Part shown: positions 1 through 45,133 of the stretch, one piece after another
Layout: each line of letters begins with the position of its first letter
How positions within the stretch are numbered: position 1 is the stretch's first letter
Origin: a virus
Strand: one strand, 5' to 3'
IMG/VR virus record: IMGVR_UViG_3300048919_000333
Coordinates: 1 to 45,133 of that record
DNA length: 45,133 nucleotides
Notes under the pieces: generated by a model
What the model was told of the DNA's origin: nothing
Databases searched by the model: none
The model's input: the letters and a program-made list of their open reading frames with translations, nothing else
Translations under genes and position numbers: made by a program

Positions 1-44
1 AGTTTTAAAAACTGCAGCAATGCTGCATGTTTGATAGTGATCTT

Positions 45-118
45 GGCGCGATAGCAAAGCGGTTATGCCCCGGATTGCAAATCCGGTTAGACCAGTTCGA
101 CTCTGGTTCGCGCCTCCA
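45..118 (+). tRNA. tRNA-Cys (GCA), with encoded CCA
   Basis: A 74-nt cloverleaf: acceptor GGCGCGA (45-51) pairs with TCGCGCC (108-114), the discriminator is U (115), as is typical of tRNA-Cys, and CCA is encoded (116-118). The anticodon GCA is at 77-79 within loop TTGCAAA, and the T arm contains GGTTCGA-like sequence (GTTCGAC). The 3' part from position 72 onward is duplicated at the far right end of the window, so the gene is the phage attachment site. The 5' half is host DNA. The 3' half, as it now stands, is the copy brought in by the phage, and the tRNA remains intact. Confidence 0.96.
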
Positions 119-125
119 AAAATTC
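72..125 (+). repeat. attL core (54-bp direct repeat with attR)
   Basis: Positions 72-125 are identical to 45022-45075. Upstream of 72 and downstream of 125 the two copies diverge, apart from a shared terminator further on. The repeat covers the anticodon arm through CCA of tRNA-Cys plus AAAATTC-type flank, the usual place for tyrosine-integrase crossover. The integrase gene starts 175 bp away. Confidence 0.93.
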
Positions 126-146
126 TAAAGAAAATCAAGTACTTAT

Positions 147-167
147 AAGGCCCCTCGGGGCCTTTTT
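147..167 (+). terminator. Intrinsic terminator downstream of tRNA-Cys (phage-borne copy)
   Basis: AAGGCCCC-TC-GGGGCCTT followed by a T run. A near-identical hairpin lies at the same distance after attR (45096-45116). If crossover took place in the shared core, this left copy came with the phage and the right copy is the original host one, so the phage restores both tRNA 3' end and termination signal. Confidence 0.85.
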
Positions 168-300
168 TCATTTCTGGGCCGCCTCAATATGGGCTCACTC
201 GACCTCAAACCGCGCAGAAACTGCGGTCGAACCACGCCTAATTTGCATAGTTTGTCGATGAGGTGAGTACACTCCGGCCGAACTTCACAGGGAGGTGAGT

Positions 301-1509
301 TTGTCGAGTGTGCGCAAAACGCCCCGAGGGCGATATGAGCTGACGATTCGCAGCAAGCTGCTGCCCAAACCCGTCTACATGACGTTTGACGACCAGGTCG
401 AGGCAGAGCAGTACGGCCAGCAGGTCGACCAGCTGCTCGCTGCCGGCGTGGTCCCTGCAGGCTTGGTGCAGCCGACAGCCTCGCCACCCAAGTCCACAGA
501 GCGCCTGCGCTTCGTTCTGGTTGCCTGGATCAACACCGGCCAGCCTGCTGCCACCGACATTCCGGTCCTCGAGCAACTGGTCGACGAGGTGGGCAAGGTG
601 CTGATCGCCGATCTCACCTACAAGTGGGCCGAGGCCTGGATGCGCAGCCTCAAACTGGAGCGTAATTTTGCACCAGGCACCATCCGCAAGCGTGTGGGCT
701 CGCTGTCCCGTTGCCTGGACTGGTGGCTGCGACAGCATCCCGATGCCATGGTGGGCAACCCGCTGCGGCTGCTGCCTAAGGGTGCTGCCACATACACCCC
801 GAAAGATCGCGCCGACATCGAGGCGCTCAACGCTGTGGCCGGCGACCAGGTCAAGCCCAAGGTTGCGAAGGAAGATGTCCAGCGCGAGCGGCGGCTGCTG
901 CCTGGCGAGCTGGATCGCATCGATCGGGTACTGGCCGGCGAGCGGCGGCCGGACCGCGAGCGCACGATCAAGCTGGACGACGCTCCAGCCTTGCGGGTGT
1001 TATTCCTACTGATCCTGTACACGGGACTGCGGCTGCGCGAGGCCTACACCCTCAGGCGTGGTCAGTTCAGCCTGGCGACGCGGGTGATCCGGGCTAAGGC
1101 CAGCAAGCAGTGGCACGGCAAGGTCAAGTACCGCGAGGTGCCCGTACGTCCGGAGCTGTTCGGGGTTCTGGAAGCCTACCTGCAGGTCCTACCTGATAAG
1201 GGTGAGCAACAGCTGGTCTTCCCTTGGTGGAATGGTGAGGAGAGTGCTCAGGAGCTGGCTAGGGTTTCTTCTCGGTTGTCCAATCGCTTTGCCAGCCTGT
1301 TTGGCTATGCGCAGTGCGAAGGGCTGACCGAGCATGATCTACGGCATGAGGCTACATGCCTCTGGTTCGAAATGCGTAATCAGACGGGCGAATGGATGTT
1401 TCGGGAGGCGGAGATCCATCGCATCATGGGCTGGGCACTTGGCAGTAGGATGAGTCAACGCTATGCTAGCTTCCGTGCAGAGGATTTGGCATTGCGAATG
1501 TACAAATAG
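301..1509 (+). CDS. int: Tyrosine-type site-specific integrase
   Basis: Catalyses integration and excision at the tRNA-Cys site next to which it lies. The C-terminal catalytic domain shows box I TGLRLRE (Arg about residue 244), box II HDLRHE (about 345-350) and a nucleophile Tyr near residue 388 in MSQRYASF; the N-terminal part (about 1-150) would hold the arm- and core-binding domains. The length of about 400 aa is normal for phage integrases. The start is TTG at 301, placed 5 nt after GGAGG (291-295). A GTG at 295 is in frame but overlaps the ribosome binding site, so it is less likely. Reads inward from attL. The excisionase-like gene is not adjacent: an accessory gene separates the two and they are convergent. 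Confidence 0.95.
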   Translation: MSSVRKTPRGRYELTIRSKLLPKPVYMTFDDQVEAEQYGQQVDQLLAAGVVPAGLVQPTASPPKSTERLRFVLVAWINTGQPAATDIPVLEQLVDEVGKVLIADLTYKWAEAWMRSLKLERNFAPGTIRKRVGSLSRCLDWWLRQHPDAMVGNPLRLLPKGAATYTPKDRADIEALNAVAGDQVKPKVAKEDVQRERRLLPGELDRIDRVLAGERRPDRERTIKLDDAPALRVLFLLILYTGLRLREAYTLRRGQFSLATRVIRAKASKQWHGKVKYREVPVRPELFGVLEAYLQVLPDKGEQQLVFPWWNGEESAQELARVSSRLSNRFASLFGYAQCEGLTEHDLRHEATCLWFEMRNQTGEWMFREAEIHRIMGWALGSRMSQRYASFRAEDLALRMYK

Positions 1510-1580
1510 TCAATGCATCCCTGTTTTTTTTGGATTTCAGTTAATCGCAATTTATATATTTCTATATTTGGGAGATAACC

Positions 1581-4034
1581 TTGATTAAATGTTTCCTTTC
1601 TCATAGTTCAAAAGATAAAGATAGTTATGTACGAGTTGTGTCTAAATTGCTCAGAAAAGAAGTAAGGATTATTGACGAGGAGACTTTTGAAAAAGGGATG
1701 AAAACTGCTGACGAAATTTCCTTGGCCCTTGATGATTCTACTCTCTTTGTTATATTTTTATCTGATTCGGCCCTTCAGTCTAGTTGGGTTCGGGATGAGC
1801 TGCAAGATGCAAAGATCCGTCTTGATCAAAAGAAAATAGAGCGAATTTATCCCATAATAATTGACGAGAATATTAGATTTGACGATTTTAGAATTCCGCT
1901 GTGGATGAGAGAGTCTTTGAATATTCAGCAAATACTTAGGCCTGCTATTGCTGCGAGAAAAATTAATGCTCGACTGCTGGAAATTTCATGGACTAGTCAT
2001 CCAAGGCTAAAGGAAAGAAAGGAGTTGTTCGTTGGAAGAAATCAAGTTATAAGCACAATAGAAGAAAGACTTGATAATTTTGATATTCAATCTCCAGTTG
2101 CTTTAATAGCATCCGGTCTTCAATCCATAGGCAGAAAATCCGTTATATCTCATGCCGTAAAGAAGTCAAATTTGGTTAGAGATTCGTACGAGTTTCCCTT
2201 TATAACGCTCGATTCTTTTGATAGCATTGAGGACTTTATTGTAAAGCTGGATGATTTGGGTTTGGTTGCCGAAAAGATTCCATCTCTTCAAAAAATGTCA
2301 ATTAATGAAAAGGTTGGCATAGCGAAAAAAATTGTAGATAAGATTGTTGAAGATAGAGAAAGAATTTTGATCGAGGATCACGGAGTTCTGGTCCAGCGAA
2401 GCGGCGATATCGTGGACTGGTTCGACGAGCTCCTGGAGCATCTCTCTCCAGCGGGACATTTGACTTTTTGCATTGCCAGTCAGTTCAAGGTGAAGTCAAT
2501 TCTCAATCGAATTTCTCCGAAATTATTTTCTATTCATATCTCTGAGCTTGATATACCTGAGCGCAAAGGGCTTTTGCAAAGATATGCAAGATTTCAAGAT
2601 ATTAATATAGATAGATCAGATCTTGGTTTTTTCTCCGATCTGCTCACAGGGTTTCCGGAGCAAGTTTTATTCACAGTTGACTTCATCAAGGATGAAGGGC
2701 TTCATCAAGCAAGGCGGTTTTCCCATACCATTCAAGAGTATGCGTCTAATAAAGCACAGGTAATTCTTGAAAGGTTTAAGGATCGTCCATTAGATTTAAA
2801 TTTTATCTACTTGCTATGTAGGTTTGAATTTATCAGCTACGAGGTACTGTTTGATATTGTTTCTGAAGAGACTTATTATCCGGTTTTAGAGAATCTGTTA
2901 TCTTTGTCTATTTGTGAGCGGATGGGCTCTACTTCGGATTATATAAGGGTCAATGAGGTCGTTAGAGATTACGTAAGTCGAAGTAGATTTGGTGTTCCTA
3001 CTGAGTTTGAGGCATCGATCGAGTCACATGTAAATAAATTTCTTTCAACCTATGTAGACGAGCATAAAGATATTTCTGATTATTTGTTCTCTGCGCAAGA
3101 GGCACTAAAATCGGGGAGGAATTTGCCGGCGGAAATAATAATACCTTCCGTCCTTGTCAAGACCATTAAACGTTTATATGATGAAGATAGAAATTATAAA
3201 GACGTTATTCTTCTGGCGGAGCGCATTCTCGCTCGTGAGCGATTCATGCATGCAAATACGGTTAGCCATGTCAGGTTTATTTACTGCCAGTCGCTTGCGC
3301 GAGTGAAGTCTGTCAAGTTTTTTGATGAAGTGAGAAAAGTGAGTGAACCTGATCGATCTTTTCTTCAAGGATTTTATTATAGGTTGGCTGGCAAATATCA
3401 ACAGGCTGAAAAACATCTATTGGATGCTAATAGAAAGAAAAGGGATCCTCGAACGATTGGTGAGCTTGTTCTTGTTTATATGCAAAGCGATGAATATGAG
3501 AAAGCATTTGAGTTGGCAAGGGGCAACTACAAAAATCGCTCATCAAATCCTATAAATGCTAATAGCTACTTCTCTTGTTTGATTATTAAGAAGCGAACGG
3601 CCGAAAACAGGATTGAACTGGAGTCGATTCAGAGAAGATTAGCAACAGACCCATCCGATCGTTCGCAAGAGATGGCTGATTCAATGATGGCTAGAATTAT
3701 TGCATATTATGATGAAGATGAAGAAAAGGCAATGGATCTGATAGATTCAGCAATTTTGCGTCATCAAGAGACTGTTTATCCGCTACTGACAAAAGCAGAT
3801 TTGGCGGTGCATTTTCAGAATGGGGATAAACTTAGGGAGGCTGTTTCAAAGCTTGAGATTGCGACGGGTCCAAATGCTCAAAGCTTTCGAACGTTCATTA
3901 AATTTAAAGCTTTTCTTCTTGCTATTGATGGAAAACCCCAGGAAGCTCAGGATTTGATTGATAAGGAGTTATCTGGAATGATTCCAACTGCTTTGCAAAG
4001 ACTCAAGGAAAGAATTCTGATAGCTTCTAGTTAA
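1581..4034 (+). CDS. TIR-domain protein with STAND-like P-loop core and TPR-like C-terminus; putative anti-phage effector
   Basis: An 817-aa cytoplasmic protein. Residues 1-120 look like a TIR domain: FLSHSSKDKD at the start, FLSDSALQSSWVRDEL with a candidate catalytic Glu73 (as in the WVxxE of NADase TIRs), then YPIIID. Residues 145-340 resemble a STAND/AAA NTPase, with VGRNQ, a P-loop-like GLQSIGRKS (about 179-187) and a Walker B-like ILIEDHG. The remainder is helical; about 580-800 looks like TPR repeats suited to sensing. The TTG start follows GGGAG at good spacing. The gene is strongly AT-rich compared with the GC-rich phage core, which marks it as transferred cargo. Known TIR-STAND proteins deplete NAD after detecting phage components; that role here is inference. 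It follows int by 71 bp and has no evident partner gene. Confidence 0.8.
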   Translation: MIKCFLSHSSKDKDSYVRVVSKLLRKEVRIIDEETFEKGMKTADEISLALDDSTLFVIFLSDSALQSSWVRDELQDAKIRLDQKKIERIYPIIIDENIRFDDFRIPLWMRESLNIQQILRPAIAARKINARLLEISWTSHPRLKERKELFVGRNQVISTIEERLDNFDIQSPVALIASGLQSIGRKSVISHAVKKSNLVRDSYEFPFITLDSFDSIEDFIVKLDDLGLVAEKIPSLQKMSINEKVGIAKKIVDKIVEDRERILIEDHGVLVQRSGDIVDWFDELLEHLSPAGHLTFCIASQFKVKSILNRISPKLFSIHISELDIPERKGLLQRYARFQDINIDRSDLGFFSDLLTGFPEQVLFTVDFIKDEGLHQARRFSHTIQEYASNKAQVILERFKDRPLDLNFIYLLCRFEFISYEVLFDIVSEETYYPVLENLLSLSICERMGSTSDYIRVNEVVRDYVSRSRFGVPTEFEASIESHVNKFLSTYVDEHKDISDYLFSAQEALKSGRNLPAEIIIPSVLVKTIKRLYDEDRNYKDVILLAERILARERFMHANTVSHVRFIYCQSLARVKSVKFFDEVRKVSEPDRSFLQGFYYRLAGKYQQAEKHLLDANRKKRDPRTIGELVLVYMQSDEYEKAFELARGNYKNRSSNPINANSYFSCLIIKKRTAENRIELESIQRRLATDPSDRSQEMADSMMARIIAYYDEDEEKAMDLIDSAILRHQETVYPLLTKADLAVHFQNGDKLREAVSKLEIATGPNAQSFRTFIKFKAFLLAIDGKPQEAQDLIDKELSGMIPTALQRLKERILIASS

Positions 4035-4218
4035 TTAAATTTAAAAGCAAAATTTTGCAACTCTTTCAATTGGTTAAATAATTTATTTCAATAGTCATGC
4101 TGTGGAATCACATATAAATGATTAATTATCTTTGGGATTTTTTATATAATTAAGAAAATAATATTCTGCGTACTTTGTTTAGAGCGTTCTGTGCAATTTT
4201 CACGGCCTTCCCTAAGGG
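4035..4218. other. AT-rich intergenic region after the TIR gene
   Basis: No convincing gene. Contains the self-complementary 12-mer at 4047-4058 (GCAAAATTTTGC) and a TATAAT hexamer at 4145-4150 that could serve a short rightward transcript into the structured segment that follows, but its -35 region is poor. Confidence 0.4.
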
Positions 4219-4317
4219 TTGGCTCTCAGCGCAGACGCTCGCGGCCTTGCAATGCTTGCCAAGGCACGAAACGTGGGCGGCTCACCGCGTCTCGCGATAA
4301 CCAGCGCGCAGAGCCAA
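4219..4317. ncRNA. Candidate structured RNA (nested helices), strand unknown
   Basis: A GC-rich island between AT-rich DNA and the end of the leftward operon. Complementary segments nest: TTGGCTCT (4219-4226) with AGAGCCAA (4310-4317); GCGC (4229-4232) with GCGC (4306-4309); AGACGC (4233-4238) with GCGTCT (4287-4292); GCCTTG (4244-4249) with CAAGGC (4260-4265). This could be a phage regulatory RNA (P1/P7/P4 immunity RNAs are an analogy only) or the 3' UTR of the leftward operon. A 65-codon TTG-initiated frame (4219-4416) crosses it but has no recognisable ribosome site or protein family. Confidence 0.35.
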
Positions 4318-4346
4318 GGCGGTTTTCTACAGGTGCATAACACGCT

Positions 4347-4715
4347 CTATCCCGGTAGAGGTGGTAGCACTGGAGGTTTTCGTCTTTTGCGTCCAGTTGC
4401 TGGGGACACTAAATAGGGGATAGATACTTTGGAGTTTTTTGGTGTTTTATTATGTGCTGATGGATTAAAATCCATTTCGAGCCGGTAGGCTGCGTTGAGC
4501 AAACCTGCGTGCTGTTTACGTCTTTCTGCAGCTTCCTCTTTGGCTTTTTCGTTTAACCTCTCAAATAAGGCTTGGCGCGGAATGATCCATCCTCGCCCCA
4601 CTTTGACGCCAGGGAGATCGCCACACGTCAGGCGCGCTGCAGCAGTTTCTTTATCGCAGCTACACAGTTTTGCTAAGTCTTCGACCGTAAGAATCTCAGC
4701 ATCAGTGCGAGTCAT
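4347..4715 (-). CDS. Excisionase/MerR-like helix-turn-helix protein
   Basis: 122 aa. The N-terminal 60 residues form a typical excisionase-family HTH: ILTVEDLAKLC, then a helix, then GVKVGRGWIIPRQALFERL, whose strand-turn-helix is the wing of such small DNA-binding domains. The C-terminal half is basic and Pro-rich and probably disordered. It is the last gene of the leftward operon, closest to the integrase, where lambdoid phages place xis, so directing excision is the best guess; a transcription factor role is the alternative. Its ATG overlaps the stop of the ASCH gene (ATGA). Confidence 0.7.
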   Translation of the reverse strand: MTRTDAEILTVEDLAKLCSCDKETAAARLTCGDLPGVKVGRGWIIPRQALFERLNEKAKEEAAERRKQHAGLLNAAYRLEMDFNPSAHNKTPKNSKVSIPYLVSPATGRKRRKPPVLPPLPG

Positions 4716-5113
4716 TGGCGGGGCTCCAATGCATATTCAGGAACGTTGAAGAACTGCAGGCGACCCTTCCAAGGCACGAAGGGCATCAGCCTGCTGTCGC
4801 GCAGCACGAAACCGAAGCTACCCTCCTGCTTCCACCTCGAGGTGCTGTGTTCCACACAGTCCACGATGCGAGTCCAGCCCACCAGGCCGCCGCGCGGCAG
4901 ATCTTCATAGGAGGGCAAACCGCCGGCAGGGAGCATGCTGGCGTTGCCCAGCTCCTCGGTGATCTGGTCGTAGTAGGCGCGGGTCATCGTCAGGCCTGCA
5001 TGCACCAGCACCTGACCGCGAAACGGTGTCGCCCAGTCACGGTTCTCGATGTCCTTGTGACCATGGACAATGAGCCAGGCCCAGGGCTGGCGGATGCTGA
5101 GGGCGGGGATCAT
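4712..5113 (-). CDS. ASCH-domain protein
   Basis: 133 aa with the hallmark start ALSIRQPWAWLIVHG and KDIENRDW of the ASCH fold (PUA-related beta-barrel proposed to bind RNA or modified bases), followed by FRGQVLVHAG and a central GLVGWTRIVDCV strand pair. The whole protein is one domain. ASCH proteins occur often in phages and near RNA-modification or co-activator functions, but the substrate here cannot be deduced. It overlaps both neighbours by 4 nt (ATGA), so it is translated coupled to the ParB gene upstream. Confidence 0.85.
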   Translation of the reverse strand: MIPALSIRQPWAWLIVHGHKDIENRDWATPFRGQVLVHAGLTMTRAYYDQITEELGNASMLPAGGLPSYEDLPRGGLVGWTRIVDCVEHSTSRWKQEGSFGFVLRDSRLMPFVPWKGRLQFFNVPEYALEPRQ

Positions 5114-7272
5114 GGCGTGGCCTCCTGGGCTTCGGTATTGATGATTTCCAGCTCGGTGTAGTCGGCGCTCAGGTTCCAGCGTTCGGCTGCGTCCAGGGCG
5201 TGCTCGTCGAGCAGGTCGACCTCGGGGTCAATCGGCAGCTCGATCAGCCACGCGCGATCGCCGAGGCGCTCGGTGACCATGGCCAGGCGGCCGTTGGTGG
5301 GCAGGAGCTTCTTGCCGGGTCCGCGCAGGTCGACGCGGATGCGGACCTGCTGCAGCGGCTTAATAGAGTTGGGCGTGGTGACCTCGGCGGCGGCCATCGC
5401 GTCGGCGATCGCGCGGCTGGCCTCTGCGGCCGTGGCCTTGCCTTTCTTGAGCTTGGGCGTGGCCTTGTCTGTGGGTGCTGCCTTGCCTGCGCGTGCGGCG
5501 GCCTCGGCTTTCATCTCGTCTTGCACTTGGCTTTGGATCGACTCGAGATCCACGTTGGCCAAGTCCACCAAGTCCTCGAGGAGTGGCTCGCCCTGGTCCA
5601 GGCCGAGGGTGCAGCCCATCATGAGCATGTACTGAATCTGCGCAGGCAGATCCTGCTCGGCTAGATCTTCCAGGGCATTCTCGAGGTCCATTTCTGCCTG
5701 ACCATCCTTGCCGTCCACTTGGAACATGCGGTGCAGGAGGCGAGGGGGGGTCTGGACGGCCAGCAGTTTCAGGATTTGGAGGGCAATGCGGCTGGGAATG
5801 TGGTCCAGCCCTTCGGGTGGGCACTGCATAAGCCCGTCAATCGTTGCCTCGGCAGCGCGCTCGCACCAGCGCATGTCGTACTCGCGCTTCAGCGCTTCCC
5901 GCGTGGGCTCGGCCGGCTTCTCGGCCTGGGCCTTGGCTGCAGCCTGGCGCTCGCCCTTGACCTTCACTGCCGCGCTGGCGGCGTGCGTGGGCACGGCCTC
6001 CACCAGGTTGCCGCTGGGCGCCTCGATCAGCACCACGCTCGTCGCCGACACTTCCTGGCCCAGCACCTGACGCACGGGCGCGCTGCTGCCTTGGCTGGGC
6101 TTGTCCAGCAGCAGGTAGCCACGGGGCGCGCCGTTCTCGCTGGGCATGATGTCGCGCGCCTGGCGGCCGGTGATGATCTGCTGGCCGCGCTGCTGGGCCT
6201 GGGCCTTCAGGCGCTCGAAGTGGGCATCCTTCTTTTCTGCGAAGCAGGCGGTATCGGTACAGACGTCTGCATCGTTTTTGTCCCACAGCTCGGGCGACGC
6301 GCCGGTGTGTTTGGGGCAGATCGAGCAGGCTCCGGCGGCAGGGCACAGCGTGGCATCGTCCAGCGCAAAGGGGGCCTGGTCCAGCTTGAGCATGTAGCTG
6401 CGTCGGGCCAGGTCCAGGGCGCTGCGATAGCTCATGGGGCCGCCGTCAGGGCCGCCTGTGAGCACGCGCTTGGTGTACTCGGTCTGGATGGCCTCAGTAG
6501 GGCGCTGGGCCACCAGCAGGGCCACGCTGCGCGTCAGCGTGCGCGCGGCCAGGGCGGCTGTGGCCTCTGGGCACAGCGTGAGCAGGCGCAGCGATTCAAA
6601 GACGTGAGTGCGGCTCTTGTGCAGGGCTTCGGCGGCGCCGTCGATCGAGAGGCCGTGGTCCAGGGTCAGGCGCTGCACGCCCAGCGCCTCCTGCAGGGGC
6701 GTGAGGTCGCTGCGGTGCAGGTTCTCGATCAGCTGCATCAGCAGCGCGTGCATGTTGTCAGCGTCGCGCTCGATGTAGGGCACGGCGCGCAGGCCCGCGA
6801 TCTGGGCGGCGCGGTACCGGCGCTCGCCCGCAATGATTTCGTGCGTGGCGCGGCGCGTGGCTTCGTCCTCGAAGGTGTCCTGCAGGCGCTCGGCCGGCAG
6901 GCGGCGCAGCAGCAGGGGCTGCAGCACGCCGTACAGCTTCATGGTGGCGGCCATGTCGTGCAGCGCGTCGTCCTCGATCACCCTGCGATTCGTGCGGCTG
7001 GGCGCGATCTGGGCGATGGGCAGCGTGGGGTGCACGATCGCCCCGTTGTCAGGGCTGTCCTCGCTCTCGGCCTGCACGACTTCGAAGGCATCCATGGGCA
7101 GGTTGACCAGGCTGTCGCCCACGGCGATCTGGTACTGGCGCCCGCCGGGCGTCTTGCCGATCACCTTGCCGCGTTGGCCGGCCTGGGGGTGCGGCTTGCC
7201 GCCCCTGCCGGTGGCCTCGAGGCTGATCACCACTTCGCGCTGGATCAGCGGGTCTTTGGTCTTTGGTGCCAT
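5110..7272 (-). CDS. ParB/Spo0J-family DNA-binding protein, without a ParA partner
   Basis: 720 aa. The ATG at 7272 is chosen because AAGGAGGT precedes it by 7-8 nt; the frame stays open further upstream but only as antisense-like sequence. Residues about 84-205 form the ParB N-terminal domain: PSRTNRR, YGVLQPLLLRR, IIAGERRYRAA (about 146-156), LIENLHRSDLTPLQEA. A HTH follows (about 208-231). A cysteine cluster (CPAAGACSICPKH, then DVCTDTACF) suggests a metal site as in some plasmid-type ParBs. The Lys/Ala-rich linker and C-terminal domain are unusual in length. With no ParA gene or obvious centromere nearby, a role as transcription or replication regulator is as likely as partition. The palindrome CAGACGTCTG occurs inside the Cys cluster (6260-6269). 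Confidence 0.88.
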   Translation of the reverse strand: MAPKTKDPLIQREVVISLEATGRGGKPHPQAGQRGKVIGKTPGGRQYQIAVGDSLVNLPMDAFEVVQAESEDSPDNGAIVHPTLPIAQIAPSRTNRRVIEDDALHDMAATMKLYGVLQPLLLRRLPAERLQDTFEDEATRRATHEIIAGERRYRAAQIAGLRAVPYIERDADNMHALLMQLIENLHRSDLTPLQEALGVQRLTLDHGLSIDGAAEALHKSRTHVFESLRLLTLCPEATAALAARTLTRSVALLVAQRPTEAIQTEYTKRVLTGGPDGGPMSYRSALDLARRSYMLKLDQAPFALDDATLCPAAGACSICPKHTGASPELWDKNDADVCTDTACFAEKKDAHFERLKAQAQQRGQQIITGRQARDIMPSENGAPRGYLLLDKPSQGSSAPVRQVLGQEVSATSVVLIEAPSGNLVEAVPTHAASAAVKVKGERQAAAKAQAEKPAEPTREALKREYDMRWCERAAEATIDGLMQCPPEGLDHIPSRIALQILKLLAVQTPPRLLHRMFQVDGKDGQAEMDLENALEDLAEQDLPAQIQYMLMMGCTLGLDQGEPLLEDLVDLANVDLESIQSQVQDEMKAEAAARAGKAAPTDKATPKLKKGKATAAEASRAIADAMAAAEVTTPNSIKPLQQVRIRVDLRGPGKKLLPTNGRLAMVTERLGDRAWLIELPIDPEVDLLDEHALDAAERWNLSADYTELEIINTEAQEATP

Positions 7273-7505
7273 CAACGCACCTCCTTGTGCTTGAGCTGGC
7301 GCACGCGCTGCACGGCGATCTCGCGACGCGCGGCGAGCTGGTCGGCAGGCATGGCGCTGAATTTGTCGCAGCGCGAATCGGCGTTGAAGGTGCGGCCCGG
7401 CATCAGGTGCTTGGCGCATTGGGCAAAGCCCAAGCGCACCATGCGCGGGTCGCTGGTGTCAGGCAGCCAGTGCGTGCAGGCCTTGCATGCGGCGGTGCTG
7501 GTCAT
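7272..7505 (-). CDS. Small Cys-containing hypothetical protein
   Basis: 77 aa, not recognised. A CxxC near the N-terminus (C7, C10) with further Cys at about 30 and 46 could bind a metal ion; the C-terminal third is a basic amphipathic helix. The stop overlaps the start of the ParB gene (TGATG), and the final codons (Lys-Glu-Val-Arg) form the ParB ribosome binding site. Its own ATG overlaps the stop of the gene upstream. Confidence 0.7.
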   Translation of the reverse strand: MTSTAACKACTHWLPDTSDPRMVRLGFAQCAKHLMPGRTFNADSRCDKFSAMPADQLAARREIAVQRVRQLKHKEVR

Positions 7506-7792
7506 GGCCGTGCCTTGCGGTAGATGCGCTCGCCCATGACAACGCTGGGCAGGGCGAAGGCGTCCATGGCGCCGGGGCGGACCGATGCATTCAGCTCAGG
7601 GAATTTGTAGGCCGCAGTGGTGACCGTGCTGTTGCGGATGGGCCGGTCGTTGGCGGGCGTGGCCACGCGCTCGCGCAGGCTGCGTTGGCGCAGCGCCTTG
7701 GGCGTTGGGGCGGGCTGCTGCAGGTCCGAGCCGCAGCTGCTGCGTGTGCCGAAGCCGTTGCCGTGAGCGATGGAGGTCAGGGCGGGTTTCAT
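7502..7792 (-). CDS. Hypothetical protein of the leftward early operon
   Basis: 96 aa starting MKPALTSIAHG. The ATG at 7792 has GAGG about 8 nt upstream and overlaps the previous stop (ATGA). The same frame is open for another 86 codons upstream, but that part lies over the neighbouring gene and has the Arg/His/Pro-rich look of a shadow. No family recognised; no Cys pairs or membrane segment. Confidence 0.65.
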   Translation of the reverse strand: MKPALTSIAHGNGFGTRSSCGSDLQQPAPTPKALRQRSLRERVATPANDRPIRNSTVTTAAYKFPELNASVRPGAMDAFALPSVVMGERIYRKARP

Positions 7793-8094
7793 GCTAGATC
7801 CTCGCGAGGGCAGGGCGTGGACGTGGCGCGGATGTGCTGCGCCAGGCAGTCCATGCGCTGCCAGGTGAAACGTGGGTTGGTGGTGTACAGCTCGGCCTGG
7901 TGACCCTTGAGCTGGCGCGCCAGCGTCATGGCCGCATGGCTGCTGGCGGCTGTGTTGTCGGGGTAGATGTGCCGCGCATGCACGGCCTGGCCGTCTGGCG
8001 TCTTCAACTCCACCTCCAGCAGCGGCCGGCCATCGGTGGTGGTGCGGCATATGCAGGCGGTGACCTGGCCGTGTATGCGCAGCTCCATGGTCAT
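7789..8094 (-). CDS. Hypothetical protein
   Basis: 101 aa, beginning MTMELRIHGQV; beta-rich N-terminal half, helical C-terminal half with three Trp/Arg-rich stretches. AGGAGG lies 6-7 nt before the ATG. Four-base overlaps with both neighbours. Family not recognised. Confidence 0.72.
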   Translation of the reverse strand: MTMELRIHGQVTACICRTTTDGRPLLEVELKTPDGQAVHARHIYPDNTAASSHAAMTLARQLKGHQAELYTTNPRFTWQRMDCLAQHIRATSTPCPREDLA

Positions 8095-8252
8095 GGCGCG
8101 CCTCCTGTCAGGCTATGGATCAGCAGGGCGATGCAGGGGCTGCAGATCAGCGCTGCGGCCAGGATGCCCAGGGCCAGCAGTTGCCGGCGCACGCGGCGCT
8201 GGTGCAGGCGGCTGCGGTGCGGGCCGTCCAGTTCAATGCGGCGCGTGTTCAT
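8091..8252 (-). CDS. Small single-pass membrane protein
   Basis: 53 aa: a basic N-terminal half (RRIELDGPHRSRLHQRRVRR) then a hydrophobic helix (about 29-47, LLALGILAAALICSPC) and a short polar tail. The start is the ATG overlapping the stop of the tiny gene before it. Likely an inner-membrane peptide with the N-terminus in the cytoplasm. Function unknown; small membrane proteins in left early operons of other phages include exclusion and host-takeover factors, but nothing here decides this. Confidence 0.62.
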   Translation of the reverse strand: MNTRRIELDGPHRSRLHQRRVRRQLLALGILAAALICSPCIALLIHSLTGGAP

Positions 8253-8386
8253 GGCTGCACCCGGATGGCCGATGCGTTGTGCACGCGGTAGAAGCATTGA
8301 GCCAGGGCCACGGCCAGGGCGCCGCTCAGGTAGGCGCCGGTGAAACTGCGGCCGGCAACGCGCACGCGGAAGGTTTTCAGTTCCAT
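8249..8386 (-). CDS. Very small hypothetical protein (45 aa)
   Basis: The frame reads MELKTFRVRVAGRSFTGAY and onward, ending in VQP. GGAGA lies 6 nt upstream of the ATG. It fills the gap between the helicase-like gene, which it overlaps by 10 nt, and the membrane peptide, which it overlaps by 4 nt. This continuous overlap pattern is the main evidence that it is real. No family recognised. Confidence 0.6.
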   Translation of the reverse strand: MELKTFRVRVAGRSFTGAYLSGALAVALAQCFYRVHNASAIRVQP

Positions 8387-9522
8387 GGCTGGTCTCCATG
8401 GGCTGTGGTTTCGCGCTGCGGTGAACGACCTACACTGGCCGAATGTGGATTGGCCGAATTTTGCAAATCAGCGTCGACGGCGAGCAGTTCGTGGTGCGCG
8501 CCACCAGTGGCGGTTTCTGCAACGTCTTTCTGCTTGATCAGCCCTGCGACCAAGTGGCGCTGCAAGTGGGGGACCTCATCAGCGGACGCCTGGATTCCAT
8601 GCTCCATGAGCCACTGGTGCGCCTCAACGACCGAGTAGCTTTCAAAGCCACGGGGAAGCTGGGGGCGGGCAGCCTTGAGCAGGCCCTGCAGCTCATGGGC
8701 TGACCGGCCGAACGGCCCGACAGGCAGGGCGCCACAGCACTGCAGCAGCGTGTACAGGCCGCACATGCGGCCATACCAGTGGTTCCACAGTGGAGAGCCT
8801 TCGGGCAGCCTGTCCAGAGTGCGCTCGGCGCTCCAGATCGTGGCGCTGGCGCGGTTCAGTACTTCGGCCAGCGTGGCTGTGCGAATGGGTGCGGCCTCGG
8901 TCATCGCTGCGGCGGCCCCTTCTGCCAGCGTGCAGCTGGTCAGGAAGGCTGCACTGATGGGGTACTCGCGTAGGTATTGAGCGAACTCCAAATGGCCGTC
9001 GGTCGCCCGCCAGTTGATCAGGGCGCGGTAGAACTCAGGCTCGCGCGGCGGCGCGGTTTCTATGGTGAGAAACTGCGCCGGCGACCAGCCCTGAGTGGAC
9101 TTGTCGCGGCACGCGAACAGCAGGTTCAGGCGATTGGGCTCGGTGCGAGGGGCATGGCCCTTGCGTGTGATGTGCAGGGTGAGTGAATCAAGCAGCAGCG
9201 CCAGGGCCTCATGGGTGGCCTCACCCTGCGGAGCCTTGTCGAACACCACCAGGCGCTTGCCGGCCAGCACTGCGTTGCCGCTGTCCAGCAGCCTTTGCGC
9301 ACTGCCCAGCGAGAGGTAGGCGCTGCCATGGATGCGCGCCATGGTTTCCAGCAGGGTGCCTTGGCCGTTGCCTTGCGGGCCGTGCAGCACCAGGGCCTTG
9401 GTCAATCTGCCAGTGGAATGCTGCAGCGGGTAGGCCAGCCATGACAGCAGCAGGTCGTGGTCGGGGCTGCGGGCGCCGCCCGTGAGGTGGGCCACCAGAT
9501 CGAGGATGGGCTGCACGTTCAT
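8377..9522 (-). CDS. Degenerate SF3/DUF5906-like primase-helicase paralogue (Walker A Lys replaced by Gln)
   Basis: 381 aa. Residues 7-200 parallel the replicative primase-helicase encoded at 13422-15080 in the same phage: LLSWLAYPLQH matches LLRWLAYPLQH, and the order of P-loop, KRLVVFD/KLFVV strand and NLLFACRD/NIAFLSNE strand is kept. The P-loop reads GPQGNGQGT (48-56) where the active protein has GDEGAGKN, so the catalytic Lys is Gln54, and the sensor and arginine-finger region is eroded. It is therefore probably unable to hydrolyse ATP. The frame is intact over its full length and embedded in an overlapping operon, so it is a kept gene, not a pseudogene. A role as regulator or inhibitor of the helicase is inference. 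Confidence 0.8.
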   Translation of the reverse strand: MNVQPILDLVAHLTGGARSPDHDLLLSWLAYPLQHSTGRLTKALVLHGPQGNGQGTLLETMARIHGSAYLSLGSAQRLLDSGNAVLAGKRLVVFDKAPQGEATHEALALLLDSLTLHITRKGHAPRTEPNRLNLLFACRDKSTQGWSPAQFLTIETAPPREPEFYRALINWRATDGHLEFAQYLREYPISAAFLTSCTLAEGAAAAMTEAAPIRTATLAEVLNRASATIWSAERTLDRLPEGSPLWNHWYGRMCGLYTLLQCCGALPVGPFGRSAHELQGLLKAARPQLPRGFESYSVVEAHQWLMEHGIQASADEVPHLQRHLVAGLIKQKDVAETATGGAHHELLAVDADLQNSANPHSASVGRSPQRETTAHGDQPWN

Positions 9523-9749
9523 GCCGCACCCCGCATTTCAGCGCCCGTCAGCACGGCACCGGCAGCATCGGCCGCAGCCTGGGCGCGCGTGACATCTACG
9601 ACCAGGCGGGTGACGTCCAGCTGGCCACGCAGCTTCTTCAGCAGGCGGCCGACGTCAGTTTCTTGATGGGGATCGTTCTCGAAGCCGGCGATGAACTGCT
9701 CGGCTTCCTGCAGCGCTTCATGGAGCGCCAGAAGAGGGGCAAGGGACAT
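9519..9749 (-). CDS. Small helical hypothetical protein, first gene of the leftward operon
   Basis: 76 aa, almost entirely helix-forming (LLALHEALQEAEQFIAGFE, then a basic helix, then an Ala-rich C-terminus). GGAGG stands 4-5 nt before the ATG. It is the promoter-proximal gene: the leader from the predicted start near 9777 is about 28 nt. First products of such operons are often antiterminators or takeover proteins, but no N-like arginine-rich motif is evident and the family is not recognised. Confidence 0.7.
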   Translation of the reverse strand: MSLAPLLALHEALQEAEQFIAGFENDPHQETDVGRLLKKLRGQLDVTRLVVDVTRAQAAADAAGAVLTGAEMRGAA

Positions 9750-9783
9750 GGAACCTCCAGCACCCGGGATGGGTGTGGAGGCG

Positions 9784-9812
9784 ATTATTTCCCCTGTGGG
9801 TAAACTTGTCTA
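9784..9812 (-). promoter_or_regulatory. Leftward early promoter (PL-like)
   Basis: On the minus strand TAGACA (9812-9807), a 17-bp spacer and AATAAT (9789-9784): five of six matches to consensus in each element with ideal spacing. One operator fills the spacer (9789-9803) and another overlaps the -35 (9812-9826), so repressor binding would block RNA polymerase directly. Confidence 0.85.
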
Positions 9813-9858
9813 TACCCTTTGGGGAATGTTTTGGCCTTCTTTTCAGCCCTGTGGGGAA
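9789..9858. promoter_or_regulatory. OL-like operator cluster (three sites)
   Basis: Three copies of a 15-bp dyad, ideal form TTCCCC-n3-GGGGAA: 9789-9803 (TTCCCC TGT GGGTAA), 9812-9826 (ATACCC TTT GGGGAA) and 9844-9858 (CAGCCC TGT GGGGAA). Centres are 23 and 32 bp apart. The third lies within the last codons of the rex-position gene. The same dyad forms a second cluster of three at 10822-10883. Confidence 0.82.
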
Positions 9859-10322
9859 TTTTTTTCTGCCCGGGCGGCCGTTCTTACTGTGGCGTCACTC
9901 AGGTCCGCCAGCATGAGACTCATCTCTTTCCCCACTCTGGCGAACACAAACACCAACACGCTGCCGGCGATGCCGCCTAGTGCGGCGGGAAATCCCGCAC
10001 GCATGGATAGCGACAAACCTCCCAGCAGAATGATGACGGCCAGGACGATCCCGCACCAGTAAAGTAGGTTGGCCACCGCTCTAAATGTTGGGTAGATGCT
10101 TTCGCCGCGCAGAGTCTCCACAAACTCCGCTGGGTCGGCGTCGTTGACAGTGGATGTGGCGCGCGGATACGCCTGCGAAACGGGGTCGGCTCGCAGCGGC
10201 GCCTGGCTTTTAGCCGCTGCCTCCACCTTGCTGTAGATCGCGCCACAGTGCGGGCAGGCCTGGGTTGTTGCTGGGTCGATGGACGCGGTGTGCCCGCACT
10301 TCAGACATTGCTTTGAGATCAC
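9843..10322 (-). CDS. Zinc-ribbon, two-TM membrane protein in the rex position
   Basis: 159 aa. Four cysteines (C6, C9, C23, C26 in CLKCGH and CPHCG) form an N-terminal zinc ribbon, followed by a polar linker, two membrane helices (about 82-103 and 110-129) and a cytoplasmic tail. The start is GTG with GGAGG 7 nt upstream. It lies directly downstream of the repressor gene in the same direction and ends inside the left operator cluster, the place of rexAB in lambda, so it is probably expressed in the lysogen. Superinfection exclusion is a reasonable but unproven guess; many zinc-ribbon/TM proteins of this layout are housekeeping or unknown. Confidence 0.75.
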   Translation of the reverse strand: MISKQCLKCGHTASIDPATTQACPHCGAIYSKVEAAAKSQAPLRADPVSQAYPRATSTVNDADPAEFVETLRGESIYPTFRAVANLLYWCGIVLAVIILLGGLSLSMRAGFPAALGGIAGSVLVFVFARVGKEMSLMLADLSDATVRTAARAEKNSPQG

Positions 10323-10382
10323 CTGACAACCTCCTCCCGGGTTCGTTGCTTGAAGATGTAAATCTTGGCCGTTTGGCGCTGT

Positions 10383-10808
10383 TTAGGCAGCGCTTCTATC
10401 GCTTTTCTTGAGGGCATCTGCCTCTCGCGTCTCCACTACAGCTTGCACGGTTGCGTTCAGGCGTATCCAGTCCTCCCGTGTTAGAGCGTCCAACCTCGCG
10501 CGGGAAATGGAAAAGGGCCAATCAGCCGGCGCTGGGGGGGCTGAGCCCTGGGCCTGTGTGTGGGAGTGGGCGTTGTCCATCCAGCCGACTTCGAGCAGGA
10601 GTTTCTCCTCCATCTCGCGCGCCATAGGGCTGCCCATGTTGTATGGCTTGCCCCCTCGATCGTGCCTGACATTCGCATTGAGGATGCGGGTCAGGGTTGC
10701 CGTCTCGTTTCGGGCGTAGCCCAGCTTCTCACAAAGGTTTGCCATCCCGCTGTGCTGGTCGACCAGAGCCTGTAGGTTCGCTCGCCTAATTTCTTCAACT
10801 GTTCGCAT
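10383..10808 (-). CDS. Phage repressor (CI position), short form without peptidase domain
   Basis: 141 aa. The first 85 residues are a HTH DNA-binding domain: RRANLQALVDQHSG, NLCEKLGYA, ATLTRILN, AREMEEKLLL, and the closing GWMD that is common in this class of phage repressor. The C-terminal part after an Ala/Pro linker is a short helical segment (WPFSISRARLDAL); there is no S24 Ser-Lys peptidase fold, so RecA-stimulated self-cleavage is not expected. The ATG at 10808 is chosen because the operators begin 14 bp upstream; the frame remains open through the operators but that cannot be coding. It faces the Cro-like gene across the operators. Confidence 0.8.
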   Translation of the reverse strand: MRTVEEIRRANLQALVDQHSGMANLCEKLGYARNETATLTRILNANVRHDRGGKPYNMGSPMAREMEEKLLLEVGWMDNAHSHTQAQGSAPPAPADWPFSISRARLDALTREDWIRLNATVQAVVETREADALKKSDRSAA

Positions 10809-10821
10809 CCGGGCGATTGCA

Positions 10822-10883
10822 CTGTCCAAAGGGGAAAAAGAAAATTCCCCGTTGGGTCTTGCGTAACTTTCCCCATTGGGGAA
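10822..10883. promoter_or_regulatory. OR-like operator cluster (three sites)
   Basis: Dyads at 10822-10836 (CTGTCC AAA GGGGAA), 10845-10859 (TTCCCC GTT GGGTCT) and 10869-10883 (TTCCCC ATT GGGGAA, a perfect palindrome around 3 bp). Centres are spaced 23 and 24 bp, just over two helical turns. They lie between divergent repressor and Cro-like genes. The perfect site sits on the rightward promoter; the weakest lies nearest the repressor gene, as OR3 does in lambda. Confidence 0.88.
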
Positions 10884-10887
10884 TAAA
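10859..10887 (+). promoter_or_regulatory. Rightward early promoter (PR-like)
   Basis: TTGCGT (10859-10864), a 17-bp spacer and AATAAA (10882-10887). The match to consensus is only moderate, but the geometry copies the leftward promoter: an operator within the spacer reaching the -10 and a second reaching the -35. The expected start lies at about 10894-10896, immediately before the ATG at 10897. Confidence 0.6.
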
Positions 10888-10896
10888 ATGCGCCTC

Positions 10897-11169
10897 ATGG
10901 AGCTACTCAAAACTTGGTTGACCGGCGGGAGAGGCCGATGCGCAGGGCTTGCGCGTCACCTCAACGTCTCGCCCTCGTTCGTGAACAAGATGGCGAATGG
11001 CGAGCGGCCGATCCCCGCCGAACATGGCGCTGACATTGAGAAGTTCACTCAGGGCGCTGTTACGCGCTCCGCGATGTTTCCCCAGGGTTGGCAGCGCATA
11101 TGGCCAGAGATGGTGCATGACCATGAGGGCACGCTGCATTCCTGCCATCAAGGAGGAGGCCATGCATAG
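10897..11169 (+). CDS. Cro/YdaS-type transcriptional regulator
   Basis: 90 aa. MELLKTWLTGGRGRCAGLA then HLNVSPSFVNKMANGERPIP is a compact HTH (recognition helix about 25-36); the C-terminal AVTRSAMFPQGWQRIWPE matches the tail common in YdaS/Cro-like regulators of Burkholderiales phages. The ATG at 10897 gives the usual N-terminus for the family. An in-frame ATG at 10888 exists but would lie upstream of the predicted transcription start. The chosen start has no Shine-Dalgarno sequence and may be leaderless. Expected to act at the same operators as the repressor to favour lytic growth. Confidence 0.82.
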   Translation: MELLKTWLTGGRGRCAGLARHLNVSPSFVNKMANGERPIPAEHGADIEKFTQGAVTRSAMFPQGWQRIWPEMVHDHEGTLHSCHQGGGHA

Positions 11170-11404
11170 CGCTATTAGCCGCCGACGCGCGTTACTGGGC
11201 CTCTTTGCTGTCCCATGGTTTGGACAAAGCAAGGTCGCGCCGCAGGCGCCAAGCCACCCCCTGGTTTTTCTGTCACGCGAGCTGCAACCGCTGTTGTTTG
11301 CGCTTGGCGACGAGCGGGTCTCCGTGGATGGCTTGGAGACACGTTGGCGCAAATGGTGCGCTACGCGGCAGATCCACCCACAGCCGCCCCATGCAGGCCG
11401 GTGA
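11162..11404 (+). CDS. Small hypothetical protein after cro-like gene
   Basis: 80 aa. AAGGAGGAGG directly precedes the ATG, which overlaps the end of the Cro-like gene by 8 nt. The N-terminus SRRRALLGLFAVPWFGQ combines a basic stretch with a short hydrophobic run, like a weak signal or membrane anchor; the rest is polar and basic. Family not recognised. Its 3' end overlaps a convergent gene by 44 nt, so one of the two may be less certain. Confidence 0.6.
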   Translation: MHSAISRRRALLGLFAVPWFGQSKVAPQAPSHPLVFLSRELQPLLFALGDERVSVDGLETRWRKWCATRQIHPQPPHAGR

Positions 11405-11603
11405 GCAATGTGGCTGTGGCCATGTCCCCTTCTTTTTCTGCTGCAGCGCCAAAGGTGGCCAGCGCCTCTGCGAAGCGTTGTTGCCCGGCTGCCGGCATGT
11501 GCTCCACAGCCAGCATGGTCAGCGCGCCGAGCGCCGCCTCGATGGCGCTGATGCGCTGCAGCGCTTCCTCGAGCCGTTGGTGAAGGTGGGTGTCTGTCGG
11601 CAT
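11361..11603 (-). CDS. Small coiled-coil hypothetical protein, opposite to the early rightward operon
   Basis: 80 aa. GGGAGG lies 8 nt before the ATG. Helical protein: LHQRLEEALQRISAIEAALGAL suggests a coiled coil, followed by an Ala-rich helical region. It runs against transcription from the rightward promoter, so expression would be favoured in the lysogen. Upstream on its strand lie two large palindromes (11760-11796, 11908-11944), which may hold its promoter. No family recognised. Confidence 0.55.
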   Translation of the reverse strand: MPTDTHLHQRLEEALQRISAIEAALGALTMLAVEHMPAAGQQRFAEALATFGAAAEKEGDMATATLLTGLHGAAVGGSAA

Positions 11604-11759
11604 ATGGATTTCCTCCCGTTTCGTAGTTGCCTGGGGTGGTGCATTTCCCCAGCGCATTTTCCGCCGCGCGCTCCATGCGGACCGTGGCGGCTTTTTGTTG
11701 CGAGGGTTCGGTGCGTTGGTTCATGCATCGAAGTCTCCCGGTATTGCCTGGCTGAGTCA

Positions 11760-11796
11760 TTCCGACGCGTTCCGAATTTTTCGGAACGCGTCGGAA
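11760..11796. repeat. 37-bp perfect palindrome, copy 1
   Basis: Arms TTCCGACGCGTTCCGAA and its exact complement around spacer TTT. Each arm itself carries TTCCGA twice at 10-bp spacing. The arms are identical to those of the second copy; only the spacer differs (TTT versus AAA). Confidence 0.9.
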
Positions 11797-11907
11797 CGGT
11801 TTGCCTATGGAGAAGAGGGGACAGGGCCTTGATGTCCGTCAGGCCACTGCGTGGCGTTGGGCCGGCGCAAGCCACTTTCTCCTCTGTAGAGCCTGTCCAT
11901 ACAGGCA

Positions 11908-11944
11908 TTCCGACGCGTTCCGAAAAATTCGGAACGCGTCGGAA
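11908..11944. repeat. 37-bp perfect palindrome, copy 2
   Basis: The same 17-bp arms around spacer AAA, so the copy is the reverse complement of copy 1. The two copies are separated by 111 bp with no clear gene and lie between divergently oriented genes (start codons at 11603 and 11976). Operator for a multimeric regulator, or the ends of a small palindromic element. Confidence 0.9.
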
Positions 11945-11975
11945 AGGGTTTTCCCTGATTTTGGAGGTCTGAAAC

Positions 11976-12359
11976 ATGGACCCAGCACTCAATTACGACG
12001 ATGAGCTGGAGGCTGCCAAGGATGCTGTGAAGTACCTGGGTGGCCCGAAGAAGGTGGGCGAACTGCTGTTCCCCGAGAAGCAGCCTGACGCGGCGGCGCG
12101 CTATCTGCTGGATGCGCTGAACCCGGCCCGGGCCGAGCGGCTGAGCCCGGGCCAGTTGCTGCTGCTGATGCGCAAGTGCTGCGAGATCGGCTTTCACGGC
12201 CTGACCGCCTATCTGCTGCATGAGGCAGGCTACGCGCCGCCCATGCCGCTGGACCCTGTGACCGAGGCCACGAAGCTGACGCGCGAGCTGGAGCGCACGG
12301 TGGGCCATGCGTCGCTGCTGGTGGCACGCCTGGAGCGGCTGAAAGAGGGCAGGGCGTGA
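11976..12359 (+). CDS. CII-position phage regulatory-like protein
   Basis: 127 aa. The central region AKDAVKYLGGPKKVGELLF, then ARYLLDALNPARAERLSPGQLLLLMRKC, resembles the HTH of phage regulatory CII/CP76-type proteins of Proteobacteria, which monitor or set early transcription; the similarity is from memory of the family pattern and moderate. The C-terminus is a helical tail. GGAGGT is 8 nt before the ATG. It follows the double palindrome and precedes the primase gene, whose ATG overlaps its stop (TGATG). Confidence 0.6.
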   Translation: MDPALNYDDELEAAKDAVKYLGGPKKVGELLFPEKQPDAAARYLLDALNPARAERLSPGQLLLLMRKCCEIGFHGLTAYLLHEAGYAPPMPLDPVTEATKLTRELERTVGHASLLVARLERLKEGRA

Positions 12360-13429
12360 TGGACAACTACCAGAGCGTGCTGCACCAGATGGAGCATTTC
12401 GGCATCGCGCTGCGCGACCGGGATCGGCGTGATCTGCCCGAGAGGATCAGGGCAGGGCGCAAGACGACCTGTGGTGCCGGCGGCAAGGATTGGTACAAGC
12501 TGCACCTGTGGCAGCCGGACGCCGGCGGCACGTATGTGGTCGGCTCGTTCGGCACCTATCGGCACGGCGGCGATTGGCAGAAGGTGGAGATTGACCTGGC
12601 GCCGCTGTCCGAGGCCGAGCGCGCCCGCCAGGCGGCGCACCGCAAGGCGCTGGCCGAGGCTGCGGCGATCGAGCGTGCTGCCGAGATCGCCAATGCAATG
12701 GCCGAGGCCATCGATATCTGGCGCAAGGGCGTGCGCGCTGCCACCACGCCGTACCTGGGCCGCAAGCAGGTGCAGGGCGAGGCCTTCCGCGCGCTGGACC
12801 GCCAGCTGTCGCTGCGCTGGCCTGCCCGTAAGCGTGGTGATGAAGATGTGGTGGTGCGCCTGCCAGCCGGCACCACGCTGCTGCCCCTGGTGCGGCCGGA
12901 TCTGCCGCGTGACCAGGCGCTGCGCGGCCTGCAGTTCATCAAGCCGGACGGGATGAAGATCTACCTGCGGGCCTTCGACAAGCCGGGCTGCTGCATCCGC
13001 CTCGGCGAGATCGACGCCGGCAGCACCGCGCTGCTGATGGTGGTGGAGGGCTACGCCACGGGCCTGACTGCCCGCATGGCGGTCGATCACCAGCATCCCG
13101 TGTTTGTGGCCCTGGACGCCGGCAACCTGGCCGAGGTGGTACGCGTGCTGCGCGGCCTGTACCCGGCCACGCGCATCCTGATCCTGGCCGATGACGACTA
13201 CATGACCCGGGACAAGCGCACTGGCGCGCTGATCAACCCGGGCCGCACGGCCGCTGCCCGCGCCGCCAAGGCCACGGACGGCTGCGATCTGGTCTGGCCC
13301 ATCTTCAAGGCCTCGACACGGGGGCCGAAGGATACCGACTTCAATGATCTGCACGTCCTCGAGGGCCTGGACGTGGTGCGCCGGCAGCTGGTGGGCGTGG
13401 TCGAGGCGATGGCGAGGCGCTATGGCTGA
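12359..13429 (+). CDS. Toprim-domain DNA primase-like protein
   Basis: 356 aa. The C-terminal half is a Toprim fold: LLMVVEGYATGL with metal-binding Glu230, ILILADDD (Asp278-280), then NPGRTAAARAA and KDTDFNDLH. The N-terminal part, with GGKDWYKLHLW and a helical Ala/Glu-rich linker, fits an RNA-primer synthesis partner but lacks an obvious zinc ribbon. It would make primers for phage replication together with the helicase gene that follows; the two genes overlap by 8 nt. A GTG at 12356 is also in frame. Confidence 0.85.
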   Translation: MDNYQSVLHQMEHFGIALRDRDRRDLPERIRAGRKTTCGAGGKDWYKLHLWQPDAGGTYVVGSFGTYRHGGDWQKVEIDLAPLSEAERARQAAHRKALAEAAAIERAAEIANAMAEAIDIWRKGVRAATTPYLGRKQVQGEAFRALDRQLSLRWPARKRGDEDVVVRLPAGTTLLPLVRPDLPRDQALRGLQFIKPDGMKIYLRAFDKPGCCIRLGEIDAGSTALLMVVEGYATGLTARMAVDHQHPVFVALDAGNLAEVVRVLRGLYPATRILILADDDYMTRDKRTGALINPGRTAAARAAKATDGCDLVWPIFKASTRGPKDTDFNDLHVLEGLDVVRRQLVGVVEAMARRYG

Positions 13430-15080
13430 GCACACCGACGATATCGACGTCGGCGGGGCCTCGTTCCCGCCTCTGCCGCCACCGCATGCGACCGAAGAGT
13501 CGCATGCTTCGTCGGCTCTCGGCGCGCCAGCGCCGCTGGATAACTCTGTCGTGCACGTCGACTTTCAGTCGGGTGTGCGCGTGCCGCCGGGCGAGGCGCA
13601 GGCCGAGCCATCTCGTTCGTCGCCCCCCCGCCCCCCCAAAGTGAGCGCAGCTGCGCGCGACTCTGGGGATGGGGGTGGCAAGGCCCCTGCGGACAAGGCC
13701 GATCCGCCGGTGCAGGGCAAGAAAAAAGAGAAGACGGTCGATTGGGGGAAGTTCAACCACCTGGCCGAGAACTTCGTGCTGATCTACGGCACGGACACCG
13801 TATGGGATGGTGCCGAGCGGATGATCATGAAGATCGCCAACATGGGCCACGCCCACGGCGCCGAAATGGTCCGCATGTGGAAGGCCAATGAGAAGCGCAA
13901 GACGGTGCGGCTGGAGGACGTGGTCTTCGATCCGACGATGAAGGCCGACCCGGTCACCACGGTGAATCTGTTCGACGGCATGGCCATGGTTCCCGAGGCC
14001 GGCGACGTGACCCCCATGCTGGAGCTGATCTCCTACCTGACCAGCCGTGCCACGCCAGATGAGGCCGACACCGGCGACATCATGCATTGGCTGCTGCGCT
14101 GGTTGGCATACCCGCTGCAGCACCCGGGCGCCAAGCTGCGCACGGCCGTGGTGATGCACGGCGACGAAGGCGCGGGCAAGAACTTTCTGTTCGACATCAT
14201 GGTCGCCATCTACGGCAAGTACGGCGCGCTGGTGGGGCAGGATGAGCTGGAGGACAAGTTCAACGACTGGCGCAGCTGCAAGCTGTTCGTTGTGGGCGAC
14301 GAAGTGTCGAGCCGGGCCGAGCTGGTCCACAACAAGAACCGGCTGAAGGCGCTGATCACCTCGCCGACCGTGCAGATCAATCCCAAGAATCTGACGCGGC
14401 GCGAGGAGAAGAACCACATGAACATCGCGTTCCTGTCGAACGAGCTGCAGCCGCTCGCCCTGGACAACTCGGACCGGCGCTATCTGGTGGTGTACACGCC
14501 CCGGGCCAAGGATATCGAGTACTACAAGAAGCTGGGCGAGTGGCGCGACAACGGGGGCGTGGCCGCGTTCTACGACTACCTGCTCAAGTACCCGCTGGGG
14601 GACTTCCACCCCTACGCCCCCGCCCCCATGACGGAAGCCAAGACTGCGCTGATCGAGATCAACCGCAAGAGCCCGGAGATCTTCTGGAGCGAGTGGCAGG
14701 CCGGCGAGCTGGACCTGCCCTACAACGCCTGCGCCGTCAGCCAGGCCTATGCCGCCTACCTCAAGTGGTGCCAGCGATCCGGCGATCGCTACCCCGAGAA
14801 GCAAACGCGCTTCACCCCAATGGTCCTGCGTTTCTCTGAGGGGCAGGGGTGCCCGGCACGGGTCAAGCCAATGAATGTCACGCGGCCTGGTGCCGCGAAG
14901 AAGACCGAGCGAATGTTCTTGGTGACCGATCCGATTCTGGGCGAGGGCGACCAGCGCATGACAGAGGGCGAGTGGGCCACCACTGCGGTGCGTGACTTCG
15001 GCGATGCACTGCGCAAGTACATGGGATACGGCAGCGGCGCCCCCTCCCCCGAAGGGCATGAGCCAGAGGGAGGTCAGTGA
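13422..15080 (+). CDS. SF3-type phage primase-helicase (DUF5906-like)
   Basis: 552 aa. A disordered acidic/Pro-rich N-terminus (1-100) precedes a helicase domain: P-loop HGDEGAGKNFLF with Lys253, KLFVVGDEVSS (Walker B region), MNIAFLSNELQPL (motif C, Asn sensor) and DRRYLVV (arginine finger region). Such proteins unwind DNA as hexamers at the phage origin. The start ATG at 13422 lies inside the end of the primase gene; the upstream extension is a shadow of that gene. A degenerate relative lies on the other strand at 8377-9522. Confidence 0.88.
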   Translation: MAEHTDDIDVGGASFPPLPPPHATEESHASSALGAPAPLDNSVVHVDFQSGVRVPPGEAQAEPSRSSPPRPPKVSAAARDSGDGGGKAPADKADPPVQGKKKEKTVDWGKFNHLAENFVLIYGTDTVWDGAERMIMKIANMGHAHGAEMVRMWKANEKRKTVRLEDVVFDPTMKADPVTTVNLFDGMAMVPEAGDVTPMLELISYLTSRATPDEADTGDIMHWLLRWLAYPLQHPGAKLRTAVVMHGDEGAGKNFLFDIMVAIYGKYGALVGQDELEDKFNDWRSCKLFVVGDEVSSRAELVHNKNRLKALITSPTVQINPKNLTRREEKNHMNIAFLSNELQPLALDNSDRRYLVVYTPRAKDIEYYKKLGEWRDNGGVAAFYDYLLKYPLGDFHPYAPAPMTEAKTALIEINRKSPEIFWSEWQAGELDLPYNACAVSQAYAAYLKWCQRSGDRYPEKQTRFTPMVLRFSEGQGCPARVKPMNVTRPGAAKKTERMFLVTDPILGEGDQRMTEGEWATTAVRDFGDALRKYMGYGSGAPSPEGHEPEGGQ

Positions 15081-15090
15081 TGCGGGCTGG

Positions 15091-15316
15091 TTACGCCATT
15101 ACGCGGGCGCGTAACGCTGGAATCCAGCAACGGCGCGGGTTGTTACGCGGTTATGCCGTTACGCGCTTCACACACATGCATGTGTGTGGGTGTGCGGGTG
15201 CGGGCGTGTGTGCATGGGCGCGGGTATGCGTGTGCGACGTGTGCGTAACCACGTAATCGTGTAACTCGCTAGGCGTGGCGCGGGTTTCGTGTTTACGCGC
15301 GCTCCTAACCGCGTAA
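15091..15316. repeat. TTACGC/GCGTAA repeat cluster; candidate origin or operator array
   Basis: Between the replication genes and the terminase genes. TTACGC at 15091, 15099, 15143, 15159 and 15293; its complement GCGTAA at 15109, 15243 and 15311; near matches TTATGC (15151), ACGTAA (15251) and GTGTAA (15259). In the middle, 15169-15188 is a perfect 20-bp CA/TG palindrome centred on ATGCAT, within a longer alternating purine-pyrimidine tract. Iteron-like spacing and position suit a replication origin bound by phage replication proteins, but a regulator array for late genes is possible. No gene in 15081-15352. Confidence 0.6.
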
Positions 15317-15352
15317 TCACTTCTTTGTTTTTTGAGAAGAGAGGAAGAAGAA

Positions 15353-15541
15353 ATGGATAGGCAGGATCTGGCGACGGCAGGCGGCGCGGCGGCCCCGGCC
15401 CACCCCCTCGGGTATACCCCGCACCCCGGCATAGGTACTCCCGGCGCACGCCATCACGGGGGTAATTCGGCCCCCGCGCGAGCGCTAGTGGCTGGTCTGG
15501 GGAAAAGTGAACGAAGTGGTGAACGCTGGGGGTCGAGGTGA
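15353..15541 (+). CDS. Possible small protein before the terminase genes (weak)
   Basis: 62 codons from an ATG preceded by GAGGAAG; composition is Ala/Gly/Pro/His-rich with no recognisable domain. The stop overlaps the GTG of the small terminase gene. It may instead be non-coding packaging-site DNA, which is expected at this location in lambda-like genomes. Confidence 0.3.
   Translation: MDRQDLATAGGAAAPAHPLGYTPHPGIGTPGARHHGGNSAPARALVAGLGKSERSGERWGSR
15457..15476. other. GC hairpin in the presumed packaging (cos) region
   Basis: CGGGGG (15457-15462) and CCCCCG (15471-15476) around an 8-nt loop, in the segment 15331-15537 directly before a Nu1-like small terminase gene, where lambda-type phages keep cos. 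No cohesive-end sequence can be assigned from a prophage alone. Confidence 0.3.
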
Positions 15542-16113
15542 ACGGGCGCGTCGAGCTGGTCACGCAGGCCGAGTACGCGCGGCGCCGGGGCGTAGCCAAG
15601 TCCGCCGTGGCGAAGGCCGTGAAGGAAAAGCGCATCACACTCATCGACGGGAAGATCGATCCTGCTGTGGCCGATATTCAGTGGCAGCAGAACACGCGCG
15701 CCAGGGCCGACAGCGGGCGCGCTGGCGCGTCGCTGCCGATAGAGCAAGGGGGAGGGTGGTCCACCGCAGAAAACGCGCCACCGGGCCAGGATGCTGCAGC
15801 CGCTGCGACAAACGATGACTACCAAAGCCTGCGCGTGCGCCGCGAGCGGGCATCGGTAGAGCGCGAGGAGCGCGAAAACGCTCGCGAGGCCGGTCTGCTG
15901 GTGGACCGTGAGGATGCCCGGCGCGGCGTGTTCGATGCCTTCCGCGCGCTGCGCGACGAGGCCATGGGCGTGCCCCAGCGCGCAGCGCCACTACTGGTCG
16001 GCTTGGCGGACTCGCGCGAGATCGAACGCATCATCCACGATGAGCTGCGCAAGGCCTTCGGCGCAGCAGAACGGCGCCTGCAGAGCGTCTTGCATGGGGA
16101 GGACGACCAGTGA
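15538..16113 (+). CDS. Terminase small subunit (Nu1-like)
   Basis: 191 aa. The N-terminal winged HTH (QAEYARRRGVAKSAVAKAVKEKRI) would bind the packaging site; after a disordered middle, the C-terminal helices (REDARRGVFDAFRALRDEAMGVPQR, IERIIHDELRKAF) are typical of Nu1-type subunits and contact the large subunit. The start is GTG with GGGGGT a few bases upstream. It overlaps the large subunit gene by 4 nt. It recognises cos DNA and recruits the GpA-family motor. Confidence 0.82.
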   Translation: MNGRVELVTQAEYARRRGVAKSAVAKAVKEKRITLIDGKIDPAVADIQWQQNTRARADSGRAGASLPIEQGGGWSTAENAPPGQDAAAAATNDDYQSLRVRRERASVEREERENAREAGLLVDREDARRGVFDAFRALRDEAMGVPQRAAPLLVGLADSREIERIIHDELRKAFGAAERRLQSVLHGEDDQ

Positions 16114-18266
16114 ATCTCGCTGATGGGTATGCACTGATGGTCCTAGCGGCGGTGGAGGGCATGCACCCGGACCCCGAGCTGCACTGCGATGAGTGGGCCG
16201 AGGAGTTCGTGGTACTGCCGAAGAGCGGCCCGAAGCCTGGCCGCTTCAGTTTTGACCACAGCTATCCAGCGCGTCGCGTTCACCAGGTGCTGTCGCCTGG
16301 CCATCCCTGCAAGCGAGTGGTTGCGAGGGTCGCGTCGCAGATGCTCAAGACACAGACGGCGCTGAACTGGATCGGCTCGCTGATCCATCTCCGGCCGCGC
16401 AACATCCTTGCCCTCGAGCCCACGGACACCCTGGTCAAACGCTTTTCCGCACGGGTCTCGACCATGATCAGGAACGTGTCCGTACTGGGCGAGCGTGTGG
16501 CCGCAGCCAAGAGCCGCGACTCCCGGAACACGGTGCAGGCAAAGGATTTTTTGGGCGACGCGACCCTGTACATGAACACTGCCGGCTCTGCTGCCAACTT
16601 GGCCGAAGTCTCTGCGCCCTACATCTACGTCGATGAGATCGACCGCCTCGAACTGAACGTTGACGGCGAAGGCGATCCCGTCGAACTGGCCGAGGCCCGG
16701 GCCACGCAGTACGCGAACGACTGCAAATTCTTCTATACCTCGAGCCCCGCCATCGAGGGCTTCTCGAAGATCGACACGCTGTTCGAGATGGGCACCAAGG
16801 AGTACTACCACGTCCCTTGTCCACATTGCGGCGAACTGCAGCCGCTCCTGCTGGAGAACTTCAGGTTCCGGCGCGACGAAGAAACGGGCTTCATGGATCG
16901 CGCTTGGTTCGTCTGCCCGCACTGCTGGTGCGAGATCGACGAGCGGCACAAGACCATGATGCTGCGCGACGAGGCCGCAGGGGGTCGGGCCCGGTGGGTT
17001 GCCACCGCGCAGGGTGATGGCGAAACCATCAGCTTTACGCTGTCGGCTTTTTACATGCCCGTGGGCGCAATCACCTGGCTCACGCTGGCGCGCCAGTACG
17101 CGCGGGCCAAGGAGCGCCTGGCGCGCGGCGATCATGAGGGCATGCAGGTGTTCTACAACACCCGCTTGGGCCTGTCGTACAAGAATTCCGAGACCGTCAC
17201 TACGGCCAAGCAGCTGCGCGACAGGGCTGAGAAATACCCGCTGCGCGTGCTGCCTGACGCGGCCCTCGTGGCCACCATGACGGCAGACACCCAGCCCAAC
17301 CGACTGGAGGTGCAGATTGAAGCCTGGGGGCCTGGCATGGAGCATTGGGTGATCGATTTCATCGTGCTCAATGGCCCGCCAACGGACCCACCGGAGACGC
17401 CGGGCAGCGTCTGGCAGCGCCTGGACGAGATCCGGCGCACGCCGCTGCTGCACGCATCCGGCCGGCCCATCATGATCAGCGCCTATGGCATCGATGCCGG
17501 TGGCGCGAACACCCAGGACGTCTACAACTACGGCGCGGCCCGTCGCACCCTGAATTGCACAGTGTTGCACGGCTCATCGCGCCCGAACAAGCCGATCATG
17601 GGCAGCTCGCCGAGCCGCGTGGACATCGATTGGGGCGGCACCAAGACGCCCGGCGGCGTGGAGCTGTGGACGGTCGGTACCGACGTCGCCAAGGACTGGC
17701 TTTCCAATCGCATGCAGCTGGCCGAAGGCCCGGGCGCCATGCACTTCAACGATGCGCTGCCACCCGAATGGTTCGACCAGATGGTGGTTGAGCAGGCGCG
17801 CACGCGCTGGCACAAGGGCCGGGCGATCCGCGAGTGGGTCAAGCCCAATGGCGCACGCAATGAGGCCTGGGACGTCAGCGTCTACAACCTCGCCATTGCG
17901 CATCAGTTGGGCCTCCACAAGTGGACCCCGCTGGACTGGCAGCGGCTGCGCGACAAGCTGATCCCGCCCATCGGCGATCTGTTTGCACCTGTACCGGCGC
18001 CAGTGCCGGCCCCCGTGCTGGCGGCGCTGCCAGCGCCCGAGCCGGCCGCGCCTGTGGCGCCCGTCCCGATGCCGGCACGCTGGCATGTACAGACGTCTGT
18101 ACATGCCGAAGTGCCAAGCCCGGCGACCGTGGTCCTGCCGCCGCCCGCAATGCCGCCACCGGCACCTGTCCCGCCCCCGCCGCCTGTCGCGGCCCCTTCA
18201 CCCCTGCCACCCCTTGCCCGCCCGGCGCCAGTTGGCCGCCGCATTTATTCGAGAGGAATCCAATGA
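16110..18266 (+). CDS. Terminase large subunit, GpA family
   Basis: 718 aa, the ATP-driven packaging motor and cos nuclease. Variant Walker A ASQMLKTQT (about 75-83), ALEPTDTLVKRF, Walker B YIYVDEID (171-178), and a paired CPHC (237-240) and CPHC (269-272) as in other GpA proteins; the C-terminal half contains the nuclease region (SAYGIDAGG, Asp-containing). The GTG start follows GGGAGG at 7 nt. Odd feature: from about residue 630 the tail is a low-complexity Pro/Ala/Val stretch of nearly 90 aa, containing a 26-bp DNA palindrome (18082-18107). It overlaps small subunit and Q-like genes by 4 nt. Confidence 0.93.
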   Translation: MNLADGYALMVLAAVEGMHPDPELHCDEWAEEFVVLPKSGPKPGRFSFDHSYPARRVHQVLSPGHPCKRVVARVASQMLKTQTALNWIGSLIHLRPRNILALEPTDTLVKRFSARVSTMIRNVSVLGERVAAAKSRDSRNTVQAKDFLGDATLYMNTAGSAANLAEVSAPYIYVDEIDRLELNVDGEGDPVELAEARATQYANDCKFFYTSSPAIEGFSKIDTLFEMGTKEYYHVPCPHCGELQPLLLENFRFRRDEETGFMDRAWFVCPHCWCEIDERHKTMMLRDEAAGGRARWVATAQGDGETISFTLSAFYMPVGAITWLTLARQYARAKERLARGDHEGMQVFYNTRLGLSYKNSETVTTAKQLRDRAEKYPLRVLPDAALVATMTADTQPNRLEVQIEAWGPGMEHWVIDFIVLNGPPTDPPETPGSVWQRLDEIRRTPLLHASGRPIMISAYGIDAGGANTQDVYNYGAARRTLNCTVLHGSSRPNKPIMGSSPSRVDIDWGGTKTPGGVELWTVGTDVAKDWLSNRMQLAEGPGAMHFNDALPPEWFDQMVVEQARTRWHKGRAIREWVKPNGARNEAWDVSVYNLAIAHQLGLHKWTPLDWQRLRDKLIPPIGDLFAPVPAPVPAPVLAALPAPEPAAPVAPVPMPARWHVQTSVHAEVPSPATVVLPPPAMPPPAPVPPPPPVAAPSPLPPLARPAPVGRRIYSRGIQ
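18082..18107. repeat. 26-bp palindrome with core CAGACGTCTG
   Basis: A perfect dyad inside the Pro-rich tail of the terminase gene. The 10-bp core CAGACGTCTG also occurs at 6260-6269 (in the ParB-like gene) and 26566-26575 (end of the small minus-strand membrane gene), with partly conserved flanks (GGTA/TACC). Confidence 0.85.
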
Positions 18267-18757
18267 CCCGCCACGACGATCTACACGACCCCGAAGCCCT
18301 GCGCCTGGCAGCCGCCGCGCCTGGCCAGGATGACGATGCCGAGCCAGATGCCGGTGATGAGCAGCGAGATCTCGACCAGCTGTGCGAGCGCTGGGTGGCC
18401 TGGAAAGCCACGCGGCGCTTCTACGGTCCGTCGCCGAGCATGGGCTCCATCCTTGGCCAGCTCAGCGGCTCACGCACCAGGCCGCTGCGTACTGATGGTC
18501 CGAATGCGGCCTGTAGCGCCGAACTGGCGGCCTTCCACCTGGCATACCAGTGCCAGCCGGATGCGCTGGACAAGCGGGTATTTGACCTCTACTACGTGCA
18601 TCGGGTCACGCCCGTGAAGGTCGCCGCCTCTGCGCTGGAGATCAGCCGACAGCACTACTACCTGGTGCTGGCCTCGTTCCGAAAGCGGCTTTACTCTGCG
18701 TCACAGGCCATTCTTGAGGAATGGAATCCAGGCAGTGGCGCAGATGTCAAGGAATAA
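18263..18757 (+). CDS. Antitermination protein Q-like / sigma-region-4-like HTH protein
   Basis: 164 aa. A disordered acidic N-terminus, then CERWVAWKATRRFYGPSPSMGSILG, a central AFHLAYQCQPDALDKRVFDLYYVH and a HTH (TPVKVAASALEISRQHYYLVLASFRKRLYSA). The pattern of alternative-Q proteins (W near the start, PS motif, terminal sigma-4-like HTH) fits well. Late antiterminators normally precede the lysis or terminase genes; here the gene lies just after the terminase and is followed by a strong terminator, fitting a role at that site. It overlaps the terminase stop (ATGA). Another DNA-binding late regulator is the alternative. Confidence 0.6.
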   Translation: MTRHDDLHDPEALRLAAAAPGQDDDAEPDAGDEQRDLDQLCERWVAWKATRRFYGPSPSMGSILGQLSGSRTRPLRTDGPNAACSAELAAFHLAYQCQPDALDKRVFDLYYVHRVTPVKVAASALEISRQHYYLVLASFRKRLYSASQAILEEWNPGSGADVKE

Positions 18758-18808
18758 AGTGTCAGCTCTGGATATGACAATTTAGGGCTCGCTTTGATAT
18801 GACACTTT
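18756..18808. promoter_or_regulatory. Repeats between Q-like gene and head genes; possible late regulatory site
   Basis: GATATGACA occurs at 18771-18779 and 18796-18804 (25 bp apart). AAAGTGTCA (18756-18764) is the inverse of TGACACTTT (18800-18808). The stretch 18758-18905 has no gene and ends in a terminator. Position just after the Q-like gene suggests a Q-loading or late promoter region. Confidence 0.45.
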
Positions 18809-18905
18809 GGCCCAAAATTGGCATCAATTCAGGTAGGTCTAAAAAATCCGCCTGACGCAGAAAACATCCTCCCGACACCCAACCGCAGCAGCGAAAGTCG
18901 GTATC

Positions 18906-18943
18906 AGCCCCCGGTCTCCGAAAGGAGTCGGGGGCTTTGTTTT
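18906..18943 (+). terminator. Strong intrinsic terminator before the head genes
   Basis: AGCCCCCG-G-TCTCC, loop GAAA, GGAGTCGGGGGCT and TTTGTTTT. The ribosome binding site of the next gene (GGAG, 18944-18947) begins directly after the T run, so all downstream late genes depend on read-through or a promoter inside this region. Confidence 0.85.
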
Positions 18944-18956
18944 GGAGCCTCTATCC

Positions 18957-19709
18957 ATGCTTTCCATCCACCGCACGGGCGCCTCGATCGCCGACGTGAT
19001 CGCGTCCGTGCGCGGCGTGCCGTCGCGCATGATCCCCTATGCGGCGGCCACGGCGCTTACCCGCTGCGCCAAGCAGGCGCAGACCGAGGATCTGCCGGCC
19101 GAGATGCGCAAGGTGTTCTCCAACCCCGTGCCCTACACGCTCAACGCGCTGCGCATCGAGCCTGCCAACAAGGACAACCTGATGGCGCGCGTCATGGTCA
19201 AGACCGGCGCGCATGCCCCGGGCGTGGCCCCGGAAAACTTCCTGTTCCCCGAGGTCGAGGGCGGCGTGCGAAAGCACAAGGGCCTGGAGATGGCCCTGCG
19301 CTACCAGGGCGTGCTGTCGCCCACGCAGTACGCCATGCCTGGAGCAGCAGCCAAGCTGGATGCCTACGGCAACGTCAGCGGCGCCCAGGTTCGCACCATC
19401 CTCAACGCCCTCAAGGGCATCCGCGCCGCCAGCTCCACGCGCGACCGTGCCACGGGTGCCAAGCTGCGCAAGGGCCGGCGCCTGGCCAACGACATGTTCG
19501 TAGGCCAGCCGCAGGGCGGTGGTCGGCCTGACGGCATCTGGCGGCGCGAGGGCAAGCGCCTGCGCGCCCTGTTCGTCTTCACCAGCGACGCGCCGGACTA
19601 CTCGGTTCGGCTCGACTTCAGCGGCACCGTGCAGCGTGTGGCGCTGGCGCGCTTCCGCCCCGAGTTCGAGCGTGCGATCGCTGACCTCCAATCCAAAGGA
19701 TCTTGGTAA
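18957..19709 (+). CDS. Phage neck/tail-completion protein, gpZ-like (tentative)
   Basis: 250 aa. IPYAAATALTRCAKQAQ, then EMRKVFSNPVPYTLNALRIEPANK and KHKGLEMALRYQGVL: the pattern of proteins related to lambda minor tail protein Z, which connect tail to head or prepare the tail end for joining. The ATG at 18957 is preceded by GGAG; an in-frame TTG lies 15 nt upstream. Its position before the portal gene is unusual, since lambda Z lies after FII. Overlaps the next gene by 1 nt (TAATG). Confidence 0.5.
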   Translation: MLSIHRTGASIADVIASVRGVPSRMIPYAAATALTRCAKQAQTEDLPAEMRKVFSNPVPYTLNALRIEPANKDNLMARVMVKTGAHAPGVAPENFLFPEVEGGVRKHKGLEMALRYQGVLSPTQYAMPGAAAKLDAYGNVSGAQVRTILNALKGIRAASSTRDRATGAKLRKGRRLANDMFVGQPQGGGRPDGIWRREGKRLRALFVFTSDAPDYSVRLDFSGTVQRVALARFRPEFERAIADLQSKGSW

Positions 19710-19951
19710 TGACCGATGCCGCCACCGAGCTGACGCAGGAGCGCGAGCGCCTGCGGGACTATCTGGACGCCGAGCAACGCATCCTGAACTCGCAGGAGTA
19801 CATGATCGGCAACGGACAGACCGCCAGGCGCAATCGCCGCGCCGATCTCGAGCAGGTTCGCGCAGGCATCGAGCAGTGCCGCGCCAATATCGAGCGCCTG
19901 CAGGGCCGGGCCGGCCGCGTGCGCCGCGTCGCTTACCTGTCGCCCCGGTAA
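19709..19951 (+). CDS. gpW-like head-tail joining protein
   Basis: 80 aa, two helices with a connecting hairpin (LRDYLDAEQRILNSQEYMI, GNGQTARRNRRADLEQVRAGI), like the gpW/DUF6148 group whose members bind below the portal to complete the capsid. Located directly before the portal gene, as W is in lambda. AAGGA precedes the ATG by 9 nt. Confidence 0.65.
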   Translation: MTDAATELTQERERLRDYLDAEQRILNSQEYMIGNGQTARRNRRADLEQVRAGIEQCRANIERLQGRAGRVRRVAYLSPR

Positions 19952-19957
19952 ACCGCC

Positions 19958-21559
19958 ATGGAACTCAATCTGCTTGACCGCGCGATTGCAGCGGTGGCTC
20001 CGGGCTGGGCGGCCGATAGGGCGCTGTCCCGCGCCAAGATCCAGACGCTGGGGGCAATGCAGGCCATGGGCGGCGAGATGCCTTCCGCCGGCTCTGCCTC
20101 TCCACGCCGCTTCTGGAACCCGCGTCCCCGGGATGCCCGGTCGGACACGATGCGGCAGCTGCCTTTCCAGCGCGGCGCCTCGCGCGAGCTGGCGCGCACC
20201 AGCCCCATCGCGGTGGGTGCCATCAACACCAACATTGACCGAGTCGTGGGCACGGGCCTGGCGCTCAGCGCACAGCCGAATCTCGCGGTGCTGGGCTGGT
20301 CGCGCGATCGCGCCCTGGCGTGGAAAGCCAAGGTGCAGCAGGAATTCAGCCTGTGGGCCGACAGCACCGAGTGCGATATCGAGGGCAAGCAGAATTTCTA
20401 CCAGCTGCAGGCTCTGGTGCTGAGGTCGGCGCTGGAAAGTGGCGACTGCTTCTCGCTGCTGCCTGATGGCGAGCGCACGGCCACCCAGCCCTACGAGTTG
20501 CGCATCCAGGTGCTGGAAGCCGACCGCGTCGGCAACCCCGGCGGCAAGGCCGACAGTGACACCGTTTCCGGCGGGGTGCGACTGAATTCCCACGGTGCCC
20601 CAGAGGCCTACCACCTGTACGACAAGCACCCGGGCGGCGGCTTGCCGTCAGCGGGTGGCGCGTACAAGGGCGAATGGATCGAACGCCTGGGCCGCAGCGG
20701 CCGCCGCCGCATGCTGCACCACTTCCGCTGCCTGCGCCCGGGCATGCCCCGGGGCGTGCCTTACCTGGCACCAATCATCGACTGCATCAAGCAGATCTCG
20801 CGCTACACCGAGGCCGAGATCATGGCGGCGGTGCTGACCGCCTACCTCACGGTGTTCATCGAGGCGCCAGGCGGCAACGCGGCGCCGGTGTTTGACGGCG
20901 GCAGCGCGACGCACAGCGAGGCACCTGCCGACATTGCCCTGGGCATGGGGGCCGTGGTTGGGCTGGCACCTGGCGAGAAGGCAACATTCGTCAACCCGTC
21001 CCGGCCAAATCCAAATTTTGAGCCCTTCATCCAGGCAGTCATCAAGCAGATGGGTATCGCCCTGGGCCTTCCCTTCGAGCTGCTGGTCAAGCAATTCAAC
21101 TCCAGCTATTCCGCCAGCAAGGCTGCGCTGCTGGATGCCTGGGTGTACTTCCGCAGCGTGCGCTACTGGCTGTCGCTGAGCTTCTGCCAACCCGTGTTCG
21201 AGACCTGGCTGGCCGAGGCCGTGGCCATTGGCCGCGTGCCCGCGCCGGGCTTCTTTGCCGACCCGCTGCTGCGCTGGGCCTACACGCGGGCCGCCTGGCC
21301 GGGCGACAGCATGGGCAGCATTGATCCCAAGGCCGAAGTGCAGGCCTATGTGGAGGCCATCGACGCGCGGCTGATGACGCGCGAGCGCGCCGAGTGGGAG
21401 CTGTTCGGCAGCGGCTGGGACGAGACCTACGACCAGAAACTGGCTGAGTACGAGCGCCTGGTCAAAGACGGAATGCTGCCCACGCCCAAGGCCGGCGCAG
21501 CGGCGCCCCAGCAACCCAAAACCACCCCACCGAAACAAGCCCCTCTGGAGCAGGCATGA
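19958..21559 (+). CDS. Portal protein, lambda gpB family
   Basis: 533 aa; forms the dodecameric ring for DNA entry and tail attachment. N-terminal SPIAVGAINTNIDRVVGTGL, the stem/wing regions (LRCLRPGMPRGVPYLAPI, FELLVKQFNSSYSASKAALL) and the Gln/Pro-rich C-terminal tail are typical of this family, and length equals lambda gpB (533). The gene follows gpW and overlaps the next gene by 4 nt. Confidence 0.93.
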   Translation: MELNLLDRAIAAVAPGWAADRALSRAKIQTLGAMQAMGGEMPSAGSASPRRFWNPRPRDARSDTMRQLPFQRGASRELARTSPIAVGAINTNIDRVVGTGLALSAQPNLAVLGWSRDRALAWKAKVQQEFSLWADSTECDIEGKQNFYQLQALVLRSALESGDCFSLLPDGERTATQPYELRIQVLEADRVGNPGGKADSDTVSGGVRLNSHGAPEAYHLYDKHPGGGLPSAGGAYKGEWIERLGRSGRRRMLHHFRCLRPGMPRGVPYLAPIIDCIKQISRYTEAEIMAAVLTAYLTVFIEAPGGNAAPVFDGGSATHSEAPADIALGMGAVVGLAPGEKATFVNPSRPNPNFEPFIQAVIKQMGIALGLPFELLVKQFNSSYSASKAALLDAWVYFRSVRYWLSLSFCQPVFETWLAEAVAIGRVPAPGFFADPLLRWAYTRAAWPGDSMGSIDPKAEVQAYVEAIDARLMTRERAEWELFGSGWDETYDQKLAEYERLVKDGMLPTPKAGAAAPQQPKTTPPKQAPLEQA

Positions 21560-21867
21560 GCACTGATCTCGCCCCCTTAACCGACACCCACCACCGCCGC
21601 CGAATGGTGTTCGATCCGACGATCAACCTCGGTCACATGTTGACCTTCGTCGGCTTTCTGGTTGCCGGTTTTTCTGCGTACAGCACGCTGGACAAGCGCG
21701 TCAGCGTCACCGAGATCCAGGCCACCGTCGCCATCGAGCGCATGCGCGAGCAGGACTCGCGCATGAAGGAAACGCTGACTGACATCCGGCGCGACGTCAA
21801 GGATCTGCAGAAGTCCATGAACGATGTGAACCGCTACCTGAGCAGCGGGCCGAGCAGGGGAGGCTGA
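21556..21867 (+). CDS. Small membrane protein with coiled-coil tail
   Basis: 103 aa: FDPTINLGHMLTFVGFLVAG with one membrane helix (about 24-45), then a coiled coil (EIQATVAIERMREQDSRM, LTDIRRDVKDLQKSMNDV). Similar small proteins occur in the head region of several Burkholderiales phages without known function. It overlaps the portal gene by 4 nt and ends 4 nt before the protease gene. Confidence 0.75.
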   Translation: MSTDLAPLTDTHHRRRMVFDPTINLGHMLTFVGFLVAGFSAYSTLDKRVSVTEIQATVAIERMREQDSRMKETLTDIRRDVKDLQKSMNDVNRYLSSGPSRGG

Positions 21868-21871
21868 CACC

Positions 21872-23224
21872 ATGACGCTGCACGACATGATCCTTGGCGC
21901 CTGGGCTATCGAGCCGGGCATGCTGCGGGAGATCCAGGGCATCTACGCCATGCATCTGCGCGGCGAGAAGCTGGACCTTGACGCCATCGAGGCCCGGCTG
22001 GGCCGGCCGCTGGCGCACGAACAGCAGGAGTACGAGGTCTTGCCCGGCGGTGTGGCGCTGTTGAAGCTGTCCGGTGTGATGGCCCCCAAGGCCAACCTGT
22101 TCATGCGCGTCTCGGGCGGCATCAGCACTCGGCAGGCCACGCTGCAGATCGAAAGCGCCCTGGCAGACGCGCGGGTGCGCAGCATCGTGGTAGCGATGGA
22201 TACGCCCGGCGGCAACGTGATCGGCGTGCCGGAGTTTGCCCAGGCCATCCACGATGCCGGTGCCATCAAGCCGCTGGTCGTGCACGCCAGCGAGATGCTG
22301 CTGAGCGCGGGCATGTGGTCGGGCAGCGGCGCCAACGCCATCTTTGTCAGCGGCTCTGTCGTCAGCGTGGGAAGCATCGGCGTGGTGGTGGACCGCGAGT
22401 TCGACCCCTCGTCTCGCGTGCAGCAGGAAAGCATCACAGCGGGCAAATACAAGCGCTTGTCCAAGCCGAACGAGCCCCTGTCCGATGAGGCCCGGGCCGT
22501 TGTCCAGGCGGACGTCGACTACGTTTACACGCTGTTCGTGGACGACGTTGCGCGTTACCGGGGCGTCAGCGCCGAGCAAGTTCTCGAGCACATGGCCGAT
22601 GGCCGCGTGTTCCGTGGCCAGCAGGCCATCGATGCGGGGTTGGTGGACGGTGTCTCCACCCTCGACGCATTGCTGGACCGCATGGCCGCAGATCCCACCG
22701 AGTTCGCATCGCGCCGCAAGGCCGTGATCAAGCCGGTGGCCCCGTCAGCAAGCGCCGGTGCTGCGCCCAAAGACAAAACCTCAACCCGTGATCCAAAGGA
22801 AACAGCAATGTCCGATTCCATCACGCGTGCGTCTTTCGAGCAGGACCACGCCCCTCTCTTCGCCGCCATCCAGGCCGAGTTCACCGTCCTGGGTGCCACC
22901 CAGGAGCGTGACCGCATCAAGGCGGTCCTCGCCGTGGGCGAGGGCCTGCCAGGCCACGAGGAACTGCTGCAGGGCCTGGCCTTCGACGGCAAGACCTCGG
23001 CCGCCGACGCCAGCCTGGCGGTGCTGGGCGCTGAGAAGGCGCTGCGTGCTGCTGCCATCGAGGCCCACAAGCAGGATGCGCCGCCAGCTGCCAAGGGCAG
23101 CGCCGCCCCAGCCGACAAGGGCGAAAAGACCAAGGCGCAGCAGGTCGAAGAGGCCAAGGCCGTGGCGAAGGAGCAGGGCATCAGCCTCGTCGCCGCGCTC
23201 AAGGAACTGGGCTACGCCAGCTGA
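21872..23224 (+). CDS. Head maturation protease (S49/SppA-like, gpC equivalent) with C-terminal scaffold
   Basis: 450 aa. Residues 60-270 are an S49 serine peptidase: MDTPGGNVIG, the nucleophile region LLSAGMWSGSG (Ser145), VVSVGSIGV and a Lys in ITAGKYKRL (192 or 194) forming a Ser-Lys dyad. Residues 313-450 are helical and charged, as in scaffolding proteins. As in lambda C/Nu3, an internal start with its own ribosome site would give free scaffold. The protein cleaves scaffold and portal during prohead maturation. Confidence 0.9.
   Translation: MTLHDMILGAWAIEPGMLREIQGIYAMHLRGEKLDLDAIEARLGRPLAHEQQEYEVLPGGVALLKLSGVMAPKANLFMRVSGGISTRQATLQIESALADARVRSIVVAMDTPGGNVIGVPEFAQAIHDAGAIKPLVVHASEMLLSAGMWSGSGANAIFVSGSVVSVGSIGVVVDREFDPSSRVQQESITAGKYKRLSKPNEPLSDEARAVVQADVDYVYTLFVDDVARYRGVSAEQVLEHMADGRVFRGQQAIDAGLVDGVSTLDALLDRMAADPTEFASRRKAVIKPVAPSASAGAAPKDKTSTRDPKETAMSDSITRASFEQDHAPLFAAIQAEFTVLGATQERDRIKAVLAVGEGLPGHEELLQGLAFDGKTSAADASLAVLGAEKALRAAAIEAHKQDAPPAAKGSAAPADKGEKTKAQQVEEAKAVAKEQGISLVAALKELGYAS
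22808..23224 (+). CDS. Nested capsid scaffold (Nu3-like) from an internal start
   Basis: 138 aa in frame with the protease gene. ATG 22808 (codon 313) is preceded by AAAGGA at 7 nt, and the product starts MSDSITRASFEQDH. It is helical and Ala/Lys/Glu-rich with ALAVGEGLPGHEELLQGLAF, typical of DUF-type phage scaffold C-termini. Same arrangement as lambda Nu3 within C. Confidence 0.75.
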   Translation: MSDSITRASFEQDHAPLFAAIQAEFTVLGATQERDRIKAVLAVGEGLPGHEELLQGLAFDGKTSAADASLAVLGAEKALRAAAIEAHKQDAPPAAKGSAAPADKGEKTKAQQVEEAKAVAKEQGISLVAALKELGYAS

Positions 23225-23261
23225 GCGCCCGGATCGTCAACCCCCTCACTAGGAGCACAAC

Positions 23262-23633
23262 ATGCCCTCCGGGAACATTTCCACTCTGACCATCACCGTG
23301 GTGGCAAGCGCCGCCGTCTCGGCCGAACGCTTCGTCACGCAGTCCGGCGGCTATCCCACCGCCGGCGGCGTTGCCTTCGGCGTTACGCGCACCAGTGCGG
23401 CCCAGGCCGGTGATCTGCTGCCCGTCGATGTGCAGGGCACTTCCATCGTCGAGGCGGGCGCTGCCGTCACCCTGGACGCAGCACTGATGGTCGACGCGCA
23501 GGGCCGCGTCGTGCCATTGACCGTGGGCAGCAAGAGCCCCGTGGCCCGAGCGCTCGGCGCAGCTGCCGCAGCGGGCGAGCGCATTGAGGTGCTGCTGGTT
23601 CCGTCCGCCGGCCTGGTCAGCGCTGCCGCCTGA
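23262..23633 (+). CDS. Capsid cement/decoration protein (DUF2190-like)
   Basis: 123 aa, beta-rich, beginning NISTLTITVVASAAVSAERFVT and ending AAAAGERIEVLLVPSAG, the pattern of cement proteins with an N-terminal disordered strand and a C-terminal strand preceding an Ala tail. It would trimerise on the outer capsid and stabilise it after expansion (role of lambda gpD). AGGAG precedes the ATG. Placed between protease/scaffold and major capsid. Confidence 0.82.
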   Translation: MPSGNISTLTITVVASAAVSAERFVTQSGGYPTAGGVAFGVTRTSAAQAGDLLPVDVQGTSIVEAGAAVTLDAALMVDAQGRVVPLTVGSKSPVARALGAAAAAGERIEVLLVPSAGLVSAAA

Positions 23634-23669
23634 TCCATCCCATCCCTGAACCCCTCTCTGGAGAAACTC

Positions 23670-24608
23670 ATGCCGCAACCCAACCTTTCCGATCTCCGCG
23701 TCGTCGATCCCATCCTCACCGAGGTGGCGCGGGGCTACGGCTCGCCGAATGCCAAGATCGCCAGCATCCTGTTCCCCATCGTGCAGGTCGGCCAGCGCGC
23801 CGGCACTATCCTGGTTTTCGGCCCTGAGAGCTTTCGCCTGGTGAACACGGCCCGTGCGCCCGGTGCGAACACCAAGCGCATCCAGCTGGGCTATGCCAAG
23901 GGCAAGTACTCGCTGGTGGACCACCGCCTGGAAGGCCAAGTCCCCATCGAGAATGAAGAGGAAGCCCAGGCCGTTCCCGGCATCGACATGGGTGCCATGG
24001 CGGTCAACACGGTGCAGGACGTGATGGCGAATGAGCGCGAGAAGCTCGCCGCCGATCTGGCGCGCAACCCTGCCAACTACCCCACGGAAAACAAGACGGC
24101 CTTGTCCGGCTCCAGCAAGTGGACCGACCCCAACAGCAACCCGGCCGAGGATGTCAACGAGGCCAAGGAAGTGATCCGCAAGAAGATCGGCAAGAAGCCG
24201 AATGTCATGACCCTTGGCCCCCGGGTGTTGTCGGCGCTGCGCAACCACCCCAAGATCCTGGACCGCATCAGCGTGACGGTGGACCGTGTGCCGGCGACCA
24301 TCGAGCAGCTGCAGCGCCTGCTGGAGATCGATCGTATCGTCGAAGGCGAAGCCACCTACTACGAGGACAGCGAATTCAAGGACATGTGGGGCCTGGACGC
24401 CATCCTGGCCTACACCACGCCGGCTTCCATGCAACAGCGCGGATCTCCCAACTACGGCTACACCTACCAGCTCAAGGACCGCCCCCAGGTCGAAGAGCCG
24501 TACTTCGACAAGAACACGCAGACGTGGTACTACCCCGTCTCCGACGCCTATAGCCCCGAGCTGGTCGGTGCCACTGCGGGCTTCCTGTTCCAGGGCGCGG
24601 CAGCGTAA
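23670..24608 (+). CDS. Major capsid protein, gpE-like
   Basis: 312 aa with HK97-type features of this phage group: N-terminal VDPILTEVARGY, FPIVQVGQRAGTILVFG, a middle helical spine (AVNTVQDVMANEREKLAADLAR), MTLGPRVLSALRNHP and a C-terminal AYTTPASMQQRGSPNYGYTY. No N-terminal scaffold region, which agrees with a separate scaffold from the gene before. GGAG precedes the ATG. Confidence 0.9.
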   Translation: MPQPNLSDLRVVDPILTEVARGYGSPNAKIASILFPIVQVGQRAGTILVFGPESFRLVNTARAPGANTKRIQLGYAKGKYSLVDHRLEGQVPIENEEEAQAVPGIDMGAMAVNTVQDVMANEREKLAADLARNPANYPTENKTALSGSSKWTDPNSNPAEDVNEAKEVIRKKIGKKPNVMTLGPRVLSALRNHPKILDRISVTVDRVPATIEQLQRLLEIDRIVEGEATYYEDSEFKDMWGLDAILAYTTPASMQQRGSPNYGYTYQLKDRPQVEEPYFDKNTQTWYYPVSDAYSPELVGATAGFLFQGAAA

Positions 24609-24613
24609 CGGCC

Positions 24614-24913
24614 ATGCCGAAGTACACCGTACTGTCGCCCGTCAAGCATGACGGGAAGCGCCACAGCGTGGGCAGCCCCATCACGCTCAAGGCCGATGAG
24701 GGCGCGGCCCTGGTCGCGCTGGGCGTGCTGGAGGACCCAGCGATCGACGCAGCCCGTGCTGCAGCCGAGAAGGCCGAAGCCGCGCGCCTGGTGGCCGAGA
24801 AGGCTGCTGCGGAGCAGGCCGAAGCCGAGCGCCAGGCTGCCGAGAAGGCTGCTGCGGAGAAGGCCGAAGCCGAACGCCTCGCTGAGGACAAGGCCAAGGG
24901 CGGGAAGGCCTGA
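24614..24913 (+). CDS. Head-associated protein with coiled-coil tail (gpFI position)
   Basis: 99 aa. The N-terminal 40 residues (KYTVLSPVKHDGKRHSVG, then ITLKADEGAALVALGVLE) are a small beta-rich domain common after phage capsid genes (DUF7210-type). From about 45 the sequence is an Ala/Glu/Lys heptad repeat (AAEKAEAARLVAEKAAAEQ and similar), a single long helix or coiled coil. Function uncertain; lambda FI in this position helps packaging. Confidence 0.65.
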   Translation: MPKYTVLSPVKHDGKRHSVGSPITLKADEGAALVALGVLEDPAIDAARAAAEKAEAARLVAEKAAAEQAEAERQAAEKAAAEKAEAERLAEDKAKGGKA

Positions 24914-24915
24914 CC

Positions 24916-25251
24916 ATGCTGGACCTCGACCGCGACCTGCGCGAGGTGTTCTACGGCGACGACTTCGCCCTGACGTTCTCCATCGAGCGACAGGGCGCAG
25001 TCGTGGGCTCGGCCGCAGGGATTCTCGGCGTCATAGACGACGAGGCCCTGGATGGCCGGGTCTTCGCCGCAGAAAGGACGCTGCGGCTGCCCTCGATGCA
25101 CGAACTGCTCGAGCGCGATGTGCTGATCATGCTGGCCGATGAGCCCACCATCGGCGTGCGGGTCGGCGACCGTTTTCGCGTACTGGCCGAGCCGAAGCGC
25201 GTCAACGATGGATCTGAGATGGAGGCGCTGCTGGGCAGCGTGGAGCCATGA
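24916..25251 (+). CDS. Head-tail joining protein (gpFII-like)
   Basis: 111 aa, beginning LDLDRDLREVFYGDDFALTF, a beta-barrel signature of FII-type stoppers at the lower end of the connector; ends in a strand region RVGDRFRVLAEPK. Preceded by GGAAGG and overlapping the next gene by 4 nt. Order gpW-portal-capsid-FII-U supports the call. Confidence 0.72.
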   Translation: MLDLDRDLREVFYGDDFALTFSIERQGAVVGSAAGILGVIDDEALDGRVFAAERTLRLPSMHELLERDVLIMLADEPTIGVRVGDRFRVLAEPKRVNDGSEMEALLGSVEP

Positions 25252-25709
25252 GCCAGCCCCATCCTGACGTGCTGCGCTATGGCGCGCCTTTCGTGATCGG
25301 ACGCACCGTCTACCAGGCGCTGCAGGCCGCCCCAGGTCTGCAGGATGCTGTGTTGCGCGACAACCCCTTGGCCGCTGCCGACCTGAAGACAGGCGGGCGG
25401 GTGCTGTTCGTGGAGGACCAGGCGGACAAGCCCAGGGGCGATCAGCCCGGCCAGCGTCCCCGACGCTCCTACGGATTCTCCCTCGGTGTCATCAGCCGGG
25501 TGGAAGCCGCACGCGAGCAGGCCCATGCCGACTACCGCGTCGCCAAGCGTGCCGTGCTCGAGTGCATGCCGCTGCTCACGCAGATGGGCATCGAAATCGA
25601 GGGCGGCGGCATGGCCGAGGGCGAGGTGCGCTACCAGCTCGAAAACATCGACGTGGGCGGCGCCCTGGTGCTGGGCCTGTTCACGCTCGCCTACCGCGAT
25701 CCGACATAG
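25248..25709 (+). CDS. Tail terminator / minor tail protein U-like
   Basis: 153 aa; mixed alpha/beta with YGFSLGVISRVEAAREQAHA and a C-terminal VRYQLENIDVGGALVLGLFTLAY, a pattern of tail terminators that cap the tube and bind the head connector. It lies between FII-like and tail tube genes. Followed by an intrinsic terminator. Confidence 0.65.
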   Translation: MSQPHPDVLRYGAPFVIGRTVYQALQAAPGLQDAVLRDNPLAAADLKTGGRVLFVEDQADKPRGDQPGQRPRRSYGFSLGVISRVEAAREQAHADYRVAKRAVLECMPLLTQMGIEIEGGGMAEGEVRYQLENIDVGGALVLGLFTLAYRDPT

Positions 25710-25732
25710 GCGTCGGATCGATTCAGCAGATT

Positions 25733-25760
25733 GCCCGCTTCGCGCGGGTTTTGTTTTTTT
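25733..25760 (+). terminator. Intrinsic terminator directly before the tail tube gene
   Basis: CCCGC (25734-25738), loop TTCGC, GCGGG (25744-25748) and TTTTGTTTTTTT. The ribosome binding site GGAAGGA of the next gene starts right at the end of the T run. Confidence 0.82.
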
Positions 25761-25774
25761 GGAAGGAAATCACC

Positions 25775-26551
25775 ATGTCCACTACAGCACGTGCCATCCT
25801 GGCCGGCGGCCTTGTCTCGCTGAACCCCTGGAACACGGCCACTCTGGCCTATGACGGTTTCGGGCCTCCACTGGATGCCGACAAGTTCGAGATCAAGCCC
25901 AATTTCGAGGAGAAGGTCTCGGAATCCCGGTCGCACCTCGACTATGGCCAGGCCCGGGCCTCGGTGGTGCTGCCCAAGCCCACCGAGATCACCATCGAGC
26001 TGTCGGCCGCCAGCACCACCGCAATGGCGATGCAGTTCCAGGGCCTGGTCGCGAAGCTCACCCAGGGCGCCGGCACGATCACCGCGCAGGAAATGACGAT
26101 CAACGCCGTGGGCGTCTGGTTGCCGGTGGGCAAGCGCAACCTGGTGGAGCAGGGCTTCTCTCTCTCCCCCGATGGTGCAGGCGATCCCTCTGTCCTTGGT
26201 ACCCACTACGAGGTCAACTGGCTGCGCGGGGAGATCCGTGTTCTTGCGGTCGACGGCGCGCCGGCCAAGAACGATGTGGTGAAGCTGTCCGCGACGTACC
26301 AGGCTGTCGACGGCAAGAAGATCCTGGGCGGGCGTGTCACCCAGGTGCGTTGCCAGGCGCGCTTCGATGGAAAGAACATGGTCGACGGGTCGCCTATCGA
26401 AGTCGATGTCCACGAATGCGTGCTGGGCGCTAACAACGGTTTCGACTTCCTGGGCTCGGACTACTCGGCCATCACGCTGACCGGAAAGATCGTCACGCCG
26501 CCCGGAAAGACCGAGGGCTACGAGGTCCGTCTCCCGACCGCAGGCGACTGA
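25775..26551 (+). CDS. Major tail (tube) protein
   Basis: 258 aa; starts MSTTARAILAGG after GGAAGGA. The beta-sandwich pattern of siphovirus tube proteins: KFEIKPNFEEKVSESRS, EITIELSAASTTAMAMQFQG, and the C-terminal VTQVRCQARFDGKNMVDG with a strand pair near the end (DYSAITLTGKIVTP). Its position before the tape measure gene and the separate strong ribosome site suit the most abundant tail protein. Confidence 0.82.
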   Translation: MSTTARAILAGGLVSLNPWNTATLAYDGFGPPLDADKFEIKPNFEEKVSESRSHLDYGQARASVVLPKPTEITIELSAASTTAMAMQFQGLVAKLTQGAGTITAQEMTINAVGVWLPVGKRNLVEQGFSLSPDGAGDPSVLGTHYEVNWLRGEIRVLAVDGAPAKNDVVKLSATYQAVDGKKILGGRVTQVRCQARFDGKNMVDGSPIEVDVHECVLGANNGFDFLGSDYSAITLTGKIVTPPGKTEGYEVRLPTAGD

Positions 26552-26734
26552 TCAGCGGCGCGGTGCAGACGTCTGTACCGCGCCCATCAGCAGCAGCACC
26601 GGCCATCCCACCACCACGGTGGCGATGGCCCCGGCGCCAATCGCCATCAGGCGCTCGGAATCCAGCCACAGGCCGAGCAGGGCCAGCGGCAATCCCGCGC
26701 ACACCAATGCGATGCACCAGATCAATCCCTTCAT
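26552..26734 (-). CDS. Small two-TM membrane protein on the opposite strand inside the tail operon
   Basis: 60 aa: MKGLIWCIALVCAGLPLALLG, a short polar loop, then a second helix (LMAIGAGAIATVVVGWPVLLLMG) and a short basic tail. AGAGG stands 7 nt before the ATG. It occupies the gap where lambda-type phages have their tail assembly chaperones G/GT and is oriented against the late genes, so it would have its own promoter within the tape measure gene start. The CAGACGTCTG palindrome lies in its last codons. Function unknown; possible lysogen-expressed membrane peptide. Confidence 0.55.
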   Translation of the reverse strand: MKGLIWCIALVCAGLPLALLGLWLDSERLMAIGAGAIATVVVGWPVLLLMGAVQTSAPRR

Positions 26735-26757
26735 CACCTGACCTCTGAGCGCCCAAC

Positions 26758-29700
26758 ATGGCAGACCCAAAGATCAAATACGACATCGAAGCCGCCGTCA
26801 AGGGCGAGGCCGATGCCGAGCAACTGGCGAAGACGCTGCGGGATGTTGGGGATGTGCTCGAGGGCGATCTGCAGAAAAGCGCCCAGGACGCAGCCCAGGC
26901 CCTCGAGGCGCTGGGCGCCAAGCAGCGGGCGCTGGGCGAATTCGGGGCATTGAAGCTGCAGACGCAGTCTCTATCGCAGGAGTTCGAGAAGGCCGTCTCC
27001 ACCGTCGATCGCCTGGGCAACGAGCTGCAGGAAGCGGGCGGCAAAACGCAGACACTCGCCACCGCCGAGAAGACAGCGACGACTGCCACCCAGCAGGCCC
27101 AGGCCGAACTGCAGCGCAAGAAAGACGCGCTCAAGGCCGTGCGCGATGAGACCACGGGCACGGCCAGGCGCACGGACGACTACCGCAATACTGTCGCGGG
27201 CCTGAAGGACGGCATCAAGGCTGCGACCGCCGAGCTGAAGTCTCAGCAGGCCGGCCAGCGCGAAGCGGTCCAGGCGGCGACTACGGCGCAGAACGCCGAG
27301 GCTGCCCTGCGCAAGGAATATGACCTGGCCATCGGCAGCGCCGCGAAGCTGTCGAGCGAGCTGCGCGTCAAGAACGGCACACTGGCCGCCGTTCGGGACC
27401 AGATGCAGGCCGTGGGCCTGAGCACCACGAACCTGACGGCTCAGGAGCGCAACCTGCAGGGCGCTGTCCAGCAAGTCCGGGAGGCCGTGGCGGCCATGGC
27501 GCCGGCCTACCAGCAGGCCGCTGCAGCATCCTCGCAGTCCACCCAGGTGCAGGCAGCGAACCAGCGCACGCTGCGTGAGGGCATGTCATCGATCAGCGCC
27601 CAGCTGCAGCGCATCCAGCAGATCGCCACGCTGGCGATTGGCGGTGGCTACTTCGGTGGTCTGATCAAGGACGTAGGCGCGACAGCCGACGAATTCAAGA
27701 ACCTCGAGGCCCGTGTCAAGCTCGCCACGGGTGAAGGCCCACTGTTCGAGAAGTCCTTCGGCGGCGTGCAGCGCGTCGCCCTGGCGACCAACAGCTCGCT
27801 GGAGGAAACCGGCAACCTGTTCGCGCGCCTGACCAAAGCCTCGCAGGAGGGCGGCATGGCTGCAGCCGCCGCGCAGGAGCGGGCGCTGCGGCTGACCACC
27901 ACCATCAACCAGGCCACGCAACTGTCGGGCGGCGCGGCCGAGTCCGCCAGGGCCGCGCTGACGCAGCTGATCCAGGGCCTGCAGTCGGGTGTCCTGCGCG
28001 GCGAAGAATTCAACAGCGTGATGGAGCAGGCTCCGCGCCTGGCCGAGGCGCTGTCCAAGGGCCTGAACGTCACCACTGGCGAGCTGCGGGAGATGGCCGG
28101 GCAGGGCGCCCTGACGGCGGAAACCGTCATGAAGGCCCTGGAGGGCCAGGCCGATGTGGTGGCGCGCGAATACGGCAAGTTGCCGCCCACGGTGGGCCGT
28201 GCCCTGCAGAATCTCTCCACGCAGTGGACGCTGTATGTCGGAGCAGCGGACAAGGGTCTGATCAGCAGCACGAACGCTGCCAAGGTCATCGACGCCCTGG
28301 CCGGCAATCTCGACATCCTGGTCAACACGCTGACGATGGCGGGCAAGGTCTGGGGCGCGATGCAGATCGCCAAGATTGCCGAATGGTTTGCGGGCTGGGC
28401 TGCCAAGACCATCACTGCCACCCAGGTGGTCGAAGCCAACAGCGTGGCCACGACCGCCAACACGGCCGCGCACCGTGCCAATGCCATCGCTGTCAACGCC
28501 AGCGCGGCGGCACAGGCGGCCAACGCCGCCGCCTCGGCCACCAGTACCGCCGCCCAGACAGCGAATGCCAAGTCCTGGGGCGAACTGGGCAACGCCCTCA
28601 AGGGCGTGAGTGCCACCCAGGGAGATTTGCAGCGTCAGACCGCGCAGGCCACGGCTGCCCTCGACGCATCGGCCGCAGCCAAGGGCCGTTTCGCTGCCGC
28701 TGCTGCCTCGGCCAACACCAGTGTGGGCATCTTGGGTCGAGGTGTGGGCGCGCTCACCGGCCTGCTGGGCGGCCCGCTGGGCTTGGGCGTCGCGCTGACG
28801 TTCCTGGCGCCGGAGATTCAGCGCCTGGGCGTGTGGCTGGGCGAGACCGCTGCAAAGGCCATGGGCTACGGCAAGTCCCTGGAAGAGGCCGAGCGTCAGA
28901 CTCGCCTGTCCGAGGAAGCGGCCAAGCAGCATGCCGAGGCGCTGCGGCGCCAGGCTGCAGCATTGGAGGAGGTGCGCAGCCGCAGCTTTGACCTGAGCAA
29001 GCAGTCGACCGAGCTGATCGGCAAGTTCGACAAGCTGCGCAAAGATGGGGATACGGCGGCCGAGGCCATCGCGAAGATCGGCAAGGACTTAGACCTTGGC
29101 TCGGCCCCGGGCATTCGCAACGCGTCGGCCGTGCTGGACAAGCTGGTGGCCGATGGAAAGCTCAGCGCGGGCGAATTCCAGGCCGCCTGGGCCAAGGCCC
29201 TTGAGGGCCAGGATCTGCGCAAGTTCGAGGTCTTGGCGCGCCAGGCATTTGCCAGTGCCGGATATGAGGCCAAGAAGCTGGGCAAGCAGCTCGAGGAGGC
29301 GATCAAGTCCGGCGCGTCGGAAGAGGTAGTCAACGGTCTGCGCCAACGCCTGGAGGGCGCCATGGCAGCGGCCACGCGTGAGGGTGAGCGCGTCGCCCAG
29401 ATGATGGACAACGTGCTGCGCGCAGCCGTGCAGCGAACCGGCGTCGAGTTCTCCAGCCTGCAGGGCAAGATCGGCGCCGCATCTGCCAGCGCACTCAATG
29501 ATCTCGACGTCGTGATCGGGGGGCTGGACCGCCTCAAGCAGCAGGGCATTGATGCGGGTCGCGTGCTTGAGGCCAGCCTGGTCAAAGCCATCAACACTGC
29601 CGACAGCCAGAAGGCGATTGATGAAGTTCGCGTGCGCGTTGAACAGCTGCGCAAGACGCTGGGCGACAAAGTGGTCGATGGCCTGCTCGACCAGGCCAAA

Positions 29701-30714
29701 ACCAAGGCCCTTGAACTGTCGGATGCGCTTGATAAAGCCAAGCCGGGGATCAACAGCCTGCGCGAAGCCATGGCTCAGCTGGGTGTTACATCGGATGCGA
29801 CTTTCAAGGACGTCGCTGCCAAGTCGCGCAGCGCGTTTGAGGTGATGCTGACCTCTGGAAAAGCCAGTGCGCGGGAACTGAGCGATGGCTTCAAGAAGGC
29901 CGCTGAAGACGCCATCGCGGCAAACAAGGGGATTGCCCCCGAATGGGTCAAGTCAATGGCCGCGGTGCGTGGCTACAAGGTCGAAGTGGATGCGGCAGGC
30001 AAGGCCACCTTGGTCTCGACCGCCGATGCAAAGAAAGGCGTGGACGGCCTGGGGTTGGCGGCCAAGGGTGCCGCCGGTGAATTCACCACGCTGGGCCGAA
30101 CGGCCGCCGATGTGCTGCGCAGCATGGGTATTGAGGCCGACAAGGTATCCGAGAAGGTCCAGCAACTGGTCAAGCAAGGTCAGATGCTATCTGCGGCCTT
30201 CCAGCAGCGACAGGACAACTGGAACTCCGATCTCGACAAATCCAAGTTCATGAATCGGGGCGCCACGTCCCAGCAGGATCTTGTGCCCACGTTCAACAGC
30301 ACCGCAGAGGCCGAAGCCTGGCGAAATAAGTGGGAAGAGCAGTACGCCCGAGACAACCCCTTCACGACGAAGAGTTCTGGCGCACTCGGCAACTACATGT
30401 TCGACCTGACCATGTTCGAGTACCAGCGTGAGCTGGACGCCCTGTCGATCCGCGAATCCATGGAGGCCGCGAAGAAAAAAGCCGAGGCTGGCAGCGGTAA
30501 CGGAGGCGGCACGGGCGGCGGCACGGGGGGCGGTACCGGCGGTGGTGAAGGTGGCTCGGGTGGCGGTCGTGTCGATCGCATCGTCAATGTCTACATCGGC
30601 AACAGCATGGCCTATCCCGTGCCGACAACTGCCACTGGCCAGCAGTCCATAGAAGCCCTTGCGCGGGAAGTCGTGCGTGTGCTTGAGCAGCAGAAGATCC
30701 AGCTGGGAGCCTGA
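26758..30714 (+). CDS. Tail tape measure protein
   Basis: 1318 aa, mainly helical. Residues 1-290 are coiled coil. A tape-measure N-terminal-type domain follows: FKNLEARVKLATGEGPLFEK, TNSSLEETGNLFARLTKAS, LTQLIQGLQSGVLRGEEFNS, QGALTAETVMKAL. An Ala-rich helix region (about 560-640) and a hydrophobic stretch (LLGGPLGLGVALTFLAP) come next. Near the C-terminus a Gly-rich linker (about 1247-1270) precedes a small final domain. The rule of about 0.15 nm per residue would give a tail near 200 nm. No good ribosome site in front. Confidence 0.93.
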   Translation: MADPKIKYDIEAAVKGEADAEQLAKTLRDVGDVLEGDLQKSAQDAAQALEALGAKQRALGEFGALKLQTQSLSQEFEKAVSTVDRLGNELQEAGGKTQTLATAEKTATTATQQAQAELQRKKDALKAVRDETTGTARRTDDYRNTVAGLKDGIKAATAELKSQQAGQREAVQAATTAQNAEAALRKEYDLAIGSAAKLSSELRVKNGTLAAVRDQMQAVGLSTTNLTAQERNLQGAVQQVREAVAAMAPAYQQAAAASSQSTQVQAANQRTLREGMSSISAQLQRIQQIATLAIGGGYFGGLIKDVGATADEFKNLEARVKLATGEGPLFEKSFGGVQRVALATNSSLEETGNLFARLTKASQEGGMAAAAAQERALRLTTTINQATQLSGGAAESARAALTQLIQGLQSGVLRGEEFNSVMEQAPRLAEALSKGLNVTTGELREMAGQGALTAETVMKALEGQADVVAREYGKLPPTVGRALQNLSTQWTLYVGAADKGLISSTNAAKVIDALAGNLDILVNTLTMAGKVWGAMQIAKIAEWFAGWAAKTITATQVVEANSVATTANTAAHRANAIAVNASAAAQAANAAASATSTAAQTANAKSWGELGNALKGVSATQGDLQRQTAQATAALDASAAAKGRFAAAAASANTSVGILGRGVGALTGLLGGPLGLGVALTFLAPEIQRLGVWLGETAAKAMGYGKSLEEAERQTRLSEEAAKQHAEALRRQAAALEEVRSRSFDLSKQSTELIGKFDKLRKDGDTAAEAIAKIGKDLDLGSAPGIRNASAVLDKLVADGKLSAGEFQAAWAKALEGQDLRKFEVLARQAFASAGYEAKKLGKQLEEAIKSGASEEVVNGLRQRLEGAMAAATREGERVAQMMDNVLRAAVQRTGVEFSSLQGKIGAASASALNDLDVVIGGLDRLKQQGIDAGRVLEASLVKAINTADSQKAIDEVRVRVEQLRKTLGDKVVDGLLDQAKTKALELSDALDKAKPGINSLREAMAQLGVTSDATFKDVAAKSRSAFEVMLTSGKASARELSDGFKKAAEDAIAANKGIAPEWVKSMAAVRGYKVEVDAAGKATLVSTADAKKGVDGLGLAAKGAAGEFTTLGRTAADVLRSMGIEADKVSEKVQQLVKQGQMLSAAFQQRQDNWNSDLDKSKFMNRGATSQQDLVPTFNSTAEAEAWRNKWEEQYARDNPFTTKSSGALGNYMFDLTMFEYQRELDALSIRESMEAAKKKAEAGSGNGGGTGGGTGGGTGGGEGGSGGGRVDRIVNVYIGNSMAYPVPTTATGQQSIEALAREVVRVLEQQKIQLGA

Positions 30715-30718
30715 ACAC

Positions 30719-31138
30719 ATGTCCATCACCCTCACATACGGCCTCGACGTGATCGAGTTGCCCAAAGACCTGATTTGGGTCGATGAGCTGACGTGGTCGG
30801 CCGTGGCTCAGAAGAGCGAGCGAGGCATTTTCGGCACGCTGATCATCGACGCCATGGCGCGCAACGGCGGCCGGCCCATCACGCTGCAGGGCGATGGCAA
30901 CAGCGCCTGGATCTCGCGGGCAACTCTTCGGGCTCTGCGCGCATGGGCTGCAGTGCCAGGTCTGCGCATGACCCTACGGCTGCTCGGCGAAGACTACGTT
31001 GTCGTGTTCGACCACGGCGATGCGGAGACCACGCGTGCCCTGGCGATGCAGTCGGTCATCGAGTACAGCGACCCCGAGGACGGGGACTACTCCTGCAGCC
31101 TGGTGCTGCGTTTCCTTGAAGCGAATGAAATCCTATGA
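30719..31138 (+). CDS. Distal tail-region protein
   Basis: 139 aa; ITLTYGLDVIELPKDLIWVDEL and later GEDYVVVFDHGD and DYSCSLVLRFLEANE. Beta-rich; follows the tape measure gene where siphoviruses encode the distal tail or minor tail proteins (M/L position). Family name not certain. GGGAG precedes the ATG at about 10 nt, and the stop overlaps the next ATG. Confidence 0.6.
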   Translation: MSITLTYGLDVIELPKDLIWVDELTWSAVAQKSERGIFGTLIIDAMARNGGRPITLQGDGNSAWISRATLRALRAWAAVPGLRMTLRLLGEDYVVVFDHGDAETTRALAMQSVIEYSDPEDGDYSCSLVLRFLEANEIL

Positions 31139-33021
31139 CTATCAAAGACGGCGACATAGGCCTGTACGCATCCAAAGTGATGGATGACGTGCCAGAGGGC
31201 GGCGGCGGTCCCTCCGGGAATCTGATTCCTTGGGGCAAAAGCAACGGCATCTTCCTCGACATTACCGAGGTCGACCGGGCGGGCGGTGACGTCAGCATCC
31301 GCCAGCTGTTTCCTGCCGTGCGTACGCCTGACACCGAGCCGCTGATGGACGCGAACGTGATCCTGTCGGCCATGCCCAACGATCCCAATGTCAGCGTCAC
31401 CCTTGCAACCTGTGGCTTCTTCGCGCGGCGCACCGATATCGCATCGGCCATAGCTGCGTACCTGATTCCGGGCACCGAGTGGAATGGATACCTGTTGGAA
31501 AACCATGTCCAAGGCCAGGCCTCGATCAAGATTTTCCATCGCCCTGGAACTCCTGCGCCCACGATCGGGCGCACTTTGGTGCTGGTCCTCAATGAGGGCC
31601 AGGCATCCCAAGTGCAGCAGTACGTGCGGGTGCTGCGCGCAGAGACGGAAACCCTGCTGTTCAGCTATTCGGTCAGCGGGGGGTATGCCGACTACCCCGC
31701 CAGCGTCACGACCTGCGAGATCACGCCACGGCTGTCCACGGCCTTCGCGGGCTCCCCCCCAAACCGCCTCTATGCCGGTGACCCCGCAAAAACGAAGATC
31801 CGAGATACCACTGTCGCGGACGCTGCCACGTACTACGGTGCGCAGCCGCTGACGGCCGTTGTGGGCTTGGGCGAGAACGTGCTGCACGTAGACAGCATCT
31901 ACACGCAGCTGGTGCCCAGCTCGCGCACCGAGACTGCCACGCTGGACCAGCGGCCTGCAGGAGTGCGGCAACTGGTCCTGGCCACCACGCCCCGTGAGGT
32001 CCGCGTTGCATCGTCGCCGCATACACGCCGCATCAAGGTCGGGCAGGAGAACCGAGGGTTCGCGTGGGTCAACATCCTGCGACCATTCCCTGCGCCCAAC
32101 ACGCTGGCGATCTCTTTCGCGGTGATGGGCGTCTGGTATGTCGCCAACGACAACGGTGCTGGCGAGCTCACGGGAGGTGGCGCTGTAGGCACGGTCAACT
32201 ATGCCAATGGATCGGTATCCATCACGCTGCCGGCCCTGCCCGATGTTGGCAGCTCCATCATTTTTCAGTGGGGCGAGGCCTCGGCGTTTGTGAATCGCTC
32301 TGGCGCCACCGGCTGGCGGCTGCCTGAGCATGCGCTGCGCCTGGACCACCAGGGCATCAAGCCTGGCACGCTGTCGATCGAGTGGCAATCGGGGGGTGTG
32401 CTGCGCACGGCCACCGACAGTGCCGGAAAGTTGCAGGGCGATGCCACGGGCGAGATCAACTACGCCTCCGGTGCGCTGCTGTTGCGACCCAAGTTCATGG
32501 TCGACGCGGGCGGCCAGTTTGCCATCGCGTACGACCATGCGGACCTGGTCACCAAGAACGTCACCGTGGCGCCCGATGCCGGGGGCTTTGCCACCATCCC
32601 GTTTGACACCGTGCCTGCGCCAGGCTCGGTCTCTATCGGCTGGATCACGGTGCGCAACCTGTCCGCCAGCTCGGGCGCCAGTGCCGGCGGCACGTCGGCG
32701 GCAAAGCAGGCCGGTAGTACCACCAGCTACTTGTCGTTTCCCGACGCAAATCCCCCGGCTGCCACGACGCGGGTGCCGTTTTCGGGGACTGATATCTACC
32801 AGAAGTACATGGCGCCAGGCGGTACGCGGGTGCTGACGGGCGAGGCGGTCTATGTCGAGGTAGGGGCCACTTTCTCGCCAGAGGGCTACTACTACCCGGT
32901 GCCAGATGCCACGGGCGTGGTCTGGTCCGAGGCTGATTTCGCGGCAGGGGCCATCACCATCGGAGGCACAAGCTACCGGCGCTGGGGCACGAACATCAAC
33001 AACTTTGGCAGCACATCATGA
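31135..33021 (+). CDS. Large tail-tip structural protein with repeated beta motifs
   Basis: 628 aa, not a named family I can state with certainty. Nearly all beta. Two copies of a motif of the form G-[VI]-NYA-x-G-[SA] (GTVNYANGSVSITLP at about 360 and GEINYASGALLLRP at about 440) suggest tandem domains; the same motif is found in the next protein (MDYSSG, IDYQTG). The final 100 residues are Ser/Gly-rich, then GEAVYVEVGATFSPEGYYYP. Expected in the tail tip or baseplate ring. Overlaps both neighbours by 4 nt. Confidence 0.7.
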   Translation: MTIKDGDIGLYASKVMDDVPEGGGGPSGNLIPWGKSNGIFLDITEVDRAGGDVSIRQLFPAVRTPDTEPLMDANVILSAMPNDPNVSVTLATCGFFARRTDIASAIAAYLIPGTEWNGYLLENHVQGQASIKIFHRPGTPAPTIGRTLVLVLNEGQASQVQQYVRVLRAETETLLFSYSVSGGYADYPASVTTCEITPRLSTAFAGSPPNRLYAGDPAKTKIRDTTVADAATYYGAQPLTAVVGLGENVLHVDSIYTQLVPSSRTETATLDQRPAGVRQLVLATTPREVRVASSPHTRRIKVGQENRGFAWVNILRPFPAPNTLAISFAVMGVWYVANDNGAGELTGGGAVGTVNYANGSVSITLPALPDVGSSIIFQWGEASAFVNRSGATGWRLPEHALRLDHQGIKPGTLSIEWQSGGVLRTATDSAGKLQGDATGEINYASGALLLRPKFMVDAGGQFAIAYDHADLVTKNVTVAPDAGGFATIPFDTVPAPGSVSIGWITVRNLSASSGASAGGTSAAKQAGSTTSYLSFPDANPPAATTRVPFSGTDIYQKYMAPGGTRVLTGEAVYVEVGATFSPEGYYYPVPDATGVVWSEADFAAGAITIGGTSYRRWGTNINNFGSTS

Positions 33022-34916
33022 GCGGACAAGCAGCAGTCATCACGTTGACCACGGCGACGAGTTCGACGTCCTCGTCCAGCCACAGCAGGACCAGCTATCA
33101 GACCAGCAAGACGCAGGACACGGTGCGCCATCTGCTGACGGACGACGGGCAAGGCTCGTTCGGGCCGGATGGCACGATCAGCTATGCCGGCAAGTTCGCC
33201 AATGTGCGCTTGGTCCGCCTGGACAGCCGCACCGAGGGCTACAACAGCGATTTCGAGGATGCCAAGACCTTCGAGACGACCTCGATGTCCGGTGGCGGCG
33301 GCGACCCCGGCTCCACCAGCTCGTCATCCAAGGGCGGCGAGCGCAGCGACACTGCAGTCAGCGAAGAGATCCTTGCCGCCAGCACGGTGACGGTGTCCTA
33401 TGCCGAGGACTTCGCCAGCGCCCAGCACCATGTCATGAGCTACACGCCCGAACCGCTCACGCTGGACCTGTGCCCCTACACCACCGACTACGTCGTGCCG
33501 GGCAGCGTGCGCTTCACGTGGATGGGGCACATCTATGAAGACTACGACGGCGTGCTGGTGCGTGATCGCACCGCCTCCGCACAGGGGACCGTGGCCGGGG
33601 CCATGGACTACTCCAGCGGCGTGGCACGCATCACCGACTATGCCGTCGACGGGCAGCCCTCGGACCTGACGGTGCAAAGCCTGTGGACCGTGCGCCAGAA
33701 CTGGACCACCGCCAGCATCTTCATGCGCTGCGCGGCGGCTCCGGTGAAGCCCTCCGGCTTTGTGTTGAACCTGGCCGACGCCACGGGCGCGCAGATCACG
33801 GCCATGGCCGGCATCGATGGCGTGATCTCGGGCGACCACCTGCGCGGCAAGATCGACTACCAGACGGGCGTTGTCGAGTTGCAGTTCGGCGACTTTGTGC
33901 CGGCCGCGACCCTGACCGATGCCCAGAGGGCTGAATGGTGGTATTCGGCGGACGACATCGGGGCCGTGCAGCCTGACCGCATCTGGCGCCCATGGCCGGT
34001 AGATCCGACAACGCTGCGCTACAACAGCGTCAGCTACTTCTATCTGCCCCTGGACGCCGAGATCATCGGGCTGGACCCCGTGCGTTTGCCGCAGGACGGT
34101 CGCGTGCCCATCTACCGTGTCGGCTCCTATGTCGTCGTCGGCCATACGGGCAGCATAGGCCCCGCGCAGCTGAGCGTTGGGCAGACGATCAACTGCGGCC
34201 GCACGCGCCTGTCACGCGCCTACCTGATCGGCGCTGACGGCGCACTCATTCAGCAGGGCTGGTCACGCGACCTTGACGCGGGGCTGGTCACGATCCAGGA
34301 CACCACGGGCTGGTCGCAGCCGGTCACGGTGCAGCACCGCATCGAAGAGATGGCGCGCGTCTCGGACGTGCAGATCAGCGGGATGCTGACCCTGACCAAG
34401 TCCCTGAGCCACGAGTTCCCCAGCGGCTCCATCGTCAGCTCGGCGCTCATCACGGCGGCGCCAGGCCTGCGTGCGCGCGTCAGCCATCTGTTCGATCAGA
34501 ACACCTGGCAGGGGCGGTGGCAGGACACGGTCGACGGCCAGGAAGCCCTTGCAAGCTACAACGACACGATCTCGCCCCTGGTGGTGACCAATGCCGGCGC
34601 CGTGACCGAGCGCTGGATGCTGCGCATCATCGGCAACGGCAGCAGCTTCGAGTGCATCGGCGAGCACGTGGGCAACCTCGGCACCGGCTCCCTCAATGCC
34701 GATTTCGCACCCATCAACCCCAATACCGGCGTGCCCTATTTCACGGTGCGCGCGCTGGGCTGGGGGCAGGGCTGGGCCGCTGGCAACGTGCTGCGCATCA
34801 ACACCGTGGGCGCCATGCAGCCCCTGGCGGCCATCCGCGCCGTGCAGCCCAGCGAGGCGGCCGGCATCGACTACCACTTCGAGCTGCTCACTCGCGGCGA
34901 CATCGACCGCCCCTAA
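33018..34916 (+). CDS. Large tail-tip structural protein, related in motif to its neighbour
   Basis: 632 aa. The first 40 residues are extremely Ser/Thr-rich (TTATSSTSSSSHSRTSY), and a second low-complexity Ser/Gly stretch lies near 95-110. The middle contains GAMDYSSGVARITDYAV and GKIDYQTGVVELQFGDF, the motif shared with the previous protein. Almost equal length (628 versus 632 aa) adds to the impression of an old duplication. The C-terminal third contains LRARVSHLFDQNTWQGRWQD. Probably a second ring or arm of the tail tip. Confidence 0.7.
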   Translation: MSGQAAVITLTTATSSTSSSSHSRTSYQTSKTQDTVRHLLTDDGQGSFGPDGTISYAGKFANVRLVRLDSRTEGYNSDFEDAKTFETTSMSGGGGDPGSTSSSSKGGERSDTAVSEEILAASTVTVSYAEDFASAQHHVMSYTPEPLTLDLCPYTTDYVVPGSVRFTWMGHIYEDYDGVLVRDRTASAQGTVAGAMDYSSGVARITDYAVDGQPSDLTVQSLWTVRQNWTTASIFMRCAAAPVKPSGFVLNLADATGAQITAMAGIDGVISGDHLRGKIDYQTGVVELQFGDFVPAATLTDAQRAEWWYSADDIGAVQPDRIWRPWPVDPTTLRYNSVSYFYLPLDAEIIGLDPVRLPQDGRVPIYRVGSYVVVGHTGSIGPAQLSVGQTINCGRTRLSRAYLIGADGALIQQGWSRDLDAGLVTIQDTTGWSQPVTVQHRIEEMARVSDVQISGMLTLTKSLSHEFPSGSIVSSALITAAPGLRARVSHLFDQNTWQGRWQDTVDGQEALASYNDTISPLVVTNAGAVTERWMLRIIGNGSSFECIGEHVGNLGTGSLNADFAPINPNTGVPYFTVRALGWGQGWAAGNVLRINTVGAMQPLAAIRAVQPSEAAGIDYHFELLTRGDIDRP

Positions 34917-34925
34917 GGACATACC

Positions 34926-36134
34926 ATGGCATCCCCCGTAGATACCTCTGTCAAGTTCGCCTTTTCCGACATGGCCGGTGCCCCACGCCTGACCGGCGAG
35001 GCCGGTTCCGGCATCAGCCTGCTGGACGCCTTCCTGGTCACGGGCTTCGGCATCAAGACCGTGCAGGGCGCCACGGTGGCCAACGGCATATGCCGGCTGC
35101 CCTTCAGCGGCGGCGCGAGTGCGGCCGTGCGCAATTGCGTGATCCTGGTCGCGGGCGCCTCGCCCGACGCGCTCAACGGCGAGCAGCGCGTGACGGCCGT
35201 GGACGGCGGCTGGGTGGAGTTCGCCACAGCGCTGCCCGATGGCGCTGTCACCGGCTCGGTCACCTTCAAGATCGCCCCCCTGGGTTGGGAGAAGGTCTTC
35301 ACGGGCACCAACAAGGCGGTGTACCGGCCGAAAGATCCGGCCTCCACTCGCTTTTATCTGCGCGTGGAAGATCCCACTGCGCGTGGCATGCGCGTGTCCA
35401 TGTACGAGTCCATGGTGGACGTGGACAGCGGCGTGGGCCTGTCGCCCAGGCCCACCGACAGGCCGGCAGGCCACTACTGGTGGAAGCGGGACAGCGGCTC
35501 ACCCGTCGACGCGGCGCTGTGGCTGCTGGTGGGCGACAGCAGGGCGCTGTACTGGTGTACCTGCCCCCGGCAGGAGGCAGGCAGTGCGAGCCCGTATGCC
35601 TACAACACCAGCTTCGTCGGCGACATCAACAGCTATCGCAGCGGAGACGCCTACTCGGCCTGCATCATTGGCAATGGTGGCGTGGATTCCAACGTGGCCC
35701 TGGGTGGTGACGGTGACATCTTCAGCGCGGGCGGCGCGCCCGTGGGTCGTGCCCTTATGCGACGTGCCAGCGGCCTGGGCAGCAGTGTGCAGTCCGATCG
35801 TTACATGGGCGGCGCGGCAACCAGCGGCCTGGGTGGCCCGCTGGGCCCTGGCCCGGCGCGCTCGAACAACGGGCTGTTCATGTCGCCCATCCTTATGGCG
35901 GACGGCCCGGCCATGGCGACCGATGGCCCGCGTGGCGAGCTGCCCGGGGCACTGGCTTGCCTCAATGGCGGCATCACCCAGGTGCTGGACAACGGGCCGC
36001 AGCAGACTGCAGGCACCCAGGCTTTCAGCGGGCGCACGCTGTTGTCGGTGTGGTGCATGGGTGGCGCCGCAGTCTGGTCAGGCTCGCTGGGCGTGGGCTT
36101 TTTCGACATCACAGGTCCGTGGCGGGAGGCCTGA
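34926..36134 (+). CDS. Tail protein, possibly tail-fibre-like
   Basis: 402 aa. KVFTGTNKAVYRPKDPAS and RFYLRVEDPTARGMRVSMY form an N-terminal beta domain; the middle is SPYAYNTSFVGDINSYRSGD, and the second half is Gly/Ala/Ser-rich with ADGPAMATDGPRGELPG. Phages of this type encode such a protein after the two large tip proteins; it has low-complexity regions like surface-exposed parts. Preceded by AAGGA. No known enzymatic domain. Confidence 0.65.
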   Translation: MASPVDTSVKFAFSDMAGAPRLTGEAGSGISLLDAFLVTGFGIKTVQGATVANGICRLPFSGGASAAVRNCVILVAGASPDALNGEQRVTAVDGGWVEFATALPDGAVTGSVTFKIAPLGWEKVFTGTNKAVYRPKDPASTRFYLRVEDPTARGMRVSMYESMVDVDSGVGLSPRPTDRPAGHYWWKRDSGSPVDAALWLLVGDSRALYWCTCPRQEAGSASPYAYNTSFVGDINSYRSGDAYSACIIGNGGVDSNVALGGDGDIFSAGGAPVGRALMRRASGLGSSVQSDRYMGGAATSGLGGPLGPGPARSNNGLFMSPILMADGPAMATDGPRGELPGALACLNGGITQVLDNGPQQTAGTQAFSGRTLLSVWCMGGAAVWSGSLGVGFFDITGPWREA

Positions 36135-36137
36135 TCC

Positions 36138-37487
36138 ATGCAGGCCACCACCTTCCGATTCGCCGCGTTCGACAGCGATGCTGCCGAGCTGCTGCTGACC
36201 GGCCTGCAGCTCCTGCTGGCGTCTGGCACGGCCGTGGCCATCGAGTCCGTTGTCGCATCGCATGCGCCGGTTGCCGGCAGCCTCGCGGCGCTCATTGACG
36301 GAGATCCTTCGACCAGCTGCACATTTCGCGCGAGCGATGTTCGCCAGCCGTCCTTTTGCATCGACGTGACCCTGGCCGCTGCCGCCGACGTGGTCGAGGC
36401 CCGCGTGCAGGGGGGTGGGCAGTTCGGATTCACGCTGTTCGGGGACGGTGGCGCGGCGCTGCTGTGGCAGCAGGTTTATGACACGCGCCACACCTGGGAC
36501 TGGTATCGCTCGTCGGTGTACCTGGTCCCGGATCGGCGGGGCGTGATCCGATGCCTGCAGCAGAGCCCCATTTCTGCCGGCCCCAACGTCACGCTTGTCA
36601 CGGGCACGGCACCTGATGGGCAGAGCCGGCTGTTGCTGGATGCGCGCTGGTCTGGTGCCTTATCTACCTATATGCGTCGGCTGCCCATCGGTACGGGAGA
36701 CTTCACGGTCGAAGCGTGGCTCAAGATCGACCAGTATTTCGGCGGAGGCAACGGCAACGACCGAATGATCGTGGGCGATTTCGCAAGTCCCACGTTCATT
36801 CTCTTTCTGACCAATGACAACGGCGCATTGGGTCTGTGGGACGGCGCGCGGCAGCACACCACGACGCGAGCCAAACCTGCTCAGCAATGGGTACATATCG
36901 CTGCGGTGCGCAAAGCTGGTGTGCTGCGGTTGTTTGTCGACGGCATTTCCGACTACGAGTACCCATTCTCGAACAACCTCTATGACACCGGGGGGTGGTG
37001 GCAGTTGTTCGGCAACGGCAATGACCGCAACCTGGCCGGCCAGGCCGCCGAGCTGAAGTTCTCCCTCTACGCCAAGTACTGGGATGCGTTCACGCCCCAA
37101 TTTGTGGTCGAGCCAAACACTCCGGCTCGCGCCTGGCGCGTCGCCTGCGCTGAACTCTCCGGCCCGCATCCCCAGCCGCAGGGCCAGCTGGCCTTGGGCC
37201 TGACGCGGTCGCGGGTCTTCCGGGACTATGAGTTCGATGGCGACGGCCGCATCGAGGGCACGGTTGCGCGCAAGCTGCAGCCCACCAACCTGCCGCTGCG
37301 CCGACGCGTGCGCCTGCATCGCAGCCGCGACGGGTTGCTGGTGCGCGAGACGTGGAGCAAGGCAGACGGCAGCTATGCATTCCCTGACATCAGCCGGCTG
37401 TACGAGTACGACGTGGTGGCCTGGGACCATGAGATGTCGCTGCGCTCGGTAATCGCCAACAACATCAAGGCAGAGGTCGCGCCATGA
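36138..37487 (+). CDS. Tail protein with LamG/concanavalin-like lectin domain (candidate receptor binding)
   Basis: 449 aa in three parts. Residues about 30-120 resemble an F5/8-type jelly roll (LIDGDPSTSCTFRASD). About 165-310 is LamG-like: GTGDFTVEAWLKIDQ, QWVHIAAVRKAGVLRLFVDG and the closing strands. About 365-445 looks like a carboxypeptidase-regulatory/Ig-like fold (GRIEGTVARKL, WSKADGSYAFPDI, YDVVAWDHE). Such lectin folds bind glycans, so attachment to host surface polysaccharide is likely. GGGAGG precedes the ATG and the stop overlaps the next start. Confidence 0.75.
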   Translation: MQATTFRFAAFDSDAAELLLTGLQLLLASGTAVAIESVVASHAPVAGSLAALIDGDPSTSCTFRASDVRQPSFCIDVTLAAAADVVEARVQGGGQFGFTLFGDGGAALLWQQVYDTRHTWDWYRSSVYLVPDRRGVIRCLQQSPISAGPNVTLVTGTAPDGQSRLLLDARWSGALSTYMRRLPIGTGDFTVEAWLKIDQYFGGGNGNDRMIVGDFASPTFILFLTNDNGALGLWDGARQHTTTRAKPAQQWVHIAAVRKAGVLRLFVDGISDYEYPFSNNLYDTGGWWQLFGNGNDRNLAGQAAELKFSLYAKYWDAFTPQFVVEPNTPARAWRVACAELSGPHPQPQGQLALGLTRSRVFRDYEFDGDGRIEGTVARKLQPTNLPLRRRVRLHRSRDGLLVRETWSKADGSYAFPDISRLYEYDVVAWDHEMSLRSVIANNIKAEVAP

Positions 37488-37909
37488 GCTGGGCCATAGG
37501 GACAAAGGCCCAGCTTGCGCAGCTGCAGGCCACCGTGAATTTTGCGGATACCGGCCCGGGACGAGCCCGCGTGCTGATCTACACCACGCCCCGCGTCGCG
37601 CCAGGCGCCGAGCCCGGGGCTGTGCCCCAGGTCGACGTCGAGCTGGCAAAGCCCTGCGGCGCCATCGTGGGCGGGGGCCTGCAACTCCACCCCGCGAACC
37701 TGAGCGGCAGCATGGTCATGGCGACCGGCATTCCGTTGTGGGGCCGCTGGATGAGCGCTTCCGGTGAATTCATCGCCGATGGCGACGTGACCGACGCAGA
37801 GCATGGAGGTGACCTGCAAATCATCGGCGGCCAGACGCCCGAAGGCGGCAGCAGTCCCTTGTTGTACGCCGGCAGCCTGGTGGTCGTGGGCGACATGATT
37901 CTGAGTTGA
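37484..37909 (+). CDS. Small tail-region protein
   Basis: 141 aa, beta-rich: ATVNFADTGPGRARVLIYTTP, PLWGRWMSASGEFIADGDV and a hydrophobic C-terminus. Family not recognised. Overlaps the LamG protein gene by 4 nt and stops 2 nt before the next start; part of the tail-tip group by context. Confidence 0.65.
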   Translation: MSWAIGTKAQLAQLQATVNFADTGPGRARVLIYTTPRVAPGAEPGAVPQVDVELAKPCGAIVGGGLQLHPANLSGSMVMATGIPLWGRWMSASGEFIADGDVTDAEHGGDLQIIGGQTPEGGSSPLLYAGSLVVVGDMILS

Positions 37910-37911
37910 GC

Positions 37912-39798
37912 ATGGCTCAGACCGATCTGATCTTCAGCCAGCTGATCAACGGCCCCGGCTCGCCCGTCGACCTGATCTTCGGTGCCGACGATGACCAGCA
38001 GCCTGTCGTTGTCCTGCAAGCCAGCGGGCGCATCACTGGGCTGCGGGGCCGCATAAGGGCTCGCAGCGCGGTCCAGGCCAACGCCCGGGGCTCAATCACC
38101 GGGCTGCGCGCCAAGCTGCAGGCGCACGCGAACATCAATGTTGACCGGCCCATCGCCGGCCGCACGCCCTCGGTGTATCAAGAGGGGGCTCCAGCCCGCG
38201 TCCCGTTGCGCAGCACATGCCAGCAGGCGGAGAGGACCGGGCATGCTGTGCGCGTCACGGGTGGCCACGCGGTCCCGATCCAGGCTGCCACCCGTCAGCA
38301 CTGGCAGGAGGCTGCGCGCCTGCGGCAGGCTGTGTGGGCACGCATGCAGGATGCTCGCGGCGTGGGCCTCGCGGTGGCGCAGTCCTGGCAGGATGCCGGC
38401 CGCGTGAGAGCGGCTGTTTTCTCGACCCTCCAGGATGCCCAGACCATCGGCGCCGTGATCGCGCAGGCCTGGCAAGAATCCATCCGCCTGCGTGCGCGCC
38501 AGGGCAGCACCTTTGGACATGCGTTGCCCCGTGGCGCGGCGGTGGCCAGCCGTATGACGGACGGCGTGCATACGGCAATACCGTGGCGGGGGCGGTATCA
38601 GGAGGCCATGCGGCCGGGGCCGGGCGCGACGCCTATACGTCCCGTCGAGCCCGTTGATCCGCCGTGCTATGTCCCGCCCAGCGGACTCGATGTGCGGTTG
38701 CTGTTTGTGGACCCCTGGTCCAGCAGCGCGCAGCTGGTTTTTGTGTGCTGCAAGGGCGACCCGAACCCCGAGCCCCCGCGCTACGTCATTCCATTGTTGA
38801 GGGTCTACATGACAGTCCATTCCATCGATGCCGTACTGCTGCCGAGCCTTGAGCGTGTGCCTCTGCAGAGCCTGAGTATCACGACCAACGACGACGACTA
38901 CGGCTGGACCATGTCCGCTTCGGGCAAGCTGTCGCTGCTGGACCAGCTCGCTCCCAGGCAGGGAGTGCCGCAGCAGATCCGCATCACGATCGACGGCATC
39001 CAGTGGGTGTTCGCCGTAGACCCTCCGGCGCGCACGCGCAAGTTCCCGGAACATGCGGTGCAGGTCACGGGGCGCAGCGTCACTTCGCTGCTGGCTGCGC
39101 CTTACTTCCCGTCTACCGATTGGGCCAACACCATGCCGCGCACCGCGCAACAGCTGGTCCTTGAGGCGCTGGACCTGACTGGCGTAACTCTCGACTGGCA
39201 GCTCGACGACTGGCTGGTGCCGGCCAATATCTGGAGCCACGGCGGCACGCCCTTATCAGTCGCGCAGCGCATCGCCGAGGCCGCCGGCGGCGTGGTGCGC
39301 AGCCATCGCTTTGAGCCGCAGCTGCAGATCGCGCCCCGCTTTCCGCACATGCCGTGGGCCTGGAGCGATGCCGTGGCGGACGTCCGCATGCCTGCCCAGA
39401 TCATCACCAGCGACAGCCTGCAGGCAACCCGCGTTGCGCGCTACAACGCCGTGTATGTGGCCGGCACTGGTCAGGGCCTGCCTCTGGGCCACGTCGTGCG
39501 TACTGGCACTGCCGGCGACCGCCTGGCGCCCCAGGTCACCGATGCCCTGATCACCGACACCGTCGCGGCTCGGTTGCGCGGTCAGTCGGTGCTGGCCGCA
39601 TCGGTCATCACGCACCACCAGCCCATCACCGTGCCGCTGCTGACGGGTGGCACGAACCCCGGCCTCATCCTGCCGGGCTATCTGATCGAAGTTCAGGAGC
39701 CTGCCGAGACATGGCGCGGACTGGTGCGCGGCATCACGGTCTCGGTCGACGCGCCCACCGTACGCCAGACCTTGGACGTGGAAAGGTCCATCGCATGA
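37912..39798 (+). CDS. Tail hub/baseplate-like protein with N-terminal repeats
   Basis: 628 aa. The N-terminal section has three tandem 28-residue repeats (about 125-210) beginning WQEAARLRQAV, WQDAGRVRAAV and WQESIRLRARQ; the third is degenerate. From about 305 onward a mixed beta domain (SLSITTNDDDYGWTMSASG, QIRITIDGIQWVF, VTGRSVTSLLAAPY, AAGGVVRSHRF, RYNAVYVAGTG) has the pattern of gp27/late-control-D-like hubs at the tip of the tail tube. The chosen ATG is two codons after an in-frame TTG. Overlaps the next gene. Confidence 0.7.
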   Translation: MAQTDLIFSQLINGPGSPVDLIFGADDDQQPVVVLQASGRITGLRGRIRARSAVQANARGSITGLRAKLQAHANINVDRPIAGRTPSVYQEGAPARVPLRSTCQQAERTGHAVRVTGGHAVPIQAATRQHWQEAARLRQAVWARMQDARGVGLAVAQSWQDAGRVRAAVFSTLQDAQTIGAVIAQAWQESIRLRARQGSTFGHALPRGAAVASRMTDGVHTAIPWRGRYQEAMRPGPGATPIRPVEPVDPPCYVPPSGLDVRLLFVDPWSSSAQLVFVCCKGDPNPEPPRYVIPLLRVYMTVHSIDAVLLPSLERVPLQSLSITTNDDDYGWTMSASGKLSLLDQLAPRQGVPQQIRITIDGIQWVFAVDPPARTRKFPEHAVQVTGRSVTSLLAAPYFPSTDWANTMPRTAQQLVLEALDLTGVTLDWQLDDWLVPANIWSHGGTPLSVAQRIAEAAGGVVRSHRFEPQLQIAPRFPHMPWAWSDAVADVRMPAQIITSDSLQATRVARYNAVYVAGTGQGLPLGHVVRTGTAGDRLAPQVTDALITDTVAARLRGQSVLAASVITHHQPITVPLLTGGTNPGLILPGYLIEVQEPAETWRGLVRGITVSVDAPTVRQTLDVERSIA

Positions 39799-40025
39799 CC
39801 ATCAACCTCTTCCGCCGCCTGCAGAACCTGCAGCCCGAGGCCCCGGTCCTCTATGCCACCCTGGTGGTGCGCCTGGGCACCACGGCCCGCGTGGAATTCC
39901 CGGGTGGTGGCACGTCCATAGTCAACAACCCGCTCGAGATCGAGGCAGGCACGCCTGTGTTCGTGCGCGGCGGCGCCGTGACGGGGCCGGCCCCGGACCT
40001 CGTCTACACCCGGATCGACGTCTAG
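39795..40025 (+). CDS. Small tail-tip protein
   Basis: 76 aa: LFRRLQNLQPEAPVLYATLVV and a beta-rich remainder (PLEIEAGTPVFVRGG). Its ATG overlaps the stop of the hub gene. Last gene before a terminator, so probably the final structural gene; function unknown. Confidence 0.68.
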   Translation: MTINLFRRLQNLQPEAPVLYATLVVRLGTTARVEFPGGGTSIVNNPLEIEAGTPVFVRGGAVTGPAPDLVYTRIDV

Positions 40026-40045
40026 ATCCGTATCCGCTTTTCAGT

Positions 40046-40078
40046 GCCCGCCGCGTGGCAACACCGGCGGGCTTTTTT
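40046..40078 (+). terminator. Intrinsic terminator between tail and lysis genes
   Basis: GCCCGCCG (40046-40053), an 11-nt loop, CGGCGGGC (40065-40072) and a TTTTTT run. The lysis gene begins about 25 bp later. Confidence 0.85.
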
Positions 40079-40103
40079 GTGTCCCGAAGAAATGGAGTCC
40101 CCT

Positions 40104-41099
40104 GTGAATCCCCTCAAGCGTTGGCGGTGGTGGGCCGTGCTGGCCTTGCCCCTGGCTGTGATCGTCATCAACTCCCTCGGTCCCAACGGCTGGCGCGAGC
40201 CTGTCGTTCGACTGCTGTGGCTGTCGTGGACCGCTGTGGCCGTGGCCGTGGCGCTGAGTGCGTCCAAGGCCATGGCCGACTACGCCCACGGCCGCGATGC
40301 ATGGATCAAGGCCCTTGAGCATCCCATCGGTGCCGGGCTGGCCTTTCTCGCGCTGTGTGTGCTGCGCGGCGCCATGGTCGTGGCCATCGTCTGGGCGTCG
40401 ATGACGCAGTTTGCCCAGGCGGGCGAGGTGCCGGCGCGCCAGCCCGCCGGCCTGGCCAGGGCCGAGGCCATGGCGCCGATGATCGTCGACGAGATCAAAG
40501 CCCATTGGCCCAAGATCCCCCGCCGCAGCTACCTGGGCGCGCTGTTCGAGCAGGAGTCCTGCCGATCGCTCACGCACTCCATGTGCTGGTCCTCGACCGC
40601 GCGCCTCAAGACCTCGCGGGAAGAGGGGGGCGGCCTGGCCCAGCTCACGCGCGCATGGACAAAGACCGGCGCCCTGCGCTTTGACAGCCTGGACGAAGTG
40701 CGGCGCATGGCCCCATCCGCCCTCGAGGATCTGGATTGGCAGTCGGTCTACGAGCGGCCCGAGCTGAGCGTGCGCGCGGCGATCATCAAGCTGCGCGGCT
40801 GCGATGCGCGGCTGCAGGCGCTGTCGCCAGACCTTGATGCACTGGTGCGCGTGGCCTTCTGCGACGCGGCATACAACGGCGGCTGGAGCCACCTCCAGCA
40901 GGACCGCCAGCTGTGCACGTTGCGGGCAGGCTGCGACGCCGACCAGTGGTTCGGCCACGTCGAGCTGCACAGCGTCAAGAGCCGTGAGAAGTGGCAGGGC
41001 TACGGCCAAAGCGCATATGACATCAACCGCGAGCACGTGCGCAACACCGTGCCGCTGCATTCCCGGCGCATGAAGTACTTGCCGTGGCTAGGGGTGTAG
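40104..41099 (+). CDS. Three-TM holin-like segment fused to a transglycosylase-type endolysin
   Basis: 331 aa. Three hydrophobic helices at about 8-24, 34-52 and 77-104 resemble a class I holin. The remainder resembles a lysozyme/SLT fold: YLGALFEQESC with candidate catalytic Glu149 or Glu151, then EEGGGLAQLTRAW, which matches the GxxGLxQ signature of lytic transglycosylases, and AFCDAAYNGG. The GTG at 40104 is chosen because GGAG lies 6 nt before it; an ATG 12 nt upstream is in frame but has a weak site. No separate holin gene is seen, so one protein may form the membrane lesion and cut the wall, or the TM part may act as anchor only. Confidence 0.75.
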   Translation: MNPLKRWRWWAVLALPLAVIVINSLGPNGWREPVVRLLWLSWTAVAVAVALSASKAMADYAHGRDAWIKALEHPIGAGLAFLALCVLRGAMVVAIVWASMTQFAQAGEVPARQPAGLARAEAMAPMIVDEIKAHWPKIPRRSYLGALFEQESCRSLTHSMCWSSTARLKTSREEGGGLAQLTRAWTKTGALRFDSLDEVRRMAPSALEDLDWQSVYERPELSVRAAIIKLRGCDARLQALSPDLDALVRVAFCDAAYNGGWSHLQQDRQLCTLRAGCDADQWFGHVELHSVKSREKWQGYGQSAYDINREHVRNTVPLHSRRMKYLPWLGV

Positions 41100-41101
41100 C
41101 G

Positions 41102-41626
41102 ATGCTCGAAGCCATCAAGTCCAAGGCCTGGCAGGCCAGCGCCCTGGTGCTTGCCGCGCTGCTGGCCCTGCAGACCTGGCGCCTGCATGGCGAGCAGCTT
41201 GCTCTCCAGCGCCTGATCACGGCACGGGCCGAGGAGGTGGCCGGCCAGGCCGTCACGGGCCTGACCCTGGAGCGAAAGCTCGCCACCGCCGAATCCACCC
41301 ACGCAACGCAAACCCAGGAGGCATCCGATGCATTCACCCAGGCCCGCCCTGCGCGCGACGCTGCTGTGCGCGCTGATCTCGCTCGTGTTGAGCGGCTGCG
41401 CGTCGCCGCCGAGCGCAGCGCAGCCACTGCCAGCGCGCAAGCCCAGGCCAACGCCGCTGCCGGCCGCGATCTTGCAGATCGATACGGCGCCCTCGCGCAG
41501 CACGTTGCAAGCGGGGCAGCAGTGGTTGCAGGACTCCGAGCGGATCTTGCAAGGCGAGACGACGAGGTAGTGCTTTTGATGCACCAGATTGCAGTCGACC
41601 GGCGTCTCTTTCGAGGCGATGAATGA
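41102..41626 (+). CDS. Rz-like i-spanin (inner membrane)
   Basis: 174 aa. A short N-terminus, one membrane helix (about 9-25, ASALVLAALLALQ), then a long Ala/Arg/Glu periplasmic coiled coil. The arrangement and the Rz1-like gene nested in another frame identify it as Rz. It joins the outer-membrane lipoprotein to fuse the membranes in the last lysis step. The gene starts 2 nt after the endolysin stop. A decayed second copy of its 3' part lies at 43092-43328. Confidence 0.85.
   Translation: MLEAIKSKAWQASALVLAALLALQTWRLHGEQLALQRLITARAEEVAGQAVTGLTLERKLATAESTHATQTQEASDAFTQARPARDAAVRADLARVERLRVAAERSAATASAQAQANAAAGRDLADRYGALAQHVASGAAVVAGLRADLARRDDEVVLLMHQIAVDRRLFRGDE
41328..41570 (+). CDS. Rz1-like o-spanin lipoprotein, nested in Rz
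   Basis: 80 aa in a different frame wholly inside the Rz gene. Signal peptide with lipobox VLSGC (Cys24), followed by a Pro-rich stretch (SPPSAAQPLPARKPRPTPLP), typical of Rz1 proteins. GGAGG precedes the ATG by 6-7 nt. It would be sorted to the outer membrane and bind Rz. Confidence 0.88.
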   Translation: MHSPRPALRATLLCALISLVLSGCASPPSAAQPLPARKPRPTPLPAAILQIDTAPSRSTLQAGQQWLQDSERILQGETTR

Positions 41627-41991
41627 AAAATGATTTGTAGGTGGTCACCCACTTTCAAGATTGGGCGTTTAGATCTTTTGCAAATGGCGACTTTCTTAGA
41701 TCTTTCAAGAAGTACTTGCATCGTTCCATGCGATGGTCGAAACTGATCAAAATTATTTGCCAATGGTGCCTAGATCACTGAATTCCGTAGTGTAGAGTGA
41801 CAGCGAAATAGAGGGGGAGGCTTCTATGTCGTAATTAATATGACGATGGTTTGTGTTACTTACTTCAATTTATGGACTTCAAACAGTTTTTGTTTGGGTT
41901 GATGGATTGTCAAAGGTCGACTTATTGTGATCTTGTTTATTCTGTCTATATAACTGGTAGATGGATTATATGGATATGGTCTGAATTAATA
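41627..41991. other. AT-rich intergenic region with a strong ribosome site before a two-codon frame
   Basis: GC drops sharply here. GGGGGAGG (41812-41819) is followed by ATG TCG TAA (41826-41834), a start-stop frame with the best ribosome site in the area. It may be a regulatory mini-ORF or the dead start of a lost gene. The next frame is open from 41851 but its first 47 codons lack a ribosome site. No other gene seen. Confidence 0.5.
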
Positions 41992-42912
41992 ATGAATAAA
42001 ATCATAGCGCCTTTTTTGGGTTTTTGTATTCTGCTTTCATCTGCTGCATCGACAGCGCAAACGGTATATTTCTCACAGCCTGTCTTTAGCGGCGTAAGTG
42101 GAAATGTGTACTCCAATGTGGCTAATGGAAGCAACGCTGCAATTTATTCTTATGGAGTCGGTGATATTACCCATCCGTTCGGCGGCTGGAATGTGGCTGA
42201 CTTCACTAAACTTAACACAGGAACTCCGCTTCAAACGTATCAATCTGGCTACGCTTCGAGTACTAATACATACGGCGCTACGGCTGTTCAGGTGAAAGGC
42301 GAGTATATAGGCGTACATTTAAATGCATTCACAGGCCCACAAGATGCGACATTGAAAAACATTAGTTATTCGAAAGCTAATGCGAATTTATATCCTTGGA
42401 AATCTAGCCTTGGAGCAGATCCAAACGCCTGCTTGTCCTTCGATATGAGTATTCCTGGATATTATTCTGAAGGAGCAGTGCTGTATGTCACACCGTTCTA
42501 TTACATAGTAGATACAGTTACCAATAAAAGAATCTCATTAATGCTGACGGCCTGGGATAGCAGGTATGTAGTGAGTTCTGAATCTTACGTTGGCTATGAC
42601 CCGGTGACAATAAGTTATATGTTCGCTTCTTATTATGGTCCTGGCTCAAGGTATGTTGAGAAAAATACTGCGAGTAGCAACTCTCAAACAGGATTGGTTC
42701 CCGATCTCAAGTGGATGAGCTCCTGTGTGTCGCGAAATAATATTCTAAATCTTATACGCGATTCAAATCTAAATGGTTTCGGCTTTAGCCAAAATCCAGA
42801 TAACTATCTCTTGGATTCTTTTGGTGTCCAGACTGAGGCTGCAATCATTAATGGAATGAGGGGCTGGGTTTCTACTAAAATTGGGGCAATGTGGCTAATC
42901 AGATCGCAGTAG
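41992..42912 (+). CDS. Secreted protein of unknown function, AT-rich cargo gene
   Basis: 306 aa with a clear signal peptide (MNKIIAPFLGFCILLSSAAS, cleavage probably after STA at about residue 22). The mature part is Tyr/Ser/Asn-rich and mostly beta (FSGVSGNVYSNVANGSN, GEYIGVHLNAFTGPQ, VLYVTPFYYIVDTVTNKRISLML). Two cysteines in the mature part could form a disulfide. Family not recognised. The AT-rich composition, weak ribosome site and position after the lysis genes mark it as a lysogenic-conversion gene rather than a structural gene. A surface or periplasmic role is inference. Confidence 0.72.
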   Translation: MNKIIAPFLGFCILLSSAASTAQTVYFSQPVFSGVSGNVYSNVANGSNAAIYSYGVGDITHPFGGWNVADFTKLNTGTPLQTYQSGYASSTNTYGATAVQVKGEYIGVHLNAFTGPQDATLKNISYSKANANLYPWKSSLGADPNACLSFDMSIPGYYSEGAVLYVTPFYYIVDTVTNKRISLMLTAWDSRYVVSSESYVGYDPVTISYMFASYYGPGSRYVEKNTASSNSQTGLVPDLKWMSSCVSRNNILNLIRDSNLNGFGFSQNPDNYLLDSFGVQTEAAIINGMRGWVSTKIGAMWLIRSQ

Positions 42913-43091
42913 AAATTAACTCGTAGCTATTTGAGATAATTTTGAAGGCTGTCTAAATCTAATTTTCTCGGAATATCGAGAAAATTAGTCTTTGACCTTC
43001 GTAGCAAAGGTCTGTGTTAGCGCAATGCAGCCCTCGGCAGATGCGGTTAATAAGTGCCCGGCACGGCGGTGTTAAGCCTTACTGACGGCAT

Positions 43092-43328
43092 TGTCGTCGC
43101 TCACCGCCGAGTGCAGCGCCGCGATCACCAGGGCGCAAGCCCAGGCCAACGCCGCTGCCGGCCGCGATCTTGCAGATCGATACGGCGCCCTCGCGCAGCA
43201 CTTTGCAAGCGGGGCAGCAGTGGTTGCAGGACTCCGAGCGGATGTTGAAGGCGAGACGATGAGGTAATGCTGCTGCGCACCCAGATCGATGTTGACCGTA
43301 GCCTGTTGCTCCCTCCAAAGAGACAATG
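43092..43328 (+). pseudogene. Decayed second copy of the Rz 3' region
   Basis: 43133-43248 matches 41435-41550 of the Rz gene almost exactly (changes at 43202 and 43244), then one base is missing near 43248, shifting the frame. Beyond this the sequence is only similar (DDEVMLLRTQIDVDRSLL in place of the Rz tail DDEVVLLMHQIAVDRRLF), so the copy derives from a related but different phage. There is no start or membrane segment. 42913-43091 holds no gene, only a hairpin-like ATTTTCTCG/CGAGAAAAT (about 42961-42986), a possible terminator of the secreted-protein gene. Confidence 0.85.
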
Positions 43329-43506
43329 AAACTGCTTGTTAGGGTGATTATTCAACTAAACCACAGAAAAGAGCGTGGAATTTTGTGATTATTCTAGGGT
43401 TCTTCTATCTGTATAAAAGATGTGCTTTAAAAATCCCGGATTTAATTTGATAGATGGTCCGATGTGAATTAATTTGAATAAATATCTAAAAGGAGTAGCA
43501 GTCGAT

Positions 43507-44502
43507 ATGAATGATAACAATAAATTTTCAGAAGAATATCAAAAGAATTTTGAGGGTTTAAATAGATTGCGTTTGGCAATCGTTGAGCAGTTGTCAAGCA
43601 TTCTTCAGCGCCATCATATATCTTTGGCTATCCCGGTTGAAAGTCGTGTTAAGTCACTGGTTTCAATTTCGGAAAAAGTTGATAGGAAAAGAAAGGCGTT
43701 TGTCAGTATATTTGAATTTGATGATGTGGTGGGGGTTCGTGTAATTTTATTATTCAATAGGGATGTTAAAAAAGCAAAATCGTTAATTGAAAAAACTTTT
43801 GACGTTTGTAGTAGTGAAGATACGTCTGATAGATTGGGAGAGGTTCAATTCGGATATCAATCGCAACACTACGTTGTAAAGCTACCTAAAGTCTGGTTGG
43901 ATGTTCCAACATTTGTTGGGTTGGGTGACATGAAAGTGGAATTGCAGGTGCGTACTCTAGCACAGCATATTTGGGCAACTGCGTCTCATAAGCTTCAGTA
44001 TAAGCAAGAAGCAAGTGTTCCCCCACCTTTGAGACGTGCGATTCATCGTGTGTCAGCTTTACTGGAGACTGTAGATCTTGAGTTTGAGCGGGTTCTGAGT
44101 TCTCGTGATGAATACATAGACCTTAATTCTCAATTAAGTAACTTTGATAAGCCTATAAATGTGGAGTCTTTGAAGACGTTGATGGATGATATTTTGCCGG
44201 CAGAAAATTTCCGTGAGCCAGAGGAGTATTCTGATCTTGTGCAGCAATTATTATCGCTTGGAATCGATTCAGTGGATAGGCTTAAGGATATATTGACTTC
44301 TCACTATGATTGGGTAGAGAAATTTGATAGTGAAAAAGTTGAAGAAAAATCTCTTTCAGGGCATTTTTTCGGTACATCTGAAGAAAGAATCAAAAAGGGC
44401 GTGTTTCTAACGCACGTTGGATGGGTTAGAAAAGCATTGGCCCGTGAATTGGGGCAAGATGTATTGTTGAATTCAACATCAAAACTTAATAAAAATAAAT
44501 AG
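43507..44502 (+). CDS. RelA/SpoT-domain nucleotide synthetase (toxSAS/CapRel-like candidate)
   Basis: 331 aa. The synthetase fold is complete: ESRVKSLVSISEKVDRK, FDDVVGVRVI with metal-binding Asp73, GYQSQHY (116-122) and ELQVRTLAQHIWATASHKLQYK-type G-loop and Glu145. The last 130 residues are an extra helical domain without zinc ligands. No hydrolase domain. The enzyme would pyrophosphorylate a nucleotide or, as in toxSAS, tRNA. The ATG at 43507 has AAGGAG about 12 nt upstream; an in-frame TTG at 43474 is the alternative. AT-rich, and solitary with no antitoxin gene beside it, which recalls CapRel-type single-protein systems where the C-terminus controls the toxin and senses phage; this is inference. 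Confidence 0.82.
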   Translation: MNDNNKFSEEYQKNFEGLNRLRLAIVEQLSSILQRHHISLAIPVESRVKSLVSISEKVDRKRKAFVSIFEFDDVVGVRVILLFNRDVKKAKSLIEKTFDVCSSEDTSDRLGEVQFGYQSQHYVVKLPKVWLDVPTFVGLGDMKVELQVRTLAQHIWATASHKLQYKQEASVPPPLRRAIHRVSALLETVDLEFERVLSSRDEYIDLNSQLSNFDKPINVESLKTLMDDILPAENFREPEEYSDLVQQLLSLGIDSVDRLKDILTSHYDWVEKFDSEKVEEKSLSGHFFGTSEERIKKGVFLTHVGWVRKALARELGQDVLLNSTSKLNKNK

Positions 44503-44510
44503 TTTGACCT

Positions 44511-44598
44511 GCCCCTTGCCCCTTGCCCCTTGCCGCTTGCCCCTTGCCCCTTGTCCCTTGTCCCTTGTCCCTTGTCCCTTGTCCCTTGCCGCCTTGCC
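44511..44598. repeat. Tandem 7-bp repeat (CCCTTGC/CCCTTGT)
   Basis: About twelve units of CCCTTGY, first mainly the C form, then about five T forms, then C again. Starts 9 bp after the stop of the synthetase gene. The array length could vary by slippage. Confidence 0.92.
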
Positions 44599-44671
44599 AA
44601 TTTATTCGTGGAGAGACCTAAGGGGTGGCAGGCTAGCTGATCTGACCTGCCCCCTCATAGCCGTACCAGAT

Positions 44672-44947
44672 GTGCTTGGCCGCGCAGGCGTACCAAGCCT
44701 ATGCCCACCGGTGCAGCCTGTGCCGGGAGCCGAAACGGCCCGGCGCGAAGTCTTCACCGCCAGCGCGATCGCCGCAGCCACCCAGGCCGGCCAGCGCCTG
44801 CGCGTTAAAGTGATACGCATCGATGAAGGCTCCCTGGCCCGCGTCGACAGGGTGCTGCTGGTGTCCGAGCCGCTGTACAAAGGGCAGGGTGCCTGGGTGA
44901 CTGCCTTGGTTCAGTCATTCGATGACCGCCTACCTCGCCCAGCGTAG
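44672..44947 (+). pseudogene. Gene fragment near attR
   Basis: A GC-rich frame with protein-like composition (TASAIAAATQAGQRLRVKVI, RVDRVLLVSEPLYKGQGAWV) and a proper stop, but no credible start: upstream it runs into the 7-bp repeat. Probably the end of a former phage or host gene cut off by the AT-rich insertion. Family not recognised. Confidence 0.4.
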
Positions 44948-45021
44948 GCAAGGTGCAGAGCCCATCTGAGTCGGGTTTTGTGTGGTTGCGATGTAAGTTG
45001 TTGATTTTTAACATTGCGGCT

Positions 45022-45075
45022 GGATTGCAAATCCGGTTAGACCAGTTCGACTCTGGTTCGCGCCTCCAAAAATTC
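45022..45075 (+). repeat. attR core
   Basis: Identical to 72-125. The preceding bases do not continue the tRNA, so this is only a partial tRNA-Cys, the displaced 3' end. Host DNA begins within or just after it. Confidence 0.93.
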
Positions 45076-45095
45076 ATTGCAGACACAGTGTTCAA

Positions 45096-45116
45096 AAGGC
45101 CCCTCGGGGCCTTTTT
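45096..45116 (+). terminator. Original tRNA-Cys terminator (host side)
   Basis: AAGGCCCC-TC-GGGGCCTT and a T run, the same hairpin as at 147-167, one base different in distance from the core. Remaining bases to the end of the window show no gene. Confidence 0.82.
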
Positions 45117-45133
45117 CTTTTTCTGCATCACGG

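Follow-up and report, generated by a model that had tools for sequence, protein, structure and literature searches.

A selected family of SF3 helicase-like proteins lacking catalytic residues in the leftward operon of temperate phages, and its possible action on the replicative helicase ring

The leftward operon of a temperate phage (IMG/VR record IMGVR_UViG_3300048919_000333, positions 1 to 45,133; this entire 45,133-nucleotide stretch is referred to below as the window) carries as its second gene a real and complete open reading frame, at 8377–9522 on the minus strand, which encodes a 381-aa Walker-dead SF3/DUF5906 helicase-like protein. The gene belongs to a diverged family in which the catalytic lysine of the Walker A motif has been lost throughout while the reading frame has been retained under selection. 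A selected protein with an ATP-dead core suggests that the family acts by touching or regulating a helicase ring and not by DNA unwinding of its own.

The leftward (PL) operon extends on the minus strand from about 9812 down to 4347. Its first gene encodes a 76-aa protein (9519–9749, minus strand) and is coupled to the dead gene by an ATGA overlap (9519–9522), and the dead gene in turn overlaps by 10 nt the 45-aa gene directly downstream of it (8249–8386, minus strand), whose place is conserved among relatives. Further downstream lies a gene for a ParB-like protein with ParB_N and HTH_ParB domains (5110–7290, minus strand); no ParA was recognised among the window ORFs searched. The integrase gene is at 295–1509 (plus strand), and a repressor-like regulator, matching a PHROG transcriptional repressor at 1.3e-14, is encoded at 10383–10910 (minus strand). 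The rightward operon contains a Toprim primase (12356–13429, plus strand) and an intact SF3/DUF5906 replicative helicase, P0003 (13422–15080, plus strand; motifs GDEGAGKN, GDE, SNE and DRR), with the terminase genes standing after both.

The first-pass annotation had proposed that the leftward protein resembles the helicase of the rightward operon, and pairwise comparison bears this out, with 32% identity over 241 aa (E = 2e-26, or 4e-24 when the whole record is searched) and Pfam DUF5906 scores above the cut-off of 27.6 bits for both proteins (35.6 for the dead protein, 70.8 for P0003). On these grounds we regard the dead protein as a true SF3/DUF5906 homologue of P0003. The helicase body comprises residues 1–205; the remaining extension of about 175 aa (residues 206–381) is common only to the window and its closest relative, L003, no other relative having been found in searches with it, and it has no match to the C-terminus of the intact helicase. 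An AlphaFold2 model built from 45 homologues has a pLDDT near or above 90 across most of residues 1–200, compared with a pLDDT of 45 in an earlier model from 8 sequences. The best PDB fold match of the model is the NrS-1 SF3 helicase ring (E = 4e-11), followed by poxvirus D5 and then the SaPI5 primase-helicase (7ola). The predicted structural similarity is thus present, although the intact helicases were among the 45 homologues and the model depends on sequence homology, so the fold match agrees with the homology and is not a separate proof of it.

The motifs quoted in the annotation are also as described: both proteins share WLAYPLQH, and the former Walker A motif (9355–9381, minus strand) reads GPQGNGQGT in the dead protein and GDEGAGKN in P0003, with Gln54 (CAA, 9361–9363) in place of the catalytic lysine. 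The loss goes well beyond this residue. FDK replaces the GDE of Walker B (9235–9243, minus strand), with loss of the glutamate; sensor-1 (motif C) reads FACRD instead of FLSNE, without the asparagine; and the DRR arginine-finger motif has become PAQ. The former finger pair, Ala149-Gln150 (9073–9078, minus strand), is Arg-Arg in six relatives and Ala-Arg in L003, where the finger codon is CGA (Arg) as against CAG (Gln) in the window. As judged from the alignment, the window protein lacks the Walker A lysine, the Walker B pair, the sensor-1 asparagine and the arginine finger, all of them residues of active SF3 enzymes.

Pattern scans with the window protein, or with its two-sequence alignment, recovered L003 alone, whose dead protein is 93% identical to that of the window. 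The remaining relatives were obtained by fetching loci via the neighbouring ParB-like and intact helicase genes, followed by tblastn. The family then comprises 8 different sequences, drawn from 12 records of phages or prophages, with the copies of L046, L050 and L044 at 45–50% identity to the window protein and those of L034, L032 and L056 (a Comamonas suwonensis prophage) at 20–24%. Searches of 563 genomes yielded no further member beyond Comamonas suwonensis, which indicates that the family is rare or narrow, and a plasmid collection searched with the dead proteins gave no match. Several hundred matches were obtained among GenBank phages, and the three inspected were all long intact primase-helicases. 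The position of the dead gene within the leftward operon is constant in all 8 phages: it stands between the 76-aa and 45-aa genes, with a 240-aa gene preceding or following it in some. Three phages (L031, L039 and L054) have a near-identical operon and helicase without the dead gene, which is consequently not essential.

The annotation had anticipated that the substitution of lysine by glutamine would be conserved in other phages, and that homologues retaining the lysine would point to a strain-specific mutation. We looked for such homologues and found that none of the 8 members keeps the lysine, so a strain-specific mutation can be rejected; L084, a remote chromosomal homologue with Arg at this position, was left aside from the family. 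The lysine is present in 47 of 47 intact reference homologues and, without exception, in the intact homologues from loci collected later. It is the loss that is conserved and not the glutamine, as the position is occupied by Gln in 2 members, Thr in 3, Asn in 2 and Ser in 1, and in the far members the P-loop is wholly erased (LLLNGYVQSGSHLL).

The residues that survive are as informative as those that are lost. In P0003 numbering, W253, A255, P257, Q259, G278, N360 and F363 are kept in all 8 members, the Walker B Glu320 is retained in 3, and the arginine finger R379 in 7, the window protein being the sole exception. Lys279 of Walker A and Asn366 of sensor-1 are found in none, with the sensor-1 loss less certain in L044, where an Asn stands one residue later. 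The alignment therefore gives the family pattern as a lost ATP site in cis and a kept arginine finger in trans, with the window one step further. By counting along the alignment, Lys279 corresponds to Lys453 of NrS-1 and R379 to Arg556. In NrS-1, NTPase activity is abolished by K453A and reduced 7- and 15-fold by R555A and R556A, respectively, and none of the three mutants unwinds DNA (PMC7102993). The stepwise decay over eight relatives shows which residues a non-catalytic subunit must keep.

The idea that the gene is a paralogue of the phage's own helicase needs to be qualified. Homology and the loss of catalytic residues stand, but a recent duplication of the neighbouring helicase is contradicted both by the tree and by the identities. 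When 47 helicase bodies are placed in a tree, a branch supported at 100/96.8 separates the 8 dead ones from the remainder, so that the dead genes make up one old, separate clade; the tree contains long branches, and its exact root is unsure. The intact helicases of L046, L050 and L044 are 88–99% identical to that of the window, compared with 45–50% for their dead proteins, and across all phages with the dead gene the intact helicases are 66–99% identical as against about 22–95% for the dead genes. In most pairs no other gene compared has diverged as far as the dead gene.

Despite this divergence, the frame is intact in all 8 dead genes and is kept by purifying selection. The dN/dS ratio is 0.28 between the window and L003 (0.20 in the body and 0.36 in the extension), 0.18 between L034 and L032, and 0.29–0.44 in the other pairs. 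Neutral simulations were as conservative as the observed change in 0 of 2000 runs for the window and L003 and in 2 of 2000 for L034 and L032, and for a third pair 0 of 2000 neutral runs had as few amino-acid changes. Stop codons arose in 50–82% of the simulated neutral genes. The description of the gene as intact is upheld.

Expression from PL, as the annotation had assumed, is in line with a promoter candidate TAGACA-17-AATAAT upstream of the operon (9784–9812, minus strand), and 7 relatives have promoter-like sites at the same place. Two operator-like palindromes overlap PL (9788–9827, minus strand), TTTACCCACAGGGGAAA at 9788–9804 and ATTCCCCAAAGGGTATA at 9811–9827, and palindromes of this kind recur at the repressor start, where a third, ATTCCCCAATGGGGAAA, lies at 10868–10884. 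At the PL sites of the relatives the operator-like palindromes are either of this type or of two others. The arrangement of these palindromes suggests that the repressor binds at PL. Co-expression of the dead gene with the repressor in the lysogen is not supported, as PL with its operator-like sites lies between them. The layout at PL in the window, L003, L044 and L056 comprises three operator-like specificities (TTCCCC.., ATCCAAAATGGAT and TTACCATTTGGTA), as would be expected in close relatives with swapped immunity regions.

An inverted repeat of the form CCTCC...GGAGG covers the Shine-Dalgarno sequence of the first PL gene (9753–9782, minus strand). It spans 11 bp, is conserved in relatives with 3 compensated pairs, and has no Rfam match. 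The expected PL start falls within its 5′ arm, so that RNA started at PL would leave the Shine-Dalgarno sequence open and read-through RNA would hide it. The repeat may act as a gate that restricts translation of the operon to transcripts started at PL.

These results lead us to propose, as a plausible but tentative mechanism, that a pseudo-subunit of the early lytic phase binds to the subunits of an SF3 helicase and tunes or poisons their ring, much as the annotation had imagined for helicase hexamers. The family, old and under selection, consists of SF3 helicase bodies that lack the residues for ATP binding and hydrolysis in cis; its members would be made early in the lytic cycle from PL, under presumed repressor control. 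The protein would dock through the conserved helicase-body interface on an SF3 replicative helicase, that of its own phage being the nearest candidate, and the resulting mixed or capped rings would have their unwinding lowered or tuned in a dose-dependent manner, the target and direction of the effect being conjectural. In most relatives the surviving arginine finger would still face the ATP site of the neighbouring subunit; in the window, where the finger is lost as well, a mixed ring would be inactive on both sides of the dead subunit. Docking is favoured by the contrast between the body residues kept in 8 of 8 members and the finger in 7 of 8 on the one hand and the lysine and asparagine kept in none on the other, by purifying selection on the dead gene, by the same operon place in 8 phages, by the NrS-1 ring fold, by the need for the matching residues in NrS-1, and by the AAV Rep mutant K340H, an SF3 Walker-lysine mutant that still oligomerises and is dominant negative (PMC4944284). 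Against it count the absence of a head domain from the dead bodies and of a tail from the short forms, the missing finger of the window member, the patchy presence (L031, L039 and L054), and the much faster divergence of the dead gene than of the helicase that it must fit. Tail-less NrS-1 is a monomer (PMC7102993), and the dead bodies, instead of assembling a ring themselves, may attach to one that already exists.

Among the alternatives we give most weight to re-use of the body for an unrelated job, such as DNA binding or a scaffold or adaptor role in the PL operon, without contact with a helicase ring. The complete erasure of the P-loop in far members would fit such a change, as would the loss of the finger in the window and an extension peculiar to the window and L003, but the arginine finger, which is known to work across a subunit interface, is kept in 7 of 8 very diverged members, and we consider this reading unlikely. 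Nearly as much can be said for a foreign target, in which the dead subunit would poison SF3 helicases belonging to competitors that share the cell, whether phages or phage satellites. The SaPI5 match illustrates that satellites employ this class of helicase too, and fast divergence with patchy presence would suit an arms race; on the other side, selection on the dead gene is purifying overall, no competitor helicase was matched to the dead protein, and the operator-like sites over PL indicate a lytic rather than a lysogen product, which makes the interference with related phages that had been suggested for the gene less likely from the lysogenic state. On balance a foreign target, too, seems rather unlikely.

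The dead body could instead be a positive factor, a loader or ring-breaker that enables loading of the intact helicase by opening or capping the ring. DnaC, an AAA+ protein, is the established model of a helicase loader, and early expression, a conserved helicase body and an asymmetric loss of interface residues would agree with such a role. SF3 helicases usually load themselves, however, and the phages L031, L039 and L054 live with the same helicase and no dead gene, which leaves a loader improbable. We think it very improbable that the protein serves as a decoy, drawing off a host defence able to sense the replication helicases of phages: its early PL position, its accessory nature and its being the fastest-diverging operon gene in most comparisons would be in keeping with that, but loss of catalytic residues does not by itself require a decoy role, no such sensor was identified and there was no PADLOC match. 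The hardest alternative to credit is a decaying relic without function that is kept by chance. The motif loss is indeed stepwise and has gone furthest around the arginine finger in the window lineage, yet all 8 frames are open, and few or none of the neutral simulations were as conservative as the observed changes; together with the frequency of simulated stops, this largely refutes the idea.

Returning to docking on the helicase ring, several known systems offer comparisons. The helicase domain of NrS-1 polymerase (SF3; PDB 6K9C, 6K9E and 6LRB) shares the helicase body, is the best fold match, and is also a sequence homologue of P0003, but it forms an active hexamer with a head, a tail and all catalytic residues, whereas the dead protein consists of the body and an unrelated extension. 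DUF5906/VapE/D5-like phage primase-helicases (PHROG 1156, 2249 and 4762) are of the same sequence family as the dead body, but their P-loop is intact and a primase accompanies them, either fused or as a separate partner. AAV Rep K340H has lost the corresponding lysine and demonstrates that an SF3 subunit without activity remains able to oligomerise and to act as a dominant negative; that mutant is laboratory-made and full length, whereas the loss in the dead family is natural, old and inherited, and its dominance would hold only by analogy. Clamp loaders offer well-known cases of AAA+ subunits that are ATP-dead and regulate active partners, for example bacterial delta-prime. As is generally known of these subunits, their own ATP site is lost and the arginine finger acting in trans is kept (PMC3331839), likewise in 7 of the 8 members here; clamp loaders nevertheless belong to a different AAA+ clade and complex, the window member has no finger, and any such assembly of the dead family is hypothetical.

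Within a limited literature search we met no account of a naturally occurring dead family of SF3 replicative helicases in phages. To our knowledge, a wedge or cap role in SF3 helicases is known only from laboratory mutants. Somewhat less probable than docking in general is the proposition that phages of Comamonadaceae and relatives possess a natural pseudo-helicase family that has lost ATP binding, has as a family kept the arginine finger in trans, and regulates an SF3 replicative ring in the manner of a wedge or cap. If docking on the ring is true, the dead gene would be an evolved single-gene handle on the level of phage replication.

Some further observations concern neighbouring genes and a related prophage. 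L093 is a prophage with a related intact helicase; about 9 kb away, at 1377–1856 on the minus strand, it encodes in the leftward direction a protein of 160 aa that stands alone and has both an intact P-loop (GPQGCGKT) and a DRR motif. This protein is perhaps a living cousin of the dead family. In the window, an 817-aa TIR-domain protein encoded between the integrase and the leftward operon (1581–4034, plus strand) matches the PADLOC TIR-NLR defence model over its full length (E = 3e-171). At the right end, a gene for a RelA/SpoT-domain protein (43474–44502, plus strand; Pfam 2e-20, PADLOC PDC-S33) is followed by a 147-aa gene (44504–44947, plus strand), and the two are a possible defence pair of the toxin-antitoxin type.

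Follow-up and report, generated by a model that had tools for sequence, protein, structure and literature searches.

A putative OL/OR immunity switch built on TTCCCC-N3-GGGGAA dyads in a temperate phage, and a wing residue that may set operator specificity in its repressor family

Six 15-bp dyads of the TTCCCC-N3-GGGGAA type lie in two clusters of the window (the whole 45,133-base IMG/VR virus record analysed here, which carries integrase, terminase and other temperate-phage genes) and are, as a whole, best explained as the OL/OR operators of an immunity switch of lambda-like logic bound by a 141-aa repressor, a reading to which we assign a probability of roughly 0.88. A preliminary description of this DNA had placed two clusters of three dyads around a repressor/rex-position module, and our scan of the window recovered all six at the proposed positions (OL: 9789-9858; OR: 10822-10883). 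On the left, OL1 (9789-9803; TTCCCCTGTGGGTAA) lies inside the spacer of the promoter PL and at the edge of its -10 element, followed by OL2 (9812-9826; ATACCCTTTGGGGAA) and OL3 (9844-9858; CAGCCCTGTGGGGAA). On the right, OR3 (10822-10836) sits between the -35 and -10 elements of PRM with its centre 21 nt before the repressor AUG, OR2 (10845-10859) is centred 44 nt before the same AUG, and OR1 (10869-10883) falls within the PR spacer. An intact TTCCCC (or GGGGAA) half is present in 6/6 dyads, and the other half ranges from perfect (10869) to GGACAG (10822); the arms of OR1 pair with 0 mismatches, as expected from the perfect palindrome claimed for one OR site. Measured between centres, the spacing is 24 and 23 bp at OR, which agrees with the regular 23-24 bp interval described there, and 23 and 32 bp at OL.

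The bare 3-mismatch motif was not enriched window-wide (23 matches vs. 21.4 expected). Under a stricter site definition (one half 6/6 and at least 9/12 overall), the window holds 8 sites, 6 of which fall within the two intergenic regions; three sites within 80 bp occurred in 0/300 dinucleotide shuffles of the window, and local shuffles reached three sites in 0/5000 cases for OL and 1/5000 for OR. The significance of the dyads rests on their clustering and not on overall motif frequency. We also considered an N1 dyad centre, a reading that makes each site two bases shorter, and kept N3, the three central bases being variable between sites. When dyads were sought de novo under only loose limits on spacing, N1 was best in 28 and N3 in 18 of 51 regions, with a script that reports the smaller gap on ties and in which N1 scores at least as high as N3; the N3 register is our own choice. 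Among the literature matches listed, which covered neither most subscription papers nor the original KS9 gp41 and SPC32H papers, there was no TTCCCC-type operator.

PL (minus strand, 9784-9812) was the sole promoter-like site found in 9400-11400, with a -35 TAGACA (9812-9807), a 17-bp spacer that encloses OL1, and a -10 AATAAT (9789-9784), giving 10/12 consensus matches. PR (plus strand, 10859-10889) has the -35 TTGCGT (10859-10864) and two candidate -10 elements, namely AATAAA (10882-10887) with a 17-bp spacer, or TAAAAT (10884-10889) with a 19-bp spacer and 7 nt before the AUG at 10897. Because a TAAAAT/TACAAT -10 fits the relatives, four of which (L118, L120, L124, L127) have TACAAT at this place, we consider the 19-bp reading over TAAAAT the more likely. 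Both early promoters had been described earlier as sharing one geometry, with an operator inside a 17-bp spacer and another at the -35. The operator placement stands, the second operator (OL2 or OR2) overlapping the -35 by one base at both PL and PR; the 17-bp spacer is possible at PR, but the relatives favour 19 bp. For PRM, the -10 TGCAAT (minus strand, 10816-10821) lies 7 nt before the repressor AUG and the -35, TTTTCT, is poor. We predict a leaderless repressor mRNA, with the transcripts of both repressor and cro beginning at the AUG or right beside it. Across the family, 47/55 loci have a T..AAT hexamer ending 6-7 nt upstream of the repressor AUG, and 2/55 a Shine-Dalgarno-like string; TA...T ends 6-7 nt before the script-called Cro start in 51/85 loci (Shine-Dalgarno-like string, 2/85), a count in which the script halted at an upstream ATG in the window, L003, L118, L120 and L127, where the ATG that follows would fit, at a distance of 7 nt. 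In CP-933P, paaR2 has been assayed for leaderless translation (PMC8630535).

The perfect inverted repeat of OR1 and the intergenic location of the dyads would also suit RNA hairpins, i.e., terminators or leader structures and not operators. However, the dyads lie in or upstream of promoters and before the predicted transcript starts, their loops are just 3 bases long and variable, no terminator-like site was called at them, and their sequence tracks a residue of the DNA-binding domain across the repressor family (see below), so that we regard hairpins as very improbable and treat the dyads as operators in what follows.

The repressor gene (minus strand, 10383-10808) encodes a protein with a putative recognition helix at about residues 33-43 and a wing residue, H49. 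It matches phrog_12107 (E 5.7e-15), aligns with KS9 gp41 and with the N-terminal half of SfV-type CI proteins, and carries in its N-terminal domain an IRR.N ... AR.IE ... GWMD signature that forms conserved columns in the family alignments. No Pfam family was matched at E up to 1, and a peptidase (S24) domain was not detected in the 141 residues. The family profile matched PDB entry 5d50, whose sequence is SPC32H Rep, at E 1.9e-8; an AlphaFold model of the repressor (mean pLDDT 77.7) superposed on 5d50 with Z 10.6 and 2.1 Å over 74 residues (next entry, Z 6.9), for which the Foldseek E-value was weak (3.6e-3). The fold matches cover mainly residues 1-87. Residues 84-94 of the model have low confidence and residues 103-140 are mostly helical, and the last 45 residues carry no domain assignment; a candidate p53-like tetramerization element at the C-terminus was considered, by eye only. 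Membership of the lambda CI family was rejected, as no self-cleaving C-terminal domain was found in this short protein (no Pfam match), which by these matches is of the KS9 gp41/SPC32H Rep type. None of the 596 open frames of the window encodes an Ant-like protein, and the exact LexA box CTGT-N8-ACAG was not found in the window. Gifsy repressors stay uncleaved on induction and are inactivated by antirepressors, as far as the accessible text of PMC3121763 reports.

Opposite the repressor, a 90-aa Cro-like protein had been proposed; its start is most likely 10897 (plus strand, 10897-11169; from the ATG further upstream, at 10888, the protein would have 93 aa), and it was identified as a YdaS-family protein through Pfam YdaS_toxin (PF15943; 48.1 bits, cut-off 30) and PDB 8c7k (E 8.6e-10) / 8co2. 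The rex-position gene (minus strand, 9843-10322) encodes a zinc-ribbon and membrane protein of up to 159 aa with a sub-threshold match to DUF4282 (23.9 bits); a RexAB identity was rejected, no Rex family being among its Pfam and PHROG matches up to E 1. Varied small membrane or secreted proteins occupy this slot behind the repressor in related loci (window 9843-10322, L013 3001-3459, L015 3001-4060, L124 7758-8267, L127 6226-6858), among them proteins with a zinc ribbon plus membrane segment, DUF4124 and others, and it is possible that the slot holds cargo expressed in lysogens. The first gene of the PL operon (minus strand, 9519-9749; 76 aa) has GGAGG in its leader. Farther along, the left operon includes a DUF5906/primase-helicase-like protein (minus strand, 8377-9522), with a short DNA stretch from its region recurring in the right-arm ORF 13344-15080 on the plus strand (14090-14122, 85%), and a large ParB-like protein (minus strand, 5110-7419); in KS9, too, this side carries a partition gene. 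At the left end of the record, a tRNA (45-115) adjoins the integrase (295-1509; phrog_1), and this is a likely attachment site.

Two records, L003 and L006, encode repressors 86 and 85% identical to that of the window and keep all six dyads as well as PL. Between the window and L003, 0/72 arm bases changed vs. 32/158 loop and flank bases (one-sided Fisher P 2e-6); the arms of OL1 and OL3, for instance, are the same, whereas the loop of OL3 differs. A third record, L013, has a rex-position protein 67% identical to that of the window and retains the leader of PL together with the first gene on the left. Its repressor is a Pfam HTH_3 protein outside the family (hhalign probability 3.3%), and where the window has its dyads L013 has ATCCA-N3-TGGAT, here too within the spacer of a PL at the same position. 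This is a swap of the immunity module.

Downstream of cro, on the opposite strand, the small helical-looking ORF 11361-11657 (minus strand) recurs in L013, L015 and L124; its 81-aa form had no PHROG match at E 0.01, and its location and length would be compatible with an antirepressor or with an accessory protein of replication. Between this ORF and the divergent ORF 11976-12359 (plus strand) sit two perfect 37-nt inverted repeats (11760-11796 and 11908-11944), 148 bp apart, with 17-nt arms (TTCCGACGCGTTCCGAA) and a 3-nt centre. A related single copy is present in L003, L013 and L015; since L013 keeps it despite having another immunity repressor, a backbone protein probably reads this repeat.

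We also scanned the viral collection by DNA alone, for TTCCCC-N3-GGGGAA together with a second half-conserved dyad. This motif-only scan returned 13 stretches, 10 of which, from nine contigs, carry this repressor family, and 3 of which were counted as artefacts (L125 and L126, with two neighbouring repeats 17 bp apart, and L129, a low-complexity sequence). Five of the nine contigs were already known from the repressor search, three being L003-type and two L006-type (L119, L122, L123, L128, L130), and four were new (L118, L120, L121/L127, L124). The repressors of the new contigs share an LG.AR...LTRI.NAN.RH-like segment; the OL pair lies 24-25 bp apart in L118, L120, L121 and L124, and OR3 is degenerate or absent in L124 and L127. 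The OL-OR centre distance, 1080 bp in the window, is 1095, 1186 and 1723 bp in L118, L124 and L120, respectively. A DNA search of the phage collection gave no match, nor did searches of genome contigs with the repressor and with alignment A4.

The repressor relatives comprise 97 entries with 78 distinct N-termini, plus 52 held-out distinct N-termini, and their usual half-site is TTAGCG/TTAGCC. Layout was counted over the 83 loci in which a triple of N3 dyads was accepted. The OR2 centre lies 43-44 nt and the OR3 centre 19-21 nt from the repressor AUG, in 75/83 loci each. OR1 and OR2 are 23-26 bp apart in 61 loci; in the other 22 the distance is 31-35 bp, longer by roughly one helical turn. As the search preset the OR spacings at 22-36 and 22-25 bp, these spacing counts are not independent evidence, the distance to the AUG being the one quantity left free. 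Downstream of the repressor start, 55/83 scanned loci have a further pair of such dyads, vs. 0/819 permuted half-site scans. SfV-, LPPA33-, EPP1- and L112-type members have TGTACC-N5-GGTACA dyads, on which the N3 search fails. The recognition segment of the TTCCCC class is four residues longer than that of most TTAGCG/TTAGCC members and two residues longer than that of the nearest TTAGCG group (L036, L037, L163-L166). The TTCCCC clade (7 rows, well supported) is nested inside a well-supported, otherwise TTAGCG-type clade, so that TTCCCC is a derived specificity, accompanied by the longer segment. The window holds a new specificity class of a known switch type, not a new type. The preliminary description had the architecture of lambda immunity apparently rebuilt with different proteins and sites; an OL/OR arrangement with a non-lambda repressor and Cro is borne out by conservation, the L013 swap, motif-only retrieval and the family layout, but "rebuilt" was too strong a word for one specificity class of the existing TTAGCG/TTAGCC family.

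For covariation, 7 of the 78 distinct N-termini were dropped (the SfV, LPPA33, EPP1 and L112 types together with Chronis, L113 and L115). In the 71 rows left, an unsupervised mutual-information ranking placed the column of H49 first for base 6 of the half-site (0.95 of 1.05 bits), and with sequence weighting this column reached 0.89 of 1.00 bit, the next one 0.41. Asp or Glu goes with G, and His or Asn with C, in 67/67 discovery rows having D/E/H/N and C/G; residue 49 differs within each of the ten closest opposite pairs listed. The held-out set consisted of loci fetched afterwards, from which 17/52 rows were dropped (operator score <28); 4 of the 35 left had neither D/E nor H/N. All 31 testable rows obeyed D/E with G and H/N with not-G (11 and 20; Fisher 1.2e-8), and the original form, H/N with C, held in 17/20, three N rows having T. 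Rows without D/E/H/N at this position were L036 (Ala, G), L101 (Gln, T), L163-L165 (Gly, G) and L208 (Lys, C); an Acinetobacter protein (Acin) has a gap there with base A, and L103 has Asp with an A/G tie. Few of the changes are phylogenetically independent: a careful tree has 3 changes of the base and 3 of the residue, with 3/3 independent pairs concordant (sign test p 0.25), and a larger quick tree gave 8 and 7 changes with only 2 well-supported pairs (median p 0.5). We hold with moderate confidence that a single wing residue, 49, may set the base pair beside the operator's central three, Asp/Glu selecting G, as in TTAGCG, and His/Asn a base other than G, as in TTAGCC and TTCCCC, that the TTCCCC class adds a longer segment to this, and that few changes could move phages between immunity groups with layout and leaderless mRNAs fixed. 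If true, nature would provide a series of orthogonal repressor-operator pairs.

The same data bear on the proposal that the dyads are operators of the YdaS-type Cro only, the 141-aa protein binding elsewhere or regulating otherwise. Cro proteins of TTCCCC systems do share a distinctive segment (.PSFV.KM), and YdaS footprints overlap repressor footprints in CP-933P, in the part of PMC8630535 available. Yet it is the repressor whose sequence follows base 6 (0.89 bit), whereas Cro hardly does (best Cro column, 0.29 bit) and was rejected as the covarying partner, and it is the repressor family that the motif-only scan retrieves; a Cro-only role is improbable, and operators read by the repressor are preferred.

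Computation shows the sites and how they are conserved, as well as the swap and the covariation. We infer repressor binding, occupancy order, PRM activation and OL-OR looping, the lambda-like logic (cooperativity, PRM activation, looping) being read from geometry only. The 141-aa repressor would bind the dyads as a dimer, with specificity coming from its recognition helix and wing residue 49. At OR1 and OL1 it would cover the PR and PL spacers and block both promoters; at OR2, about -44 of PRM, it would be placed to activate its own promoter, a location close to the class II activator position; and at OR3, over PRM, it would shut PRM off. With only a weak OR3, or none, in L124 and L127, control through OR3 may not be general. 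Cro, of the YdaS type, probably occupies these operators in the reverse order, and OL-OR looping over the 1080 bp is possible. The TTCCCC class would have arisen inside the TTAGCG-type family together with its longer recognition segment. A plain double-sided repressor could instead act on these operators by non-lambda logic that involves neither PRM activation nor OL-OR looping. Such an arrangement suits a short protein with no C-terminal domain assigned and the dispensability of OR3 in L124 and L127, but is harder to square with OR2 at 43-44 nt from the AUG in 75/83 loci and a second cluster in 55/83, with the tetrameric state of the solved relative RepSPC32H (PMC9986798, in the portion available), or with PaaR2, which the accessible sections of PMC8630535 report to octamerize and to raise PRM. 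We regard this simpler logic as possible although rather unlikely, and retain the lambda-like scheme.

Lambda-type immunity is known in detail from a few enterobacterial phages, and a parallel switch family, large but little studied, is now described over more than 80 loci. It offers a residue-level specificity rule that is quickly testable, with natural repressor-operator pairs that look orthogonal, and it corrects annotation, in that KS9-type repressors and "YdaS toxins" belong to a defined OL/OR switch.

Lambda has three operators on each side of its repressor and accessory gene, with PL and PR directed outward, OR2 near -42 of PRM, a leaderless repressor mRNA and 17-bp sites. The window shares with it three operators at each of the early promoters that flank the repressor and accessory gene, the outward direction of PL and PR, a similar OR2 position and a predicted leaderless repressor mRNA, and differs from it in its unrelated half-site, 15-bp sites, YdaS-type Cro, lack of rexAB and lack of a detectable RecA-cleavable domain. 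Burkholderia phage KS9 (gp41/gp42; L022, L038) is like the window in having a repressor of the same family, 133 aa long in KS9, a YdaS-type Cro and three N3 dyads, in KS9 at 25 and 24 bp, but has the half-site TTAGCG, D at the wing position and a recognition segment four residues shorter. In the Salmonella phage SPC32H, Rep (PDB 5d50, 5d4z) has a homologous N-terminal domain, and 15-bp dyads also precede rep, though of the form TTACC-N5-GGTAA; unlike the window repressor, Rep is 198 aa long, with further C-terminal domains that bind the antirepressor Ant. The nearest experimentally studied switch is that of CP-933P (PaaR2/YdaS/YdaT, E. coli O157:H7), whose PaaR2 N-domain has a weak sequence match to the window repressor family (E 0.0089; fold Z 5.9). 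As far as the available part of its description goes (PMC8630535), CP-933P differs from the window in its half-site (GTTTAGTAA), in its 18-bp palindromes with four inverted repeats and in a toxin-antitoxin pair at the rex position. Like the window, it has a CI-like repressor facing a Cro of the YdaS type, PRM and PR covered by several dyads at equal spacing, and a PL with three further operators; within the same portion of that report, PRM and PR are overlapped by the footprints of both PaaR2 and YdaS, PaaR2 acts positively on PRM and negatively on PR, and PL is repressed by either protein (PMC8630535).
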